From: Gemmatimonadaceae bacterium
GTDB taxonomy: Bacteria > Gemmatimonadota > Gemmatimonadetes > Gemmatimonadales > Gemmatimonadaceae
Direction of reading: 5' to 3'
Assembly: GCA_036003045.1 (NCBI GenBank)
Contig: DASYSS010000040.1
Location: 1 to 64,000 of the forward strand
DNA: 64,000 bases
Shown here: positions 1 to 64,000 of the stretch, piece by piece
Layout: each line of letters begins with the position of its first letter
How positions within the stretch are numbered: position 1 is the stretch's first letter
Position numbers and translations under genes: made by a program
The notes under the pieces: model-generated
The model's database searches: none
What the model saw: only the letters and a program-made list of their open reading frames with translations
Told to the model about the DNA's origin: nothing

Positions 1-319
1 TCACGCCGAGCGCGATCAAGCACCATATGAAGAGCAACGCGTCGCTGTACCGGCTGCGATTTCCGTTGTTGCTGAAGTGGAGCGCCGGCATGCCGATCGC
101 CGCGAGCGCGACGAACAGCATGATGATCCGCCCGGATCGGAGCTCGGGGACGAGCGCGGGCCCGGCCAGCATCAGGGTCAGTATCACAACGCCCGTGAGG
201 TTGCCCCATCCCGCCTCGACCGTGCCCGGCGAGGAATGGTAGGCGTCCTCGGCGAAGTGCAGCGTCAGGAGCAGCACCGAGAGGAACGACGTGTTTACGA
301 GCAACCGTTGGTGTGTCAT
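1..319 (-). CDS. Multi-pass membrane protein, 3' end cut by window edge
   Basis: The frame opens with an ATG at 317-319 (complement) and runs without a stop off the left edge, giving 106 visible residues. They are strongly hydrophobic, with about four apparent membrane segments: near residues 6-22, 42-58, 66-82 and 95-106. Histidine occurs in small clusters such as LHFAED and ALHFSN. No catalytic or transporter motif is recognised, so no function is given. It is divergent from the sensor kinase that starts at 453, and the 133-base gap between them would hold both promoters. The start is the first ATG of a long hydrophobic frame with no good upstream alternative. Confidence 0.6.
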   Translation of the reverse strand, partial: MTHQRLLVNTSFLSVLLLTLHFAEDAYHSSPGTVEAGWGNLTGVVILTLMLAGPALVPELRSGRIIMLFVALAAIGMPALHFSNNGNRSRYSDALLFIWCLIALGV

Positions 320-452
320 GAGCGACGAAGGTACAGCGCAGCCGAGCGCACTTCGCGCGGTTGGCGGCACGTGGCCGCGACTCGCCACAAAAGTTCGTCG
401 ATCGGGCGCGCCACACTCGGCGCGGGCTCGGGCGCGGCAGTAGATTCGCGGC

Positions 453-1535
453 GTGAAACGCATCCGCGCTGCGCTGCTATCGCTGGCCGGGTGGACGATT
501 CCCGGACTGGTCGCCGGGGCGGCCACCGTGCTGTTCTTGCCGATCGAGCCAGAAACGCGCGCGTACCTCGGGCGGCTCGGGGCGGCGCTCCTCGTGTCGT
601 GGTGGATCTGGGCCCCCATCGCGCCCGCCGTGCGCGTCGCGATGCGCCGCGTGCCGCTCGAGCGCCCCCTGTGGCGGCCGCTGACAATGCACGTCGTGCT
701 CGCAACCGCGTCGGCACTCGCGTGGTCCGCGTGGTCCGCGTGGGCGCTGTGGCTCTCGCGACCACCGACGCTTCCGGCGGAGTCGTACGGCGCGACGCTC
801 CAACGGCTCATCGGCGGACACGTGTTGCTGGGGGTCGCGGTCTACGCCTCGCTCGTGGCGGTGCTGATGGCGATGGACGAGCGCGCGGCGCGTCGCCGGC
901 GCGAGCTCGACACCCTGCGGCTCGAGGCCGACCTGGCGCAAGCGCAGCTGCGCGCGTTGCAGATGCAGCTCCAGCCGCACTTCCTCTTCAACACGCTCCA
1001 CGGCATCGCGATGCTCACGGACACCGATCCGGCGGGCGCCGAGTCGATGGCGGTGAAGCTCGCTGAGCTGCTGCGCGCCACGCTGAGCCTGCGCGACGTG
1101 CCCGAGGTGCCGCTGCGCACGGAGCTCGATCTGCTGCGCGCCTATCTCGCGATCGAGGAGACGCGGTTCGGCGACCGTTTGGTCGTGACGTTCGTGGTTC
1201 CTGACGATGCGCTCGACGAGCGCGTCCCGAGCTTTCTGTTGCAGCCCATCGTTGAAAACGCCGTCCGTCACGCCGTGGCGCCGCGCGTGGAGACGGGGCA
1301 CATCGCCATCGGCGCGGCGCGCGAAGCGGATGCGCTCCTGCTGTCGGTGGAAGACGACGGGCCCGGATTTGGCGCGGATCCGTTCGCGGTCGGCGGCGTG
1401 GGGCTGCCGGCCACGCGCGAGCGTTTGGCGCTGCGCTACGGCGGCGCGGGATCGATTCGGTGCGAAACGCGAAACGCGGGCGCGCGGGGCGGGCTCGTGA
1501 CGATTCGCATTCCGCTCGACCCGCAGTTGGCCTGA
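453..1535 (+). CDS. LytS/YehU-type sensor histidine kinase
   Basis: A 360-residue membrane sensor kinase of the LytS/YehU (His_kinase, PF06580-type) family. Four membrane segments lie at about residues 9-30, 40-60, 76-101 and 119-141. A helical linker (142-170) follows, then the phosphoacceptor motif QPHFLFN with His176. The ATPase part has an N box (PIVENAVRH, Asn269), a G1 box (DDGPGFG, 301-307) and GVGLPATRERL near 315-325. No separate input domain is visible, so the signal is presumably sensed through the membrane helices. The stop codon overlaps the ATG of the response regulator gene by one base (TGATG at 1533-1537), which indicates co-translation and a cognate pair. The inducing signal cannot be read from the sequence. 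Confidence 0.92.
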   Translation: MKRIRAALLSLAGWTIPGLVAGAATVLFLPIEPETRAYLGRLGAALLVSWWIWAPIAPAVRVAMRRVPLERPLWRPLTMHVVLATASALAWSAWSAWALWLSRPPTLPAESYGATLQRLIGGHVLLGVAVYASLVAVLMAMDERAARRRRELDTLRLEADLAQAQLRALQMQLQPHFLFNTLHGIAMLTDTDPAGAESMAVKLAELLRATLSLRDVPEVPLRTELDLLRAYLAIEETRFGDRLVVTFVVPDDALDERVPSFLLQPIVENAVRHAVAPRVETGHIAIGAAREADALLLSVEDDGPGFGADPFAVGGVGLPATRERLALRYGGAGSIRCETRNAGARGGLVTIRIPLDPQLA

Positions 1536-2308
1536 TGGCGGACGACGTGCTTCGTGTGCTCGTCGCCGACGATGAGCCGGCCGCGTTGAACGGCCTCGCT
1601 CGGCGGCTCGCCGCGACGCCGCAATTGCGGGTCGTCGCCATCTGCCCCAACGGCATCGCGGCGCTGGAGCAGATTCGCGCGACTCGGCCCGATGCGGCGT
1701 TCCTCGATGTGGCCATGCCGGGGCTGGCGGGCCTCGACGTCGTGCGCGCGCTGGATCCCGCCGACCGGCCGCACATCGTGTTCGTCACGGCGTACGACCG
1801 CTTCGCGATTCAGGCGTTTGATCTCTACGCCGTCGACTACCTCTTGAAGCCGTTCACGCGTGAGCGCCTGGCCGCCGCCGTTTCACGATTGCACGAGCGG
1901 CAACGGACCCGAAGACCCGCGAACGACCCGCTCGACGCGTTGCTGCAGTCGGCGCAACCTGTCCTTACCCCCGAGCGACTCGTGGTCAGGACCGCCGAGA
2001 CGATTCTGGTGATCCCCGCACACGAAATCGATTGGTGCTCGGCGGAGGATAACTACGTGCGTGTCCACGCCGGGTCGAAGCGGCACCTCATCCGCATGAC
2101 GATGCGAAGGTTGGAGGAACTATTGCCGCGGGCGACGTTCGCGCGGATTCACCGCTCGGCGATCGTGAACGTGGAGCGCGTCCGCGAGTGCACGCCGCTG
2201 GGCGGCGGAGAGTATCGCCTTACCCTCGTGAACGGACTGCGGCTGGTGGTGAGCCGGAGTTATCGGGAGGCAGTTCTAGACCGACTGCAACAAGCCAGGG
2301 CGAGGTAG
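1535..2308 (+). CDS. LytR/AlgR-type response regulator (REC + LytTR)
   Basis: A 257-residue response regulator. The receiver domain (about 5-120) has the acidic pair DD at 12-13, phosphoacceptor Asp58 in FLDVAMPG, Thr85 in VTAYD and Lys105 in LLKPF. The C-terminal half (about 150-255) is a LytTR DNA-binding domain, seen in WCSAEDNYVRVH, ARIHRSAIVNVERV and the closing LVVSRSYREAVLDRL. The longer frame begins at 1460, but the ATG at 1535 matches the domain start and overlaps the kinase stop, so it is preferred. It is the partner of the upstream kinase. LytTR regulators usually bind short direct repeats upstream of targets, which are not identified here. Sequence downstream becomes non-coding immediately. 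Confidence 0.93.
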   Translation: MADDVLRVLVADDEPAALNGLARRLAATPQLRVVAICPNGIAALEQIRATRPDAAFLDVAMPGLAGLDVVRALDPADRPHIVFVTAYDRFAIQAFDLYAVDYLLKPFTRERLAAAVSRLHERQRTRRPANDPLDALLQSAQPVLTPERLVVRTAETILVIPAHEIDWCSAEDNYVRVHAGSKRHLIRMTMRRLEELLPRATFARIHRSAIVNVERVRECTPLGGGEYRLTLVNGLRLVVSRSYREAVLDRLQQARAR

Positions 2309-2399
2309 GGGCGGCTCATTGCCAGGTCTTCCGGACAGCGCGTGGATCGGACCCATGGCGAGGGCCCTTGGCCGAGCGTCGAAAGGGCGAAATCGCTGT

Positions 2400-2660
2400 G
2401 CCCGAATTGTGCCCGCACGCGCTGATAGCCGGCGGCGCGAATCTCGGCCAGCAGTCGCACCCCCGCTCAGCTGCGGATACTCCGAGAGCCGCGCGTCAAT
2501 CAGCGGCTTGAACGGCTCGAGCTTGGTCGGCATGCGCGGGCGCGGCTGATAGCGCGCCTGAATCGTGTCGCTGGGCTGATCGAGAGGCCTGCGTCGATCC
2601 GGCGGTACATCGTCGAGCGGCCGCCGCCGATGCGCCGGGCGCTTCGACGCGCGACCCCTT
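2400..2660 (-). pseudogene. Decayed IS21-family transposase (istA) N-terminal remnant
   Basis: Three short pieces in different reverse frames line up in the order of an IS21 IstA N-terminus. The first is a helix-turn-helix piece with ARRIGGGRSTMYRRIDAGL (about 2584-2658). The second contains KLEPFKPLIDARLSEYPQL (about 2459-2520). The third contains RLLAEIRAAGY (about 2404-2460). IS21 transposases carry similar words (DPFKPYIDARL, LFEEIRAAGY) in that order. Two frameshifts separate the pieces, and no catalytic DDE region or IstB ATPase follows, so the copy is dead. The stretch 2309-2945 holds no intact gene. A sequence near 2787-2815 could be one outer end of the element, but I cannot define both ends or a target duplication. 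Confidence 0.6.
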
Positions 2661-2945
2661 CGCCTCCTCCAGCAGAGTCGTAGTAGCAGGCGGTCTGACA
2701 CTCCATGCATGGCGGGGTCTCGCGCGGGAAAGCCCCCAAGGTCGAAAATGGAGGGCCGACCACCACCGGCGGTCGGCCCGCGAAACTGTCCGTTTTCGCC
2801 CGGTGGAAGTGTCTATTCGAGTACGCTCGGTGAAGGCGGGACCGCCCTTCGACGCCAGCTTGGCCACCCTCCGAAAGATCGGCGGCGATGTGATCGCCTA
2901 GCGTCTGTAAAACGCCTCTGTTGGGACCAGTCGGGCTGACTGACT

Positions 2946-3824
2946 CTACCCATCGCCGCTATCGATTGCCTGCGCGCGCGCAACGGCGACGGCTCGCTCG
3001 GCGGCTCGCATTGCCGATGCGGCTACCTCGGCGTTTTGTCGGGCACGTTCGACGTCGGCGCGTCGGGCCTGTGCCTGGGCCTGAGCGTTCAGCGACTCGC
3101 GTTCGGCGGCGTCCAGCGCTTTTTGGGCGTCGTGAACCGATTGCATCGCATGTGCCGAGCGCTCTTGCAAATCTGCGAGCAACATTTCGGCGCGACGGAG
3201 TTCCGCGCGCGCAGCTTCCGCGAGCTGCGCGTCCTCCATCGCAGGGGCGCGCGGCGCGGCTTCCGCTCGCTCGGAGGCGGGCGGCGGCCCCGATGGTCGT
3301 GGTGTAGTCGGGGCACTCACCCCGATGGTGGTGAGCATTTCGAGACCGCCACCCTCAGGCACTTCGATGAGTCGCCCCGCACGCAACGCCTCGAGCGCGC
3401 CGGCGTCGCCAATCACCGCGTGCAGGGCAGTGGCGATCATGTTCGCGTCGATCGGTTGTCCCGCACGGATGGCGACACGCGCGCCCGCCGCGGCCACAGC
3501 GCGTACCGCCGCCTTTACGGTCTCCAGCGCAGTTCGGAGGTCGGTGCCCCGTTGCGCGTCACGGATTGCAGCGGTGAGCTGCTCAATCGATCCGCCGTCG
3601 TCGTCAACGATGTTGTCGAGCACCCATGCCATACGGCTCGGCTTACGCAACAGCTTGACGCGATCAGCGTCTTCACGTCGCTTCGCCGCGCGCAGTTGTT
3701 TGACCAACGCATCGCGACGGTTGACAAACGCCTCGAGCGGTCCACGGTATACGGCGACTATCGCCGCCTCAAGCTCCATCGGGATGAGAGGCTGTGTCAT
3801 GTCCGGCATCGATTCATCGCCCAT
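2946..3824 (-). CDS. Hypothetical coiled-coil protein
   Basis: A 292-residue protein with no signal peptide or membrane segment. Residues 20-75 form a charged helical region ending in a KLLRKPSRMAWVLDNIV motif. That pattern resembles an actinobacterial/gemmatimonadal hypothetical family in which a basic RKPS-x-AWxLN block follows an FxxxRDALxKxLR helix. Residues 170-205 are Pro/Ala-rich, and 205-292 are an almost uninterrupted Ala/Glu/Arg/Gln coiled coil (heptad-rich, AQAQAQARRADVERARQ). The ATG at 3824 is used; ATGs at residues 6, 9 and 16 are alternatives. It lies downstream of the GH2 gene on the same strand with a 55-base gap, so it may be the operon tail. Function is unknown; a structural or nucleic-acid-associated role is only a guess. 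Confidence 0.75.
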   Translation of the reverse strand: MGDESMPDMTQPLIPMELEAAIVAVYRGPLEAFVNRRDALVKQLRAAKRREDADRVKLLRKPSRMAWVLDNIVDDDGGSIEQLTAAIRDAQRGTDLRTALETVKAAVRAVAAAGARVAIRAGQPIDANMIATALHAVIGDAGALEALRAGRLIEVPEGGGLEMLTTIGVSAPTTPRPSGPPPASERAEAAPRAPAMEDAQLAEAARAELRRAEMLLADLQERSAHAMQSVHDAQKALDAAERESLNAQAQAQARRADVERARQNAEVAASAMRAAERAVAVARAQAIDSGDG

Positions 3825-3879
3825 TACGCCGCCGGAGCGGGAAATGCGACAATAACCCTCGGCGAGTCAGCCCGGGGTG

Positions 3880-6495
3880 TCAGCGGACCGTCGTCCGCGG
3901 GACGTTCCACCCTTGGACGACGACCTGTGGCGCGCCATGCATGTCTCGCGCGCGATACTTGACCGTGATTACGCGGGTCTCGTCCGGGAGAAGCGATACA
4001 TAGTTGTCGTCCCACAACACGGGCAGCGTTTCCTCTCCATCTCGTCCCGTAACTTGGAGACGAACGAAGAACGCGACGGACTTCGACGGGTTCGTGAGCG
4101 TGACGCGCCCTTCGCCAGGTGCGAATCGCGCCGTTGCCTTCACCTCGGCCACCGGCATTGCGCGAAGCGCCGTGAAGTCGGCGAACGACTTCACGGGAGT
4201 CATGTACCACGTGGACGTGTCGGCCAGCACGTCGGGACGCGTCGACAGCCAGTAGAAATTCGTGCTGCGCGTTCGCCCGCCGGAATCGATCAGCCTCAGA
4301 TCGAGAAAGTAGGCGCCGGAAACGCCGGACGGCTCGGCGAGCGTAAATGTCCGCACGGTGCTATCGGCTGGCACGTTCACGATGGTATCGCGCGTCAGCT
4401 GTTCGGTTCCGTCGGGCGTCAGCACTCGCGCCCGCACTCGCACGCCGTTTAGCGGTTCGCGGGTGCCGTTCACGATGGCGATGGAGCGGTCGTCGTACGA
4501 GAACAACACGTGCACCGGTTCGTTCGCTTTCTTGGCGCCGAAGTACCCGCCCGCGGGTCTCAGGTACCAGTCGAACAGGTGCCAGTAGATGGACGGCCAC
4601 GCATTGTTGAACATCCACTGAATCACGCCCGTCGAGGAATACGCGTTGCGGCGATACGCCTCGAACATCGCGCGCTCGCCCTCGTACGTCATGAGCTGCG
4701 ACGTCGCGGTGTAGTCCTCGACGCCGGTCGGAGCGCCGAAGCGCGTCGAGAGCGCCGTGTTGAATCGGTCGAGCAAATGCGTGAACTGTCCACCGGCCGC
4801 ATGGAAGAGCCACACGCTGTCGAGCGGCCACGCGATGTCGCTCGCCGGGATCATGCGTCGCATGCTCTCGATCGGCGGCACGGCGGCGCCCGGACTCGTC
4901 TCGGTGTTGTAGGCCCACGCCCCACCATGTGTGCTGTCCTGCAACCAATACGACGGCGGCACCCAATCGTACGGCCCGGTCATCTTCACGCCGCTCGCGC
5001 CGGTCACCTGCGTGGGCTTGGCGCTGGCCGAAGAGATCGTTGGATTCGGCCACATCTCGTGCTTCTCGATGTCGAGATACGTCTGCTCGACGTTCGCGGG
5101 CGGTGGGTTGTCGCTGCCGTTGAGCCACACGAGCGCACTGGGGTGCGCGCGCAGGCGCCGGATCTGATCGCGCAGCGACGCCGCCGCGATCGCGTACTGT
5201 TCGGGGCCCCACTTGGGCCACTCCTCCCACGCGCTGCAGCACACCCATCCCGTCATCACCAACACGCCAAGGCTGTCGGTGCGCTGCCAGAATCCGTCGT
5301 CCTCGTAGTTGCCCTCGAGACGGATCGTGTTGAGGTGCATGTCGAGCGCGTAGCGAAGCTCGGCGTCTTGCCGCTCGGGCTGCGGCCGAAAGAACATGTC
5401 CGGGGCCCAACCGCCGCCGCGCACGAGAATCCGACGTCCGTTGATGCGGAACAGGCGCCCGCCTTTTGGCGTCATCTCGGCTGTGACTTCGCGTATGCCG
5501 AACCGCACGTGCTGTCGGTCGGAGACACGTCCCCCCGTGACGAACTCGAGATCGAGACTGTATAAGTCGGGCGTGCCGAGCTCCGCCGGCCACCAGAGTC
5601 GCGGGTTCGTGACGCGAAGCTGTGGAAAGCTGTCCGGCGTGAACTGAACGAGCGCGCTGTCGTGCGGCGCGATGGTGATCGACCGCTTGAATGACACGCC
5701 CAGGCCGTCGATGCGGCCGCGCAGCATTCCCGTGACGGATCGTGATGAGAGATTCTTCACGTCGCCCGCCACCGTGAGATCGGCGCGGTTTGCTGAAGCG
5801 TCGACATGGCTCACGACTTCCGGATAGCGTACGCTCACGTCGCCGGTGGACACGAGACGAGCGGGCTGCCAGATGCCCATGTCCTTGTCGGGCGGGGACG
5901 GATTCCAGTCGACCCACGTCGTCTGCAGATCCGGCGGCGTCGGCGCGAAGACTTCGACGGCCACCACGTTCGTGGCGGTCGCGGAGAACGCGTCGGTGAC
6001 GTCGAGCTCATAGCGCCGGTAAGTGCCGGCCACCTCGCTCGAGTCGGCCAAACGCCGACCGTTCACCCAGATGTTCGCCCGATAGTTGATGCCGTCGAAC
6101 TGGAGCGCGAGTCGGCGGCCGCGCATGGCAGTGGGCACGCGAATCGTCGTGCGGTACCACCACGGCACGGCGAACGGGCTTCCCGGCGCCATCGCGGTGT
6201 GCACAAAGTTCGCACCGATCGGATACGTCATTCCCGGGAGCGACCGCAGGTTCATGCCGAAGAACGGATCGTGGTAGACGCCGTCTTCGACGAGCGTGCC
6301 GACGACCGTCGACGGCGTCGTTGCGCGATACCATCTCTTCGGCTGGTACGCGCGCGACGAGATCTTGGCCCCGTCCAGGCCGACGGTGTCAGATGACTGC
6401 ACGAGCCACCCGTCGTGCAACGTTCGTCGATCCTGGGCGGCGGCGGCACTCGTGCCCAGCATCAACGCGAGGATGACTGTTCGTCGCGGCGTCAC
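3880..6495 (-). CDS. GH2 exo-beta-D-glucosaminidase (CsxA-like), secreted
   Basis: An 871-residue family GH2 enzyme predicted to release glucosamine from the non-reducing end of chitosan oligosaccharides. A signal peptide (about 1-20, ending SAAAA) precedes the sugar-binding jelly roll (WWYRTTIRVP, GINYRANIWVNG), an immunoglobulin-like domain and the TIM barrel. GH2 enzymes normally have Asn-Glu at the acid/base. Here it is Ser-Asp in WLNGSDN (Asp462), and the nucleophile motif is NTETSPG (Glu532). The Ser-Asp pair is the hallmark of the exo-glucosaminidase subfamily defined by CsxA of Amycolatopsis, and the 70-residue spacing is close to the 72 there. The GTG start at 6495 overlaps the stop of the permease gene as GTGA (6492-6495). 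A mannosidase-like GH2 is the main alternative. Export and substrate are inferred. Confidence 0.85.
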   Translation of the reverse strand: MTPRRTVILALMLGTSAAAAQDRRTLHDGWLVQSSDTVGLDGAKISSRAYQPKRWYRATTPSTVVGTLVEDGVYHDPFFGMNLRSLPGMTYPIGANFVHTAMAPGSPFAVPWWYRTTIRVPTAMRGRRLALQFDGINYRANIWVNGRRLADSSEVAGTYRRYELDVTDAFSATATNVVAVEVFAPTPPDLQTTWVDWNPSPPDKDMGIWQPARLVSTGDVSVRYPEVVSHVDASANRADLTVAGDVKNLSSRSVTGMLRGRIDGLGVSFKRSITIAPHDSALVQFTPDSFPQLRVTNPRLWWPAELGTPDLYSLDLEFVTGGRVSDRQHVRFGIREVTAEMTPKGGRLFRINGRRILVRGGGWAPDMFFRPQPERQDAELRYALDMHLNTIRLEGNYEDDGFWQRTDSLGVLVMTGWVCCSAWEEWPKWGPEQYAIAAASLRDQIRRLRAHPSALVWLNGSDNPPPANVEQTYLDIEKHEMWPNPTISSASAKPTQVTGASGVKMTGPYDWVPPSYWLQDSTHGGAWAYNTETSPGAAVPPIESMRRMIPASDIAWPLDSVWLFHAAGGQFTHLLDRFNTALSTRFGAPTGVEDYTATSQLMTYEGERAMFEAYRRNAYSSTGVIQWMFNNAWPSIYWHLFDWYLRPAGGYFGAKKANEPVHVLFSYDDRSIAIVNGTREPLNGVRVRARVLTPDGTEQLTRDTIVNVPADSTVRTFTLAEPSGVSGAYFLDLRLIDSGGRTRSTNFYWLSTRPDVLADTSTWYMTPVKSFADFTALRAMPVAEVKATARFAPGEGRVTLTNPSKSVAFFVRLQVTGRDGEETLPVLWDDNYVSLLPDETRVITVKYRARDMHGAPQVVVQGWNVPRTTVR

Positions 6496-7880
6496 GCGGT
6501 CGCCTCCTCGAGGCCAAACGGCCAGCGCTTCGTGTTCCACGACCAGAAGAGAAACACGACGCCCCCCGCCGCGAGCGCGCCGACGCCGAACGCGATCACC
6601 CACACGTCCGTCGTCACGAAGACGAAGATCCATCCCAGGAGCGCGATCAGCGCCGGGAGCGGGTAGAGCCAGATCCGGTACGGGCGAGGCATGTCCGGGG
6701 CCCGCCGCCGGAGCAGAATCAACCCGAAGATCTGCCCCATGAACTGCACGAGAATGCGAGTGACGATGAGCGCGTCGATGACGGTGCCGAGCGAAAAGAA
6801 CCCCGCGAGGATCGAGAGCGCGCCCAGCACGAGGAGCGACACGTACGGGAAATCCTTCGTCGGATGCAGCCGCCCGAACGCCCGGAAGAAGTAGCCGCTC
6901 TCTGCGGCGGCGTAGGGAATGCGCGAGTATCCCAGCAAGAGCGCGAACACGGAGCCGAACGCGGTCCACAGCACCAGGAGGGTGAAGATCGTCGCGATCC
7001 GCGAACCATAGATTCGCTGCATGAAGATCGACACGATGAAGTTCGATTCCTGGTGAGCGGCGGCGGGCACGAACGTGCGCCACGGCACGACACCGATTAT
7101 CGACAGGTTGATGCCGAAGTAGATCACCGCCACCGCGGCGGTGCTGATCAGGATCGACCGCGGGATCACGCGCCCGGGGTCGCGCACTTCGTCGCCGATG
7201 TAGCAGATGTTGTAATAGCCCAGGTAGTCGTAGATGCCGATGCGCGACGCCGCGCCGACGCCGAGGAAGAACCCGAGGGAAAAGTTGAACGCGCCGGGCG
7301 GAAAGTCGAACGCGACGCGCGGATTGAAGTGCACGGCCCCGGTGGCGATCACGGCGACAACCGTGATGAGCGTCCCGATCCAGAGCGAGATGGTGATGTT
7401 GGCGATCGAGTGGATGCGCCGGTACAAGAGCGCGATGTTGACGACGCCAATCACCGTGATGAGCAGGATCGACTCGGCGTGCGTGAGTCCCGTCCAGATG
7501 TAGCTCGCGTAATCGGAGAACCCGATGTAGCCCGACGCGATTTCCAAAGGACCGCTGAGCACGAACTGCCACACGAAAAGAAACGCCATCAAGCGGCCGA
7601 TCCGCTCAGGCCCGAACGCGACGCGCAGGTAATGAAAAGAGCCGCCGGAACCTGGCATTGCGGCGCCGAGCTCGCTCCACACCATGCCGTCGCATATGAC
7701 GATGACCAACCCGACGATCCAGCCGAGCATCGCTTGCGGACCGCCGAGTGCGGACATGAGCAGCGGGATCGTGATGAACGGTCCTACGCCGATCATGTTC
7801 GTCATGTTCAGCGCCGTGGCCGGGAGCAGGCCGAATCGGCGGAGCAGGTGCGGCTGTTCGGTCGCGGTGACGTTGGTCAT
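6492..7880 (-). CDS. APC-family amino acid/polyamine-type permease
   Basis: A 462-residue integral membrane transporter with about 12 membrane helices and the APC-superfamily N-terminal signature LNMTNMIGVGPFITIPLLMSAL in helix 1. GSGGSFHYLRVAFGPERIGRL after helix 2 is the usual G-S-G-G-x-Y/F pattern before helix 3. ATG at 7880 is preferred over the GTG two codons upstream because a G-rich ribosome site sits about six bases before it. The frame ends inside the GTG of the glucosaminidase gene (GTGA overlap), so the two are translationally coupled. The substrate cannot be read from sequence. The coupling suggests uptake of an amino sugar, amino acid or amine released by the same degradative pathway, which is inference. 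Confidence 0.88.
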   Translation of the reverse strand: MTNVTATEQPHLLRRFGLLPATALNMTNMIGVGPFITIPLLMSALGGPQAMLGWIVGLVIVICDGMVWSELGAAMPGSGGSFHYLRVAFGPERIGRLMAFLFVWQFVLSGPLEIASGYIGFSDYASYIWTGLTHAESILLITVIGVVNIALLYRRIHSIANITISLWIGTLITVVAVIATGAVHFNPRVAFDFPPGAFNFSLGFFLGVGAASRIGIYDYLGYYNICYIGDEVRDPGRVIPRSILISTAAVAVIYFGINLSIIGVVPWRTFVPAAAHQESNFIVSIFMQRIYGSRIATIFTLLVLWTAFGSVFALLLGYSRIPYAAAESGYFFRAFGRLHPTKDFPYVSLLVLGALSILAGFFSLGTVIDALIVTRILVQFMGQIFGLILLRRRAPDMPRPYRIWLYPLPALIALLGWIFVFVTTDVWVIAFGVGALAAGGVVFLFWSWNTKRWPFGLEEATA

Positions 7881-8120
7881 GTGCACCCCGTTGCGTTTCC
7901 GGATCGTAAGAAACGAAACGTCACACGGCCGAACACCCTAGACAACTCGTCGTCTGATCCCCAAGCCCGTGTCGATTTTGACGGGCCTCATTCGACGTGT
8001 TAATGAAGCCGAGAAGGACGCAGCGACGGCACGATCCGGTCGGACCACCCCAACACGAGGAACAGGTCGATAGCTGCCAGCAAACCACGCTCAAAGGCGA
8101 AGGCCGCTCGCCCGACCACC

Positions 8121-8567
8121 GTGGCCGCCTACTTGGCCTCGCTCACTGCGGAAAAGAGGTCGGCGATCGACGAGGCGCGCGCCTTCGTCCACAGGCACCT
8201 CCCCAAAGGGTACGCAGAGTTCATGAACTGGGGCGTGATCAACTGGGGGATTCCGCTCGAAGAGTTCTCCGACACGCACAACGGGCAGCCGCTCTGCTAC
8301 GTGGGCCTCGGCGCGAAGAAGAACTACAACTCGCTCTATCTGATGGGCACGCACGACAGCTCGAACGGCAAGTACACGCCGCCGTTCTCCGAGAAGCTGC
8401 TCGCCGATGCATTCAAGAAAGCCGGGAAGCGGCTCGACATGGGGAAGTGCTGTCTCCACTTCAAGGAGCTCGATGATCTCGAGCTCACCTCCGTCGCGAA
8501 GGTGATCGCGATGTCGACGCCGAAGGAGTACATCGCGTACTACAAGCGCGTGAGAGGGCTCGCGTAG
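8121..8567 (+). CDS. DUF1801 (YdhG/YjbR-like) protein
   Basis: A 148-residue soluble protein of the DUF1801 family, recognised from AYLASLTAEKR near the start, INWGIPLEEFSD, CYVGLGAKKNYNSLYLMG and the closing GKCCLHFKELDDLEL. These are small alpha/beta proteins of unknown biochemical role, often in stress or regulatory contexts. The GTG at 8121 is the first usable start. The frame upstream also reads as a basic linker (SKPRSKAKAARPTT), so the true N-terminus could be longer with a non-standard start; no in-frame ATG exists there. It stands alone between the divergent permease operon and the CLC gene. Confidence 0.75.
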   Translation: MAAYLASLTAEKRSAIDEARAFVHRHLPKGYAEFMNWGVINWGIPLEEFSDTHNGQPLCYVGLGAKKNYNSLYLMGTHDSSNGKYTPPFSEKLLADAFKKAGKRLDMGKCCLHFKELDDLELTSVAKVIAMSTPKEYIAYYKRVRGLA

Positions 8568-8624
8568 CGCGGGATGGCAGGGGTCGCCATTGACGGACTG
8601 AATGGCTCACACATGGGCGACCAT

Positions 8625-8636
8625 GTATCATACAAT
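8625..8636 (+). promoter_or_regulatory. Palindrome with possible -10 element before the CLC gene
   Basis: TGTATCATACA (8625-8635) is a perfect 5-base inverted repeat around a central C, and TACAAT at 8631-8636 overlaps it as a possible -10. It lies 34 bases before the ATG of the CLC gene in otherwise GC-rich DNA. No good -35 is found at 16-18 bases, so an activator- or repressor-controlled promoter is only a suggestion. Confidence 0.25.
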
Positions 8637-8669
8637 AGGGCCTGTCTGTCACCTTTGCGCGGGAGCGGC

Positions 8670-10499
8670 ATGGGACCAGAGCCCGCTAGGAAGGATCTCC
8701 GAGATTTCACGACGGACGCGCGCCTGCTGCCGATCACGGCGATGGCCGTCGTCGTCGGCGCGATGGGCGCGGTCGTCGCGTACGTGCTCGTCTGGCTGAT
8801 CGGCACGATCACGAATCTCGCCTACTACCACCGGCTTTCGTCGGTCATGGTGTCGCCCGCCGCGAACACGCTCGGCTGGTGGGCGCTGGTCATCCCCATG
8901 ATCGGTGGACTCATCGTCGGCCTCATGGCGCGATATGGGTCGGAGAAGATCCGCGGCCATGGCATTCCGGAAGCCATGGAAGCGATCCTCATCGGCCAGA
9001 GCCGGATGGAAGCGAAGGTCGCGATCCTCAAGCCGCTGTCGTCGGCAATCTCGATCGGAACCGGCGGGCCCTTCGGCGCCGAAGGCCCGATCATCATGAC
9101 CGGCGGCGCGCTCGGCTCGCTGTTCGCGCAGGCGTTTCATCTGTCCGCCGCCGAGCGAAAGACGCTGCTCGTGGCCGGCGCCGCGGCGGGGATGTCCGCC
9201 ATCTTCTCGACGCCCGTCGCGGCGGTGCTCATTGCGGTGGAGCTGCTCCTCTTCGAGTGGAAGCCCCGCAGCTTCATTCCCGTGGCCGCGGCGGCTGTCA
9301 TCGCCTACGTGCTTCGAGCGCCGCTCCTCGGTGCTGGGCCGATCTTTCCCATCGCGACGCACAGCGCCATGACGGCATCCGATCTTGGCGTGGCGTTCGC
9401 GGTCGGGATCGTCGCCGGCCTTGGATCCGCCGCGCTGACGGCGCTCGTCTATGGCGCTGAAGACGTTTTCGTGAAGCTGCCGATGCACTACATGTGGTGG
9501 CCCGTGATCGGCGGAGCCGTGATCGGGCTTGGCGGCATGATCGAGCCGCGGGCGCTCGGCGTCGGCTACGATACGATTCGCGATTTGCTCGGCGGTCAGT
9601 TGGTGGGTGCGTTCGTGCTCGCCCTGCTCATCACCAAGGCGGTCATCTGGAGCGTTGCGCTCGGCTCCGGTACGTCGGGCGGCGTGCTCGCCCCGCTGCT
9701 GATCATGGGCGGTGCGCTCGGCGCCATCGAGGCGCGGTGGATTCACGTCGGCGACCCCGCGCTGTGGGCCACGATCAGCATGGCCGCGATGATGGGCGGT
9801 ACGATGCGCTCCCCGCTGACGGCGATCGCGTTTCTGTTGGAGCTCACGCACGACATCGAGCTGCTTCCCGGCCTGCTGGTCGGCTGCGTCGCCGCGCACG
9901 CCGTGACCGTGCTCCTGATGAAGCGCTCGATTCTCACCGAGAAGGTGGCGCGCCGCGGGTATCACGTCGTGCGCGAGTACACGGTGAGTCCGTTCGCGCG
10001 GTTTCTCGTCGAAGACGTCATGGAGCGTGACGTTCCGTCGATTCCCGCCGACACATATGCCGTCGACATCATTCGCCGTGTGTTGCTCAATGATCCGATT
10101 TACGGCCGGCGACACTCATGGCCCCTCGTCGATCGCGATGGCGCGTTCGTCGGCATTCTGTCGCGCGGCGATCTGCTGCGCGCGTTCGACAACGAAGACG
10201 ACGGCGATCTCACGATGCTGCAGATCGGCACGCCGTCGCCGGTCATCACGTATCCCGACGACCAGCTGGAAGACGCGTTGCAGTTGATGATCCGGTCTGG
10301 CGTGGGCCGCCTGCCGGTCGTCGACCGCGCGGCGCCGACGCGACTCGTGGGAATGCTCAGTCGCGAGTGCCTAGCGTCCGCGTATCGCTCCGTGCTCGAC
10401 GAAGAGCACGAGCGCGCGCACGGTCCGCTGTCGGCCAGGCTCCGGCTGGCGCACCAGCGGTGGCTGCGCCGCGGCGGCAAAGGAGCAACGACATCATGA
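8670..10499 (+). CDS. CLC-type chloride channel/antiporter with C-terminal CBS pair
   Basis: A 609-residue membrane protein. The CLC core (about 20-435) has the selectivity-filter signatures GHGIPE (97-101), GGPFGAEGP (132-140) and GTSGGVLAPLL. The second corresponds to the family motif G-R/K-E-G-P, with gating glutamate Glu138 present, though the usual Arg/Lys is Ala. A CBS pair (about 446-575) begins VEDVMERDVPSI and usually binds adenine nucleotides to gate transport. The ATG at 8670 is preferred to an upstream in-frame start at 8574. It has GGGAG at 8661-8665, and the 32 extra residues do not look like CLC sequence. The stop overlaps the next ATG as ATGA, coupling it to the FAD monooxygenase. 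Channel versus chloride/proton exchanger cannot be settled by eye. Confidence 0.92.
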   Translation: MGPEPARKDLRDFTTDARLLPITAMAVVVGAMGAVVAYVLVWLIGTITNLAYYHRLSSVMVSPAANTLGWWALVIPMIGGLIVGLMARYGSEKIRGHGIPEAMEAILIGQSRMEAKVAILKPLSSAISIGTGGPFGAEGPIIMTGGALGSLFAQAFHLSAAERKTLLVAGAAAGMSAIFSTPVAAVLIAVELLLFEWKPRSFIPVAAAAVIAYVLRAPLLGAGPIFPIATHSAMTASDLGVAFAVGIVAGLGSAALTALVYGAEDVFVKLPMHYMWWPVIGGAVIGLGGMIEPRALGVGYDTIRDLLGGQLVGAFVLALLITKAVIWSVALGSGTSGGVLAPLLIMGGALGAIEARWIHVGDPALWATISMAAMMGGTMRSPLTAIAFLLELTHDIELLPGLLVGCVAAHAVTVLLMKRSILTEKVARRGYHVVREYTVSPFARFLVEDVMERDVPSIPADTYAVDIIRRVLLNDPIYGRRHSWPLVDRDGAFVGILSRGDLLRAFDNEDDGDLTMLQIGTPSPVITYPDDQLEDALQLMIRSGVGRLPVVDRAAPTRLVGMLSRECLASAYRSVLDEEHERAHGPLSARLRLAHQRWLRRGGKGATTS

Positions 10500-11713
10500 A
10501 CGGTTTGGACAACCGATCGCTCGGCTACGGCACGTACCAACGCCTCGTTGGCCGCGCGGAGCGCTACGGTCCGGAGCTGCGTGTGCTGATCGTGGGCGGC
10601 GGCGTCGCCGGCCTCACGCTCGCGGCGCTGCTCGAGCAGCGTGGGTTTTCCCCGACCGTCGTTGAACGGTCCGGCCGGCGTCGCGGCGCCGGGTACGCGA
10701 TCGGTCTGTGGCCCGCCGGGAGCCGAATCCTGAAAGGCCTCGGCATCTTCCGGCGCTTCGAGGCCATCGGCGTGGAGTGTCCGCGCTATGTCGTGGCGAC
10801 CGAGTCCGGTGAAATTCTGCACTCGTATTCACTCGACGAGATCTCGGCGAAACACGGACCGGTCGTCAACGTGTCGCGGGCCGATTTGATCGGGCTCCTG
10901 GAGCAGGCGTTGAGCGATCGATGCATTCGGTTCGGCACGACCGTTCGCGAGATCGTGATGTCGCCACGTGGCGCCTCGGTGCGGTTCAACGACGACACGG
11001 CGGACGTGTTCGACGTCGTCGTCGGTTGCGACGGTGTTCGGTCGACGATGCGGCAGCTCGTGTTTGGCAGGGTATCACCGGCGTACACCGGACTCACGGG
11101 GTGGGCGCTCTGGATTGAGTCTCCATTCGTCCCGCCGTGCGAGGTGACCGAGTATTGGGGCGCGGGAAAGCTCGTGGCGACGTACCCGATGCGCGACCGC
11201 GTGTGTGTGATCCTGGCGGCGCGGCTCCAGGCGAACACGCCGGATCCGACCGAGACGCGGCTCGAGCGGCTCGGCGAGCATTTCGCCGGATTCGGTGGCT
11301 CGGTCCCTTGGATCCTCAGCGAGCTCTCGCAAGCCCGCGACGTCTACCATGACGATTTTAGTGATCTTCAGTTGGAGCATTGGCATTCCGACCGCGTCGT
11401 CTTGATCGGCGATGCCGCTTATGGAAGCTTGCCGTTGGACGCGATGGGCGCCTCGCTGGCGATGGAGTCCGCCGCCGTGCTCGCGGAGGAGCTGTGCCGA
11501 ACGGATTCGTCGCACGTGGCGATCGCGCTCGAGCGCTACGTGGCGCGACGCCGCCCGCGCGTCGATCGTGTGCGCGCGCAATCGCGGCGACTCTGCAAGG
11601 TCATGTTCGCCGGCGGGCGGGTCCTCACGCGTCTGCGGAATTCCGCCGTACGGCATTCGGCGGACGACGTGCTGCTCGGCGAGCTCGATACGATGCTGGC
11701 GGAGCGTCTCTGA
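10496..11713 (+). CDS. FAD-dependent monooxygenase (PHBH fold)
   Basis: A 405-residue flavoprotein of the p-hydroxybenzoate hydroxylase-like aromatic-ring or polyketide monooxygenase family. It has the Rossmann motif VGGGVAGL (residues 33-40), the ribose-binding Glu-Arg after LLEQRGFSPTVVER, the DG motif VVGCDGVRS and the GD motif RVVLIGDAAYGSLPLDAMGAS, in the expected order. No signal or membrane helix is seen. ATG at 10496 sits in an ATGA overlap with the CLC stop, so the start is well supported. Members hydroxylate or epoxidise aromatic, quinone or antibiotic-like substrates with NAD(P)H and oxygen. The substrate here is unknown, and the CLC partner gives no obvious pathway. A tetracycline-modifying or halogenase-like role has no specific support. 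Confidence 0.88.
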   Translation: MNGLDNRSLGYGTYQRLVGRAERYGPELRVLIVGGGVAGLTLAALLEQRGFSPTVVERSGRRRGAGYAIGLWPAGSRILKGLGIFRRFEAIGVECPRYVVATESGEILHSYSLDEISAKHGPVVNVSRADLIGLLEQALSDRCIRFGTTVREIVMSPRGASVRFNDDTADVFDVVVGCDGVRSTMRQLVFGRVSPAYTGLTGWALWIESPFVPPCEVTEYWGAGKLVATYPMRDRVCVILAARLQANTPDPTETRLERLGEHFAGFGGSVPWILSELSQARDVYHDDFSDLQLEHWHSDRVVLIGDAAYGSLPLDAMGASLAMESAAVLAEELCRTDSSHVAIALERYVARRRPRVDRVRAQSRRLCKVMFAGGRVLTRLRNSAVRHSADDVLLGELDTMLAERL

Positions 11714-11890
11714 TATCGAATTCGCCAGCCAAAAGCATCAGAGGTCACACAGGAACGATCTGGCGAGCCGGTGACGCTCCCCGGGTTGCACTTGCGCGCA
11801 TCTGATCCTGATATTCTAATTCAATTTGCAATTATGGCCTGGTCGGCGACGCTGCTGCCGACCGTCAGCACGCCCTTCACGAGGGTCGCA

Positions 11891-12679
11891 ATGCCGGCAC
11901 GATGCACCGCGCCGCCCAGCATCCTTCTGGGAAGCTCCTCACTCGCCGTTCTGGTTGGCCTCGCTGCGTTCGCGCTGTCTGCGTGCAGCGACAAAGGCAT
12001 CGCGACAATGGGTGGGACTGGCAGCCCCGTGCGCTCCGTCATTGTCACGCCTACGTCGCTGGATCTCACCATCGGACAAAGCGCCACGTTGCTAGCAGCG
12101 GTGGACGTAGCCCAGAGCGTCACGGATCGTAGGGTCAAGTGGACCTCGTCCAACGCTGCGATCGCAAAGGTCGACAGCAGCGGTCACGTGTCTGGCGTCG
12201 CCGGCGGCAACGCGTTCATCATCGCCACTGCTCACGCGGACCCCACGGTCAGCGGCGCAGTCCCCGTGACTGTTACGCCCCCTGCGTCGGCACCTGTACT
12301 CATCAGCCAGATCAACCAGACGGTGTGCGCCCCTAGCGGCGGCTGCACCTCCGCTCCGGCGACCCTTTCGAACGTGTCGGGCCAGTTGGACGTCACGGTC
12401 AATGTCGATCCAGCGTCGCAGCTGCTTTCCGAGGCCGCATTGGTGATGAACTGCGTGCGTCCTCCCAATTCGGGTACCGATACGGTTGTCGCCAAACAGA
12501 CCTTTGGCTCGAGCGACAGGGCTCCGAGCTCGAGAGAGGCTTCGTCGGCCCCACTGACCCTCAGCTTCAGCACCACGGCGTTCAAGAACGGCCCGTGCTC
12601 GCTCAGGGCCAAAGTGGTCACGTCGAGCGGTGCGCAGCTCTCGAGCGACTTCGCGCTGCTGACGCTCAACAATCCGTGA
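11891..12679 (+). CDS. Lipoprotein with bacterial Ig-like (Big2) domain
   Basis: A 262-residue exported lipoprotein. The signal sequence ends in a lipobox (FALSAC, Cys at about residue 31). A linker and a Big2-type fold follow (about 45-130) with the typical words SVIVTPTSLDLTIGQSATL, VKWTSSNAAIAKVDSSGHVSGVAGG and IIATA. The rest (about 135-262) is a Ser/Thr-rich beta domain with two Cys pairs (CAPSGGC and NCVRPP/GPCSLR), not assigned. ATG at 11891 is chosen because the hydrophobic signal begins just after it; ATG at 11834 is the alternative. Such proteins are surface or periplasmic adhesin-like modules. The upstream 177 bases include an AT-rich patch (about 11805-11835) that probably contains the promoter. 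Downstream gene is convergent. Confidence 0.8.
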   Translation: MPARCTAPPSILLGSSSLAVLVGLAAFALSACSDKGIATMGGTGSPVRSVIVTPTSLDLTIGQSATLLAAVDVAQSVTDRRVKWTSSNAAIAKVDSSGHVSGVAGGNAFIIATAHADPTVSGAVPVTVTPPASAPVLISQINQTVCAPSGGCTSAPATLSNVSGQLDVTVNVDPASQLLSEAALVMNCVRPPNSGTDTVVAKQTFGSSDRAPSSREASSAPLTLSFSTTAFKNGPCSLRAKVVTSSGAQLSSDFALLTLNNP

Positions 12680-12703
12680 GGTCCGGATCGTCGAGCGTCG
12701 ACT

Positions 12704-13324
12704 TCACTTTGCTTTGGCTGGCCGCCTCTCGGGCACGATCGTTTCGCCGCGCGCGAGCATCGACACCAAATCGGCGATCTTCTTCGCGCGTCCCGCCGGC
12801 GTCTTCATGTTGTTCGTGCGGAACGCGAGCGCGAAAAGATTCATGCGGCCGAGCGTCTTCAGCGTCTTCAGCGCGCGCGGGTTCGCGTCGATCGCCGCTC
12901 GAAGATCCGCGGGCAGATTGTCGGCGTTCGCGCTCCGCATCGGCGCGTAAGCGGCGTCCCATCGCCCATCGGCCTTTGCGGCGTCCACCTGCTTCTGCCC
13001 GTGCGGCGTCATTCGCCCGGCCGCGGTGAGCCGTGCGATGTGGTCGCGGTTCACCTGGCTCCAGATGCTCTTCGGCCGCCGCGGCGTAAAGCGTTGTAGA
13101 AACGATTTTTCATTGAGCGGCTTTCGGATCGCGTCGATCCAGCCCCAGCACAGCGCGACGTCGAGCGCCTGCGCGTGCGTCACCGTGGGAAGTCCGGAAT
13201 CCTTTTTGTGGATCTTGATCCAGATCTCGGTCTCGCGAGCATGGTTCGCGCGGAGCCACGTCTCGAATGCCTCGGCGTCGCGAAACGCCTTGATCTTTTT
13301 CGCGTTTGGTTTGACCGGTGCCAT
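12704..13324 (-). CDS. YdeI/OmpD-associated family protein
   Basis: A 206-residue cytoplasmic protein matching the YdeI/OmdA family. It has an N-terminal AFRDAEAFETWLRANHARETEIWIKIHKK block, the strongly conserved ALDVALCWGWIDAIRKPLN and FTPRRPKSIWSQVNRDHI, and a C-terminal LKTLGRMNLFALAFRTNNMKTPAGRAKKIADLVSMLARGE helix pair. In enterobacteria YdeI is linked to antimicrobial-peptide tolerance; the biochemical activity is not known. The ATG at 13322-13324 directly abuts the stop of the PEP-CTERM gene on the same strand, so the two may be co-transcribed. It is convergent with the Big2 lipoprotein, with only 24 bases between stops. Confidence 0.85.
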   Translation of the reverse strand: MAPVKPNAKKIKAFRDAEAFETWLRANHARETEIWIKIHKKDSGLPTVTHAQALDVALCWGWIDAIRKPLNEKSFLQRFTPRRPKSIWSQVNRDHIARLTAAGRMTPHGQKQVDAAKADGRWDAAYAPMRSANADNLPADLRAAIDANPRALKTLKTLGRMNLFALAFRTNNMKTPAGRAKKIADLVSMLARGETIVPERRPAKAK

Positions 13325-14071
13325 CTAGGCGAGTGATCGTCGACGCCGGCGACGCCGCTCGAATCCGCCAATCACGAGCAGTCCTCCGCCCACGAGCGCG
13401 AACGTCGTCGGCTCGGGCGTGACTTGCACGCAGTCCACGCCGAACGTGCACGAGAACGACCCTGCCTGATCAGCGAAGCCGGTGATGCTCACCGTCGTGT
13501 TGTTGGTGAAGCTCACCAGCGGCATGAGGAACGAATACTGGATCGCGCCGTCGCCGCAGGTCGAGAAGTATCCCGGATACGAAGGATTCGCGGCGAGCGG
13601 CGAACAGCCGGCGATGGGATACGCGCCGTCGCCGAATTGATTCTCGCGGTCGAAGCTGGCGGTGCCGGTCGACGACGTGAACCAGAGCCAGGAACCGGCC
13701 AGTATCCCGGTCGGAACGCCGTGATCTTGCGCGGTGCCCAGGAATGTCGGGGTGGGTGCGACGAAAGCATGCGCGTTGATCGGGCTGCCGTCGGCGGCCA
13801 AATTCGCGAGCGCGACGCTCTCGAGGCCCCACGCGCCCAAGCCGAGCGTACCCTCGAGATTTTGGAGCGTGATGGTCGCCTGGGTGATCGGCGTTCCGAA
13901 GGGCGTGACGGTGACGAACGAGACGCTGATGTTCATGCACGCCTTGAACGAGCCGGTCGTGCAGTAGTCGATCCAGCTGAGTGTCTCGGCGTCACCGCGG
14001 TGGGCGACTCCGGCGATCAGGGCGAGCAGGCCCGCGGCGTGGCGCGCGCGGCGGATCAGGGCGGATGACAC
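13325..14071 (-). CDS. PEP-CTERM sorting-domain exported protein
   Basis: A 248-residue exported protein. A hydrophobic signal (about 8-27) is followed by a beta-rich body with FTSSTGTASFDREN and CTFGVDCVQ. The C-terminus is a PEP-CTERM signal: VTPEPTTFALVGGGLL, then a short hydrophobic helix and a run of seven arginines. In PEP-CTERM systems the PEP motif is processed by an exosortase, and the proteins are linked to exopolysaccharide and surface assembly. No exosortase gene is in this window. The GTG at 14071 is chosen because it starts a proper signal peptide; the 17 upstream residues of the open frame do not. Its stop abuts the YdeI start. Confidence 0.85.
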   Translation of the reverse strand: MSSALIRRARHAAGLLALIAGVAHRGDAETLSWIDYCTTGSFKACMNISVSFVTVTPFGTPITQATITLQNLEGTLGLGAWGLESVALANLAADGSPINAHAFVAPTPTFLGTAQDHGVPTGILAGSWLWFTSSTGTASFDRENQFGDGAYPIAGCSPLAANPSYPGYFSTCGDGAIQYSFLMPLVSFTNNTTVSITGFADQAGSFSCTFGVDCVQVTPEPTTFALVGGGLLVIGGFERRRRRRRSLA

Positions 14072-14188
14072 GTGATTCCCTGGGTGAGACGGGCGATCAG
14101 GTGGCTCCGTGCGACATCGCATGGCGGCCGGTCAAACGAACATAGCGTTTCGCCGGTGAGGCGCAAGCCGAACCGCCGACGGCGATCG

Positions 14189-15166
14189 TCAGCTTTTTTT
14201 CCCCTCGGTCACCATGACCGGGCCGTTGTCACGCTTCACCGCCGGCACGCTTTTTAGATAACGATAAATCGACCGCAGGTCGTCTTCGCTGAGTTTCGCG
14301 AACGCCTGCCAGGGCATCGGCGATCCAGGAATGACCCGGCCCTGCCGAAAGCGCGCCACGAACTGGTCTTCGGTCCAGAGGCCGAGCCGGCCGGTCTCTT
14401 TGTCGCTCGTGATGTTGGGCGGCGACCACGAATGAGTCGGATCGTCGGCTTCCTGAAAGCCCTTCGTTCCGCCGAACTTGGGTCCGGTGAGTGCGCCGGT
14501 CACCCGGCTGCGCTCCGTGTGACACGCCCAGCAGAGGGCAACCGATTCGACGAGATATTTTCCCGTTTCAACTGAAGCGCCGCGCGGAGCGACCGCGGGC
14601 GGCGTCGACGACGGGCCCACCGGACGCGACATCGCGGTCGCCTTCACGACCTTGCCCATCACGTTGAAGTAGTGCGGCGGGACGACGTTGTGCACCGGCG
14701 CCTGCGTCCGCAGATACGACACCACCGCGACGAGATCGTCGTCCGACAGTCCCTGCATCTCCATGAACGGCAACAGCGCTCGGCCGTCGTGGCCGACGCC
14801 GTATCGCAGCGCTCGGGCGATCGCGCTGTCGCCGACGCCGCCCAACCCGGTCTCCGCGTCAGGCGTGAGATTGCGCGGATAGAACTTGCCGGGCGGGATG
14901 TCGAACACGAACCCGCCGATCAACGGTGTGTCGGCACCGCTCTTGTACGCCGCTCGCTGCGCCGGGTCGCCGTGACACGCCGCGCACCCTGCGGCGACTC
15001 GCACGATGTAGCGGCCGCGGTCGATGACCGCCGAGTCCTTGGACGCGACGACTTTCGGGTACGGCGCGTCGAACGTGAGATGCTGTCTCGAGCCGACGTA
15101 CAATGCACCGCCGACGACAACAACGAGCAGCACACTGCCGAGCACGAGGAGGATCTTCCGAATCAT
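14189..15166 (-). CDS. Membrane-anchored dihaem cytochrome c
   Basis: A 325-residue protein with an N-terminal membrane anchor (about 4-24) and two cytochrome c domains. Each has a CxxCH haem site: CAACH (Cys61, Cys64, His65) and CWACH (Cys212, Cys215, His216). Candidate axial methionines are in LLPFMEMQGLSDDD and GSPMPWQAFAKLSEDDL, each followed by the usual LxxxYLRxx/YRYLK helix. The arrangement resembles the cytochrome subunits that take electrons from periplasmic alcohol, aldehyde or gluconate dehydrogenases, but no such dehydrogenase gene is adjacent. It faces the periplasm by topology. An ATG at 15166 begins the anchor directly. Electron donor and acceptor are unknown. Confidence 0.9.
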   Translation of the reverse strand: MIRKILLVLGSVLLVVVVGGALYVGSRQHLTFDAPYPKVVASKDSAVIDRGRYIVRVAAGCAACHGDPAQRAAYKSGADTPLIGGFVFDIPPGKFYPRNLTPDAETGLGGVGDSAIARALRYGVGHDGRALLPFMEMQGLSDDDLVAVVSYLRTQAPVHNVVPPHYFNVMGKVVKATAMSRPVGPSSTPPAVAPRGASVETGKYLVESVALCWACHTERSRVTGALTGPKFGGTKGFQEADDPTHSWSPPNITSDKETGRLGLWTEDQFVARFRQGRVIPGSPMPWQAFAKLSEDDLRSIYRYLKSVPAVKRDNGPVMVTEGKKS

Positions 15167-15257
15167 GGGGACTCTCGGGAGGGGTAGGCGGGAGCAACAC
15201 CCTCAAGTTGTCGAGTCCGCTACGAATACGGAATGGGCTTTCTCCTCCCAACGCAGC

Positions 15258-15890
15258 CTAGAACCCCGGTGACGCTTTGACTTGACGCGCCTGCCACAGG
15301 TGCCGCCGCGCATGAGCGATCTCGAACGCCAGGCTCTGGCCGAGCCGCATCGAGAACATCGGAATGGGAAGGGGAACTCTCGCGGCCGCGAGGTCGAGTC
15401 CCTTCGCCGCGACGAGCGCCCGCGCGAGTCGCTCGTGCACGGCAATGAACTCGGCGAGCAGCGCGTCGCGATCGTGACGCTCGGTCGGCACGACCTTCTT
15501 GCCGGTCTTGTACTTCTTCTGCACGGGCGGCTCGACGCCTTTGCTGATCATCGTGCCCATCTTGCCGGCGATGCCGCGATAGACGTACGGGCCGTCGGAG
15601 CGTCGTCCGCGCTCGTGCAGTTGCGCGATGGCCGCCTCCTGTCCGTTCGCCGCGATCGTTCCGGTGAGCACGAGATGCTTGAGGCATTGCGCGACGGACC
15701 ATTGGCCCGGTGACGGCTTCCAATTGAACTGCGCGTCCGAGAGGCCGGCGACGATCGACTTGGCATCCTCGATCACCGCGGCGAGACACCCCGGCAGGAC
15801 GTCGAGATCGCCGGCGTAGGTCGGCGGAACACAGCTCGAGCCGGAGATCGGGTTGTATACGCGGGGCGACGTGGTCGCGGCGGCAGTCAT
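15258..15890 (-). CDS. DinB-family protein
   Basis: A 210-residue DinB/YfiT-type four-helix protein. The family pattern is seen in LSDAQFNWKPSPGQWSVAQCLKHLVLTG (helix 2 with its His), AVHERLARALVAAKGLDLAAARVPLP, and the closing LAFEIAHARRHLWQARQV, whose His-rich helix supplies the metal ligands. The ATG at 15890 follows a good ribosome site (GGAGCTCACG), and the longer open frame upstream is not family-like. DinB proteins bind metal and often act in thiol transfer or damage-linked functions; nothing here names the substrate. It is separated from the deacetylase stop by 82 bases on the same strand. Confidence 0.85.
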   Translation of the reverse strand: MTAAATTSPRVYNPISGSSCVPPTYAGDLDVLPGCLAAVIEDAKSIVAGLSDAQFNWKPSPGQWSVAQCLKHLVLTGTIAANGQEAAIAQLHERGRRSDGPYVYRGIAGKMGTMISKGVEPPVQKKYKTGKKVVPTERHDRDALLAEFIAVHERLARALVAAKGLDLAAARVPLPIPMFSMRLGQSLAFEIAHARRHLWQARQVKASPGF

Positions 15891-15972
15891 CGTGAGCTCC
15901 GGGGCAAGAGCAGGCCTACACACTGTGCTCGACGCTAGAAGGTTGAAGCCGGCTCTGGGCTCCGCAAGATCC

Positions 15973-16734
15973 CTACGGACCGAGCGCTCGCTCGAACAGT
16001 TGCATGTTGTCCGTCGCCAACACGCTGTGCAGCGCGAAGAGGCTCGAAGACGAATTCCATTCTCCGCCGGACAGCGCGCGCGCCGCTTGGAACCCCGCCG
16101 AGCGGACCGCGGCGGCGACGCGGTCATCCCAGATGCCGTACGGATACGCGAAAATGTCCGGGGCGACCCCGATCTCGCGCTGAATGTCGGCGCGGCTCCC
16201 CGCGACCTCGCTCGCCAGCGATACGGTCGGCAGCGTCAGCTTGGGATGGGTGCGTGAGTGGGCGGCGATGGTCATGCCCGCCGCCTGCAGCTCCATGATC
16301 TGCGGCCACGTCATGTAGCCCCGATCGACGCCGATCGGCTGCGAGAAAATGAAGAACGTCGCCGTGAAATGGAGCTGCCGCAAAACAGGAAGCGCGATGG
16401 AGTACTGCGTCTCCCAGCCGTCGTCGAACGTGATCACGACCGACCGCGGCGGAACGGCGGTGCCGTGCTGGAGCGCGTCCACCAACGACGGGAACGAGAT
16501 GACCTGATAGCCGTGGTTGGCCAGGTAGCTCATCTGCGTTCTGAAAACGGTGGTGTCTACGTCGAGCTCGCGCTGTTCGCCGTCCTGGCCGGCGCGATGT
16601 TTGGCGATCGAGTGATAGACGAGGATTGGGACGCGAATCGAATCGGCGTGGACCGGCGTCACGGCTCGGGCGTGGACGCCCGGCGAAAGGGTCATCCATC
16701 CAACTACCAGCAGCCAGAACCACGGGAAGGTCAT
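15973..16734 (-). CDS. Exported polysaccharide (NodB-type) deacetylase
   Basis: A 253-residue CE4 deacetylase. A signal peptide or anchor (about 3-22) is followed by the NodB domain, with motif 1 TFDDGW (102-107, Asp104 and Asp105), motif 2 HSRTH (His159, His163) and motif 3 FAYPYG (195-200). The zinc Asp-His-His triad is therefore complete. Substrates of this family are N-acetyl groups of peptidoglycan, chitin or exopolysaccharide. The ATG overlaps the stop of the L,D-transpeptidase as ATGA (16731-16734), which argues for a peptidoglycan-modifying role rather than nutrition. The last 40 residues, after GFQAARALSGGEWN, lack a clear further motif. Substrate is inferred from context. Confidence 0.9.
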   Translation of the reverse strand: MTFPWFWLLVVGWMTLSPGVHARAVTPVHADSIRVPILVYHSIAKHRAGQDGEQRELDVDTTVFRTQMSYLANHGYQVISFPSLVDALQHGTAVPPRSVVITFDDGWETQYSIALPVLRQLHFTATFFIFSQPIGVDRGYMTWPQIMELQAAGMTIAAHSRTHPKLTLPTVSLASEVAGSRADIQREIGVAPDIFAYPYGIWDDRVAAAVRSAGFQAARALSGGEWNSSSSLFALHSVLATDNMQLFERALGP

Positions 16735-18470
16735 TCGTTCACGAGTTTTCTCAACTTGTCGATGTTCTGAGCAGCTTCCGGGCTCGCAAGCGATCCAGAT
16801 GCGATTTGCTGCACAAGTTTATCATCGCGTCCGTAGAGATCGTTGCCGAAATAGAGGTCGCCGTCGCGCATGTAGGTCGTCAGGTACGTGATGTAGACGG
16901 GCAGCCTCGACGGAACGCGCACCGAGCGGTTGTTGTCGCCGTGTTCGTATTCCGTCACTCGGTCGAGCGGCCAGCCGAGCACCCAGCTCGCCAGATCCTC
17001 GGGTTTCTCGAGACGGATGCAGCCGTGGCTGAACGCGCGCACGTCCTTGTCGAAGAGCTGGCCTTCCGGCGTCCCGTGCAAATAGATGTTGAAGTCATTG
17101 GGGAAGAGGAATTTCACGAGGCCGAGAGAATTCTTGTCCCCCGGGCGCTGCCGAATGCGCGTCTCGCCGCCGTCCTTGTAGTACTCCATGTCGTTCCGCT
17201 CGAGGTAGCCGGGGTCGGCGGCGATCTTCGGCTCGATCTCGTTTTTCTGGATGTTCGGCGTGATCTGCCAGTATGGACGAAAGACCACCGTCTGCATCGT
17301 GTCCGCGAACACCGGCGTCTGCTTTCCCTCGTACTCCTCGCCGACGATGACCTTCATCTCGAGCACCTTCTGGCCGCTGTCGTACGCCTGTAGGCGGAAC
17401 GCCGGGACGTTCACGATGATGTAGCGCTGTCCCGGATCGCGCGGCAGCCACCGCAGCCGTTCGAGATTGGCCGCGATCTGAGCGAGTCGGTACTGCGCGG
17501 TCACGTTGAGCGACTGAACGGTCGAATCGCCGAGGATGCTGTCGACGACGATGCCGTGGTGCGCCTGAAAGTCGGCGACGGCGCCGGCGAGCGCGCGATC
17601 GTACACGGTCGCGGCGGCGCGCGTGGTCGAGTCGGAGCTGTCGGGTCCGAATCCTTCCGCCGCGAGACGGGCGCGGAGTGCGCCGAGCCTCGCCGCCGAG
17701 TCGTGCTCGCCTCGCTTCAAGAGCTTCCCGCTCGGCACCGTCGGCCAGCCGCCCTTCGTCACGATGCCGCGGAATCGATCCAGCGACTGCTGCAGCGCCG
17801 CGTAGTCGTCGTACTGCGGGCGCATGCGCGCGATGCCTTCGTCGAGCTTCGCCGTGCGCAGGCTTCGCGCAACCGCGCTGTCGACGCGCTCGGCGCGTCC
17901 GCTGCCGTCGATGTGCCAGTTCTGCGAAAGCTGCTTCGGGTCCGTCTGGCCGCCGAGCAAGTCTTCGGCGAGCGCGACGTACGTCGCCGTGAGCAGAACG
18001 TCCGCGTCGGCGAGCTGATCGGCCGTCGGTGTCTTCGCGTCTCGCACAGCGCCCATCGCCTGTACGAGCTCCGGAAGCGGATAAGCGTCGAGCCGCAGCG
18101 CGTCGTCGTTCGCGTTCACGATCGCGCGCAAAAGCGCGTTCGTGCGCGGCTTGTTCGGACCTTCGGCTTCCATCCACAACGGGGCGCCGTTGTACGAGTT
18201 GTACAGGCGTTGAACGTGGAGCCAGCGGTCAGCGGCGATTTCGGTCGGGCGCGTGCCGTGCAGCCGGCGCTGAATCGCTTGACGAATATCGTCCGCTGAG
18301 ACGCCCGCGATGCTGACGGTCTGCGCCGGCGACCAGCCTTTGCTGACCTCTCCTTGCTGGGAGGCGCCATCGCCGTCGCGTCCGCATGCTACTGCCACGG
18401 CGAGGACGGCGATCGTCGCTACGCTCGAGCTCGTCCACCGCGCCCGTCTCTTGATCTCATTGCAACTCAT
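16731..18470 (-). CDS. L,D-transpeptidase (YcbB/LdtD-like)
   Basis: A 579-residue exported enzyme. A signal with a lipobox-like end (AVAVAC, about residues 24-29) suggests a lipoprotein. A scaffold region and a peptidoglycan-binding domain (AVADFQAHHGIVVDSILGDSTVQSLN, about 325-350) precede the YkuD catalytic domain. LHG (His465) and SHGCIRL (His482, Cys484) form the catalytic site, with VFRPYWQITPNIQKNEI upstream as in YcbB. Such enzymes make 3-3 crosslinks between diaminopimelate residues and resist most penicillins. The ATG at 18470 starts the signal; the longer frame upstream is unrelated. It overlaps the deacetylase gene by four bases. A 7-bp hairpin at 18494-18516 lies in its leader, with no regulatory role assigned. 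Confidence 0.9.
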   Translation of the reverse strand: MSCNEIKRRARWTSSSVATIAVLAVAVACGRDGDGASQQGEVSKGWSPAQTVSIAGVSADDIRQAIQRRLHGTRPTEIAADRWLHVQRLYNSYNGAPLWMEAEGPNKPRTNALLRAIVNANDDALRLDAYPLPELVQAMGAVRDAKTPTADQLADADVLLTATYVALAEDLLGGQTDPKQLSQNWHIDGSGRAERVDSAVARSLRTAKLDEGIARMRPQYDDYAALQQSLDRFRGIVTKGGWPTVPSGKLLKRGEHDSAARLGALRARLAAEGFGPDSSDSTTRAAATVYDRALAGAVADFQAHHGIVVDSILGDSTVQSLNVTAQYRLAQIAANLERLRWLPRDPGQRYIIVNVPAFRLQAYDSGQKVLEMKVIVGEEYEGKQTPVFADTMQTVVFRPYWQITPNIQKNEIEPKIAADPGYLERNDMEYYKDGGETRIRQRPGDKNSLGLVKFLFPNDFNIYLHGTPEGQLFDKDVRAFSHGCIRLEKPEDLASWVLGWPLDRVTEYEHGDNNRSVRVPSRLPVYITYLTTYMRDGDLYFGNDLYGRDDKLVQQIASGSLASPEAAQNIDKLRKLVNE

Positions 18471-18596
18471 CACACACAGCCGTAAGGCGAAATGCGGGCC
18501 AGTGGATGAGGCCCGCTGGTAGCGGCCCCCAATCCATTTCGTGAATTGGCGGGTATGTTGGAAATAGGGACCCATTTCGTCGAAGGGGAGGATACG

Positions 18597-19037
18597 ATGC
18601 ACGTGCACGACTTGCTCGAGCGAAAGCCTGTCAACTTGATCACCGTCGGACCGGATGCGCATCTCGGCGCGGCGGTTCGGCTGCTCGTGACCCACCACAT
18701 CGGCGCGCTGCCGGTCGTGGACGCGAGCGGCACACTGGTGGGAATCGTCGACGAGCGGGACGTCGTGCGAGCCACGCACGAACGCTTCTACTCGTTCGAT
18801 CGTCTGCGCGTCCGCGACGTGATGCACACCGCGCCGACGTGCGACGAAGAGGACACGATCGAAGAGGCGATGCTGCGCATAACGCTCGAGCGGCAGCGCC
18901 ATCTGTTGGTCACCTCGGGGGGCACCGTGCGCGGCGTGATCTCGCTCGGCGACCTGGTGAAAGCCAGGCTCCAACAGGTCGAGACGGAAGCGGGCGTGCT
19001 ACGCGACTACGTCGCGGCACAGCGGGCGAGTCGTTGA
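18597..19037 (+). CDS. CBS-pair protein
   Basis: A 146-residue stand-alone CBS-domain pair. CBS1 (about 1-62) has VHDLLERKPVNLITVGPDAHLGAAVRLLVTHHIGALPVVDASGTLVGIVDERDVV. CBS2 (about 70-128) has VRDVMHTAPTCDEEDTIEEAMLRI and GVISLGDLVKARL. Such proteins sense adenylates and modulate partner enzymes. The ATG at 18597 is chosen over an in-frame start at 18546 because of the G-rich site AAGGGGAG (18583-18590) and because the domain begins directly after it. The gene is divergent from the L,D-transpeptidase. Partner unknown. Confidence 0.88.
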   Translation: MHVHDLLERKPVNLITVGPDAHLGAAVRLLVTHHIGALPVVDASGTLVGIVDERDVVRATHERFYSFDRLRVRDVMHTAPTCDEEDTIEEAMLRITLERQRHLLVTSGGTVRGVISLGDLVKARLQQVETEAGVLRDYVAAQRASR

Positions 19038-19083
19038 CCGCGACGAACGTCGCGCCGTGATCGCCCGGTCCTGACCGCGCGCG

Positions 19084-19105
19084 CGGCGGGATACTGCGCC
19101 CGCCG
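19084..19105. terminator. Hairpin between convergent genes
   Basis: CGGCGGG (19084-19090) pairs with CCCGCCG (19099-19105) across an 8-base loop, in the gap between the stops of the CBS gene and the exported protein at 19133. No T tract follows on either strand, so it is at most a weak or Rho-assisted terminator. Confidence 0.35.
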
Positions 19106-19132
19106 GCACGCGCGGCCGAATGGATCAGCTTC

Positions 19133-20011
19133 TCAGAAGCGAATGGAAACCTCGCCTCCCAAGCGAGGCGCCTGGTTTCCTGCGCCCAGGTCCAGCGTAG
19201 GAGCCAGTGCCACAATCGTGTTCCGAGTCGTGGTTTCACGCTCGAGTCGATTGTGGTTGTGCAGCGCGAGCCCCGACACGGCGAGCCCCGTGGCGCCGAT
19301 GGTCGTGGCCATCGTTCCAAAGCGGCGCGGGAAATCGGTGCTGTGCAGCAACGCGACGCCGGCCGCGAGGGTGACGCCGCTCGAGGCCAGCCCCCAGATC
19401 GTGGTCTTTTTGCTTTGCCCGTTCCGGTTCGCCGTCGCGTTGGCCAGTGTCGTGGACAGCGACGTGAACGAGCCGAGCGACGCCCCCAAGCCGACGGCGA
19501 ACGTTCCCGCCATCTGCGCCGGGCTCACCGACTGGGCGTACACGACCTGAATGCGCGCCGCTTCGGCGAGCGTCAATCCGTTGTCGTCGAGCCACGCGCG
19601 GAAAGCCGTGTCGCTCGCCAGCTCGGCGACTCGGACGTTGTTGTCGAGACGCACGACACGATCGACGATGTCTTGTCGCCCGGTGAAGGCGAGCAGATCA
19701 CCGACCGCGCACAGCGCTCCGGTCTCGCGATCCTTGAAGTACGGCACGAGCCGACCGGGGAAATCGTAGTTGTGCGGATACGCGCCGCGGTTGCGGTAGT
19801 CCGCCAACTCTTCGATCAGGCGCGCTCGCCGAGCGAGCCGTGCGTCGCCGGCGCCGGCGAGGTGATTCGTTCGCAGCTCGACGAGCACGCTGTCGAGGTG
19901 GCGCCGAACGTGGTCGCCCGCGGGGTCGTGCGACGTGCGGCCGGAACGAGCCGCCGTGACGACCGCAACGACCGGGAACACCGTGACCGCGATCCAACGA
20001 GACAGGCGCAT
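19133..20011 (-). CDS. Hypothetical exported protein
   Basis: A 292-residue protein with an N-terminal hydrophobic signal (about 5-21). The first half is acidic and helical, with YRNRGAYPHNYDFPGRLVPYFKDRETGALCAVGDLLAFTGRQDIVDRVVR; this resembles gemmatimonadal exported proteins of unknown role. The second half contains Gly/Ala-rich hydrophobic stretches (about 168-190 and 206-262) that could be membrane-spanning or beta segments. The ATG at 20011 is the start of the signal and is preceded by AGGATT. Not recognised as a named family. Only 170 bases separate it from the peptidase gene upstream, and these include the peptidase terminator. Confidence 0.65.
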   Translation of the reverse strand: MRLSRWIAVTVFPVVAVVTAARSGRTSHDPAGDHVRRHLDSVLVELRTNHLAGAGDARLARRARLIEELADYRNRGAYPHNYDFPGRLVPYFKDRETGALCAVGDLLAFTGRQDIVDRVVRLDNNVRVAELASDTAFRAWLDDNGLTLAEAARIQVVYAQSVSPAQMAGTFAVGLGASLGSFTSLSTTLANATANRNGQSKKTTIWGLASSGVTLAAGVALLHSTDFPRRFGTMATTIGATGLAVSGLALHNHNRLERETTTRNTIVALAPTLDLGAGNQAPRLGGEVSIRF

Positions 20012-20121
20012 GCAATCCTCTTGGTTGAGTGGTGTCCAACAACACTCAAGAGAACATTCACAGGTGGATTTTGGAAGGTCCGCGCTCGGCTCGCGGGCTG
20101 CGCGGCCGAGGCCGCTTGCCG

Positions 20122-20158
20122 AAAAAAACGCCGGGGCGCCTCGGCGGGCGCCCCGGCG
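20122..20158 (-). terminator. Rho-independent terminator of the S9 peptidase gene
   Basis: On the minus strand a perfect 12-bp GC-only stem (20158-20147 pairing with 20140-20129, 6-base loop) is followed by seven T (20128-20122). It lies 24 bases after the stop at 20182. This is a textbook intrinsic terminator and separates the peptidase gene from the exported hypothetical. Confidence 0.9.
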
Positions 20159-20181
20159 AAACGGCTTTCGGCGAAACGTCT

Positions 20182-23157
20182 CTATCGAATCGGGCTGCCT
20201 TTCTTCACCTGCGGCAGGCCGTCGGCCATCCACTGCGGCATCGGCTGGCCCATCAGGTAGTGATCGAAGAACTGCTTCATGCGAATCGCGAAGTCCTTTT
20301 GGTCGTCGCGATCGGTGAGGTTGTGCGGCTGGCCCGGGTAGGTCAGGAAGATGACCTGCTTTCCCGCGGTGCGCGCGGCGTTGAAGAACTGCAAACCCTC
20401 CACGTAGTCGACGGCACCGTCGTCGCCGCCCTGCAGAATCATGAACGGCGTCTTGATGTTCTTCACGTGGAAGATGGGCGACTGCTCCTCGAACATCTTC
20501 GTGTTCGTGTACGGATCGACGCCCTCGCCCATGCGCACCTGGCCGACCGTCGTGATGCCTTGCTGTACGGTGCCGGTGCTCTTGTACAGCTCACTATAGA
20601 AGCTGGTGAGGTTGGTCGGCGGCGCGCCGGTGACTACGGCGGCGAAGAGGTCCGTCTGGGTCACGATGAACGACGATTGGTATCCGCCCCAACTGTGGCC
20701 GTGGAGCCCGATGTGTTTCGGATCGGCGTAGCCGAGCTCGATCACCTTCTTCACACCGCTCGTCACGCAGTCCACCGCCGACGTGCCGGGTTTTCCAATC
20801 TCGTAGACGACGTCCGGTTGGAAGACCGCGTAGCCGCTGCTCGCGTAGATCGAGATCTGCGGGCTGTCGGCGTAGCCGGGCGTCGGGAAGTTGTGATGCG
20901 TGTTCGACATGATCTCGTAGAACTCGACGAGCATCGGATACTTCTTGCCCGGCTCGTAGCCGGCGGGCAGTGTGAGCGTACCCTGCAGCTGGTGGCCGAG
21001 GCGATCCTTGTAGTCGATCAGCACCTTCTTGCTCGCCCACGCGAATTCCGAGAGGAACGGATTCGCGTCGGTGACCTTCTTCGGCGACGCGAACGCGGTG
21101 TTCGTCATCCAATAGTCGGGGAACTCGTTGAAATCCTGCTCGGTGAACACGACGCGGTCGGCGTTGGACGCCTTGATCGCGCCGCCGACGTTCTTGTCCT
21201 CCCAGATGAGCGGCTTGGGAGCTTGCCCAGGCGTCACCTGCCAGTAGCCGAACTTCTTGGTGCGGTCGCCGTACGCGCTCAGCGTGACCGGTTGCGAGAG
21301 GTCGACGCCGTCGCTGTCGGCCGCGGCACCAGCGCCGCCCCGTCCACCGCCGCCGCCGCGGCCGCCGCCCGCTCCGAACCGCACGACGCGGAACTGAATC
21401 CCCTGCGCCTTGCCCACGCCCTGTGTGATGTTCGTCGCTTTGCTGCCGTCGAGCGGCGCGCTCCACACGTCGTACTTGTCGTACAGCAACACGGACTTGC
21501 CGTCCTTCGCCCAGCCGCCGAGCCCCCAGATCGGCTTCTCGTACGCATGATCGTCGTCCTCGTTCACGAACGACTTGTTCGCGACCTGCGAGGCATCGAG
21601 CGTCACCGACGAACCGTCGGCCAGGTTGAACGCGCGTAGCTGCTTGTTCTTGAGGTAGAGATACCACTTCGAGTCGGGCGAACTCCCATACTCGCGCGAC
21701 AGCGACTTGTCGATCAACGTCCGTGCGCCCGTGGCGACGTCCACCTTGTAGACGTCGGCGCGGCTGCCACCCCACGCGACCTCACCGCGGTACGCCGAGT
21801 CGTTGCGCGCGATGGCGACGTTGGAGTTCGCGGCCGGCGTGACGTTCCGCGTGTTGTCGTCGCCCAGCTTCACGAGCTTGTTGCTCGAGAGAAGCACGAC
21901 CGCCGGGAGCGTGGCCCGACGCAGTTGTTGAAGCTGGACGATCTGCACCGACTGCGGCGTCTGGTCCTTCCAGTGCCAGATGTCCACGTTCGCCTTGTTC
22001 GAATCGGCGGCGGCCACTTCGGCTTCCTGTTCCTTCACGCCGACGAAAACGCGCGACCCATCCTTGCTCCATCGCGGCGCGCTGAATTCGCTGAGGACCA
22101 TGCCCTTCGGGAACGACGCGTCCTTGGCCGGGTCGTAGGTGATCGCCTTCGACTCGGCCGTGGAGACGCCCTGCCAGGCGAGGAGAACGTTCTCCCTCTG
22201 TTTCATGCCGCGCGGCTTGTCTCCGCGCAGCACGGTGAGGTTGTTGCCGCTCGGGCTCCAGGTGAGCTGGTCGTAGTCGGCTTGCGCGGTGTTGAGCGCG
22301 CGCGATTCACCGCTGGCGGGGTCGAGGAGGTAGATGCCGTTGCCGAGTTTCTCGGGCACGTCGAGCGTGTACGCGAGGAGGCGGCCGGCGTCGTCGAACT
22401 CGAACTGGTTCACGTTGCCGATGTTTCGCACCACGCCCGACGTCATGTCGCGCACGATGAGGTCCGCGCCGATTGACACGAGCGCGGTGGCGCCCACCAG
22501 AACGGGAGCACGGTTGAGCTTGACCGCGAGCCAATGCGCATCGTTCGAGAATTTCCACGAGGCGGCGTTCGGGATCGCGATTTTTTCGCCGCTCGCGAGA
22601 TTCAACAGCTCGAGGTGCGCGACTGTGGGTCCTTCCGGCGCGCCGGCTGTTGACGCCTGCTGTCCGCCGCGTCCGCGGCCCGCGCCGCCGCCAGCTCGGC
22701 TGGCACGCACTTCGGGCGTGATCATGTAGGCCGCCCACCGCGAGTCGCTACTGAACGACGGAGCGCCGCCGCCTCCACCGCCGCCGCGACCGCCGGGGGC
22801 GCCGCCGGCCCGTCCACCACCTGCGGCGCTGCCCACGGACGCCGTGTAGTCCTTCGCGCCGTCGAGCTCCTTCACGTGGAGGATCGTCTGTCCTCCCTCG
22901 TTCGGCGAATAGGTGAACGTCATCCACTTGCCGTCGGGAGAGAGCGCGGGCGACGTGATTCGATTCCACTGCGCGAAATCCTCGAGCCGCAGGACCTTCG
23001 GCTCCGGTTTTTTGGCCGACGCTCGGCTCGTCGCGCCCGCCGTCGATTCATTCCCCGACTGGCTGTATGCGACGAAGAAGGGGGCGGTCGAGAGCACGAC
23101 CGCGAGTGAGGCGGCGCGAAGACTCGGAAGCGGCAAGGAGGGGACCGGGGCGCGCAT
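20182..23157 (-). CDS. Secreted S9 prolyl oligopeptidase-family peptidase with Gly/Arg-rich inserts
   Basis: A 991-residue exported serine peptidase. A signal peptide (about 10-32) is followed by a beta-propeller (about 50-700) and an alpha/beta-hydrolase domain (about 740-985). The catalytic triad is readable: Ser822 in GHSWGGY, Asp912 in LQGGDDG, His945 in PGQPHN. The propeller carries low-complexity insertions rich in Gly and Arg: near residues 110-135, near 150-170, and near 600-620. These are not part of the S9 fold and probably form flexible surface loops. The ATG at 23157 begins the signal; the frame upstream is non-coding in character. Likely role is periplasmic or extracellular degradation of oligopeptides. 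Substrate preference cannot be predicted. A terminator follows. Confidence 0.9.
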   Translation of the reverse strand: MRAPVPSLPLPSLRAASLAVVLSTAPFFVAYSQSGNESTAGATSRASAKKPEPKVLRLEDFAQWNRITSPALSPDGKWMTFTYSPNEGGQTILHVKELDGAKDYTASVGSAAGGGRAGGAPGGRGGGGGGGAPSFSSDSRWAAYMITPEVRASRAGGGAGRGRGGQQASTAGAPEGPTVAHLELLNLASGEKIAIPNAASWKFSNDAHWLAVKLNRAPVLVGATALVSIGADLIVRDMTSGVVRNIGNVNQFEFDDAGRLLAYTLDVPEKLGNGIYLLDPASGESRALNTAQADYDQLTWSPSGNNLTVLRGDKPRGMKQRENVLLAWQGVSTAESKAITYDPAKDASFPKGMVLSEFSAPRWSKDGSRVFVGVKEQEAEVAAADSNKANVDIWHWKDQTPQSVQIVQLQQLRRATLPAVVLLSSNKLVKLGDDNTRNVTPAANSNVAIARNDSAYRGEVAWGGSRADVYKVDVATGARTLIDKSLSREYGSSPDSKWYLYLKNKQLRAFNLADGSSVTLDASQVANKSFVNEDDDHAYEKPIWGLGGWAKDGKSVLLYDKYDVWSAPLDGSKATNITQGVGKAQGIQFRVVRFGAGGGRGGGGGRGGAGAAADSDGVDLSQPVTLSAYGDRTKKFGYWQVTPGQAPKPLIWEDKNVGGAIKASNADRVVFTEQDFNEFPDYWMTNTAFASPKKVTDANPFLSEFAWASKKVLIDYKDRLGHQLQGTLTLPAGYEPGKKYPMLVEFYEIMSNTHHNFPTPGYADSPQISIYASSGYAVFQPDVVYEIGKPGTSAVDCVTSGVKKVIELGYADPKHIGLHGHSWGGYQSSFIVTQTDLFAAVVTGAPPTNLTSFYSELYKSTGTVQQGITTVGQVRMGEGVDPYTNTKMFEEQSPIFHVKNIKTPFMILQGGDDGAVDYVEGLQFFNAARTAGKQVIFLTYPGQPHNLTDRDDQKDFAIRMKQFFDHYLMGQPMPQWMADGLPQVKKGSPIR

Positions 23158-23246
23158 GGATCGTTCTCCAGACGATGTGGACGGTGCCGACGAAGGTGGC
23201 ACCGATGCGTGGAGTTTGGCGAGCCCACGGAGGGCCGCCGACCAGA

Positions 23247-24023
23247 CTACGGGCGTGCGGCCGAACGCGCTGAGTCGAGCCGGACCTCGAAAAGCGTCGG
23301 CCAGAACTTGCCCGTCAGGAGCAGGTGCGTTCCATCCGGCGCGAGCGCGATGCCGTTCATGACCTCGGCCTTCGGCGACCGGTCGCGATAGAGGTCGGCG
23401 AAGTCGAGCAACTCTCGAACATTGCCCGTGTTCGGGTCGATTCGTAGGACCCAGTCGGTCTGATAGACGTTCGCCAACACGTCACCGCGATCGTACTCCA
23501 ACTCGTTCAGCTGCTTGAGCGGCTCGCCCCTGTACTTGACGTGAACGACCCGCTCGGTCTTGAACGTCTCCGGCGAGATGACCCGCAGCGAGTCCGACCC
23601 GTCGCTCATGATGAGCGACCTGCCGTCGGTCGTGAGCCCCCAGCCCTGACCCTCGTAGTGGAAGGAGTCGCCGGGAGCGAGTGTGGCTGGATCGTAGGTG
23701 TACGCGACACCCGATTCCCACGTGAGCTGGTAGAGGCGCCCATGAAGCAGCGCGAGTCCTTCGCCGAATCGGTTCGCGGCAAGCGGGCGCGACGCGAGCA
23801 CGCGACCGGTGCGCAAATCGACGCGGCGCACGTCCGAATGACCGTACAGGCCCGTGCTCTCGAACAGCACGCTGTCTGCCCAGAAAAGACCCTGCGTGTA
23901 CGCGGTCGGATCGTGCGGGAACGTGGCCGTGACGCTGAACGCGTTGTTTCCTCCGCGATTGCCCCTCTCACAGGAGATTGCCGTCATCAGCAACACGGCG
24001 GCGACGAGTGCTTTCATTCCCAT
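23247..24023 (-). CDS. Glutaminyl-peptide cyclotransferase (plant-type) lipoprotein
   Basis: A 258-residue lipoprotein: a signal ending in LMTAISC (Cys about residue 18) and a five-bladed propeller as in the plant-type glutaminyl cyclases (PF05096). Family words are FPHDPTAYTQGLFWADSVLFESTGLYGHSDVRRVDLRTG, EGLALLHGRLYQLTWESGVAYTYD, GWGLTTDGRSLIMSDGSDSL and VYQTDWVLRIDPNTG, then VMNGIALAPDGTHLLLTGKFWPTLFEVRL. It would convert N-terminal Gln of exported peptides or proteins to pyroglutamate. Two close ATGs (24023 and 24017) are possible starts. It is divergent from the CBS gene at 24181 and follows the same strand as the S9 peptidase, with an 89-base gap. Confidence 0.88.
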   Translation of the reverse strand: MGMKALVAAVLLMTAISCERGNRGGNNAFSVTATFPHDPTAYTQGLFWADSVLFESTGLYGHSDVRRVDLRTGRVLASRPLAANRFGEGLALLHGRLYQLTWESGVAYTYDPATLAPGDSFHYEGQGWGLTTDGRSLIMSDGSDSLRVISPETFKTERVVHVKYRGEPLKQLNELEYDRGDVLANVYQTDWVLRIDPNTGNVRELLDFADLYRDRSPKAEVMNGIALAPDGTHLLLTGKFWPTLFEVRLDSARSAARP

Positions 24024-24180
24024 TCGGACGAAGTTGATCAACGTGAATGCCGAGTCCGCCATTCGGCACAATGAATGCACCTTAGACCCTCGAATCAACG
24101 CGTTGCGTCACGCGGCACGCGCGGTGCGCTCGCCATAGCCACCGAGACCGTCGAAACCGAGCCGAGCATCAGGAGGGGTG

Positions 24181-24762
24181 ATGTTGCGACTGAGAGATAT
24201 CATGACCACGAATGTGGTGACCGTCAGCCCCGAGATGTCGATTCGCGAGGCGATGGAGCTCTTTGGCAAACAGCACGTGAGCGGCGCACCAGTGGTGAGC
24301 GGCGGCAAGTTGGCCGGCGTCGTCACCGGGGGCGACCTCATGACATTCGCCAGCGCATTGCCGGGCGTCCCGACCGAGCGTGAACTGGCGGACGCCTCGA
24401 ACGCGTACGACGAAGAGAATTCGGTCGAACGCGACGCGGAAGACGAGGCGGAGCCCGCGGCGGCGTACTTCGCCGAGCTGTGGGACGACGCCGGCGTCGA
24501 CGCCGCAGAACGTGCCGCGACGGTCGACACGCCGGAGTGGAATTTCCTCGAAGAACACGACGTGAGCGAGGTGATGACGCGCGCGCCGCTCGCCACGCTG
24601 CCGCCCGACGCCGAGGTGTCGACGGCCGCGGAGATGATGAAGAAGCGGAAGGTGCATCGCGTGCTGGTCACCGAGGGCGAGTCGCTGGTCGGAATCGTGA
24701 CGGCCATGGACATCACGAAAGCCGCCGCCGATCAGCGACTGGACGGTCACCCGAAGCGTTGA
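24181..24762 (+). CDS. CBS-pair protein with long acidic linker
   Basis: A 193-residue soluble protein with two CBS motifs. CBS1 (about 3-60) has LRDIMTTNVVTVSPEMSIREAMELFGKQHVSGAPVVSGGKLAGVVTGGDLM. CBS2 (about 127-188) has VSEVMTRAPLATLPPDAEVSTAAEMMKKRKVHRVLVTEGESLVGIVTAMDI. The two halves are separated by about 65 residues that are acidic and aromatic (EENSVERDAEDEAEP, FAELWDD), much longer than a usual CBS linker. The ATG at 24181 is preceded by a consensus AGGAGG (24171-24176); the in-frame GTG one codon upstream is not used. The stop codon overlaps the -35 box of the downstream fluoride promoter. Confidence 0.88.
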   Translation: MLRLRDIMTTNVVTVSPEMSIREAMELFGKQHVSGAPVVSGGKLAGVVTGGDLMTFASALPGVPTERELADASNAYDEENSVERDAEDEAEPAAAYFAELWDDAGVDAAERAATVDTPEWNFLEEHDVSEVMTRAPLATLPPDAEVSTAAEMMKKRKVHRVLVTEGESLVGIVTAMDITKAAADQRLDGHPKR

Positions 24763-24788
24763 CAAGCGCCGCGCGAATCGCCTAGCCT
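24759..24788 (+). promoter_or_regulatory. Sigma-70-type promoter of the crcB unit
   Basis: A perfect TTGACA (24759-24764), 18-base spacer, then TAGCCT (24783-24788). The predicted start, about 7 bases later, falls at the first base of the fluoride aptamer (24796). The TTGACA includes the TGA stop codon of the upstream CBS gene (24760-24762). Confidence 0.65.
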
Positions 24789-24792
24789 TCGC

Positions 24793-24865
24793 GGCGGCGA
24801 TGGAGCTCGCCCTTAACCGCCGCAGCTCGGCTGATAGCTCCTACTGACCCGTTGTCCGTAGGAGC
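24793..24865 (+). promoter_or_regulatory. Fluoride (crcB-motif) riboswitch, probably translational
   Basis: The aptamer matches the crcB-motif consensus. GGCGA (24796-24800) can pair with TCGCC (24807-24811) as the pseudoknot. GGAGCT (24802-24807) pairs with AGCTCC (24836-24841) as the long-range stem. The conserved GGCTGAT (24829-24835) and CTACT lie at the 3' end, and GCCG/CGGC (24819-24822 with 24828-24831) forms the side hairpin. The expression platform is visible: GCTCCTAC (24837-24844) is an exact reverse complement of GTAGGAGC (24858-24865), which contains the crcB ribosome-binding site. Fluoride binding should hold the 3' strand in the aptamer and free the site; without fluoride the site is paired. 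It lies directly before crcB. Confidence 0.93.
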
Positions 24866-24871
24866 CTCCTC

Positions 24872-25300
24872 ATGAGGATCGATTGGCGACTCATCGCCGC
24901 CGTCGCGGTCGGCGGCGCGTTAGGCAGCGTCGTGCGATATCTCGTCGGCGCGTTCATCCAGGGGCGAGTCGCGACGCCGTTCCCCGTCGGAACGTTCGCC
25001 GTGAATATCAGCGGCTCGCTTCTGCTCGGATTCTTGATGCGGCTCGGACTCGAGACCACGGCGTTGGGTCCGGAGATGCGGTTCTTTCTCACGACGGGAT
25101 TCTGCGGCGGCTACACGACGTTCTCGACGTTCAGCTACGAGACGTTCCGCCTGTTCGAGGACGGCGAATACGGGACCGCCGGATTCTACGTCGCATCCAG
25201 CGTCGTTCTCGCGCTGCTCGGCTGCGCGATCGGAATGAGCGTCGCGGGACGAGTGATCTCGATCGGCCGGGCCGGCCTCTCGGGAGGAATCGACACATGA
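24872..25300 (+). CDS. crcB: Fluoride exporter CrcB/Fluc
   Basis: A 142-residue four-helix membrane protein of the Fluc/CrcB family, which assembles as an antiparallel dimer and passively exports fluoride. Hallmarks are GGALGSVVRYLVG (14-26), the pore asparagine in GTFAVNISGSLLLGF (Asn45), and the break-helix motif GFCGGYTTFSTFSYE (76-90). The start is ATG 24872 with GGAG at 24861-24864, inside the riboswitch-controlled region. The stop overlaps the ATG of the DUF190 gene (ATGA at 25297-25300). Expression should follow fluoride through the leader described above. Confidence 0.96.
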   Translation: MRIDWRLIAAVAVGGALGSVVRYLVGAFIQGRVATPFPVGTFAVNISGSLLLGFLMRLGLETTALGPEMRFFLTTGFCGGYTTFSTFSYETFRLFEDGEYGTAGFYVASSVVLALLGCAIGMSVAGRVISIGRAGLSGGIDT

Positions 25301-25674
25301 CCGCCAACGAGAACGCTCCAATGCACGGGCTCAAAGGTCAGCGCGTGCTCATGCGCATCCACGTCGGCGAGCGGGAAAAGTTCGAGGGTAACCCGACGTA
25401 CGAGCGGATCGTTCGTCTACTGCGCGACCGGCGGCTCGCCGGCGCGACGGTCTTTCGCGGAATCATGTCGTTCGGCGCGACGGCGCACGTGCACACCGTG
25501 AAATTCCTCGAGCTGTCCGGCGACTTGCCGATCGTCATCGAGTGCGTGGACTCGGCGGAAAAAATCGACGCCGTGCTCCCCGAGCTCGACGCGATGATCG
25601 GCGGCGGATTGATCACGCTCGAGAGGGTGGACGTGATCGTGTACCGCGCCGGAGGGGAACGCTCCGCAGGGTGA
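25297..25674 (+). CDS. DUF190 protein, partner of CrcB
   Basis: A 125-residue soluble protein of the DUF190 family (PII-like ferredoxin fold). Words typical of it are RVLMRIHVGEREKFEGNPTYERIVRLLRDRRLAGATVFRGIMSFG and DLPIVIECVDSAEKIDAVLPELDAMIGGGLITLERVDVI. DUF190 genes are commonly found next to crcB, and a sensor or modulator function in fluoride handling is presumed but not established. The ATG lies in the crcB stop (ATGA), so it is translated with crcB and shares the riboswitch. No membrane helix is present. Its role beyond this is inference. Confidence 0.9.
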   Translation: MTANENAPMHGLKGQRVLMRIHVGEREKFEGNPTYERIVRLLRDRRLAGATVFRGIMSFGATAHVHTVKFLELSGDLPIVIECVDSAEKIDAVLPELDAMIGGGLITLERVDVIVYRAGGERSAG

Positions 25675-25779
25675 GGTTCGGTTTCGCGATCCAGCCAGTA
25701 CCGGTGGGCTAGAAAATTTCAACGCAGATGCCGAGAAACAAACAACAATCCCGCAGGCGATGATCTCGGCCGACGCGCC

Positions 25780-26238
25780 TCAGCGCGACATCGATTCCTT
25801 CTCGATGTCCGCAATCTTCTGGAGTCGCCGGCGGTGGCGCTCGGCGCCGGAGAACTCGGCGCGCAGGAACGCGCCCACGAGCTCGGCGGCGAGCGACGGG
25901 CCGATGACGCGAGCGCCGAGGGCGAGGACGTTCATCGAGTCGTCTTCCACGCCCTGGTGCGCGGAGAAGGTGTCGTGGCAGAGGGCGGAGCGAATTCCGG
26001 CGAACTTGTTGGCGGCGACCGCCGCACCCACGCCGCTGCCGCAGACGATCACGCCACGCTCGGCCTTTCCCGAGAGGATCGCGCGCGCGACGGCGGCGGC
26101 GAAGTCGGGGTAATCGTCGCCGGGCGTCAGCTGAAACGCGCCGCAATCGAGCACCTCGTGTCCGGCGTCTCGAATCGCGTCCGCGACACCCTGCTTGAGG
26201 GCGTATCCGGCGTGGTCGCAGCCCAGGGCGACGATCAT
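25780..26238 (-). CDS. rpiB: RpiB/LacAB-family sugar-phosphate isomerase
   Basis: A 152-residue RpiB-type ribose-5-phosphate isomerase. It has CDHAGYALK (7-15), VLDCGAF, and the catalytic VIVCGSGVGAAVAANK with Cys66 at the same number as in E. coli RpiB. His94 sits in the position of the catalytic histidine in the SAHQG...NVLALGARV stretch. The enzyme interconverts ribose 5-phosphate and ribulose 5-phosphate in the pentose phosphate pathway. A LacAB-type or allose-phosphate activity is a lesser alternative. The ATG overlaps the stop of the beta-lactamase-like gene (ATGA, 26235-26238), an odd pairing for a sugar isomerase. Confidence 0.93.
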   Translation of the reverse strand: MIVALGCDHAGYALKQGVADAIRDAGHEVLDCGAFQLTPGDDYPDFAAAVARAILSGKAERGVIVCGSGVGAAVAANKFAGIRSALCHDTFSAHQGVEDDSMNVLALGARVIGPSLAAELVGAFLRAEFSGAERHRRRLQKIADIEKESMSR

Positions 26239-27167
26239 GGCAGTGTCCCATTCCGGGAGGGAGACGCGTCGGACACGGCGTGCGTCCAGACGAGGCGAGA
26301 GATATCGGCGATCAAGGCCCGCGCGACTTTCTCGTCGGGAATGTCCCGCGTGAGAACGACCAGCACGTACGGTTTGCGATTCGGCGGGTAGATGACCGCC
26401 GCGTCGTGCAGCACGCCGGTGATCCAGCCGGTCTTGTGGGCCACTTTCGTACCGGGTGGAAGCCCGGCGGGAATCTCCTCGTTGAATTCCTGGCGAGAGA
26501 GGATGTCCCGCATCGCGTCGCAGCTCGCGCGCGAGGCGGCGCGCCCGGTCTCGATCGCCTCGAGCAGAACCGCGAGGTCGCGAGCCGTGGTCGTGTTGTT
26601 CATTCCGGCGCGGAACGCCGGCGTATCCTCGACGCCGCGGAGAACCTTGATGTTCGCCGCGCCGAGTCGGTGCGCCGTGGTGTTCGCGTTCTTGGCGCCG
26701 GCCAGCTCGATGAGCGCGTTCGTCGCGAGGTTGCTCGACCGCGTGATCATGTGGTCGATCAGGTCGCGGAGCGGGACGCGGGTCCCTACAAGACTGTAAG
26801 CCAGGCTGTCGGAATCGTCGGACGCGTTCAGCGAATAGGGCGAGCCGTCGGCGATCGATACAAAATGATTCACCAGCGGAACGCCCTGGTCGAGCTTGAG
26901 AGTGCCCGCGTCCACCTGCCGGAACAGCTCGATCATCACGGGCACCTTCATGGTGCTGGCGGCGTGAAAGCTTTCGTCCGCACGGAGATAGAGGTTGTCG
27001 CCGGTCGCCAAGTCGTGAAAGGCGACCGCGACGGTCGCTCCGGGGACCTGAGCAATACGCCGGTCGATGTCGGCCGAGAGCGTTTTCGACTGCGCAAATG
27101 CGGAGGGCGCGAGGCCGAAAACAGTGAGCGAGACGGCCAATCGTGCCGATACTGAAAATTGTATCAC
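26235..27167 (-). CDS. Class A beta-lactamase-related serine hydrolase
   Basis: A 310-residue exported hydrolase of the class A beta-lactamase-related group (PF13354). The signal peptide ends near ..SAFA (about 25). The active-site motifs are STMK (Ser71, Lys74), SSN (144-146, in the place of S-D-N) and HKTG (245-247 KTG). The omega-loop region reads GVEDTPAF (Glu180), as in the related family, rather than the strict ExxLN of TEM-like enzymes. It may hydrolyse beta-lactams or act on peptidoglycan peptides. The start is GTG at 27167; no better ATG exists. It overlaps rpiB by four bases. Activity cannot be settled from sequence. Confidence 0.85.
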   Translation of the reverse strand: MIQFSVSARLAVSLTVFGLAPSAFAQSKTLSADIDRRIAQVPGATVAVAFHDLATGDNLYLRADESFHAASTMKVPVMIELFRQVDAGTLKLDQGVPLVNHFVSIADGSPYSLNASDDSDSLAYSLVGTRVPLRDLIDHMITRSSNLATNALIELAGAKNANTTAHRLGAANIKVLRGVEDTPAFRAGMNNTTTARDLAVLLEAIETGRAASRASCDAMRDILSRQEFNEEIPAGLPPGTKVAHKTGWITGVLHDAAVIYPPNRKPYVLVVLTRDIPDEKVARALIADISRLVWTHAVSDASPSRNGTLP

Positions 27168-27296
27168 GACGTGTATCGCGGTTCGTGATTGGAGTTACAA
27201 CACCCGTGTTGCCGGGTGCCGAAATCACTCGTTTTAACAGAGGGGCGAGGGTGCTCCCTGGTCAAGCTTTCGCGTAGCCTACCCTGTTGCAATCGC

Positions 27297-27752
27297 ATGG
27301 ATCAGGATCAAGAGCGCCCCGAACAAGACAGCTCGATCTTCTCCCTCGGCCTGCGTCGCGAACGGCTGCGTTTTGCGCATTTCAGCTTCACGCGCACCCC
27401 GTCCGGCCAATGCAATTCCGAGGTCTCGCTGGAGTGGGACGGCGAGATGTTCGTCGGTCGAGCCCTGGGTCAATCGAGCCCGCTTGGTGATTTCCGAGTC
27501 GCGGCCGAGGCCGCGCTCAACGCCCTGATGTCATTCGGCAAGGGCGCGCTGCATTTCGAGCTGCTCGGCATCAAACAGATGCGAGCCTTCGACGAAAACC
27601 TCATCATCGTATCGATCTCGATGCGTCAGGATGGCAAGCTGACGCGTCTCGTCGGTTGCTATCTGGTGGACGCGGACACGCGCCGCGGCGCGGCTCTGGC
27701 TGTTCTGAATGCAACTAACCGCGTCCTCGGAAACTTCATCGCGGCGCAATAA
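27297..27752 (+). CDS. Hypothetical protein
   Basis: A 151-residue soluble protein with no signal, membrane helix or clear motif. The N-terminal 20 residues are polar (DQDQERPEQDSS). The body alternates strands and helices, ending in GDFRVAAEAALNALMSFGKGALHFELLG and a region near 95-145 with a duplicated feel (LIIVSISMRQDGKLTRLVGCYLVDADTRRGAALAVLNATNRVLG). I do not recognise the family. The start ATG at 27297 is taken because upstream residues of the longer frame look non-coding. Divergent from the beta-lactamase-like gene. Confidence 0.6.
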   Translation: MDQDQERPEQDSSIFSLGLRRERLRFAHFSFTRTPSGQCNSEVSLEWDGEMFVGRALGQSSPLGDFRVAAEAALNALMSFGKGALHFELLGIKQMRAFDENLIIVSISMRQDGKLTRLVGCYLVDADTRRGAALAVLNATNRVLGNFIAAQ

Positions 27753-27830
27753 GTCGTTGGTCCCAGCGGGCTGGTATCCGGTCCGCGTTGTAGTATGTTG
27801 GCCTGTCAGCCCCCCCCCCCGAAAACTCCA

Positions 27831-27849
27831 TCGCCGCCTCGAGCGGCGA
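27831..27849 (+). terminator. Candidate intrinsic terminator after the 27297 gene
   Basis: TCGCCGC-CTCGA-GCGGCGA is a 7-bp stem with a 5-base loop, followed by TTGTGTTT. It may end the upstream transcript. An 11-C tract (27810-27820) lies just before it, and the decamer CGAGCGGCGA is directly repeated at 27840-27849 and 27858-27867. Confidence 0.45.
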
Positions 27850-27903
27850 TTGTGTTTCGAGCGGCGAGTTGATGTCTCACGACGAACGGAGTGAATCGGC
27901 CTG

Positions 27904-29439
27904 ATGCGCTTGCGAAACGTGGTGCTTCTCGGTGGAGCGATGGCCGCGGCGGCCGCCTGCGCGGGTTCTCGCGCGGGCAACGCGGTGGGATCGCCCCGGC
28001 CTAGCCCCGCGGCCGCAACGCGACCCACGACGACGGTCTCTACGGGTGACGTGGCGAAGCTCGCGGGCGGAGCGTCGCGTGACTCGACGCCAAAAGCCCG
28101 GGCGGCCGGCGATTCGATTCGAATGGCCGACACGGTGCCAGTGACGAAGACCGACGTCGATCGCAGCGTGACGGGCCTGTTCGGTGATTCCGCCGTGCAC
28201 CCGGTGGCCGCCGTCGATTCGGCGGTCGAACCGGCGTGGGACATCGAGGTGCACGCGTACGAGGCGAGGACGCGAGTCGGCCGGTACGTGCGGTTGTTCT
28301 CAGGCTCGGCGAAGGACCACATCCAGGTGCAGCTCGAGCGAGGCACGCGCTACGAGTCGATGATTCGGACCAAGATGCGCGCGGGCGGCCTGCCGGAGGA
28401 CATGTACTATCTCGGGCTCGTCGAGAGCGGCTGGGATCCGAACGCGTACTCGAAGGCGGCAGCGGTCGGCATGTGGCAGTTCATGACGACGACCGCGCGC
28501 GACATGGGAATGCGGGTGGATTGGTGGGTGGACGAACGTCGCGATCCGGTTCGCTCGACCACGGCTGCCGTGCGATTCATCAAGGATCTCAAAGAGCAAT
28601 TCGGGTCTCTTTACCTGGCCGCCGCGGCGTACGACGGCGGGCCGGGACGCATCGCGCGCGGACTGTCGCGCTACGCCGACGACTTCGAGGGCACCACAGG
28701 CGACGATCTCTTTTTCGCTCTCGCCGACAAGAACTATCTGCGTGCCGAGACGCGCGAGTACGTGCCGCAACTGATCGCCGCGGCACTGATCGGCAAGGAG
28801 CCGGAGCGCTATGGGCTCACCATTCACCCGCAGCCGGCCTTCGCGTACGACTCAGTCAGAGTGGGGCCGGCGACGCCGCTCGCGGCCATTGCCGCTGCCG
28901 CGTGCACGAACGTCGCGACGCTCAAGGATCTCAATCCGCAGATCCTGCGCGGAATGACGCCGCCGAAGGACTCCTTCCGCGTGCGCATTCCGCTCGGCGC
29001 GGCAGACAGCTTCGCGGTCGCGCTGGCGGCGCTCCCGGCCAGTATGCGCTCGGGCTACAAGATGGTGGAGTCGAAGAAAGGGCAGAGCATCGCTTCGATC
29101 GCGAACAAGAACGGGCTCCTCGGCCTGCAGCTCGCGATGTTCAACCCGAACCTGAAGCGGTTGAAGAGCGGCAATCTCGTCCCTGGCCAATCGGTGATGG
29201 TCCCGACGGCGGCCGTTGCGGCTGCGGCGACAAACGCGCCGGACCCGGCGATCGAGCACTACGGCACGTCGCGCGCGCGGGTGCTTCACGTCGTGAAGAA
29301 GGGCGAGACGCTCGCATCGCTAGCGGGCAAGTATCACACGACGACCTCGGCGCTCATGAAGATGAATGGCCTGAAGCGCCCCATCGTCTTCCCGGGCCAG
29401 TCGATCGTGGTCGGGACGCGAAAGGCGAAGAAGCGCTAG
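27904..29439 (+). CDS. Membrane-bound lytic transglycosylase with LysM repeats (MltD-like)
   Basis: A 511-residue lipoprotein. The signal ends in a lipobox-like AAAAAC (Cys19), then a Ser/Thr/Ala-rich linker (20-110). The SLT domain (about 145-290) has the catalytic Glu174 in LGLVESGWDPNAYSKAAAVGMWQFM, with GGPGRIARGLSRYADDFE later. Two LysM domains follow near 390-432 and 462-505 (HVVKKGETLASLAGKYHTTTSALMKMNGL). It would cleave peptidoglycan glycan strands to anhydro-muropeptides in the periplasm. The ATG at 27904 directly precedes the signal. A strong terminator at 29501-29536 ends it. Confidence 0.93.
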   Translation: MRLRNVVLLGGAMAAAAACAGSRAGNAVGSPRPSPAAATRPTTTVSTGDVAKLAGGASRDSTPKARAAGDSIRMADTVPVTKTDVDRSVTGLFGDSAVHPVAAVDSAVEPAWDIEVHAYEARTRVGRYVRLFSGSAKDHIQVQLERGTRYESMIRTKMRAGGLPEDMYYLGLVESGWDPNAYSKAAAVGMWQFMTTTARDMGMRVDWWVDERRDPVRSTTAAVRFIKDLKEQFGSLYLAAAAYDGGPGRIARGLSRYADDFEGTTGDDLFFALADKNYLRAETREYVPQLIAAALIGKEPERYGLTIHPQPAFAYDSVRVGPATPLAAIAAAACTNVATLKDLNPQILRGMTPPKDSFRVRIPLGAADSFAVALAALPASMRSGYKMVESKKGQSIASIANKNGLLGLQLAMFNPNLKRLKSGNLVPGQSVMVPTAAVAAAATNAPDPAIEHYGTSRARVLHVVKKGETLASLAGKYHTTTSALMKMNGLKRPIVFPGQSIVVGTRKAKKR

Positions 29440-29605
29440 ACAGGGGTGGACGGGTGGACGGGTGGACCGGTGGACCGGCAGCACGAACAGCGAGAACAAA
29501 GACGGGTGGACAGCTTGAAATCGCTGTCCACCCGTCCTCGTTTTGGTCTCACCGTTCTACCGGCCCACCGGTTTCAGGCCCTCACCGGTCTACCGGTCTA
29601 CCGGC
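29440..29605. repeat. G-rich tandem words facing inverted C-rich words
   Basis: Between the convergent transglycosylase genes, GGTGGAC/GGTGGACC words repeat about five times in 29445-29515. The facing half (29523-29605) is made of GTCCACC and TACCGG/CACCGG words. The whole block can fold back on itself. Similar blocks occur near 33535-33668 and 62643-62818. Confidence 0.7.
29501..29536 (+). terminator. Rho-independent terminator after the MltD-like gene
   Basis: GACGGGTGGACAGC (29501-29514) pairs perfectly over 14 bp with GCTGTCCACCCGTC (29523-29536) across an 8-base loop. CTCGTTTT follows (T run at 29541-29544). It is embedded in the repeat block. Confidence 0.85.
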
Positions 29606-30310
29606 CTACTGAATAATCCCTTTTCCCTTGTAATCGCCGATCACCATCCGGTCGTACCCGTTCCCGGGGTTCACCCCGGCCCGAACGTCGCGCCAGACCG
29701 CGTCTTCGCCGCGATTGTAGGCCAGCAGGGCGAGGCGCACGTCGCCCTTGTACATGTCTAGCAGCGTGCGAAGGTAATGGAGCCCAATCTTCAGATTCAG
29801 TTCGGCCACGAACAGTTTGTCGCGCGTGGCCGTCTTGTCGAACTGCACGGCCGTGCTGGGCATCAGCTGCGTCAGACCGATCGCGCCGGTCTTGCTGACC
29901 GCCCGAGCATTGAACTCACTCTCGAGCCGAACCAGCCGGAATGCGAGCTCGGGGTCGATACCCTCGCGGAGCGAGGCGTCGAATACCTTGCCGGCCAGGC
30001 CGGCCGGGATCGCGTACTGGGTGGAATACTCAATGACCTTGTCCGCCCGCTCGATCTGGGCACGGAGCAGCGATAATTCGCCCTGAGTCGAGGTAAGCTC
30101 GGAGCGCAGCTTCCGAGAGTCCCCGAGCGAGAACATCGACGCTCGGCTCTCGGTCACCGCAGGCTCGGCGTTCGCCGTGGCCGCGCGATGCACGGTAATG
30201 GCCCCAAGACTCAGGACCACCGATCCAGCCAGAAACAGGTTCCTATGAACCCGCTTCCGCCGCCGCAACGCGTCACCGCGGTGGACGTACGTCCCACGTA
30301 GGTTGCGCAT
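29606..30310 (-). CDS. Lytic transglycosylase, SLT domain
   Basis: A 234-residue protein with an N-terminal membrane anchor (about 24-40), a short coiled coil (62-95), and an SLT domain (about 108-225). The family motifs are RLESEFNARAVSKTGAIGLTQLMPSTA, with catalytic Glu130 in the E-S pair, then GLHYLRTLLDMYKGDVRLALLAYNRG. It is anchored in the inner membrane facing the periplasm and cleaves peptidoglycan. The ATG at 30310 is the first start. It converges with the MltD-like gene and is followed upstream on the same strand by moaC, with a 63-base gap. Confidence 0.9.
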   Translation of the reverse strand: MRNLRGTYVHRGDALRRRKRVHRNLFLAGSVVLSLGAITVHRAATANAEPAVTESRASMFSLGDSRKLRSELTSTQGELSLLRAQIERADKVIEYSTQYAIPAGLAGKVFDASLREGIDPELAFRLVRLESEFNARAVSKTGAIGLTQLMPSTAVQFDKTATRDKLFVAELNLKIGLHYLRTLLDMYKGDVRLALLAYNRGEDAVWRDVRAGVNPGNGYDRMVIGDYKGKGIIQ

Positions 30311-30373
30311 AAGTGTCGTGAAGGCAAGTGGTTAACTACAAACAGGCTCTACAGCTTTACCGCTGCCCGCACA

Positions 30374-30874
30374 TTAGGTGGCAGAGCTCGTGCCATCAAC
30401 TCTTGCGTATTCGCCACCGACTCCACCTGACTTTGAGGCCAACGATATATCGGAAATTTCCATGCCACGGTCCAAGCCTTTCGCCATATCGTAGACCGTT
30501 AAGAGAGCCACCGTGACCGATGTAAGGGCCTCCATTTCAGCCCCAGTTCGACCAGTCGTCGCCACCGATGCCTCGGCTCGTATGCCGGGAAGCGAGTCGT
30601 CCGGAACGAGCGAGACTTGGATGTCGTCGAGGCTGAGGGGATGGCACAGTGGGATCAGTTCGGCCGTCCGTTTCGCCGCCATCACGCCCGCCACGCGGGC
30701 CACGCCGAGGACATCTCCCTTCTTCACCTCGGCGTTGACGATCGCTTTGAGCGTCGCGGCGCGCATGCGGATCGAGCCCGTCGCTCGGGCCCGACGATGC
30801 GTCTCCGGTTTTCCCGAGACATCGACCATTCGCGCCGCGCCGGAGTCGTCGACGTGCGAGAGCTTGTCGTTCAT
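30374..30874 (-). CDS. moaC: Cyclic pyranopterin monophosphate synthase MoaC
   Basis: A 166-residue MoaC, which converts the 3',8-cyclo-GTP intermediate to cyclic pyranopterin monophosphate in molybdenum cofactor synthesis. Conserved parts are MVDVSGKPETHRRARATG, GVMAAKRTAELIPLCHPLSL with its His, and the C-terminal GRTGAEMEALTSVTVALLTVYDMAKGLDRGM. The length fits the family (about 160). ATG 30874 overlaps the holB stop as ATGA (30871-30874). No other moa or mob gene is visible, so the remaining steps are encoded elsewhere. Confidence 0.95.
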   Translation of the reverse strand: MNDKLSHVDDSGAARMVDVSGKPETHRRARATGSIRMRAATLKAIVNAEVKKGDVLGVARVAGVMAAKRTAELIPLCHPLSLDDIQVSLVPDDSLPGIRAEASVATTGRTGAEMEALTSVTVALLTVYDMAKGLDRGMEISDISLASKSGGVGGEYARVDGTSSAT

Positions 30875-32040
30875 CGGACGAGAGGCGCCAGGTCTCGAAT
30901 CAGGGCCGCGGTCAGCAGCTGCGGGTTCACGTTCCCCGTGGCCAGTTCCTTGGTGCGCTCGACGATCGCGATCGCGTGCGCCGCGCCGCGAGCGCGCTTC
31001 TCTTCGCCGTTCGACGCGGCTGCCTGGGCACGGTCGTGGAGCAGAGAGGTGAGAGCGTCGAGCGTCTCGCTGAATTTGCCGCGCGCCCCGCTCGCGCCCT
31101 GGCTCAGCGCGACTCGCGCACGCCGCCCACGATCGGGAGACGATGCGGCGTCCAGGAATCGCGTCGCCTGGTCGATGGCGGTCGTCCAGGACTCCCGCTC
31201 GACGAGGCGCCCGGGCGCTCCCGCCGCCGCCTTGATCAACTCTGCGGACCTCGCGGGAAGGTCGAGCAGGGGCGCAATCCGCTTGTCTTCGACGAACGCC
31301 TTCATCTCCGCTTCCATGAGTGGAAGCGCACGCACGGCGATCACGCGCGACCGAACGGTCGGCAGAAGAGCGCCCGGCTCGCCCGAGGTCAGGATGATGG
31401 TCGTGTCGGAGAGCGGCTCCTCGAGCAGCTTGAGGAACGCGTTCGCGGCCTGATCCGATCCTTCCTGCGAGACCATTCGCTCGGCGTCGCCGATGACGAA
31501 CACCTTTCGGCGAGCCATTGCCGGTTTGAGCGCCGCGGTCTGCACGATCGAGCGGATCGTCGCGACGAAGATGCCTTCGTCACCGCCCGGCGGTTCGTAC
31601 AGGCCGCCGTTCCCCAGGCGCTCGGCAATCCCTTCGGCCATGTCCTCGCGAATGTCCGCGAGGTCGGGGTCGGACGATCCCTTGAGCCGAGGACGCGGGA
31701 AGTACCAGTGCAGATCGGGGTGCTGCAGCGACTCAGTGAGCTTGCACGCGCGACAAACGACAGCGTCGCTACGCGCTGGCTTTCCGAGACCTGACTCCCG
31801 AGCCAGAAAATCGTTCTCCGGGTCTTCACAGAGCAGTAGCCGGCCCAGCCACAGGGCGAGCTGCTGTTTGCCTACGCCGCTCGGACCTTCGATCAGCAGC
31901 GACGATGGAAGCTCGCCGCGAGATACGGCGCCGGCGAGCCGCGCGCGCAGCGCCGAATGGCCGTGGAGTGGGAGGAGGTGACGGGGGGGCACCCATGGCA
32001 AGATAGGACGAGGGCGAGGGTCGCTCAACGCTGACGGCAT
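30871..32040 (-). CDS. holB: DNA polymerase III delta' subunit-like clamp-loader ATPase
   Basis: A 389-residue AAA+ protein of the DnaX/HolB type. Residues 51-59 are the P-loop (GPSGVGKQQ). The zinc-knuckle cysteines are seen in LLCEDP and VVCRACKL. Further on come VFVIGDAERM, ANAFLKLLEEP and TTIILTSGEPGALLPTVRSR (the SRC-like site reads VRSRVIAV). The C-terminal third is helical. It serves the clamp loader that places the sliding clamp on DNA. The length is a little above the usual delta' length. Its stop overlaps moaC, an unusual pairing. The start is ATG 32040, with the divergent peptidase gene beginning 58 bases away. Confidence 0.85.
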   Translation of the reverse strand: MPSALSDPRPRPILPWVPPRHLLPLHGHSALRARLAGAVSRGELPSSLLIEGPSGVGKQQLALWLGRLLLCEDPENDFLARESGLGKPARSDAVVCRACKLTESLQHPDLHWYFPRPRLKGSSDPDLADIREDMAEGIAERLGNGGLYEPPGGDEGIFVATIRSIVQTAALKPAMARRKVFVIGDAERMVSQEGSDQAANAFLKLLEEPLSDTTIILTSGEPGALLPTVRSRVIAVRALPLMEAEMKAFVEDKRIAPLLDLPARSAELIKAAAGAPGRLVERESWTTAIDQATRFLDAASSPDRGRRARVALSQGASGARGKFSETLDALTSLLHDRAQAAASNGEEKRARGAAHAIAIVERTKELATGNVNPQLLTAALIRDLAPLVR

Positions 32041-32098
32041 TCTCGGGGTTGCCCGCGCATGAATGCGGCGATACGGTCAGGCGTCATCATCCCTCACG

Positions 32099-33253
32099 AT
32101 GCTGAACCACGCCATTTCGCTCTCGACGGTCCTCGCGATGACCGCACTCTCGACGCAAGCTCCCGCTCAAACCGCGCAGCGCGCCCGGGCGCGCGACCTC
32201 GGCGTGAAGCCCGGGGTGTTCGCGCCGGGACGGCTCAACGCCATCACCGACGTTGCCGGCGTGCGGGTTGGACAGACGACGGTCGTGCAGGGCGACAATG
32301 TTCGAACCGGCGTGACCGCCATTCTACCGCACCCCGGGAATGTGTTCACCGAGCGCGTGCCGGCGGCGCTCCACGTCGGAAACGGCTTTGGCAAGATCAC
32401 TGGCGCGACGCAGCTGCACGAGCTTGGCGAGCTCGAGACGCCGCTCTTGCTCACGTGCACGTTGTGCGTGTGGAAGGCCGCGGACGCCATGGTCGACTGG
32501 ATGCTCGCACAGCCGGGCATGGCGAACGTTCGCTCCATCAATCCCGTCGTCGCCGAGACGAACGACGGTACGCTCAACGACATCCGCTCGCGGCCGATCA
32601 CGGCGGAGCAGGTGCGCGCGGCGCTCAGCTCGGCTTCCGCGGGGCCGGTTGCGGAGGGAAGCGTTGGCGCGGGAACGGGAACGGTGGCGTTCGGCTGGAA
32701 GGGAGGAATCGGCACGTCGTCGCGCGTGCTTCCTCAATCGCTCGGCGGTTGGACGCTCGGCGTGCTGGTGCAAACAAACTTCGGCGGCATCCTCCAAGTA
32801 TTGGGCGCGCCGGTTGGGAAAGAGCTCGGGCAGTACGCGTTTCAGCGGGACGCGCAATCGCCCGGCGATCGCGGCGACGGATCATGCGTGATAGTCATCG
32901 CCACGGACGCGCCGCTCTCGGACCGTAACCTCGAGCGTGTCGCGGCGCGGGCGATCATGGGCTTGGCGCGAACGGGCTCGTCCGCGTCGAACGGATCCGG
33001 TGACTACGCGTTGGCGTTCTCGACGAACGAGAAGGTCCGCCGCGCGGTGAACGCGACTCGTCTCACGACCGAGGAGCTGGCGAACGAGCAGATGTCGGGC
33101 TTGTTCGAGGCAGCGGTCGAGGCCACGGAAGAAGCGATCTACAACTCACTGTTCGAGGCGACGACGACGACGGGGAACGGACACACGGTTCAGGCGATTC
33201 CGCTCGATCGCGTGCGCGAGGTGCTCGTCAAGTACAACGTCGCTCGTCGCTAG
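32099..33253 (+). CDS. P1-family (DmpA-type) aminopeptidase, secreted
   Basis: A 384-residue Ntn-type hydrolase. The signal peptide ends near ALSTQAPAQ (about 24). The P1 family signature is clear: ITDVAGVRVGQTTV, GFGKITGATQLHELGELETPLLLT, and the autoproteolysis site GDGSCVIVIATDAPLSDRNLERVAARA, where Ser262 follows Gly and becomes the N-terminal nucleophile. Members release N-terminal residues, D-amino acids or beta-amino acids from peptides. The ATG at 32099 starts the signal; an in-frame start 12 codons upstream is less likely. Gene is monocistronic by position and divergent from holB. Confidence 0.9.
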   Translation: MLNHAISLSTVLAMTALSTQAPAQTAQRARARDLGVKPGVFAPGRLNAITDVAGVRVGQTTVVQGDNVRTGVTAILPHPGNVFTERVPAALHVGNGFGKITGATQLHELGELETPLLLTCTLCVWKAADAMVDWMLAQPGMANVRSINPVVAETNDGTLNDIRSRPITAEQVRAALSSASAGPVAEGSVGAGTGTVAFGWKGGIGTSSRVLPQSLGGWTLGVLVQTNFGGILQVLGAPVGKELGQYAFQRDAQSPGDRGDGSCVIVIATDAPLSDRNLERVAARAIMGLARTGSSASNGSGDYALAFSTNEKVRRAVNATRLTTEELANEQMSGLFEAAVEATEEAIYNSLFEATTTTGNGHTVQAIPLDRVREVLVKYNVARR

Positions 33254-33295
33254 GCACACTTCGTGACGGACATTGCCGTCAGGGGGTGATTGCCA

Positions 33296-33526
33296 ATGAG
33301 AGGTTTCATGGATGAACCCGACGATGCCGATCGCGAGGGTGGGGGAGGACGTGGCGATCACGACGTCGAGCGAGAACAACCGCCGCGAAATCGACGGTAT
33401 ACCGACCGTAAGCCCGGCGAGCCGGAAGAGAAAGGAGATCCGAATCGGCCGATGACCGACGACGAGCGAATCGACGAAGGGTCGGAGGAGAGCTTCCCGG
33501 CCAGTGATCCGCCGCGGCAGCCCTGA
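33296..33526 (+). CDS. Small acidic hydrophilic protein with SEESFPASDPP tail
   Basis: A 76-residue highly charged, apparently unstructured protein. The C-terminus reads MTDDERIDEGSEESFPASDPP. The block EESFPASDPP recurs in small proteins of many bacteria, so this is likely a real conserved gene of unknown role. AGGGGG (33281-33286) precedes the ATG at 33296 at an acceptable distance. It is followed by an inverted-repeat block. Confidence 0.7.
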   Translation: MRGFMDEPDDADREGGGGRGDHDVEREQPPRNRRYTDRKPGEPEEKGDPNRPMTDDERIDEGSEESFPASDPPRQP

Positions 33527-33534
33527 GAACGGGA

Positions 33535-33668
33535 CGTTCGGGTCTCGGGAAACGGAGTTACCGGGGCACCGGGATACGGGGGAAAGTGTTTACCGGAACA
33601 ACGGGGAGCCGGACCTGAAAAGGAACGTTGCCGAAACACCCCGTTCCGGTATCCCGGTCCCCGGTTTC
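33535..33668. repeat. Inverted repeat block of ACCGGGG/CGGGATAC words
   Basis: ACCGGGGCACCGGGATAC (33560-33577) has a near-exact inverted copy at 33649-33665 (one base missing), with GGGAAAC/GTTTCCC outside it. The inner part contains further partial inverted words (GTGTTTACCGG versus CCGAAACAC). It is the same style of structure as the blocks at 29440-29605 and 62643-62818. Confidence 0.6.
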
Positions 33669-33741
33669 CCATAGAGCCGGCGGCTCGCTTTACCTCACAA
33701 AGTACTTGCCAGAGTTCCCGCCGCGCAGTATCCTACGATCC

Positions 33742-34353
33742 ATGACGCGCGTGACGCCGATCCGGCCAAGCCGCCCCGAACCGCCCGAGATGCAAGCGCG
33801 GGCGATGGACAACCTGCGCTACATCCGCGGGATGATGGAGCGCGCGGCGACGTTCACCGCGGTGTCGGGGTGGGGCCAGATCGTGATTGGCATCACGGCG
33901 ATCTTCGCCGCGCTCGTCGCGGCGAACCGGTCGCCGTGGACTCGCGTGGCGACGTGGGTCGGCGAAGCGGGCATCGCCGCCGGATTGTCGGTCGCGTCGA
34001 TGGCGCTCAAGTCGCACGCCAACAACGTGCCGCTCCTGTCCGGGCCGTTGAGAAAACTCATACTGAGCTTCTCTCCCGCGATGCTCGCGGGGGCCGTGCT
34101 GACGGCGGTATTCGTCACACAAGGTCAATACGCCCTGCTGCCAGGATCCTGGATGCTGCTCTACGGCGCGGCCGTCATCAGCGCGGGCACGTATTCCGTG
34201 AGCAGCGTTCCGGTCATGGGCGCGGCATTCATGCTGTGTGGCGCGACCGCGCTGGTCGCGCCGGAGTCGTGGACCACGCCGCTGATGATCACGTCGTTCG
34301 GCGGACTCCACATCGTGTTCGGTGCGTGGATCGCCAGGAGGCACGGTGGGTAA
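33742..34353 (+). CDS. Hypothetical membrane protein
   Basis: A 203-residue protein with about five membrane helices (near 45-65, 74-92, 112-132, 137-158 and 165-195) and a Pro-rich cytoplasmic N-terminus. The opening RAMDNLRYIRGMMERAATFTAVSGWGQIVIGITAI is a feature seen in gemmatimonadal/acidobacterial membrane proteins paired with winged-helix regulators. The next gene's GTG starts inside its last codons (34346 before the stop at 34351-34353), so they form an overlapping pair. The ATG at 33742 is chosen because the longer frame upstream lies in the repeat block. Function unknown. Confidence 0.75.
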   Translation: MTRVTPIRPSRPEPPEMQARAMDNLRYIRGMMERAATFTAVSGWGQIVIGITAIFAALVAANRSPWTRVATWVGEAGIAAGLSVASMALKSHANNVPLLSGPLRKLILSFSPAMLAGAVLTAVFVTQGQYALLPGSWMLLYGAAVISAGTYSVSSVPVMGAAFMLCGATALVAPESWTTPLMITSFGGLHIVFGAWIARRHGG

Positions 34354-34747
34354 GCCGCAACCGCGACGTGGTGGAGGACGCGCGGAGCGCCCGGAACCCG
34401 CGGAGAAAAAGCCGCAGCTGGCCCCGGTGCGCGGCAAGGCGCCGGATCAGGGTCCGCTCGCGTTCGATCGGTTGATTCACGAGCGCCTGCGTCTCGGGAT
34501 CGTGAGCGCGTTGGCGGTGAACGAGAGTCTGACGTTCAACGACCTCAAAAAGCTCAACCGCACGACGGATGGGAATCTGAGCGTCCACGCGCGCAAGCTC
34601 GAGGAAGCCAATTACATCACGTGCACGAAGTCGTTCGAGGGACGGGTGCCGCGCACGCGGTATTCGATCACCCCCGTTGGACGCCGTGCCCTCGAGCGGT
34701 ACCTCGACCACATGGAAGCCTTAATCCGGCTAACGCGCGACCGGTAA
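34346..34747 (+). CDS. Winged-helix (PF13601-type) transcriptional regulator
   Basis: A 133-residue DNA-binding protein. After a Pro/Arg/Lys-rich 40-residue tail comes a winged-helix domain: [83 protein letters not shown]. This is the pattern of the ArsR/MarR-related family that pairs with small membrane proteins. GTG at 34346 follows AGGAGG (34336-34341) and lies within the preceding gene's end. It may repress this locus or sense envelope status, but no operator is identified. Confidence 0.85.
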
Positions 34748-34781
34748 ACGTCCGAGACTTTCAATCGTCTCCCACTCAGAC

Positions 34782-35525
34782 ATGAAGCGACCGAGCGCTG
34801 GTCCGGCCGGACTCCCCGAGGAATGCAAGGGGATCCACGTCGGCATCATCATGGACGGCAACGGCCGATGGGCCGGGGCGCGCGGGATGCCGCGCACGGC
34901 GGGGCACCGCGCCGGAGTTCGCGTGGCTCGCGACATCGTCGAAGCGGCGGCGCGGGCCGGCGTGGGCACGCTGACGCTCTATGCGTTCTCGTCGGACAAT
35001 TGGCGCCGTCCGGCATCCGAGGTGTCGACGCTGATGCGGCTGCTCCGCCGGTCGTTGGCGGTCGAGTCGAAGCGGTGCATCGACAACGGCATTCGTCTCA
35101 CGATCGTTGGCCGCCGTGACCGGCTTCTGCCGCCGCTCGTGGCGGCGATCGAGGACGCCGAGCGGGCGACGGCGCGCGGCGCGAATCTGCATCTTCGCAT
35201 CGCCATCGACTATTCCGCCCGCGAGTCGATCATGCGCGCGGCCACGCGCGCCAACGGGCAGCAATTGAGCGCCGCGCAGTTCGACCGGCTGCTTGCCGAA
35301 GTCAATCACGACACGGTGCAAGCCGGCGACGTGGACTTACTGATTCGTACGGGAGGAGAGCAACGCCTGAGCGATTTCATGCTCTGGGAATGCGCGTACG
35401 CGGAACTCTACTTCACCGACCGTATGTGGCCCGAGTTCACCGAGAGCGAGTTGCACCACGCGCTCCACGAATTCGCGGGCCGTGAGCGGCGATTCGGCGG
35501 CGTTCCGGCACAAGCGGCAAGCTGA
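34782..35525 (+). CDS. uppS: Isoprenyl transferase (undecaprenyl diphosphate synthase-like)
   Basis: A 247-residue cis-prenyltransferase. The family signature [10 protein letters not shown] has Asp25, the diphosphate-binding residue. Further conserved parts are [77 protein letters not shown]. It makes C55-PP, the lipid carrier for peptidoglycan and polysaccharide subunits. Because UPPS-like enzymes also make shorter products, the chain length is inferred. The downstream LuxR-type regulator starts 49 bases later. ATG 34782 is the start. Confidence 0.92.
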
Positions 35526-35574
35526 CACGACCGGCGCTCTAGCCGAGCAGCCGTTCTCATAAGAGATTCTGGGT

Positions 35575-38500
35575 GTGCCGAATCCCACCCGCCGGCCGCG
35601 AAGTATTGCGCCCGGACAGCACGTTTCCCCCCGTCCATCACTCGTCGGCCGCGCGGATGAGCTCAACAAGCTCTTCGCGGCGCTGACTGCGGCCGATTCC
35701 GGCGGCGGATCGAGCGTCTTCGTCGTCGGCGAAAGCGGCATCGGAAAAACGAAGCTGGTCGAGGCGCTCGGCGAGCACGCCGCGCGGCGCGGATTCGCCA
35801 CGGCGATCGGCCGCGCGTATCCCGTCGAGACGGGCGTTCCCTACGCCGTCTTCTCCGACGCGATGATGCCGCTCCTGCGCGGCATCGAGCCGCCGGTGCT
35901 CACGCTGCTCACGCGCGGCGGCACCGCGGAGCTCGCACAGCTCTTTCCGGCGCTCGGCAGCGCCGACCGGCCGGCGTCGCCGCTGCGCGGCGATCCAGCC
36001 GAGGTGAAGTCTCGCGTTCTCTGGAACTTCACGCAGCTGCTGTCCCGCCTCGCGTCGAAGAAGCCGCTGCTCCTCGTGCTCGAGAACCTGCAGTGGGCAG
36101 ACAGCGCGTCGCTCGAGATGCTTCACTTCGTCGCGAGGCAGATCGGCGGCGAGCGGATCCTGCTCGTCGGCACGCACAACGATCCGGATCTTCGAGGGAA
36201 CTCGGCTCTTCGCGCCGCGGAGCGTTCGCTGCGCGGGCTCAAGGGGGCGCAACGACTCCGACTGCAGCCGCTGGGGGTCGACGACGTCATCGCGCTGCTC
36301 GAGCAGCGATTCGGCGCCGAGCGCGCGCGCGTCGCGGACTTCGCCGAGCGCCTCCACCGGTGGACGGGAGGCAACGCGTTCTTCGTCGACGAAACCGTCA
36401 CCGCGCTCGTGCAAAGCGGACAGCTTCGCGAGGCGCACGGGTCGTGGACGGGGTGGGACGTCGAGGATCTGCACGTGCCCGCCACGATTCGCGAGGCGGT
36501 GCTCGCGCGCGTCGCCGATCTGTCGACGGAAGCAAGGCGACTCGCCGACGTCGCCGCGGTACTCGGCGCCGAGGCGACACACGCCGAGCTTGCCGCGGTG
36601 AGTGAGCTCGACAACGACGCGCTGATCGCCGCGATCGACGAGTTGCGAGCCGCCGACGTTTTGGCGGAGCGCCAGCGCGGCGACGACATCGTGTACGACT
36701 TCTCGCACCCGCTGCTGCAAGAAACGCTGTACTCCGAGATCGGCTTGGCCCGCACGCGCGCGCTCCATGGGACGATTGCCGAGACACTCGAGAGGCTCTA
36801 CGGCAACCGGGCGATGGCGCACTCGGGTCGCTTGGCGTTTCACTACGCGCGCACCGACACGCGTCGTCTCGCCGACAAGGCGGTGCAATATCTGCGGGCC
36901 GCCGGTCGCGACGCCTCGGCGAAGCACGCCAATCGCGAGGCCGCCGACTATCTGACCACGGCCCTCGAGCTCGCGCGCGGCGCCGCCGCGAGCGGCGCGG
37001 ACGCCGACGACGTCGTGTTCGAGCTGGCTCGTGTGCGGCAACGCCTCGGCGACTACGACGGCGCGCTCGAGCTCTGGAAGCGCGCACTGGCGGCCGCGTC
37101 GGCCAGAGGCGACGTCGCGAAAGTGGGGTCGATCGAACGCAACATGGGCCTCGCCAGTTATTGGAGCGGCGCGTTCGACCAAGCGATCGCGCACTTCGAT
37201 GCCGCCATCGCCGCAGCGCGAGCGGCGGGCGAGCGTTCACTCGAAGCGCGGGTGCTTCTTCCGAAGGCGAGCTGCCTGCAAGCGCTCGGCAGAACCGAGG
37301 ACGCGGCGCGCGAGATTCAATCCGCCGTCGCGATCGCGAACGAGGAGAATGAACCGGGGCTGTTGGCGCGCGCGCATCGGGCGCTGCTTCTTCACTACTT
37401 GTGGACCGGGCCGGCCGATCAGGCGCGCGAGAGCGGTGGGCGCGCGATCGCGATCGCGGAATCGGCCGAGAACCGAAACTTGGGGGTCGCGTGGTCGGCG
37501 CACTGGGCGCTGGCAATGCTCGGCGGTCTCACGGGAAACGCCGAGGAAGCCCGTCTGCACCTTGCCGACGCTCAGCGGTTGGCCGATGAAGCCCACTCCC
37601 CGCTGTTTCGAGTGTGGACCGCCGAGGTAGAGATCGAGTACGCGGCCGGCATCGGCGAGTGGGAGCACGCCGTCTCGCTCGCCGAGCGGACGATACCTCT
37701 CGCACGAGCGCTCGGTCAGCGCACGCTGGTGCCGCGTCTTCTCGTGTGGCTCGGACTGCTCCACTTCGGCCGGGGCGACATCGAGCGCGGACGTGAGTGC
37801 GTGGACGAGGCGTGGGAGCTGTCCGGCGCCGCCGATCCCACGGCGCCTGGTCGAGATGTGTACGGCACCGTGCCCGCCCACATCGGCAGGGCGGGCTACC
37901 ATCTCGCGAGGCGCGAGAACGCCGAGGCGATCGAAATCGGCGAGCGCGGTCTACGCATCGCCGACCAGTCGGGCTACGTCGTGTGGGCGATTCACCGACT
38001 CATGCCGATCATCGCCGAGGCGTCGTTGTGGGCCGCGGACCACAAACGCGCGCGAGCAGTCGCGGCGCGCTTGCGCCAGCAGTCGGCGATACTCGGCCAG
38101 CGGCTCGGGCTCGCGTGGGCGGACGCGTGCGACGCGGTCAGCGAGCTGTTGGTCGGCGACACGGAGCGCGCGCTCGAGCAACTGCGCGGCGCGACGGAAG
38201 CCCTCGAAGCGATTCCTTACGTGGCCGACGCCGCTCGACTGCGGCGCCAGCTGGCGAGCGCGCTCGCGCGGACCGGCGATCGCGAGGGCGCAACGCGCGA
38301 GCTTCGACGCGCCCACGAAGTCTTCGCGCGGCTCGGCGCGGAGAAAGAGCTCAGCGAGACACGCGAGCAGCTCCGCGAGCTCGGCGCGCGCCCGCCGGCG
38401 CGCAGCATCACCCAAGGGATGGCGGGACTCACCGGCCGCGAGGTGGAGATCGTCCGCCTCGTCGCGGCGCGCCGATCCAACAAAGAGATCGGCGCGGCGC

Positions 38501-38640
38501 TCGGCATTTCCGCGCGCACGGCGAGCACGCACCTGTCGAACATCTTCACCAAGCTCGGCGTCGAGTCGCGAGGCGAGCTCGCCGACCGCGCGCGCGAAGC
38601 GGGGATCGGCGGAATGGGCGCCGGCGACGTCAGTTCTTGA
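35575..38640 (+). CDS. Large AAA/TPR LuxR-type regulator (LAL/MalT-like)
   Basis: A 1021-residue regulator. Residues 22-330 form an AAA/NTPase domain (Walker A GESGIGKT at 52-59; Walker B-like LLLVLENLQWADS). About 400-940 is a TPR-rich superhelix. The C-terminus (about 945-1010) is a LuxR-type helix-turn-helix (LTGREVEIVRLVAARRSNKEIGAALGISARTASTHLSNIFTKLGV). LAL-type proteins bind ATP and an inducer before activating target promoters. The start is GTG 35575. Its last 11 bases overlap the convergent DUF4097 gene. No operator or inducer is identified. Confidence 0.9.
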   Translation: MPNPTRRPRSIAPGQHVSPRPSLVGRADELNKLFAALTAADSGGGSSVFVVGESGIGKTKLVEALGEHAARRGFATAIGRAYPVETGVPYAVFSDAMMPLLRGIEPPVLTLLTRGGTAELAQLFPALGSADRPASPLRGDPAEVKSRVLWNFTQLLSRLASKKPLLLVLENLQWADSASLEMLHFVARQIGGERILLVGTHNDPDLRGNSALRAAERSLRGLKGAQRLRLQPLGVDDVIALLEQRFGAERARVADFAERLHRWTGGNAFFVDETVTALVQSGQLREAHGSWTGWDVEDLHVPATIREAVLARVADLSTEARRLADVAAVLGAEATHAELAAVSELDNDALIAAIDELRAADVLAERQRGDDIVYDFSHPLLQETLYSEIGLARTRALHGTIAETLERLYGNRAMAHSGRLAFHYARTDTRRLADKAVQYLRAAGRDASAKHANREAADYLTTALELARGAAASGADADDVVFELARVRQRLGDYDGALELWKRALAAASARGDVAKVGSIERNMGLASYWSGAFDQAIAHFDAAIAAARAAGERSLEARVLLPKASCLQALGRTEDAAREIQSAVAIANEENEPGLLARAHRALLLHYLWTGPADQARESGGRAIAIAESAENRNLGVAWSAHWALAMLGGLTGNAEEARLHLADAQRLADEAHSPLFRVWTAEVEIEYAAGIGEWEHAVSLAERTIPLARALGQRTLVPRLLVWLGLLHFGRGDIERGRECVDEAWELSGAADPTAPGRDVYGTVPAHIGRAGYHLARRENAEAIEIGERGLRIADQSGYVVWAIHRLMPIIAEASLWAADHKRARAVAARLRQQSAILGQRLGLAWADACDAVSELLVGDTERALEQLRGATEALEAIPYVADAARLRRQLASALARTGDREGATRELRRAHEVFARLGAEKELSETREQLRELGARPPARSITQGMAGLTGREVEIVRLVAARRSNKEIGAALGISARTASTHLSNIFTKLGVESRGELADRAREAGIGGMGAGDVSS

Positions 38641-39691
38641 TCAGCCGAACCGTTCCCGAGCCGCTCTCGATCTTGATGCGCGCTTTGCCGTCGCCGATCT
38701 GACCGCGCAGGTGGTTTCGCGAGAGGCGCGTCGTCTGCACGGCGAAGTCGCTGTCGATTCCGCCGCTGCCGGTCTCGATGTCGACGTCGGCGCCCTGGGC
38801 CGCGGGCAGGCGAAGCGTGACGCCGCCGGAGCCCGCGTCGATCGCCAGGTCCTCGACGGGCTGAACGAATCCTAGTTCCGTGCGCCCGCTGCCGGCGTCG
38901 ACCGTCACTCGGCCGGAGCTGATGCGATCGAGCGACACTCCGCCCGACCCGACGTCGATCTTGAGCATTTTCGAATCGATGTTCTGGCCGCGCACCGAGC
39001 CGGAGCCGGTGTCGATGTCCAAGGTCTCTCCCTTGACGCCGTCGATCGTCACGCCGCCCGAACCGGTGTCCAGCTTCACTTCGCCTTGCGCGTCGGTCAC
39101 CGACACGCTGCCCGAGCCGGTGTCGAGCAACAACCGGCCGCGCGTGTGTTCGGACGTCAGCGACGCCGAGGCGACGCCGACGCGGAGGTCTCCGTCTACG
39201 TTGGAGACGGTCGCGTCACCGACGCCCCAGTGCACATAGATCCGCTGTCCCTTCGGAACCCCGATGGTGATGTCGGCGTGGGCTTCGAGACCGTCGCCCG
39301 AGCTGCGGATCTCCACGCGGTCGCGGTCGCGCCAGTTCGAATCGTCGTCGAACGTGCCGTCGGCATTTACGTGAATCTGCGTACGGCCGCGCGACTGCCA
39401 CTCCGGATACACGATGCGGTCCGAGGGGTACACGACGCGAAGCGCGTTCCACCCTCGAACGTCGCCCGTCTCGAGTTTGAGCTTGGCCGCGTCGCGACCT
39501 CCGCGAGTGACGTCCACCGTGACCTGAGCGCCCGTCGCGGCTTGCACCCGAACGCGGCCGGCGAGGTTGTACACCGCGACGCGTTCGCCCGTGAGGGCGC
39601 GATGCTCGGTTTGTCCCGTCGCCGCGCCGGGGATCGACGCGACGATCGCGCCGAAGGCGATCGCGCGAATGGAAAGACGGAGGTTGGTCAT
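38630..39691 (-). CDS. Exported DUF4097-type beta-solenoid protein
   Basis: A 353-residue exported protein. A signal peptide (about 6-27) precedes a DUF4097 (adhesin-like) right-handed beta-solenoid. It is built of about eight repeats with a [DE]xGSG core spaced 18-24 residues apart: LDTGSGSVSV, LDTGSGGVTI, IDTGSGSVRG, IDVGSGGVSL, VDAGSGRTEL, IDAGSGGVTL, IETGSGGIDS, IESGSGTVRL. The N-terminal part is similar to the first domain of DUF4097 proteins (RVAVYNLAGRVRVQAATG). Members sit at the cell surface or act with anti-sigma systems. Its end overlaps the LAL regulator gene tail to tail. Confidence 0.88.
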   Translation of the reverse strand: MTNLRLSIRAIAFGAIVASIPGAATGQTEHRALTGERVAVYNLAGRVRVQAATGAQVTVDVTRGGRDAAKLKLETGDVRGWNALRVVYPSDRIVYPEWQSRGRTQIHVNADGTFDDDSNWRDRDRVEIRSSGDGLEAHADITIGVPKGQRIYVHWGVGDATVSNVDGDLRVGVASASLTSEHTRGRLLLDTGSGSVSVTDAQGEVKLDTGSGGVTIDGVKGETLDIDTGSGSVRGQNIDSKMLKIDVGSGGVSLDRISSGRVTVDAGSGRTELGFVQPVEDLAIDAGSGGVTLRLPAAQGADVDIETGSGGIDSDFAVQTTRLSRNHLRGQIGDGKARIKIESGSGTVRLIKN

Positions 39692-39752
39692 GTGAGAGCC
39701 GGTGGGGTTGTCGACTCAGACAGCGGCGGAACGGCGAAGGTTTGACGCGGCC

Positions 39753-40859
39753 CTAGTTGGTGCGAAGGTGGCGCGCGAGGCCTTCCAGCGCTTGCGGCAT
39801 GTCGCTGCGGCCGTAGCCCAGCCGAAAATGATTCCCCGGGTAGCCGAACTGCGACGCGGGCAGGAGCAGTACGCCCTCGCGCTGAACCAGTGTCGCGGCG
39901 AAGTCGTCGATGCCTTGGCCGGCCAGCTTCGGAAAGCAGACGCTCCCGGCGCGCGGCCGAACCCAAGACAGCTGCTCCGAGTGTGCGGCGAAAAACGTGT
40001 CGAGCACGGAGAGATTCTTCTCGATGATTCCGCGAGAGCGGGCCAGCACGCGGTCGCGCGAGCGCAGCGCGACGAGCGACAACACCTCGCTCGGAGCGGA
40101 ATTGCAAATCGTCGTGTAGTCCTTGAGCGAGGCGAGCTTCGCTCTGAGCGACCGATCGCGCAATGCGACCCAGCCGATGCGTAGGCCGGCCAACCCGAAG
40201 GCCTTCGACATGACGCCGAGACTCAATGCCCGGGGCGACAGCGAGGCGGCCGGCGGAAGGGCGGGGGCGGTGTGCTCGAGAAAGCGGTACACCTCGTCGG
40301 AAAAGAGCCACGCTGCGTGCAACTCGGCGATCGAGACGAGTCGAGACAACTGCTCGGGGGCGAGCTGCGCGCCGGTCGGGCTGTGCGGCGAGTTCACGAC
40401 GATGATGCGAGTCGTCGGCCGCATGGCGGCGGCGACCGCGTCGACGTCGAGCGACCAATCGGCCGGGTTCAAGGGAACCAGCGTCACGTCGGCGCCGATG
40501 GCTCGCGCGACCTCGTACAACGATTGATAGGCGGGCCAGGCGACGACGGCGTGGTCGCCTGGGCCAAGTGTCGCGTGCATCGCGAGAAACACCGCCTCCT
40601 CGGCGCCGGCGAACGTGAGCACGTCGTCGGCGGTGAGGCCTTCATAGAGCGAGGCAATTTCCTCGCGCAGCGCGGGCAGTCCTTGTGATTCCGTGTATCC
40701 GAGACTCAGCGATTCCCAACGCCGTCGGGAATCGTCGTCGGCGAGGTGGAGCAGCTCGGGCAGCCGATACGGCTCGACATCCGACGCGCAGAGCACATGG
40801 CGGACCGCGAACTCCCAGCGGGCGAAATAGCGCTCGAGCGTGAAGTCCGCGATCTGCAC
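39753..40859 (-). CDS. PLP-dependent fold-type I aminotransferase
   Basis: A 368-residue class I/II aminotransferase. The PLP lysine is Lys219 in MSKAFGLAGLRIGW. Asn156 (NSPHSPTG), Asp188 and Tyr191 (SDEVYRF) make the other cofactor contacts, and the C-terminal arginine is in the NHFRLGYGR stretch. The start is GTG 40859. The 20-residue N-terminus DFTLERYFARWEFAVRHVLCASDVEPYRL resembles the capreomycidine-synthase/MppQ-like group rather than aspartate aminotransferase, but no NRPS genes are present. The substrate is unknown. Two bases separate it from the SOD stop (40862), so it likely ends the pur operon. Confidence 0.85.
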   Translation of the reverse strand: MQIADFTLERYFARWEFAVRHVLCASDVEPYRLPELLHLADDDSRRRWESLSLGYTESQGLPALREEIASLYEGLTADDVLTFAGAEEAVFLAMHATLGPGDHAVVAWPAYQSLYEVARAIGADVTLVPLNPADWSLDVDAVAAAMRPTTRIIVVNSPHSPTGAQLAPEQLSRLVSIAELHAAWLFSDEVYRFLEHTAPALPPAASLSPRALSLGVMSKAFGLAGLRIGWVALRDRSLRAKLASLKDYTTICNSAPSEVLSLVALRSRDRVLARSRGIIEKNLSVLDTFFAAHSEQLSWVRPRAGSVCFPKLAGQGIDDFAATLVQREGVLLLPASQFGYPGNHFRLGYGRSDMPQALEGLARHLRTN

Positions 40860-40861
40860 GA

Positions 40862-41473
40862 CTACGGCGCGGGCGTGATCACGCCGCAGGCCAGACGCGC
40901 TCCCGAGTTTCCCGCCGGATCGGTGAGATAGTCGTCGGCGCTGGCGTGAATGACGACCGACGCGCCGTCGGTGCGGAGCATGCCGGTGGGTCCGGCGAGC
41001 AGGATGCCGGGCACGATGAACTCGAAGTTCAGCTTACCAGCGGCCGGAGTTACGATGTTGGGCAAGTCGCCCAAATGGTGGCCATGCTGATTGTTGAACC
41101 CGTGCGCGCGCTGCTCGGGGTTGTAGTGACCGCCGGCGCTCGAGAATGGCGGCTCGCATTTTCCGACCGCGTGAATGTGAATGCCGTGGGCACCGACGCC
41201 GAGATCGGCCACCTCTCCGCGAACGAGAAGTCCCGCGTACGTCTCGCTGAACGCCACGCTGCCGACGCGTCGCCCGGACGCGTCGTGGATCACCGCGGTC
41301 GCCCTCGCGCCCGATGGCGCGACCGCGCTCCGCGTCGGTGGCGGCGCCGGTGAGGACGACGGAGGCGGCGGCACGGCGTGGCCCGTGGGATACGGCCCAG
41401 GGGACCAGGGCGTCCAGCAGCCAATGATCGCGGCGGAGAGCGGCCAAACCAAAGAACGACGAAATCTCGACAC
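40862..41473 (-). CDS. sodC: Cu/Zn superoxide dismutase lipoprotein
   Basis: A 203-residue periplasmic Cu/Zn SOD with a lipoprotein signal (SAAIIGC, Cys19), a Pro-rich linker, and the metal site words HGIHIHAVGKCEPPFSSAGGHYNPEQRAHGF and NQHGHHLGDLPNI, then RLACGVI at the end. The copper and zinc histidines, the disulfide Cys pair and the electrostatic loop are all represented. It removes superoxide outside the cytoplasm. GTG 41473 is chosen because it opens the lipoprotein signal and follows the purK stop by 10 bases. Its location behind purEK is unexpected. Confidence 0.9.
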   Translation of the reverse strand: MSRFRRSLVWPLSAAIIGCWTPWSPGPYPTGHAVPPPPSSSPAPPPTRSAVAPSGARATAVIHDASGRRVGSVAFSETYAGLLVRGEVADLGVGAHGIHIHAVGKCEPPFSSAGGHYNPEQRAHGFNNQHGHHLGDLPNIVTPAAGKLNFEFIVPGILLAGPTGMLRTDGASVVIHASADDYLTDPAGNSGARLACGVITPAP

Positions 41474-41483
41474 CCGAAGCCTC

Positions 41484-42623
41484 TCAGGTTGGCGGTGCGA
41501 CGAGCGCATCGGCGGCGGCGCGAACGCGCGACAGTGCATCGTCCGCCGTATCGCCGACGGCCGACAGATGACCCATCTTGCGGCCCGGCCTCGGGCCCGG
41601 CTTTCCATAGAGATGAAGGCGCACACCCGGTCGCGCGAGAGCGCGCTCGAACGGCGGCGGCCCGTCGTGCTCCAGCCAGAGATCGCCAAACAAATTGTGG
41701 ATCGCGCCCGGGCGCAGCACACGCGTATCGCCGAGGGGAAGATCGCACACGGCGCGCACGATCTGCTCGAACTGGCTGGTCGAGCACGCCACTTCGGTCT
41801 CGTGAAACGAATTGTGCGGCCGTGGAGCGAGCTCGTTCACGAGGAGCTCGTCGTTGTCGAGTACGAACATCTCGACCGCGAGAATGCCTTCGAGCGAAAG
41901 CGCGCCGGCGATCCCGCGGGCGATCTCCTCGGCGCGCGCGGCGAGCGCGGCGTCGATCGGCGCCGGCAACACGGACCACGCGAGAATCTGGCGTTCGTGA
42001 AAGTTGAGCGCCGGCGGATAGACGCGGACCTCGCCGCTCGGGCGCCGCGCGACGAGAACGGAGATTTCCGATCGCAGATCGAGCGCGCGCTCAGCCACCG
42101 ATGCGCGATGGCCGAGGTCGGTCCAGGCGCGCTCGACTTCCTTCGCATCGGCGACACGCACCTGGCTGCGGCCGTCGTATCCGCCGTGATTCGCTTTCAC
42201 GACGAGAGCGCCAAGCTCTCGATGCGCGCCGCTCAGCTGCTCGAGCGACGTCACGTCGCGATAGTCGCCGACGGGAAAGCCATTCGTCGAGAGCCACCGT
42301 TTCTGTCGTGACCGGTCCTGCACCATGGCGAGAATCGCGGGGTTCGGGCGAACGGGCGCGTGTCTCGTCGCGGCGGCGAGCGCGTCGGCGCCGATCTGCT
42401 CGATCTCGAGCGTGACGACGTCGCATTGGCGCGCGAGATCGGCGGCCGCGTCGGCGTCGTCGAATTTTCCCGCGACGACGCGGTCGGCCACGGCGCTCGC
42501 CGCGCAGTTCGCGTCGGGGTCGAGCACGTGAACGTGGTAGCCGAGTGTTCGCGCCGCCATCGCGGTCATGCGGCCCAACTGCCCGCCGCCGAGGATGCCG
42601 ATGGTCGATCCGGGCGGGATCAC
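41484..42623 (-). CDS. purK: N5-carboxyaminoimidazole ribonucleotide synthase PurK
   Basis: A 379-residue ATP-grasp enzyme that, with PurE, turns AIR into CAIR in purine synthesis. It opens with GILGGGQLGRM (9-19), then the ATP-grasp parts KANHGGYDGRSQ, ISVLVARRPSGEVRVYPPALN, GILAVEMFVLDNDELLVNELAPRPHNSFHETEVACSTSQFEQ and RPGRKMGHLSAVG. The GTG at 42623 lies 4 bases after the purE stop, with the domain beginning directly, so the long open frame upstream is rejected. Length is normal for the family. Confidence 0.95.
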   Translation of the reverse strand: MIPPGSTIGILGGGQLGRMTAMAARTLGYHVHVLDPDANCAASAVADRVVAGKFDDADAAADLARQCDVVTLEIEQIGADALAAATRHAPVRPNPAILAMVQDRSRQKRWLSTNGFPVGDYRDVTSLEQLSGAHRELGALVVKANHGGYDGRSQVRVADAKEVERAWTDLGHRASVAERALDLRSEISVLVARRPSGEVRVYPPALNFHERQILAWSVLPAPIDAALAARAEEIARGIAGALSLEGILAVEMFVLDNDELLVNELAPRPHNSFHETEVACSTSQFEQIVRAVCDLPLGDTRVLRPGAIHNLFGDLWLEHDGPPPFERALARPGVRLHLYGKPGPRPGRKMGHLSAVGDTADDALSRVRAAADALVAPPT

Positions 42624-42627
42624 GCGC

Positions 42628-43149
42628 TCACCGCGAGGGAACGTTCGTGTTCGCGAGCACGTCGTCGGTCCGCTTTTGGCGCCACGCGCGGAGACGCTTT
42701 CGAACGTCGGCGCGCGCGGTGGACACGATCGACGTCGCCAACAGAGCCGCGTTGATCGCGCCGGGCTCGCCGATGGCGAGCGTCCCGACCGGAACCCCTT
42801 TGGGCATTTGCACGATCGACAGCAGCGAGTCGAGACCATCGAGCGTCGTCGCGGGAATCGGCACACCGAGCACGGGGAGCATGGTCTTGGCGGCGACCAT
42901 GCCCGGCAGATGCGCCGCGCCGCCGGCCGCGGCGATGATCACCTCGATGCCGCGGTCCTCCGCCGATGATGCGTACTCGAACATCCAGTCGGGCGTGCGA
43001 TGCGCCGAAACGATCTTCGCCTCGTGCGGGACCTCGAGCTCGAGCAGCACGTCGATCGCCGCCTGCATGTACTTGAGGTCGGAGCTGCTGCCCATGATCA
43101 CGGCGACCCACGGTTTGGAGCCGCGCGCGGACGTTTTTCGAGTGGGCAT
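42628..43149 (-). CDS. purE: N5-carboxyaminoimidazole ribonucleotide mutase PurE
   Basis: A 173-residue class I PurE. The mutase core has [14 protein letters not shown], the catalytic [40 protein letters not shown] and [19 protein letters not shown]. It interconverts N5-CAIR and CAIR and partners with PurK (downstream). The N-terminal basic extension ([12 protein letters not shown]) is short. The ATG at 43149 is 52 bases from the amidohydrolase stop, and a possible minus-strand promoter lies there. Confidence 0.95.
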
Positions 43150-43186
43150 GCGAGGCGAAGCGGGGGGGCGGAAAGTTTCGCCGGGA

Positions 43187-43217
43187 AATATACCGCGCCC
43201 CTAGCGCGTCTTGTCGA
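43187..43217 (-). promoter_or_regulatory. Possible promoter of purE
   Basis: On the minus strand TCGACA (43217-43212) and TATATT (43192-43187) are one mismatch each from consensus, with a rather long 19-base spacer. The start would be about 30 bases before the purE ATG. Confidence 0.35.
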
Positions 43218-44478
43218 CGACGACCGCGCCGCCCTTCATCACCCAGCGCACGCTGTCGATCACGACGCGCACGTCCGCCGTCGGATCGCCGGCGACGGCG
43301 ACGACGTCGGCGTAGTAGCCCGGCGCGATCCGTCCGAGGGAATTCCCCATGCCGAGGATCGCCGCTCCGTTCGTCGTCGCGGTCGCGAGGACCTCGCTCG
43401 GCGACATGCCGATCTGCGCGAACCATCCGAGCTCACGCGTGTTCTGGCCGAACATGATGTGTACCGCGTCGGAGCCCATGCCGAGTTTCACTCCGGCTTT
43501 GTACGCGCGACGCGCGGTCGCGATGTTCAGCAGACGGAACGAATCGAGTCCCGCGGCTTGCGCCGGCGTGTAGTGATACGCCTCGCGGTATTGCGCGTAG
43601 TAGCGGTTGTGATCGATCGTGGGGACGTAGAAGATCCCGTCGCGCGCCATGCGAGCCAGCGTCGAGTCGTCGAGGTCAATCGCGTGCTCGAGCGACGTGG
43701 TTCCGGCGCGCACCGCGTCGCGGCCGCCGTCGGGACCATACGAGTGAATCGCGATGCGCTTCCCGAACGACTTGGCCGCATCGACGGCGGCTTTCATCTC
43801 TTCGTACGTGAAGGTCTCGTTGCCGGTGACGTCGGCCCCCGTACCCGTCGAGCCGTACATTTTGATGTAGTCCGCTCCGGCGTCGACTTGCTGCTTCACG
43901 GCCTCTGGAATCTGCGCGATGGAAAACACGCGGCCGCGTTGCGTGCGCGTGGTGTCCGTATTCGGGCGATACGGAGGCCGCGCGCGCTGCAGTCCGTAGC
44001 CCGCGACGAACATCCGCGGCCCGATCCAACCGGCCTTGTTGACGGAGTCGCGCATCGCCATGTCCATGTAGTTCGACGAACCGAGATCGCGTACGGTCGT
44101 CACGCCGGTTTCGAGCGTGCGGAGCAAGTTGGCACGCGCGAGCTGGATCGTCTGCTCGGACGTGCGCTGCGGCTGGCGCCACGGATCCGTGCCCGACGTC
44201 GAATCCCAGTAGTACGTCATGTGCGTGTGCACGTCGATCATGCCCGGGATGGCCGTGAAGCGCGTCAGATCGACGACCTGTGCATTCGCGGGAACGCGAT
44301 CGCTCGCCGTGAGCACGGCGGTGATCTTGTCGCCATCGACGAGGACGACGCCATTGGGGATGACGTGGCCGGGCGTGTCGACGACGGCGCGAAACTTCAG
44401 CGCCTTCAGTTCAGCGCGGGGCTGCGGCGCGGGCGCGAAGAGCGCACCGGCGAGCAACGGAAGGAGGCGGCGGAGCAC
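43201..44478 (-). CDS. Secreted metal-dependent amidohydrolase
   Basis: A 425-residue amidohydrolase of the imidazolonepropionase-like/prolidase-related (AHS) group. A short signal (about 3-22) comes first. The metal site residues are seen as DVHTHM (His84, His86), a lysine in YIKMYGS (carbamylated in binuclear members), AIHSYG, SLEHAID and the aspartate in GMGSDAVH. Members cleave dipeptides such as Xaa-Pro or D-aminoacyl compounds or deaminate ring amides. The substrate is undefined. The start is GTG 44478, with an out-of-frame ATG beside it. It lies upstream of purE on the same strand but with its own end. Confidence 0.85.
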   Translation of the reverse strand: MLRRLLPLLAGALFAPAPQPRAELKALKFRAVVDTPGHVIPNGVVLVDGDKITAVLTASDRVPANAQVVDLTRFTAIPGMIDVHTHMTYYWDSTSGTDPWRQPQRTSEQTIQLARANLLRTLETGVTTVRDLGSSNYMDMAMRDSVNKAGWIGPRMFVAGYGLQRARPPYRPNTDTTRTQRGRVFSIAQIPEAVKQQVDAGADYIKMYGSTGTGADVTGNETFTYEEMKAAVDAAKSFGKRIAIHSYGPDGGRDAVRAGTTSLEHAIDLDDSTLARMARDGIFYVPTIDHNRYYAQYREAYHYTPAQAAGLDSFRLLNIATARRAYKAGVKLGMGSDAVHIMFGQNTRELGWFAQIGMSPSEVLATATTNGAAILGMGNSLGRIAPGYYADVVAVAGDPTADVRVVIDSVRWVMKGGAVVVDKTR

Positions 44479-44529
44479 ATGCTAACATCGTGCGAGGCGG
44501 CCTTCGAGTAAAGGCGAAGGCGACGCGTC

Positions 44530-45525
44530 TTATTCGAGCGTGACGCCGCCGACCATCGATGCCCATGGGTGCCACCTTGGGCCGCCCCCGTATGCACGCG
44601 AGTCGGTCACCGCGCGGTACGCGAGGGAAATGCCGCGCATGTGAAATTCGAAGCCGGCCTCGCCGCTCTCGACGAAGGGCTCGTGTCCGACGCGCGGACC
44701 GTCTTGATACGTGTTGCCGTCGAGGAACAGATCGCGAGCGACGGCTCGCCCGGATGCACCGATCATGAGATCGAACCCGAAGTCGCGTGAGGGGGGCAGC
44801 CACGGGTGCGACATCCGCCATCCGAACCGGAGTCGCGCGCCGGCATCCGCCGCGCTGATCACGTTGCCGACCGATGCGCCGGCATGCGGGACGAGATCGA
44901 CGCCGAGGGGTGCGTCTGTCGGCGTCGTGAATCGCGCGGCGTGCTCGAAGCGCGCGATCACTCCCGGTTCGAACCCGACTTGGCTGCTCCAGTCGGTGGG
45001 CCGATTGTACGCGGGACCGACGCTGTGCGCGATGCGTTGCGTGAAGCGAGCCAGCGACGGCGGGCCGGTGACGCCCAGAGCGAGCGTGAGCACGTCCGAG
45101 CTCCCGGTCGAAAATCGCTCGGCGCTCTGACCCAGATAGAGCCACCCGGCGTTGGGGCGCGCGGACGTCGCGGCGGCGCCCGTCGGCGGAACGAATGGAG
45201 TGTAGATGTCCTGCCCGATCTCGAAGCGCGACGTGCGGCAGACGGTCGATTGGGCGGCGCACAGTTGCAGGCCGCTCAGAAACCGGCGCGCCCACCACGG
45301 TGCGTCGCCGCCATCATACGCGAGGTGAACGCCGCTCGTGTATTCATCGTCCGGACGATTCCAAGGCGCCATCCAGAAATCGAAGGCGTCGTTGTCGGTG
45401 CGGAGCGAGAACGTGCGCGTGGATTGGCTCTGGGCCGGAGGCGTCGTTACCGCGACGGCGGCAGCGGCCAACGTCACGCGCAAGGCGAAGGAAAAACCCG
45501 ATCTTCGTTTGACGAAACCGTTCAC
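44530..45525 (-). CDS. LpxR-like lipid A 3'-O-deacylase, outer membrane
   Basis: A 331-residue outer-membrane beta-barrel protein of the LpxR/DUF2219 family. After a signal (about 12-33) the first strand reads FSLRTDNDAFDFW, followed by DDEYTSGVHLAYD. In Salmonella LpxR, Asn9, Asp10, Thr34 and His122 are active-site residues. Here Asn45-Asp46 and Thr63 occupy the matching positions. It removes the 3'-acyloxyacyl group of lipid A. C-terminal residues end in a strand, ..MVGGVTLE. GTG 45525 is the start. The protein implies that the organism has an outer membrane with lipid A. Confidence 0.82.
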   Translation of the reverse strand: MNGFVKRRSGFSFALRVTLAAAAVAVTTPPAQSQSTRTFSLRTDNDAFDFWMAPWNRPDDEYTSGVHLAYDGGDAPWWARRFLSGLQLCAAQSTVCRTSRFEIGQDIYTPFVPPTGAAATSARPNAGWLYLGQSAERFSTGSSDVLTLALGVTGPPSLARFTQRIAHSVGPAYNRPTDWSSQVGFEPGVIARFEHAARFTTPTDAPLGVDLVPHAGASVGNVISAADAGARLRFGWRMSHPWLPPSRDFGFDLMIGASGRAVARDLFLDGNTYQDGPRVGHEPFVESGEAGFEFHMRGISLAYRAVTDSRAYGGGPRWHPWASMVGGVTLE

Positions 45526-45577
45526 CTACGGGAGTATCGGCCGCGGCCGCGGACTCCCGTACAGTCGGTGCGCTAGC

Positions 45578-46669
45578 TCACTGGTACTGGATGTAGAGCG
45601 GCCGAGGCATCAACCGCAGCACCTCGGCGGGGGTGAGCAGCGCGTCGCCGTGCTTGACGTCGTTGTGAAAGAAGATCTTGAAGCCCGTGAACTGCACCGG
45701 CTCGTTGTCGATGTAGTCGCGGTAGGAGTCGAACTTGAGCCAGGGCGGGCCCCAGCCGTCCATGTCCATCACGACCTGCACCTGAGGCGTCGGCCGAATG
45801 TTCGGCGCGCCCAACACCATCTTCTGCGTGAACCGGTGCACGATGAGCACCTTCGGCGGCAGATGCTTCTCCTGCACGAGCTGCGTGAGCGTCCTGACGA
45901 CGTAGTTCACGTCGTCGGCGGTCATCTCACCGATCTTGCTGCTCGGCCGCATTCCTTCGCGCTCGTAGTGCATCGAGAACTCCGGATCGATGCCGAGGTG
46001 GACGTCCGGTCGCGAGAGGAAGGGCAGGAGTCGAGGCAGTTCGGCTTGGAGCGTGCTGTGGCCGACTTGGATGTCGAGAAAGAGCAGCGCGTTTTTGCGC
46101 TTCGCCCAGCCATAGACTTTTTCGATGAGCGACGTGTCCATGCGCAGCCGATACATGCCGTCGCGGCCCGGCGCGCCCTGTGCGACGACGGCGATCAGAT
46201 GCAGCGCCGGCTGAACCGGCACGGACGGATCGGCGCGCCGCCACTCGGCCACGGTCTGATCGAGCTTGCCGAGCATTTCGTCGACCGGGTATTCGCCCAA
46301 CACGCCCATCTTCTTCGCGAGCGGGTTGCCGTAGAACGCGACGATTCGCTTGGCGGGGAAAACCGCGCCGGGCAGAGGCGCGGGGCTGCCCGGCCATTTC
46401 GCCGACATGTTCGTGCCTCGCCGAACCGCCGATGCGTACGACGTCTTGTCGTGCGCGGTCCGGCCCGGAATCAGGTGCGAGCTGATCGTGTCCGTCGGCG
46501 CGGGCGCGACACCGCCGGCGGCCGTGTGCGTTCCTTCTCGAGACGCCGCGCGTGGTTTCGAGCGTTGCGGCTTGCTCTGGGCTGATAAGTCATGGAGTGC
46601 GGCGCTGAGAAGCAGCGCGGCGATCGCTCCGGTGATCGAATGACCGGCGAGACGAAAACGGCGACTCAT
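45578..46669 (-). CDS. Hypothetical exported protein, possible TIM-barrel
   Basis: A 363-residue exported protein. A signal (about 8-32) and a Ser/Pro/Ala-rich linker to about residue 90 precede a conserved-looking domain (about 95-363). That domain has IVAFYGNPLAKKMGVLGEYP, HLIAVVAQGAPGRDGMYRLRMD, LLFLDIQVGHSTL, DVHLGIDPEFSMH and PKVLIVHRFTQKMV. The alternating strand/helix pattern with acidic ends (FLDIQ, GIDPEF, VMDMDGWGPP) resembles a glycoside-hydrolase-like barrel, but no catalytic family is recognised. The ATG at 46669 is chosen; the open frame upstream runs through tRNA sequence. Confidence 0.72.
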   Translation of the reverse strand: MSRRFRLAGHSITGAIAALLLSAALHDLSAQSKPQRSKPRAASREGTHTAAGGVAPAPTDTISSHLIPGRTAHDKTSYASAVRRGTNMSAKWPGSPAPLPGAVFPAKRIVAFYGNPLAKKMGVLGEYPVDEMLGKLDQTVAEWRRADPSVPVQPALHLIAVVAQGAPGRDGMYRLRMDTSLIEKVYGWAKRKNALLFLDIQVGHSTLQAELPRLLPFLSRPDVHLGIDPEFSMHYEREGMRPSSKIGEMTADDVNYVVRTLTQLVQEKHLPPKVLIVHRFTQKMVLGAPNIRPTPQVQVVMDMDGWGPPWLKFDSYRDYIDNEPVQFTGFKIFFHNDVKHGDALLTPAEVLRLMPRPLYIQYQ

Positions 46670-46794
46670 TGTGGCAACACGGGCAGGGTTGAGCTTCGCG
46701 CGGCGTCTGAAGTCAGAGAAGACGAGGATACAAGGATAGCGCCACACATCACGCTCTCGGCCCGGCGAACCGATGAGCACCTGGCCATAAACAC

Positions 46795-46829
46795 GACCGC
46801 CCTTCGCGCGCAGCGCGCGAAGGGCGGTC
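46795..46829 (-). terminator. Strong hairpin terminator after tRNA-Asn
   Basis: A 16-bp perfect stem (46795-46810 with 46814-46829) closes on a 3-base loop, starting 4 bases after the tRNA 3' end on the minus strand. GTGTTTAT follows the stem on that strand. It most likely ends the tRNA transcript. Confidence 0.75.
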
Positions 46830-46833
46830 AGAG

Positions 46834-46906
46834 CTCCCCGAGTAGGACTCGAACCTACGACCACTCGATTAACAGTCGAGCGCTCTACCAACTGAGCTAT
46901 CGGGGA
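46834..46906 (-). tRNA. tRNA-Asn (GTT)
   Basis: On the minus strand the acceptor stem TCCCCGA pairs with TCGGGGA. The D-arm GCTC-AGTTGGTA-GAGC, anticodon loop CTGTTAA (GTT) and T-arm GTAGG-TTCGAGT-CCTAC are complete, and the discriminator is G as expected for Asn. CCA is not encoded. The 73-nt length is normal. Confidence 0.97.
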
Positions 46907-46933
46907 TCGGTACTTGGACGAACCAGACCGAGA

Positions 46934-46961
46934 AAGGTAGTGGAGTCGACGACGAAGTCAA
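46934..46961 (-). promoter_or_regulatory. Promoter of tRNA-Asn
   Basis: On the minus strand TTGACT (46961-46956), a 16-base spacer and TACCTT (46939-46934) lie about 28 bases before the tRNA 5' end. It is between uvrA and the tRNA and is the best candidate promoter. Confidence 0.5.
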
Positions 46962-46999
46962 CGGTGCGCTGTGGCGCCAAACCCAGGCGCAGCATCCAC

Positions 47000-49882
47000 T
47001 TAAACCGCGTGCGACACCGCCCCACGCGGCGGCGTCGCGCGAGCCGACGACCGCGACGATTCGGCGAATCCCGGAAGAACCGTGCGCAGCCAGCGTCCTG
47101 TGTGCGACGCCGCCGCTCGCGCCAGATCCTCTGGCCGGCCCGTCGCGACGATCTCACCGCCGCGGTCGCCCGCTTCCGGCCCGAGGTCAATCACCCAGTC
47201 GGCGAGCTTGATGACATCGAGGTTGTGCTCGATCAGCACGAGCGTGTGCCCGGCGTCGACGAGGCGGTCGAACACGGTCGCCAACTTTCGAATGTCGTCG
47301 AGGTGCAGTCCAGTGGTGGGCTCGTCCATCACGTACAGATTGCGTCCGCTCTTCTTTCCGAGCGCCAGCTCCCGCGCAACCTTGAGCCGCTGTGCTTCGC
47401 CGCCCGAGAGCGTCGTCGCCGGCTGGCCGAGCCGCAGATAGCCAAGACCGACTTGCTGCAACTGCCAGAGCGCTTGGCCGAGCTTCTCCTCGCGCGGAAA
47501 GAAGCGGATCGCTTCGTCGATGGTGAGCTCGAGCACCTCGTGAATGTTGCGGCCGTTCACGCGCACGTCGAGCACCGCGGGCTTGAATCGCTTGCCGCCG
47601 CATTCGTCGCACGGCACGAACACGTCCGCCATGAACACCATCTCGACCTGGAGATAGCCGGCGCCCTCACACGTCTCGCAGCGGCCGCCCGCGACGTTGA
47701 AGCTGAACGTGCCAGCCGTGTACCGCCGTTCTCGAGACAACGGGGCGTCAGCGAAGATCCGGCGGATCTCGTCGAACGCCTTCACGTACGTGACGGGGTT
47801 CGAGCGCGGCGACTTGCCGATCGGACTCTGGTCGATCCCGACGACGTCGTCGATCGCGTCGGCACCCGACAGCGTGTCGTAATGCCCAACGCGCTCGCCG
47901 AGATACTCCTTCGCCGAGTGCTCGCCGTGCAGCTTGGTCTCGAGCGCGCGCAGCAGCACGTCGTGCACGAGGGTGCTCTTGCCGGAGCCCGAAACGCCCG
48001 TCACCGCCGTCACCGCTCCGAGCGGAATCTTGATGTCGACGCCTTTCAGGTTGTGCTCGCGCGCGCCGGTGAGGGTGATCCAACGCGGGCCGACGCGACG
48101 CCGCTCGACCGGAACGGGAATTTCTCGCCGGCCCGTGAGATACGCTCCGGTGAGCGGACTCTCGGCGATCCGCGAAATCGGCCCGTTGAACACGAGCTGT
48201 CCGCCCTTCTCCCCGCTCCCGGGCCCGAGCTCGACCATATGATCCGCCGCGCGGATCGCTTCAGGGTCGTGCTCGACGACGAGCACCGTGTTGCCGCCGT
48301 CGCGAAGGCGATGAAGCAGGCGAAGCAGCCGGTCCATGTCGCGCGGGTGCAATCCGATCGACGGCTCGTCGAGAACGTAGAGCGTATCGACCAGCTGCGA
48401 GCCGAGTGAGTTCGCCAGTCCGATTCGCTGCGCCTCGCCGCCCGACAGCGTGCGCGTCCCGCGGTGGAGCGTGAGATAGTTCAACCCTACGTCGCAGAGG
48501 AACTGAACGCGGTCGCGCGCTTCCTTGAGGATGTGCGCCGCGATCTGCTCCTCGAACCGGCTCAGCGAGAGCGCGTCGAACCAGTTGAGAAGTCGGTCCA
48601 CCGGAAGTTCGCACACCGCGGCGATCGTTTCCCCGCCAACGCGCACTTGCAGCGCCTCAGGCTTGAGCTTCGTGCCGTGACACGTTGGACACTGGCGCGC
48701 CGTCTGGTACTGTCGCAGGAAAACGCGGATGTACTGCTTGTACTTCTTCTCCTCGAGATCCTCGAGGAATGGGAGGATGCCCTTGAAGCCGCGACTCCGC
48801 GCGTTGAGCAGCTTCGCGCGCGCGCTCGCCGGCAACCGCTCCCACGGCGTATCAAAAGAGATTCCTTCGCGTTTCGCGAACTCCGCGAGCGCGCGTCGCT
48901 TGTTGTCGTAGCGCGGCTTGGTCCACGGATCGATCGCGCCTTCGCGCAGCGTTCGATTCGGATAAGGAACGATCAGCGTTTCGTCGTACTCGAGCGTCGC
49001 GCCGAATCCGTTGCAACGTTCGCAGGCGCCGCGCGGACTGTTGAACGAAAAGAGCTGCGGCGTCGGCGTCGGAGCGCGCGTGCCGTCGTTGGCGCACTCG
49101 TAGCGCTCGGTGAATCGCAGCCGGTCGGACGGCTTCGGGGTGAGCGACGTCGAGACGGGTTCGGCACAGAGGATGACGCAATCCCCGTCGCCTTCGCGAA
49201 ACGCCGTTCCGACCGCGTCGGCGAGACGGCCCTGCGCATCGTCGCCGACGACCAAACGGTCGACGACGACCAGGAGCTCCTTCGCGAACGTGACGTCGAC
49301 GGCCGCCGCGAGGAGATCGTCGAGGTGGGTGATCGTGCCGTCGACGCTCAGGCGCACGAACCCCTGCGCGCGCAGATTCTCGACCACGACGTCGTGCGTG
49401 ACTTCGGGCGAGAGCACGAGCGGGAACGCAACGTGAAAACGAAGTCCAGGGCGCAGCGCGAGCACAGCGTCGACGACCGACTGGACAGTGTCTGGACGCA
49501 TCTCTCGGCCGCACAACGGACAGAACGTGTGTCCGACACGCGCCCAGAGCAGCCTCAGGTAATCGTAGATCTCGGTCGCGGTCCCGACGGTCGAGCGGGA
49601 CGTTTTGGTGGGATTCTTCTGTTCGATCGCCACGGCAGGCGACAGCCCGTCGATCGAGTCGACGTCGGGCTTCTCCATTCGCTCGAGGAACTGGCGTGCG
49701 TACGCCGAGAGTGACTCGACGTACCGGCGCTGCCCTTCGGCATAGATGGTATCGAACGCGAGCGAGGACTTGCCCGATCCCGACGGTCCGGTGATGACCG
49801 TGAACGCCCGGCGGGGAATCTCGAGGTCGAAGCCCTTGAGGTTGTGCTGACGCGCTCCGCGGACGAGGATGGCGTCCTTCAT
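47000..49882 (-). CDS. uvrA: Excinuclease ABC subunit A (UvrA)
   Basis: A 960-residue UvrA, the damage-recognition ATPase of nucleotide excision repair. Two ABC modules are intact: Walker A GPSGSGKSS (32-40) and GVSGSGKST; signatures LSGGEAQRI and LSGGEAQRL; DEPSIGLHPRD and DEPTTGLHLDD. The UvrB-binding and insertion domains after residue 130 are present, which marks UvrA1. The C-terminal zinc module CETCEG...CDECGG is complete. The N-terminal zinc module is not: instead of CxxC, YECANDG has one Cys before LFSFNSPRGACERCNGFG. Length is normal. ATG 49882 is the start. Confidence 0.97.
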   Translation of the reverse strand: MKDAILVRGARQHNLKGFDLEIPRRAFTVITGPSGSGKSSLAFDTIYAEGQRRYVESLSAYARQFLERMEKPDVDSIDGLSPAVAIEQKNPTKTSRSTVGTATEIYDYLRLLWARVGHTFCPLCGREMRPDTVQSVVDAVLALRPGLRFHVAFPLVLSPEVTHDVVVENLRAQGFVRLSVDGTITHLDDLLAAAVDVTFAKELLVVVDRLVVGDDAQGRLADAVGTAFREGDGDCVILCAEPVSTSLTPKPSDRLRFTERYECANDGTRAPTPTPQLFSFNSPRGACERCNGFGATLEYDETLIVPYPNRTLREGAIDPWTKPRYDNKRRALAEFAKREGISFDTPWERLPASARAKLLNARSRGFKGILPFLEDLEEKKYKQYIRVFLRQYQTARQCPTCHGTKLKPEALQVRVGGETIAAVCELPVDRLLNWFDALSLSRFEEQIAAHILKEARDRVQFLCDVGLNYLTLHRGTRTLSGGEAQRIGLANSLGSQLVDTLYVLDEPSIGLHPRDMDRLLRLLHRLRDGGNTVLVVEHDPEAIRAADHMVELGPGSGEKGGQLVFNGPISRIAESPLTGAYLTGRREIPVPVERRRVGPRWITLTGAREHNLKGVDIKIPLGAVTAVTGVSGSGKSTLVHDVLLRALETKLHGEHSAKEYLGERVGHYDTLSGADAIDDVVGIDQSPIGKSPRSNPVTYVKAFDEIRRIFADAPLSRERRYTAGTFSFNVAGGRCETCEGAGYLQVEMVFMADVFVPCDECGGKRFKPAVLDVRVNGRNIHEVLELTIDEAIRFFPREEKLGQALWQLQQVGLGYLRLGQPATTLSGGEAQRLKVARELALGKKSGRNLYVMDEPTTGLHLDDIRKLATVFDRLVDAGHTLVLIEHNLDVIKLADWVIDLGPEAGDRGGEIVATGRPEDLARAAASHTGRWLRTVLPGFAESSRSSARATPPRGAVSHAV

Positions 49883-49926
49883 GAACTCAATTTAGCGACG
49901 ACCGAAGAGAAGGCGAACCGGGTGGT

Positions 49927-50199
49927 CTACCTGTTTGGCCGCCGCCTCAGTAGCAGCCGCCCGACGATCAGCACGATGAGCGCGCCGAAGGTCGCGATGG
50001 CGATCGAGCGCGCGTCGAGATCGCCGGCTGTGACGCGTCCCCAGCCGAGCTGCGTGCCGATCAAGCCGCCGAGCATCGCGCCCACGATGCCCAGGACGAC
50101 CGTGAAAATGCAGCCGGCCGGATCGCGGCCGGGCATGAGGAACTTCGCCAGCGTTCCGGCGATGAGGCCAAGCAAAATCCAGAAGAGCCACAGCGGCAT
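49927..50199 (-). CDS. GlsB/YeaQ/YmgE-family small membrane protein
   Basis: A 90-residue protein with three membrane helices (about 4-20, 28-45, 65-82) of the transglycosylase-associated/GlsB family. The family pattern is seen in LLGLIAGTLAKFLMPGRDPAGCIFTVVLGIVGAMLGGLIG. These proteins are general-stress-linked and have no known enzymatic role. The ATG at 50199 is preferred to the GTG six codons upstream. A second copy of the same length follows at 50267. Confidence 0.87.
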   Translation of the reverse strand: MPLWLFWILLGLIAGTLAKFLMPGRDPAGCIFTVVLGIVGAMLGGLIGTQLGWGRVTAGDLDARSIAIATFGALIVLIVGRLLLRRRPNR

Positions 50200-50266
50200 G
50201 GCTACGCGGACCTCCACGTCGCCATGGGACTCTGACTACGCGCCGCGGCTCTTCCGGATTCGTCGA

Positions 50267-50539
50267 CTACATGGGCGGCGTAACGCCGCGCGAGCGGGTC
50301 GCCGCGCGATAGATCCAGAGCAGGATTAGCGATCCGACGATCGCGAGAATGATGCTCCACAGAGAGAAACCGGTGAGCCCGGTTCCGGTGATCAGGTTGC
50401 CGATGTAGCCGCCGACGAGTGCTCCGACGATCCCGATGATGGCGGTGACGATGATTCCACCGGGATCTTTACCTGGCATGATCGCCTTCGCGATCGCACC
50501 GGCAATCAAGCCGAGCACGATCCACGCGATAACACCCAT
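50267..50539 (-). CDS. GlsB/YeaQ/YmgE-family small membrane protein, paralog
   Basis: A 90-residue paralog of the preceding gene, with the same order: VLGLIAGAIAKAIMPGKDPGGIIVTAIIGIVGALVGGYIG, then a third helix and a basic tail (YRAATRSRGVTP). The ATG at 50539 follows GGAGG. The two genes are on the same strand with a 67-base gap. They probably arose by tandem duplication and act in envelope stress tolerance. Confidence 0.87.
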   Translation of the reverse strand: MGVIAWIVLGLIAGAIAKAIMPGKDPGGIIVTAIIGIVGALVGGYIGNLITGTGLTGFSLWSIILAIVGSLILLWIYRAATRSRGVTPPM

Positions 50540-50664
50540 AAGTTCGCCTCCGGTTATGGGAGTGTGTTGGCTGAGCCCATCACGGACGCAACGCACGTAC
50601 CACGCCCAATTCCCGAAGGCGCGCCACGGACGAGCACGGCGCGCGCCGCGACTACGTTTCCAAT

Positions 50665-52566
50665 ATGCACGACGATGAAGTGACCGGAAAGCCGTTCGAC
50701 GCGCGGTTGATGCGCCGGCTGTTCGTGTACGCGCGGCCGTACTCCTCGCTCGTCGTGGCCGCAGTCGGGTGCCTCATCCTCGACGGGCTCATGCAGTTGG
50801 TGGGTCCGCTGATGACGCAACGCGTGATCGACGTCGCGCTGCCGGCGCATTCGTCGTCGATGGTGCTGCAGGCGGCGCTCATCTTCGCCGGATCCCTCGT
50901 CGTCGGCTTCGCCTGCCAATACGGCGAGACGCTCCTCACGGCGCTGCTGGGCCAGCGGGTAATGCGAGATCTCCGCCGCGACATTTTCGGCCACGTGCAG
51001 CGGCTGTCGATCACGTTTTTCGATCGAAATCCGGTCGGCCGGCTGGTGACCCGCGTGACGTCGGACGTCGAGTCGCTCAACGAGCTGTTCACGGCCGGCG
51101 TGGTCGCGGGGCTCGGCGATCTGTTCACGCTCCTCGCGATCAGTGGGTTGATGCTGTGGACCGACTGGCGGCTGGCCCTCGCGTCGTTCGGCGTGATTCC
51201 GCTGGTCTACGTCGCCTCGCACGTATTCCGGCTCAAGGTCCGCGACTCGTATCGCGACATTCGAGCACGGCTGGCGCGCATCAACGCCTATCTCCAGGAG
51301 CGCATCACCGGAATCCGAATCGTGCAGCTGTTCGGCCGAGAGGCGTCGGAGGCCAAGCGATTCGACGATCTGAATCGTGGACATCTGCAGGCGAACCTCG
51401 ATTCGATCACGTACTACGCGCTCTACTTTCCGGTAATCGAGGTGCTCACGTCGATCGCGCTGGCGAGCCTGATCGTCGCGGGCGCCCATCGCGTCGAAAT
51501 CGGTTCGCTCACCGTCGGGACGGTCGCGGCGTTCCTGCAGCTGGTCCGGCGGTTCTTCCAGCCGCTCCAGGACCTCTCGGACAAGTTCAACACGCTTCAA
51601 CAGGCGATGGCGGCGAGTGAGCGGGTGTTCCGGCTGCTCGACGAGCCGGAGGCCGTGGGTTTGGCGCCGGTCGACGGGTCGGTCACTGCGGCCGCATTCG
51701 CGAAGCGGCAGGGCGTGCGCGTGCAATTCGACGACGTCTGGTTCGCATACGATCTCGGCCACGTCGCGCGCGATTCGGGCCGTACCGCGTCGCCGGAGTG
51801 GGTCCTGAAGGGCGTGAGCTTTACGGTCGAACCGGGACGAACGCTCGCGGTGGTGGGCCACACCGGCGCTGGCAAGACGACGATCATCAGTCTCCTGCTG
51901 CGTTTCTACGATCCGCAGCGGGGTCGCATTCTCGTCGACGGCGTGGACATTCGAGAGATCCCCGTGCCGGAGCTGCGAGCGCTGATCGGCTACGTGCAGC
52001 AAGACATCTTTTTGTTCGCGGGAGACGTGCTCACGAACATTCGCCTGTCGAACGACATCTCGGAGCTGGACGTCGCGGCCGCGGCATCGCGCGTCGGCGC
52101 GGATCGCGTGATCCGGCGGCTCCCGGGCGGCTATCGGCAGGCGCTCGGCGAACGCGGCGCGTCGATCAGCGTCGGAGAGCGGCAGCTGCTGTCGTTCGCG
52201 CGCGCGATCGCCGCCGATCCGGCCCTGCTCGTCCTCGACGAGGCGACGAGCGCCGTCGACAGCGAGATCGAGGCGGAGATTCAGACGGCGCTGGCGACGC
52301 TGATGTCGGGGCGCACGACCATCGCAATCGCGCATCGATTGAGTACAATTGTCGGCGCCAATGAGATCATGGTTTTGCACCATGGCCAAGTGCGCGAGCG
52401 CGGGACACACCGCGAACTGCTCGCCCGACGGGGCCTGTACGAGCGTTTATATCGTCTCCAAGCGGGCGCGATCCGTGACGCGTTGCGCAATCCTGACGGC
52501 GACGGCGAGGATGGCGAGGATGGCGAGGCGCGCGTGGAGCGAGATGCAATTCGCGCAGGCGTTTGA
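50665..52566 (+). CDS. ABC transporter, fused permease-ATPase (exporter type)
   Basis: A 633-residue half-transporter: six membrane helices (about 25-320) in the type I exporter fold and a nucleotide-binding domain (about 350-590). The Walker A is GHTGAGKT (398-405), the signature ISVGERQLLSFARAI replaces the usual LSGGQ, and Walker B is LLVLDEATSAVDS. The C-terminal tail is acidic (DGDGEDGEDGEARVE). It probably forms a homodimer or a heterodimer with an unlinked partner. The substrate is not determined. FHA and PP2C genes follow on the same strand. Confidence 0.92.
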   Translation: MHDDEVTGKPFDARLMRRLFVYARPYSSLVVAAVGCLILDGLMQLVGPLMTQRVIDVALPAHSSSMVLQAALIFAGSLVVGFACQYGETLLTALLGQRVMRDLRRDIFGHVQRLSITFFDRNPVGRLVTRVTSDVESLNELFTAGVVAGLGDLFTLLAISGLMLWTDWRLALASFGVIPLVYVASHVFRLKVRDSYRDIRARLARINAYLQERITGIRIVQLFGREASEAKRFDDLNRGHLQANLDSITYYALYFPVIEVLTSIALASLIVAGAHRVEIGSLTVGTVAAFLQLVRRFFQPLQDLSDKFNTLQQAMAASERVFRLLDEPEAVGLAPVDGSVTAAAFAKRQGVRVQFDDVWFAYDLGHVARDSGRTASPEWVLKGVSFTVEPGRTLAVVGHTGAGKTTIISLLLRFYDPQRGRILVDGVDIREIPVPELRALIGYVQQDIFLFAGDVLTNIRLSNDISELDVAAAASRVGADRVIRRLPGGYRQALGERGASISVGERQLLSFARAIAADPALLVLDEATSAVDSEIEAEIQTALATLMSGRTTIAIAHRLSTIVGANEIMVLHHGQVRERGTHRELLARRGLYERLYRLQAGAIRDALRNPDGDGEDGEDGEARVERDAIRAGV

Positions 52567-52632
52567 TGCTTGCTTCAGCGAGGTCCGATGGGGTAGTTTC
52601 TGCCGGAACTGTCCGTTGCCGAGCGCATCGCG

Positions 52633-53667
52633 ATGCCGGTTATAAAGCTGAACGATCAACAGTTCTTATTGCGCCCGGGAACCAACCGACTCGGCGGAGG
52701 CGATTTCGTCGAACTGTCGATATCTCCGGACGTTTCGCTCGGCGTGCAGGCGATCATCGAAGTGACAGGAACGGAAGGCGTGGTAGTCCGGCCGGTTTCC
52801 GGCAAAGACGTGGTCGTGCTGGTCAACGGCGTGCCGCTGACCGATCCCACTCCATTGCTTCACGGCGACAAGCTCGAAGTGGCCGGGAAGGAGCTCTCTT
52901 TTTCCGACGACTCCAAGACAGGTGCAACGACCTTTGTTTCGAGAGCGGAAATCGCCGCGGTGACAGCCGCCGCCAAGGCACCCTCTCCGCCGGGACCGCG
53001 GCTTGGAGAGCCGATTCAGTTGGGCCAGACGGTTCACGGACCTGGGTCAGCGTCCGTGGAGACCGCGGCCGCCGCTGGCCCGGCCGTTGCGGCACCCGCT
53101 CGCGCCGCGACCGGCGGCAGACTCGTGTCGCTCGTTGACGGTCGGGAATATTCGGTCCCCGAGGCCGGTTTGACGATCGGGAGAGAATCGGGCTCCGACG
53201 TCGTCCTCGCTCACAAGCAGGTGTCGCGAAAGCACGCCACCATTACGCCGACGCTGCGCGGCTACGAGATCAAGGACCTCAGCTCGAACGGGGTCTACGT
53301 GAACGGCTCAAGGATCAATGGGGCGCATATCCTCAACCGCGCTGACACGATCAAGATCGCGAAGGACGAATTCCGTTTTCACGCTGACGCGTCGGCCTTG
53401 GCGCCGACGATGTCGTTCCAGGCCTTCGCGCCGAAGCCCAAGTCCAAAACGCCCACCACTTCATCGTCCGCTCGCCGGACGCCGACGGGCGCCAACGCTA
53501 TCGCCAGCCGTCTCGCCCATCAGGACAAACTCCGTGGAGGCACGCCCTACACGCCGATCCCGACGTCCCCCGCCGTTGCACATGCGAAAGGGGGATCGGG
53601 TTTCGGATGGATGTGGGGCGTCGTCTTGCTTGCGCTCGGATTCGCCGCCTACTACATGCTCAAGTAA
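52633..53667 (+). CDS. FHA-domain membrane protein
   Basis: A 344-residue protein. Residues 1-95 form an FHA-like beta domain lacking the full signature. A linker leads to the clear FHA domain (about 160-250) with GREYSVPEAGLTIGRESGSDVVLAHKQVSRKHATIT and NGVYVNGSRI, which bind phosphothreonine peptides. After a Ser/Thr/Pro-rich linker (255-320), one membrane helix lies at the C-terminus (about 324-342). The next gene is PP2C with zero-base spacing, so FHA and phosphatase work on the same phosphothreonine signal. A protein kinase is not present in this window. Confidence 0.9.
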   Translation: MPVIKLNDQQFLLRPGTNRLGGGDFVELSISPDVSLGVQAIIEVTGTEGVVVRPVSGKDVVVLVNGVPLTDPTPLLHGDKLEVAGKELSFSDDSKTGATTFVSRAEIAAVTAAAKAPSPPGPRLGEPIQLGQTVHGPGSASVETAAAAGPAVAAPARAATGGRLVSLVDGREYSVPEAGLTIGRESGSDVVLAHKQVSRKHATITPTLRGYEIKDLSSNGVYVNGSRINGAHILNRADTIKIAKDEFRFHADASALAPTMSFQAFAPKPKSKTPTTSSSARRTPTGANAIASRLAHQDKLRGGTPYTPIPTSPAVAHAKGGSGFGWMWGVVLLALGFAAYYMLK

Positions 53668-54432
53668 ATGATGGTTCGCCTGCTTCACGCCGCCCGGACC
53701 GACGTGGGGATGATCCGGTCCGGGAACGAGGACAACTTCGCCGTGACAGCCCGCGGGAATCGCGGACTGTTCATCGTTGCCGACGGCATGGGCGGCCACG
53801 CCGCGGGCGAGGTCGCCAGCGAGATGGCCGTTCAGACGATCGAGCGGGAGCTCGACGGGCTGAAAGACCTCGACGATTCGACCGGAGACCGTCTCGACCA
53901 GGCGCTCCGCAAGGCGAATCGAAACATCCACGAGCGCACGATCACCGAAGTCGACAAGCAAGGCATGGGCACGACGGCGTCGGTCCTGCTCATCTTCGAC
54001 AGGAAGTACTTGATCGGCCAAGTCGGCGACTCTCGCGTCTATCTGCTCCGCGACGGCGCGCTGCACCAGCTCACGAAGGACCACTCGTACGTACAGGAAC
54101 AGGTGGACGCCGGATTCCTGACTCCCGAGCAGGCGCGCTACCACCCGTACAGCAACGTCATCACCCGCTGCGTGGGCGCGAGCCCCGACGTGGAACCGGA
54201 CATCTATCAGGGCGACGTCAGCGTCGGCGACCTCTTCCTCGTGGCGAGCGACGGGCTGACGAGCATGGTGGACGACCGACGTCTGCAGATCCTGCTGATG
54301 TCCCGGGCCGAACCCGAACGCAAAGTCTTGGCGCTGATTTCCGAAGCGAACGGACGGGGCGGCCTGGACAACATCACCGCGATCGTCGTCCAAGTGGCGG
54401 CCGACGAGGACGGGGTCGGGTCCTCGAACTAG
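53668..54432 (+). CDS. PP2C-family serine/threonine phosphatase
   Basis: A 254-residue Stp1-type PP2C. Metal-binding Asp residues are seen in SGNEDNFAV, FIVADGMGGHAAGEVAS, VGDSRVYLL, ASDGLT and LDNITAIVV, in the canonical order. It dephosphorylates Ser/Thr-phosphorylated proteins. It starts at the base after the FHA gene stop, with two adjacent ATG codons (53668, 53671). The FHA protein may supply a phosphoprotein dock. Confidence 0.95.
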   Translation: MMVRLLHAARTDVGMIRSGNEDNFAVTARGNRGLFIVADGMGGHAAGEVASEMAVQTIERELDGLKDLDDSTGDRLDQALRKANRNIHERTITEVDKQGMGTTASVLLIFDRKYLIGQVGDSRVYLLRDGALHQLTKDHSYVQEQVDAGFLTPEQARYHPYSNVITRCVGASPDVEPDIYQGDVSVGDLFLVASDGLTSMVDDRRLQILLMSRAEPERKVLALISEANGRGGLDNITAIVVQVAADEDGVGSSN

Positions 54433-54582
54433 GGACCTTCCGCCACGTCGTTCCCAGCGCGCGTCCCGACTTCCGCGTAGCCCTTCCCAGAAGTCAGGCC
54501 CCTCTGCAAATCATTGCAACCCGCGGCGAACCACTACCAGTTCGCCGCATCCACGCCGTTCAGCCACATCGGGAGTCCTTCC

Positions 54583-57303
54583 ATGCGCCGCCGGAAAAGT
54601 CAGCGGTTCGCGCTCGTCGTCCGCGCCGTTCAATTCGGCCTCGTCCTCGTCGCCGGCGTCGCGCCGACCGCCGCGGCGCAGGGGGGGGAGCACAACAGAG
54701 CGAACTGGGAGCTCGCCGAAAAATTCTCGGCGGCGAATCTACGGTCGCGCGTCTACACGACCGCCGTGACGCCCCACTGGCTCGGCCAGAGCGACTCGCT
54801 GTGCTACGACTGGAAGGACCGAGCGGGGAGCACGTTCTTCCTCGTCGTCCCGACCACGAAGACGAAGAAACCGCTCTTCGACCAGGCCAAGCTCGCGTCG
54901 CAACTCTCCGAGCAGAGTCATCGCGCGCACGATCCGCAGAACTTGCCGTTCACCACGCTGACGTTCTCGAAGGATCGCAAGACGTTCACGTTCACCGCCG
55001 ACACGGCGCGGTGGGAGTGGGACGTCGCGACGGAAACGCTCAAGAAGCTCGGCCCGGCCGGGAACGGAGCGGGAGGCGCGGCGTCGCAAGGCGGTAACGG
55101 TCGGGGTGGCCGCGGCGGCGGTGCCGGCGGTGGTCAGAACGCGGCGCCGCCCGACACGGTGAACACCTGTGGCGGCAACGCGGGTGGCGGACGCGCCGGT
55201 GGCGGTGGCGGCGGCGGAGGATTCGGCGGCGGTCGCGGCGGCGATTTCCGCAACTACTCGCCGGACAGCAGCATGTTCGCGTTCGCGCGCGAGCACAATC
55301 TGTATCTCGTGAAGGTCGCGTCGAAGGACACGGTCCAGCTCACGCACGATGGCGTGAAGAGCTACAGCTTCGGCGCGCGCGACACGCTACAAGAGCGCCA
55401 GCAGCAGGAGCTGACGCGCCAGCAGACGCAGCAAGACGATTCGACGAACCAGAACGGAGACGGCGGTGGCCGCGGCGGCGTGAACCGCGACCCGCGCGTG
55501 CGCGCGAACGTCGTCTGGTCGCAGGATTCCAAGGCGTTCGCGGTGATCCGCAACGACCAGCGCAAGGTCAAGCCGCTGTACCTCGTCAACAACCTCGCGA
55601 ATCCGCGTCCCGAATTGATGGAATACACGTACGCGATGCCCGGCGAGACCGAGGTTGGCCAGGAAGAACTATGGTCGTGGCGCGTCGGCGATACGAAGCT
55701 CACCGCGGTTGGCATCAAGAAATGGAAGGATCAGCGGCTGTTCGACATGCACTGGGACGGAACGGCCGACCATCTGCGCCTCGTGCGGCGCGACCGCACG
55801 CAGCGGCACTTCGAGCTGATCGACATCGCGCTGCCGGCGCAGACGACGACCCAGTTGCTCCACGAGGACATCGACAACAACTCGAGCGAGCGGCAGAACG
55901 TCCGCTACGTGAAAACGGGCGGCGACTTCATCTGGTGGTCGGAGCGCTCGGGCTGGGGACACTACTACCTGTACGACAACACCGGTCATTTGAAGCGCGC
56001 GCTGACCTCGGGCGCGTGGCGCGCCGAGCGGATCGTCGACGTCGACTCGGTGAAGGGGATTCTGTATTTCGCCGCCGTCGGACGCGAGGCCGGTGAGAAT
56101 CCGTACTACACGCACCTGTATCGCGTGAATCTCGACGGCACCGGTATGGCCATGCTCGACGCGGGCGACGCGACGCACGACTCGCGGCTGTCGTCGAACA
56201 AGAAGTGGATCGTCGACAACTCGTCGCGCGTGGATCTCATTCCGCACGCGGTGCTGCGCGACGCGGCCGGCAAGCTCGTGATGGATCTCGAAACGATGGA
56301 CGTCTCCGGGCTCAAAGAGCTCGGATGGAAGCCGCCGGAGAAGTTCCAGACCAAGGCCGCCGACGGGGTCACGGACATCTACGGCAACATGTGGAAGCCG
56401 TTCGATTTCGATTCCACGAAGTCGTATCCGATCATCGCGAACGTGTATCCGGGACCGCAGACCGAGACGGTGAACTTCACGTTTTCGCCGACGGCGGTTC
56501 CGCAGCAGCTCGCGCAGCTCGGCTTCATCGTGATACAGATCGGCAACCGCGGCGGCAGCCCGCAGCGGTCGCAGGAGTATCAGGGCTTCAGCTACTACAA
56601 CCTCCGCGACTACGCGCTCGCCGACAAAAAGACCGGCATCGAGCAACTCGCCGCGCGGCACAAGTGGATCGACCTCAACCGCGTCGGCATCTACGGCCAC
56701 TCGGGCGGCGGCTTCTTGACCGCGGCGGCGATGCTCCTGCCGCCGTACAACGAGTTCTTCAAGGTCGGCGTGAGCGAATCAGGAAATCACGACAACAACA
56801 TCTACAACCAGAACTGGAGTGAGCAGTACCACGGCCTCAAGATCGTGGCGAAGGCCGGAGGCCGGGGCGGCGTCGTACAGGCGGGGGGCGCGGTTCCCAC
56901 GACCGACGGCGACGGAAACGGAAACACCGCGGCGGCGAGCGGTCCGCGCGGACGGGGCGCCGCCGCCGCGCCGACGCTGCTCGACGGTTCGATCGCCGAC
57001 GGCGACACGACGGACGCGTTCCAGATCCACGTGCCGACCACCGTCGACCTAGCGCCCAACCTCAAAGGCAACCTGCTGCTCGAGACGGGCGACATGGACA
57101 ACAACGTTCACCCGGCGAACACCATTCGTCTGGTCAACGCGCTCATCAAGGCGAACAAGCGTTTCGACTTCATGCTCCTGCCCGGCAAGCCGCACGGCTA
57201 CGGCGACGACACGCCGTACACGAACCACCTGATGTTCGAGTACTTCGCCGAGCACTTGCTGGGGGACTATTACCGGACGAACGCGACGATCGACAAGAAG
57301 TAG
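54583..57303 (+). CDS. Secreted S9/DPP-IV-like peptidase with Gly-rich inserts
   Basis: A 906-residue exported S9 serine peptidase. The signal (about 10-32) is followed by a beta-propeller (about 40-600) and an alpha/beta-hydrolase domain. The triad is Ser707 in GHSGGGF, Asp839 in MDNNVH and His871 in PGKPHGY. Low-complexity Gly inserts lie in the propeller (about 155-225, several GGGG/RGG runs, and about 297-308). A third insertion of about 45 residues, with GGRGG and polyglycine/Ala, occurs inside the hydrolase domain between YHGLKIV and the acid residue. ATG 54583 with GGGAG at 54571 is the start. A DPP-IV-type N-terminal domain fits the words YTYAMPGETEVG. Confidence 0.9.
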   Translation: MRRRKSQRFALVVRAVQFGLVLVAGVAPTAAAQGGEHNRANWELAEKFSAANLRSRVYTTAVTPHWLGQSDSLCYDWKDRAGSTFFLVVPTTKTKKPLFDQAKLASQLSEQSHRAHDPQNLPFTTLTFSKDRKTFTFTADTARWEWDVATETLKKLGPAGNGAGGAASQGGNGRGGRGGGAGGGQNAAPPDTVNTCGGNAGGGRAGGGGGGGGFGGGRGGDFRNYSPDSSMFAFAREHNLYLVKVASKDTVQLTHDGVKSYSFGARDTLQERQQQELTRQQTQQDDSTNQNGDGGGRGGVNRDPRVRANVVWSQDSKAFAVIRNDQRKVKPLYLVNNLANPRPELMEYTYAMPGETEVGQEELWSWRVGDTKLTAVGIKKWKDQRLFDMHWDGTADHLRLVRRDRTQRHFELIDIALPAQTTTQLLHEDIDNNSSERQNVRYVKTGGDFIWWSERSGWGHYYLYDNTGHLKRALTSGAWRAERIVDVDSVKGILYFAAVGREAGENPYYTHLYRVNLDGTGMAMLDAGDATHDSRLSSNKKWIVDNSSRVDLIPHAVLRDAAGKLVMDLETMDVSGLKELGWKPPEKFQTKAADGVTDIYGNMWKPFDFDSTKSYPIIANVYPGPQTETVNFTFSPTAVPQQLAQLGFIVIQIGNRGGSPQRSQEYQGFSYYNLRDYALADKKTGIEQLAARHKWIDLNRVGIYGHSGGGFLTAAAMLLPPYNEFFKVGVSESGNHDNNIYNQNWSEQYHGLKIVAKAGGRGGVVQAGGAVPTTDGDGNGNTAAASGPRGRGAAAAPTLLDGSIADGDTTDAFQIHVPTTVDLAPNLKGNLLLETGDMDNNVHPANTIRLVNALIKANKRFDFMLLPGKPHGYGDDTPYTNHLMFEYFAEHLLGDYYRTNATIDKK

Positions 57304-57320
57304 CGCTGCGCCGGGGACGG

Positions 57321-58436
57321 CTACGCCGCGGCGCGGCCGTCGCCGTCCCCCGCTCGCCCCGCTCGCCTGGCGGTGGAGATCAGGACGTATTCCTGAATCT
57401 TCTCCGCCGTGAGCAGGCCGACGACTTGGCGTCCCCGAAGCACCGGCATCGCCTGGCAGTGACCTTCCTGAAGCCGTGCCAGCGCCTGTTCGAGCGATTC
57501 ATCCGGCGTCGTCGAACAGAATTTCGTCTGCATCACCTGGCCGACCGGCTCGTCGGCGTGACCTTCCGCCATCGCGCGCAGCAAGCCCTCGCGAGTGAGA
57601 ACGCCGGCGATGTCGTCATGATCGACGACAGGAAAGTCGTGTTGGAATCCCTGCCGCACTTCCTCGATCGCGGCCGAGACGGATTCCGTCGGCGCGAGCG
57701 TGCGCACGTCGGTGATCATCGCGCGAGACACGGCGACACTGCCGACCGTCATTTTCAGCTGTGCCGCGCTCGACTCGGCCGCCGCGCTCAGCCACACGAA
57801 CACGCCGATGATGACGAGGAACGGATTGTTCACGACGAACAATCCGAACAGCGCGAAGAGCAACGCGAATGCCTTGCCGAGCCGGGCAGCGATCTCGGTC
57901 GCATGCTCGAAGCTCGTGCGCATGGCGAGCGCGGCGCGCAGCACGCGCCCGCCGTCCATGGGAAACGCCGGCAGAAGATTGAAGATCGCGAGAATGACGT
58001 TCACCCACATCACCTGCGCCACGAACAGCCACCCGCCCCGCGACGGCGCTGAAGCGAGCGAGACTCGTCCGAGGACGAGCGCGAGATAGAGAACGACGAT
58101 GATGGCCACAGTGACGGCGGGGCCGGCGAGGGCGATCAGCAACTCCTCGCGTGGCCGCGACGGCATGCGCTCGAGCCGGGCGACGCCGCCGATCGGCAGG
58201 AGGGTGATGCTTTTCGTCTTCACGCCGAAGCGTTGGGCCATGATGGCATGACCGAACTCGTGCAGCACGACGGAGAGGAAGATCGCCAGCGTTAGGAGCA
58301 CGCCGATGATAGCCGCGCCCGCCGTGTGCGCTTGCTGGTAGGCGGCAATTCCGATCCACGCGAGCAGGATGAGGAACGTCGCGTGAATGTCGACGTCGAT
58401 TCCTTTGATTCGTGCGACCGTCCATGACCAACGCAT
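57321..58436 (-). CDS. M50 site-2 protease family protein with CBS pair
   Basis: A 371-residue intramembrane metalloprotease: six membrane helices (about 17-210), HEFGH (His59, Glu60, His63), the second zinc ligand motif NLLPAFPMDGGR, and then a CBS pair (about 235-350) with VSRAMITDVRTLAPTESVSAAIEEV and VGQVMQTKFCSTTPDESLEQAL. This is the SpoIVFB/Rip-type arrangement in which CBS binds a nucleotide and regulates cleavage. Substrate is unknown. The ATG at 58436 follows GGAGG; the TTG one codon earlier is less likely. Confidence 0.93.
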   Translation of the reverse strand: MRWSWTVARIKGIDVDIHATFLILLAWIGIAAYQQAHTAGAAIIGVLLTLAIFLSVVLHEFGHAIMAQRFGVKTKSITLLPIGGVARLERMPSRPREELLIALAGPAVTVAIIVVLYLALVLGRVSLASAPSRGGWLFVAQVMWVNVILAIFNLLPAFPMDGGRVLRAALAMRTSFEHATEIAARLGKAFALLFALFGLFVVNNPFLVIIGVFVWLSAAAESSAAQLKMTVGSVAVSRAMITDVRTLAPTESVSAAIEEVRQGFQHDFPVVDHDDIAGVLTREGLLRAMAEGHADEPVGQVMQTKFCSTTPDESLEQALARLQEGHCQAMPVLRGRQVVGLLTAEKIQEYVLISTARRAGRAGDGDGRAAA

Positions 58437-58451
58437 CAATCCTCCAGGAAA

Positions 58452-60434
58452 TCAGTCTCCGTGCCCACGCCCCTCATCGCCGCCGCCTGGGCGGCCGGGC
58501 TTGCCTTTCGCCGGCTTGTGACCGGACGGTGAGGGGGCCGGCGCGGGAGTCGGGCGCGCCGCGGGTTGCGGCGGGTGTTGCTTTTGTTGCTGCTGCGCGT
58601 GTTGAGGCGGCTGCGCTTGAGGCCGCGACGGCGACGGCGGCGCCGCTAGTCGATGAGCAGGGACTTCGTGGTCGTGCGACGCCCCGGCGGGTTTACCGTC
58701 GCGCAGGTTCTCTTGCTGCCGTGGTCCGAGTGGCCGGCCGGGATGCGCCCGCATCGCCGACTCGCGCTGCGTCGCGCTCGGACGCGCGGGCGGAGGTGCA
58801 TTCCTCGCGATCAACGGCCGCGGCGGTGCGGACGTCGCGGGCGCGACTTCGCCTCCGACTTGCGACTCGGTTCGACGGTGACCCGGCGGGGCGTTCCGCT
58901 CGATGACGGCCCCGGGACGCTCGCGCGCCCCCGCCGGTGGATTGACCGTTGGTCCGCGTGGCTCGCTCGGTGCCACGGCACCCGACGCGGATCGCTGTCG
59001 AGCATTGCCGCCGCCGGCGCCACGCGTGACGAGCATGCGCGGTCGCTCGGCGAATCTCGGACGCGGTGCGGGTGAACCACCCGCGAGAAGCGCGCGCTGC
59101 GGATTCACCGCCGGGTGCGCCGCGATTCGAAGCGGCGGCAGGAGATTCGTGTGCAGCTCGATCGCGTGGCGTGCGACCGGTTCGCCGTAGCTGAACGCCT
59201 TGGATGAGATCACGGTCAGCGCGTTGTCTCGATTGACCCAGCGATGGTCAGTCACGTCCTTGTCGCGAATGATCGCGTCGACGTCGCGCACCTCGATCAG
59301 GTTGGTGACGTTGACGTCGTGCAGATACGCGTCGCTGTGATGATACCAGGGGAAATAGGGCGCGGTCGGACCGAGCGGGAACCACGCTTCGAAGTCCGGT
59401 CCCCGACTCAAGTCGAGCGCGGCGCCGTCGATGAACGCAACCAACGCCGGCGCCCAAACCGGCTGCTCTACCACAGGGCCGGGAACCCAGGCCCAGGTGC
59501 TCGCGCAGTCGTTGTGCGTGACGGTTTCCCAACGTCCATAGTGGAACGGGGCGTAGCCCCATGGCTGATCGTCGACCCACGTCCAGCCCCACGGTTCGAC
59601 CCACGACCAGCGGCCTTCGCGGTAGGGCACCCACGTCTTGCTCACGCGCGTGGGACACCAGACTCGAGCATTCGCGGCGTCGGCGAACCAGACACCGTTG
59701 TCGTCGAGGTCTTCCCACCCCGGCATGCTTTGCGAGACGTACCGCGACGAGTATCCCGTGGACGTGTAGAGCGGGTCGCGTCGCGATCGCCAGGAATCAA
59801 GATCGGAGAATGCCGGCTGCGACCGCGGATATGAGGCGTCGAGCGACACGACCTGGATCGGGTTCGTCCCGGAGAGGCGAACGACCTGACCGGCGTTTAG
59901 AGTTTGATCAAGGCCGGGCCCTGACACTTCGAGTGCGCCGGACTCCACGTCGACGACCGTTCCGCCATCCGGCTCGATCGAGACGATGTACGTCCCGGGC
60001 GCCGTCGGTACGAGCGCGCCGTTCGGCGTGTCGAATTCGAGCGAATCACTCTTGTCGTATCGGTAGAGGCTGGCCTCGAGCGCTCCTTGATCGAGCCCCA
60101 GCTGAGTGAAGTTGTCGGTCAGATTCGTGAGCGTGAGATCGCCGCCGTGATCGAGTCGGACCGCGCCGTTCCCGAAATCGAGCTCGGCGTGCGCGTCCTG
60201 GCCGGCGTACAGCCGGTCTCCGGTTGACAGCGTGTAGTTCTGAGCGGGCTGTGTCCAATCGTCGGAGCCGGGCGCTTGCAGCGACACCGTTCCGTCTATC
60301 GAGCTGAGGCGCGCGGCGCGTGTCGGTGGATCGGTGGCGACATCGCCCGCGGCCGAGTCTGTCGAGCCTCCGCGCGCGCCGCCGCGAGAACACGCGGCGA
60401 TGGCGAGCAGAAGCGTAAGTAAACGCTTGTTCAT
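58452..60434 (-). CDS. FecR-domain lipoprotein with DUF6600-like Trp-rich region
   Basis: A 660-residue lipoprotein. The signal ends in LLLAIAAC (Cys15). A FecR-type domain (about 40-190) has ARLSSIDGTVSLQ, LSTGDRLYAGQDAHAELDFG and GTYIVSI. Then comes a Trp/Tyr-rich region (about 230-350) with CPTRVSKTWVPYREGRWSWVEPWGWTWVDDQPWGYAPFHYGRW, which matches the DUF6600-like tail of FecR proteins. The last third (about 430-660) is a Pro/Ala/Arg/Gln-rich disordered extension. Its function is not known. FecR normally senses siderophore signals through sigma factors, but no sigma gene adjoins. Confidence 0.85.
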   Translation of the reverse strand: MNKRLLTLLLAIAACSRGGARGGSTDSAAGDVATDPPTRAARLSSIDGTVSLQAPGSDDWTQPAQNYTLSTGDRLYAGQDAHAELDFGNGAVRLDHGGDLTLTNLTDNFTQLGLDQGALEASLYRYDKSDSLEFDTPNGALVPTAPGTYIVSIEPDGGTVVDVESGALEVSGPGLDQTLNAGQVVRLSGTNPIQVVSLDASYPRSQPAFSDLDSWRSRRDPLYTSTGYSSRYVSQSMPGWEDLDDNGVWFADAANARVWCPTRVSKTWVPYREGRWSWVEPWGWTWVDDQPWGYAPFHYGRWETVTHNDCASTWAWVPGPVVEQPVWAPALVAFIDGAALDLSRGPDFEAWFPLGPTAPYFPWYHHSDAYLHDVNVTNLIEVRDVDAIIRDKDVTDHRWVNRDNALTVISSKAFSYGEPVARHAIELHTNLLPPLRIAAHPAVNPQRALLAGGSPAPRPRFAERPRMLVTRGAGGGNARQRSASGAVAPSEPRGPTVNPPAGARERPGAVIERNAPPGHRRTESQVGGEVAPATSAPPRPLIARNAPPPARPSATQRESAMRAHPGRPLGPRQQENLRDGKPAGASHDHEVPAHRLAAPPSPSRPQAQPPQHAQQQQKQHPPQPAARPTPAPAPSPSGHKPAKGKPGRPGGGDEGRGHGD

Positions 60435-60485
60435 AAACCCTCCGCGACTTCGAGGAGGGCAATGACCAAGCCAATCAGCGCATCA

Positions 60486-61802
60486 TCATGCGAGGAGCGA
60501 GCTTCCCCGCGTGAGCCTGGCGCGAACCTCGTCGGCCGGGAGCGTCGCCAGCTTCATCATCCGGGCGGGGTCGAGCGCCATGCGAACCGACGTGAACACG
60601 CGCAGCCATCGGGCCGATCGATAGAACTCCTCGGACAGCTTCGGCAGGTTGATCACGCCCTCCCATCCCGACGCCGTCACCCGGCGGACGTCGCCGTACG
60701 GCCGCTGAATCAACAAGTCGAGCCCGAGCATTTGGGTCTTCGCCGGATAGTCGAGCAACAACTCTCCAGACTGAAGACGAAGCTCGCGCGCGAGTTGATT
60801 CTCGACCGCCGCGGTGAGCTTTGGATCGTCGGCGATCCATTCTCCGGCGTCGCCTTCGAGGTCGGCGGCCGGACACTCGAACGCGCGCTTGTACAACCGG
60901 CGGCCGCGAAGCGAGTCGAGCAATTGATTCGGTGCTCGCGTCTCGAGCGCGTGGAGAAGACCTTCGTCGGTGAACCCGGCGAGCGTCCGCGCGTCGAGCG
61001 TACCGGCGTCGAGTGCATCGGCCACCAGCCGCTTGTACATCACCGTGGCGCTCCGCACGCCGTGATGCCAGTACACGTTGCGGTACATCTGGTATCGCGC
61101 GAAGAGCAGCGACTCGAGCGCCGACAGGCCTTTCTCGACCATACCGACGCGCGGCGAATTGGTCTCCGGATCGCGTACGATCGCCAACGCGTTGAGCAAC
61201 CGGTCGACGTCGATCTCGCCGTAGCTCACGCCGCACATGAACGCGTCGCGTCTCAGGTAGTCGAGCTTGTCGAGATCGATCGAGCCGGAGATCAATCCTT
61301 GCAGCGGGCTCTCGCTTCGCCCGCAGATGAGCGCATGAATCTTCTGAGGCCCTTCGTCGCCTAGCTCGCGCCGCAGCGCCTCGGCGACCTCACCCTCGCA
61401 GATCAACGGGCGGGCGACGTCCTCGTGGTGCATCGCGCCGATCTCCTCGAGCGCGTGCGAAAAGGGATAGTGGCCGATGTCGTGGAGCAGCGCGGCGAGC
61501 CGCGTGAGCTGCACTTCTTCCCGGTCCACGAGCGCGAAGTCGGACTGATCCTCGAGCAGCGTGAACACCCGCCGCGCCAAATGATACGTGCCGAGCGCGT
61601 GCTCGAACCGCGAGTGAGTCGCGCCCGGGTAGACGAGGAAGGCGAGACCAAGCTGGCGAACGTATCGGAGCCTCTGGAATGCCGGCGTGTCGATCAACTC
61701 GAAGGCGAGCGGATCGAACCGGATGTTATTCCAGAGCGGATCTCGGATGATGTCCACGGATTTCTGGCGGCTCGCGTATGATAGTTGGGGCCGGCGCGGC
61801 AC
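60486..61802 (-). CDS. HD-domain phosphohydrolase (dGTPase-like)
   Basis: A 438-residue HD-superfamily phosphohydrolase. Metal ligands are readable: His68 (HSRFEHALGTYHLARRV), His107-Asp108 (LLHDIGHYPFSHALE), and Asp176/Asp181 (SGSIDLDKLDYLRRDA). This is the pattern of deoxynucleoside triphosphohydrolase-type (SAMHD1-like) proteins. The GTG at 61802 is chosen because the protein would begin RPQLSYASRQKSVDIIRDPLW. A TTG at 61844 is possible. The nucleotide substrate is unproven. The 5' end overlaps no neighbour; the next gene diverges. Confidence 0.88.
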   Translation of the reverse strand: MPRRPQLSYASRQKSVDIIRDPLWNNIRFDPLAFELIDTPAFQRLRYVRQLGLAFLVYPGATHSRFEHALGTYHLARRVFTLLEDQSDFALVDREEVQLTRLAALLHDIGHYPFSHALEEIGAMHHEDVARPLICEGEVAEALRRELGDEGPQKIHALICGRSESPLQGLISGSIDLDKLDYLRRDAFMCGVSYGEIDVDRLLNALAIVRDPETNSPRVGMVEKGLSALESLLFARYQMYRNVYWHHGVRSATVMYKRLVADALDAGTLDARTLAGFTDEGLLHALETRAPNQLLDSLRGRRLYKRAFECPAADLEGDAGEWIADDPKLTAAVENQLARELRLQSGELLLDYPAKTQMLGLDLLIQRPYGDVRRVTASGWEGVINLPKLSEEFYRSARWLRVFTSVRMALDPARMMKLATLPADEVRARLTRGSSLLA

Positions 61803-61886
61803 GGCGAACCGCCGTCTTGCGGGCGGAAACCCCAAGCCGCTCAAAGCCGTAGAGCCGTTATATCCACCTTCGAGCCGTCATCGCCC

Positions 61887-62642
61887 ATGCTGAACGCATC
61901 CCAGACTCCGGCTCCAGCCCTCGCATCTACGCAGCTCCCCGCGAGCAACCTGTCGTTCGAGGCGTTGCAGGCCCAACTCCAGGCGCAGACGCAGCAACTT
62001 GCCGTGGTCCAGGCTCAGCGCGACGTGCTCCAACGGCAGCTGGACGTGAATGGTCCGGGGCCGAACACCGAGGGGTTCCTGACGCAGCGGACCGCGCTCG
62101 ACAAGGACATTCTCGGGCTGCAGATGGACATTGCCGGGACCAAGGCGCAGATCGGCTCGCGGCTCGGCATTCCAGGCGACAGGGTCGGGGCGAACGGTCG
62201 ACTCATCCTCGTTAATCGCCCAGACTTTGGTCAGCGGCGGGGCCCCGACCCGGACGCCGTCGTGGGGATGTCATTTGCGCTCGTCATCGCCGTAGCGTTC
62301 CCGCTGGCGATCGCCTACGCACGACGCATCTGGCGCGGCAAACCGTCGGCGACAGCGGCGCAGGCCGACGCGATCGCCCCGCGGCTCGACCGTCTCGAGC
62401 AGGCCGTCGAGGCGATCGCGATCGAGGTCGAACGCGTCGCCGAGGGGCAACGCTTCGTGACCAAGGTCCTCGCCGAGCGACCCGCTCAGCCGCAGGCCAG
62501 TATGGCCGCCGAGCAACTCGCACGGGGCGCGGCGACGCCGCTCGCCGAGGGAAAGCCGTTCCTCGCGCTGGGCGCCGGTCCGATCGAGCCCATTCGCGTC
62601 GCCGAGCGTCAGGCGGTGCGGCAGTCGATAACTCCGCACTAG
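61887..62642 (+). CDS. Hypothetical membrane protein with coiled coils
   Basis: A 251-residue protein. Residues 20-80 form an Ala/Gln/Leu-rich coiled coil (ALQAQLQAQTQQLAVVQAQRDVLQRQL). One membrane helix (about 123-143) is followed by a cytoplasmic coiled coil (about 160-200), then a Pro/Ala/Gly-rich tail. The order (periplasmic or cytosolic coil, helix, coil) suggests an oligomeric scaffold. No family recognised. ATG 61887 is used because the 34 extra residues upstream are unrelated. Divergent from the HD gene by 84 bases. Confidence 0.7.
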   Translation: MLNASQTPAPALASTQLPASNLSFEALQAQLQAQTQQLAVVQAQRDVLQRQLDVNGPGPNTEGFLTQRTALDKDILGLQMDIAGTKAQIGSRLGIPGDRVGANGRLILVNRPDFGQRRGPDPDAVVGMSFALVIAVAFPLAIAYARRIWRGKPSATAAQADAIAPRLDRLEQAVEAIAIEVERVAEGQRFVTKVLAERPAQPQASMAAEQLARGAATPLAEGKPFLALGAGPIEPIRVAERQAVRQSITPH

Positions 62643-62818
62643 TGGTGGACGGGTGGACGGGTGGACGGGCGGACAGGTGGACGGTGGACCGGCAGAGAGC
62701 CCGATCGCACAGACTCCTGGACGAAGCAAAGGGTGACCGAGAACCGGTCACCCTTTTCATTCACCGAAGCCTGTTGTTGTTCGCCTGTCCACCCGTCCAC
62801 CCGTCGACCCGTCCACCC
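62643..62818. repeat. GGTGGAC tandem words with inverted copies around a terminator
   Basis: The left arm (62643-62690) contains five or six GGTGGAC/GGCGGAC words, and the right arm (62782-62818) holds GTCCACC words in inverted order. The arms can pair over roughly 40 bases. The block lies between the convergent coiled-coil gene and pckA and encloses the hairpin at 62728-62757. Confidence 0.7.
62728..62757. terminator. Bidirectional intrinsic terminator
   Basis: AAAGGGTGACC (62728-62738) pairs with GGTCACCCTTT (62746-62756) across a 7-base loop, followed by T on the plus strand, and by TTT on the minus strand. It serves both convergent genes. Confidence 0.85.
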
Positions 62819-62819
62819 A

Positions 62820-64000
62820 CTATTTCGGTCCCGCTGCTTTGACCGAATCAGGCACGAACTTCTCGAACTTCGCAAAGTTCTCACGGAACATCGTGGCGAG
62901 CTTCTTGGCCTGTCCGTCGTAGGCTGCGCCGTCGCTCCACGTCGAGCGCGGACGCAGGGCGTCGTCGGGCACGCCCGCCACGTGGCGCGGAATCTTCAAG
63001 CCGAAAATCGGATCGGTGTCCACGGGCGCCGAATGCAGGTCGCCGCGGAGGAGGGCCGCTACCATCGCGCGCGTGTGCGAAAGCTTCATGCGCTTGCCGA
63101 CGCCGAACGCGCCGCCCGTCCATCCCGTGTTCACCAGCCAGACGTCCGATCCGTGCTCTTCGATCAAGCGGCCGAGCATCTCGGCGTATTTGCTCGGATG
63201 CCACACGAGAAAGACGGCGCCGAAGCAAGATGAGAACGTTGCCTGCGGCTCCTTCACCCCGCGCTCCGTACCGGCGACCTTGGCCGTGTAGCCCGACAAG
63301 AAGTAGTACATCGCCTGCTCGCGCGTGAGGCGCGCGATCGGCGGCAGCACGCCGAAGGCGTCGGCCGTCAGGAAGACGATGTTCTTGGGATGTCCGGCGC
63401 GGCCGTTCGCGACGTGATGCGGGATGTACGGGAGCGGGTACGATGCGCGCGTGTTCTCCGTGATCGACTGATCCTCGAACTTCACTTTGCGCGTGAGGTC
63501 GTCGAGGACCACGTTCTCGAGGATCGTCCCGAACATCTGCGTCGTCTTGTAAATGTCGGGCTCCCCTTCGGGCGACAGATTGATGACCTTCGCGTAGCAG
63601 CCGCCCTCGTAGTTGAAGACGCCGGACTTGGACCATCCGTGTTCGTCGTCGCCCACGAGGGCGCGCTCCGGGTCGGCGGAGAGGGTCGTCTTGCCGGTGC
63701 CCGACAAACCGAAGAAGAGCGCCGAGTCGCCGGCCTTGCCGACGTTGGCGGAGCAGTGCATCGAGAGCACGCCCTGCTTCGGCATGTAGTAGTTCATCAC
63801 GGTGAACATCGCCTTCTTCAACTCGCCGGCGTAGCGCGTTCCGCCGATGAGAATCATGCGGCGCGCGAGGTTGAGGACGATGAACGTCGTGGTGCGTGTG
63901 CCGTGACGCGCCGGATCGGCTTCCATCTCCGGCGCGTGAAGCACGGTGAAGTTCGGATCGAACGTCGGCAGCGCGGTCGCGTCGGGTCGGATGAACATGT
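62820..64000 (-). CDS. pckA: ATP-type phosphoenolpyruvate carboxykinase, 5' end cut
   Basis: 393 residues of the C-terminal part of PckA, which converts oxaloacetate and ATP to phosphoenolpyruvate. Family sites are seen in [58 protein letters not shown] and the P-loop [16 protein letters not shown], then DDEHGW and [20 protein letters not shown]. Full-length enzymes are about 530 residues, so about 140 N-terminal residues lie beyond the right edge, and the apparent ATG at 63998 is internal. The terminator at 62728-62757 lies downstream. Confidence 0.97.

Follow-up and report, generated by a model that had tools for sequence, protein, structure and literature searches.

Covariation analysis of full-length fluoride riboswitches found a conserved overlap of the pseudoknot strand with the platform hairpin, the two structures being mutually exclusive and covarying (PMC13273304). 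Fluoride riboswitches are established to work by sharing one strand between the pseudoknot and the expression platform (PMC13273304, PMC11077080), strand competition also being described in PMC11077080. Translational members of the class have been named from Pseudomonas syringae and Burkholderia pseudomallei (PMC13273304). The locus described here lies in the window (the whole stretch of 64,000 nucleotides that was analysed) and shares with the class (RF01734) the aptamer letters, stem P1, the second stem, the pseudoknot and the place before crcB, as well as the use of the pseudoknot 3' strand by the platform hairpin. No substantive difference from the class was found, the window pair GGAGC/GCUCC, in place of the commoner GGAGU/ACUCC, being a compensatory variant that is present in relatives too. 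The same competition between pseudoknot and hairpin is described for the transcriptional riboswitches of Bacillus cereus and Thermotoga petrophila (PMC11077080); however, their platforms end in a terminator, whereas the window hairpin ends in the ribosome site and carries no U-tract. The window resembles the P. syringae and B. pseudomallei riboswitches in having no terminator after the aptamer and in the presumed control of the ribosome site. Among the papers searched for riboswitches in Gemmatimonadota, the phylum that the gene content of the window suggests, none dealt with fluoride riboswitches there.

Identification of the riboswitch, its predicted promoter and its genes

A single fluoride riboswitch was identified in the window using cmscan with Rfam 15; it scored 52.6 bits, well over the gathering threshold of 34. 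The preliminary description had matched the aptamer pairings to the crcB motif and had proposed the Rfam covariance model as a check; the significant match at 24787-24850 (Table 1) agrees with that assignment and is the sole RF01734 copy above the cut-off in the 5.37-Mb genome. A further match, on contig 32 of this genome, scored 25.7 bits and so fell short of the gathering threshold; it is placed inside an aspartokinase/homoserine dehydrogenase-like frame and was rejected as a chance match. In the aptamer, GGAGCU (24802-24807) forms the pseudoknot with AGCUCC (24836-24841), with a core of GGAGC (24802-24806) and GCUCC (24837-24841). The riboswitch is positioned in cis ahead of a fluoride-resistance gene, since crcB (PF02537) begins 22 nt past the aptamer match, at an ATG that is the first start codon after an in-frame stop at 24845. 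An ordinary tRNA gene (75 bits) is located elsewhere in the window, at 46834-46906 on the reverse strand.

Table 1. Features of the crcB leader and neighbouring genes (window coordinates)
Feature	Position	Strand	Evidence and remarks
Upstream two-CBS-domain protein	24178-24762	+	PF00571, E 5e-30; stop overlaps the -35 element
Predicted promoter: TTGACA (24759-24764), 18-nt spacer, TAGCCT (24783-24788)	24759-24788	+	Sequence; RNA start expected near 24795-24796
Fluoride riboswitch aptamer	24787-24850	+	RF01734, 52.6 bits (gathering 34), E 1e-11
Aptamer stem P1 (GGCGA/UCGCC) with pseudoknot loop GGAGC(U), 24802-24807	24796-24811	+	Rfam alignment and MFE fold
Second aptamer stem (GCCG/CGGC)	24819-24831	+	MFE fold and Rfam alignment
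Shared strand: AGCUCC (24836-24841), pseudoknot 3' half; GCUCCUAC (24837-24844), 5' arm of masking hairpin	24836-24844	+	Sequence; covariation
Predicted OFF hairpin: 8 bp, 1x1 mismatch, GAC/GUC (3 bp), loop CCGUU; no U-tract after it	24837-24865	+	Fold, -16.0 kcal/mol alone; native versus swapped arms in relatives
crcB Shine-Dalgarno AGGAG, 7 nt before ATG	24860-24864	+	Sequence
crcB/fluc fluoride channel (CrcB, Fluc exporter), 142 aa	24872-25300	+	PF02537, E 1.7e-31
DUF190 (COG1993) protein, overlapping crcB by 4 bases (ATGA)	25297-25674	+	PF02641, E 2e-36

The preliminary description had also placed a promoter here, with a perfect TTGACA overlapping the previous stop codon and a start coinciding with the aptamer. 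The overlap is present, the stop being the TGA at 24760-24762 of the CBS-domain gene, and the promoter proposal is plausible. The arrangement TTGAC(N)-17/18-TAnnnT recurs: TTGAC-like and TAnnnT pairs spaced by 16-19 nt, with nine or more matches out of 12, were found upstream of the aptamers of relatives at 13 of 60 loci, against 0.3 expected from shuffles, and TAGCCT itself is also present in several relatives. The -10 element is the weaker part of the proposal, as TAGCCT matches at 3 of 6 positions only, which is why nothing here passed the thresholds of the generic promoter scan. From the end of the predicted -10 it is 7 nt to the first G of the aptamer (24796), and an RNA start at 24795-24796 is plausible.

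The predicted masking hairpin

The exact complementarity of GCTCCTAC (24837-24844) to GTAGGAGC (24858-24865), and the presence in the latter of the GGAG ribosome site ahead of the ATG at 24872, were confirmed as first reported, as was every other sequence statement of the preliminary description. Both the MFE and the centroid fold of 24795-24885 include the hairpin at 24837-24865 together with P1 and the second aptamer stem, the free RNA being predicted to fold into the blocking hairpin. For the leader as a whole, the z-score of folding is modest (-1.6). The AGGAG lies within this helix, which takes up the pseudoknot strand and excludes the ligand-bound fold; because pseudoknot and masking hairpin use the same strand, the two pairings are mutually exclusive. 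The isolated pseudoknot duplex is worth about -9.9 kcal/mol compared with -16.0 kcal/mol for the hairpin, indicating that stabilisation by the ligand would be needed for the ON state. After the hairpin comes CCTCCTCATG / CCTCCTCATGAGG (CCTCCTC), which is not a U-tract, and neither a terminator-like site nor a U-run was found there. The window hairpin was consequently dropped as a candidate terminator, and control is most likely translational.

Taken together with the established mechanism of the class, this anatomy allows the complete on/off mechanism put forward in the preliminary description to be strongly inferred. The RNA would start close to the first G of the aptamer. Binding of Mg2+-fluoride would keep AGCUCC in the pseudoknot with GGAGCU, leaving the arm GUAGGAGC (24858-24865) free, so that ribosomes could bind AGGAG and both CrcB and the overlapping DUF190 protein would be made. 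Without fluoride, GCUCCUAC would pair with GUAGGAGC and the ribosome site would be buried. The element is very probably a genuine fluoride (crcB-motif) riboswitch that acts mainly on translation and is ON with fluoride, its ligand binding, direction of switching and translational mode being deduced from class and structure.

Comparative tests of the strand/arm pairing

In mononucleotide shuffles of the 27-nt spacer the GTAGGAGC octamer arose in 12 of 200,000, a figure that does not control for the presence of a ribosome site. As a correction to the original reasoning, the CUCCU of the aptamer complements any AGGAG ribosome site, which supplies about five of the eight pairs for free. Since part of the complementarity is thus automatic, a comparative test between genera was the proper control. 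Of 395 phylum genomes scanned with RF01734, 61 gave a match, 57 of them above the cut-off. The DNA downstream of the aptamer was read for 61 loci, a set that contains two matches under the cut-off but not the contig 32 chance match. Two weak relatives (L060, L062), the atypical L012 and L034, for which the best arm to be found lay across a loop of 68 nt, were excluded from the statistics, and no helix was obtained for L037. For the remaining 56 loci (window included; 28 genera), the duplex between each locus's own strand and arm was compared with duplexes in which arms were exchanged between genera, a procedure that stood in for a genome-wide Shine-Dalgarno null. Own duplexes averaged -19.7 kcal/mol and swapped ones -15.4 kcal/mol, and a mean as strong as the observed one arose in 0 of 40,000 permutations, indicating that the strand/arm pairing is selected; these counts, like those for covariation below, treat genera as independent, an assumption that holds only approximately.

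The window deviates from most of these loci at one position, having G in the strand and C in both loop and arm. This position covaries three ways. Counted by genus, loop and strand covary (28 with loop T and strand A, 7 with loop C and strand G, and a single exception; p = 1e-6), as do strand and arm, the base in the arm tracking that in the strand (p = 0.012). The reading of the strand as common to the pseudoknot and the ribosome-site mask is upheld by this compensatory change, which preserves the strand across the phylum. No Rfam match at E up to 1 was obtained at the crcB loci of four genomes of the same genus (G144, G177, G255, G395), so that four of the six genomes searched in the genus have crcB without a detectable riboswitch; regulation of crcB by the riboswitch is not universal in the genus.

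Alternative explanations

The same hairpin might serve, exclusively or additionally, as a terminator of transcription, either intrinsic or assisted by Rho, masking of the ribosome site being secondary. Fluoride riboswitches that control transcription have been characterised well (PMC13273304, PMC11077080) and 41 of the 56 loci are T-rich after the GGAG, that of the same-genus genome G375 among them; however, neither a U-run nor a terminator-like site was found after the window hairpin, and we regard this explanation as unlikely. A different objection is that the complementarity is a by-product of CUCCU meeting any Shine-Dalgarno sequence and has no regulatory role. It draws on the near invariance of CUCCU in the aptamer and on AGGAG being a common ribosome site, and can account for the five free pairs, but not for the retention of pairs outside this core or for swapped arms being on average 4.3 kcal/mol worse; it is already disfavoured for the phylum and is very improbable for the window.

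The aptamer could also be a decayed remnant above a constitutive crcB, as its patchy distribution (61 of 395 genomes) and the occurrence of same-genus crcB genes without a riboswitch might suggest. Against this stand the score of 52.6 bits, the conserved core letters, the intact pseudoknot and the C in both loop and arm that fits the strand G; decay is very unlikely. A functional, mainly translational riboswitch remains the preferred reading.

Platforms and genes across the phylum

The platforms of the 56 loci were sorted using thresholds of at least 5 T in 8 nt and an open frame of at least 65 aa, giving class sizes that are approximate. The 41 loci with such a T-rich stretch after the GGAG, including that of G375 (GGGAGTTTTTTTATG), comprise 24 with a start codon 5-11 nt away, where one hairpin may combine a terminator with a ribosome-site mask, and 17 without such a start codon, which resemble classical terminators. 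A start codon without a U-tract, expected of purely translational control, was found at nine loci, the window among them, and six had neither. It is conceivable, although we hold the idea tentatively, that the platform of the phylum is one dual-purpose hairpin, whose 3' arm serves as ribosome site and whose U-tract serves as both terminator tail and start-codon spacer (24 of 56 loci), and that the species of the window lost the U-tract and turned purely translational.

Genes other than crcB were also observed after these riboswitches. In many cases the gene directly after the riboswitch encodes a small protein, mostly of 129-161 aa, with the motifs LNxxQxRH and LRGYGxVD (L026, L027, L028, L030, L032, L016, L042, L047 and L005; further loci L069-L079). 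This protein has no NCBIfam family, and three of the four examples scanned gave no Pfam match, the L042 copy giving a weak DinB_2 match below the cut-off. A profile of the protein found it in 10 of 200 phylum genomes, in 8 of the 10 no more than about 3.1 kb away from a fluoride riboswitch, and it is a candidate unrecognised fluoride-response protein. The copy in the window's own genome (L073, 1474-1905 on contig 36) lies apart from the only fluoride riboswitch of that genome, and no riboswitch was found in the 3.4 kb of its locus. A dynamin-like GTPase frame lies directly 3' of the riboswitch in two genomes, G188 and G322 (L012, from +35, with a PF00350 match; L021, from +24). Na+/H+ exchanger-like genes follow the riboswitch at L034 (PF00999 scan) and, as judged by eye, at L022, L043, L049, L050, L051 and L056.

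Significance

The mechanism proposed for the window is already known for fluoride riboswitches; taken by itself the finding is ordinary and extends a textbook arrangement to a further bacterium. It adds what appears, from the sequence, to be one well-supported translational fluoride riboswitch, and the comparative set also shows selection on the alternative pairing. The graded platforms within one phylum, from those with a U-tract to those without, could be used to test platform interconversion and, if the proposed dual-purpose hairpin is true, would form a small natural series for how a riboswitch shifts between transcriptional and translational control.
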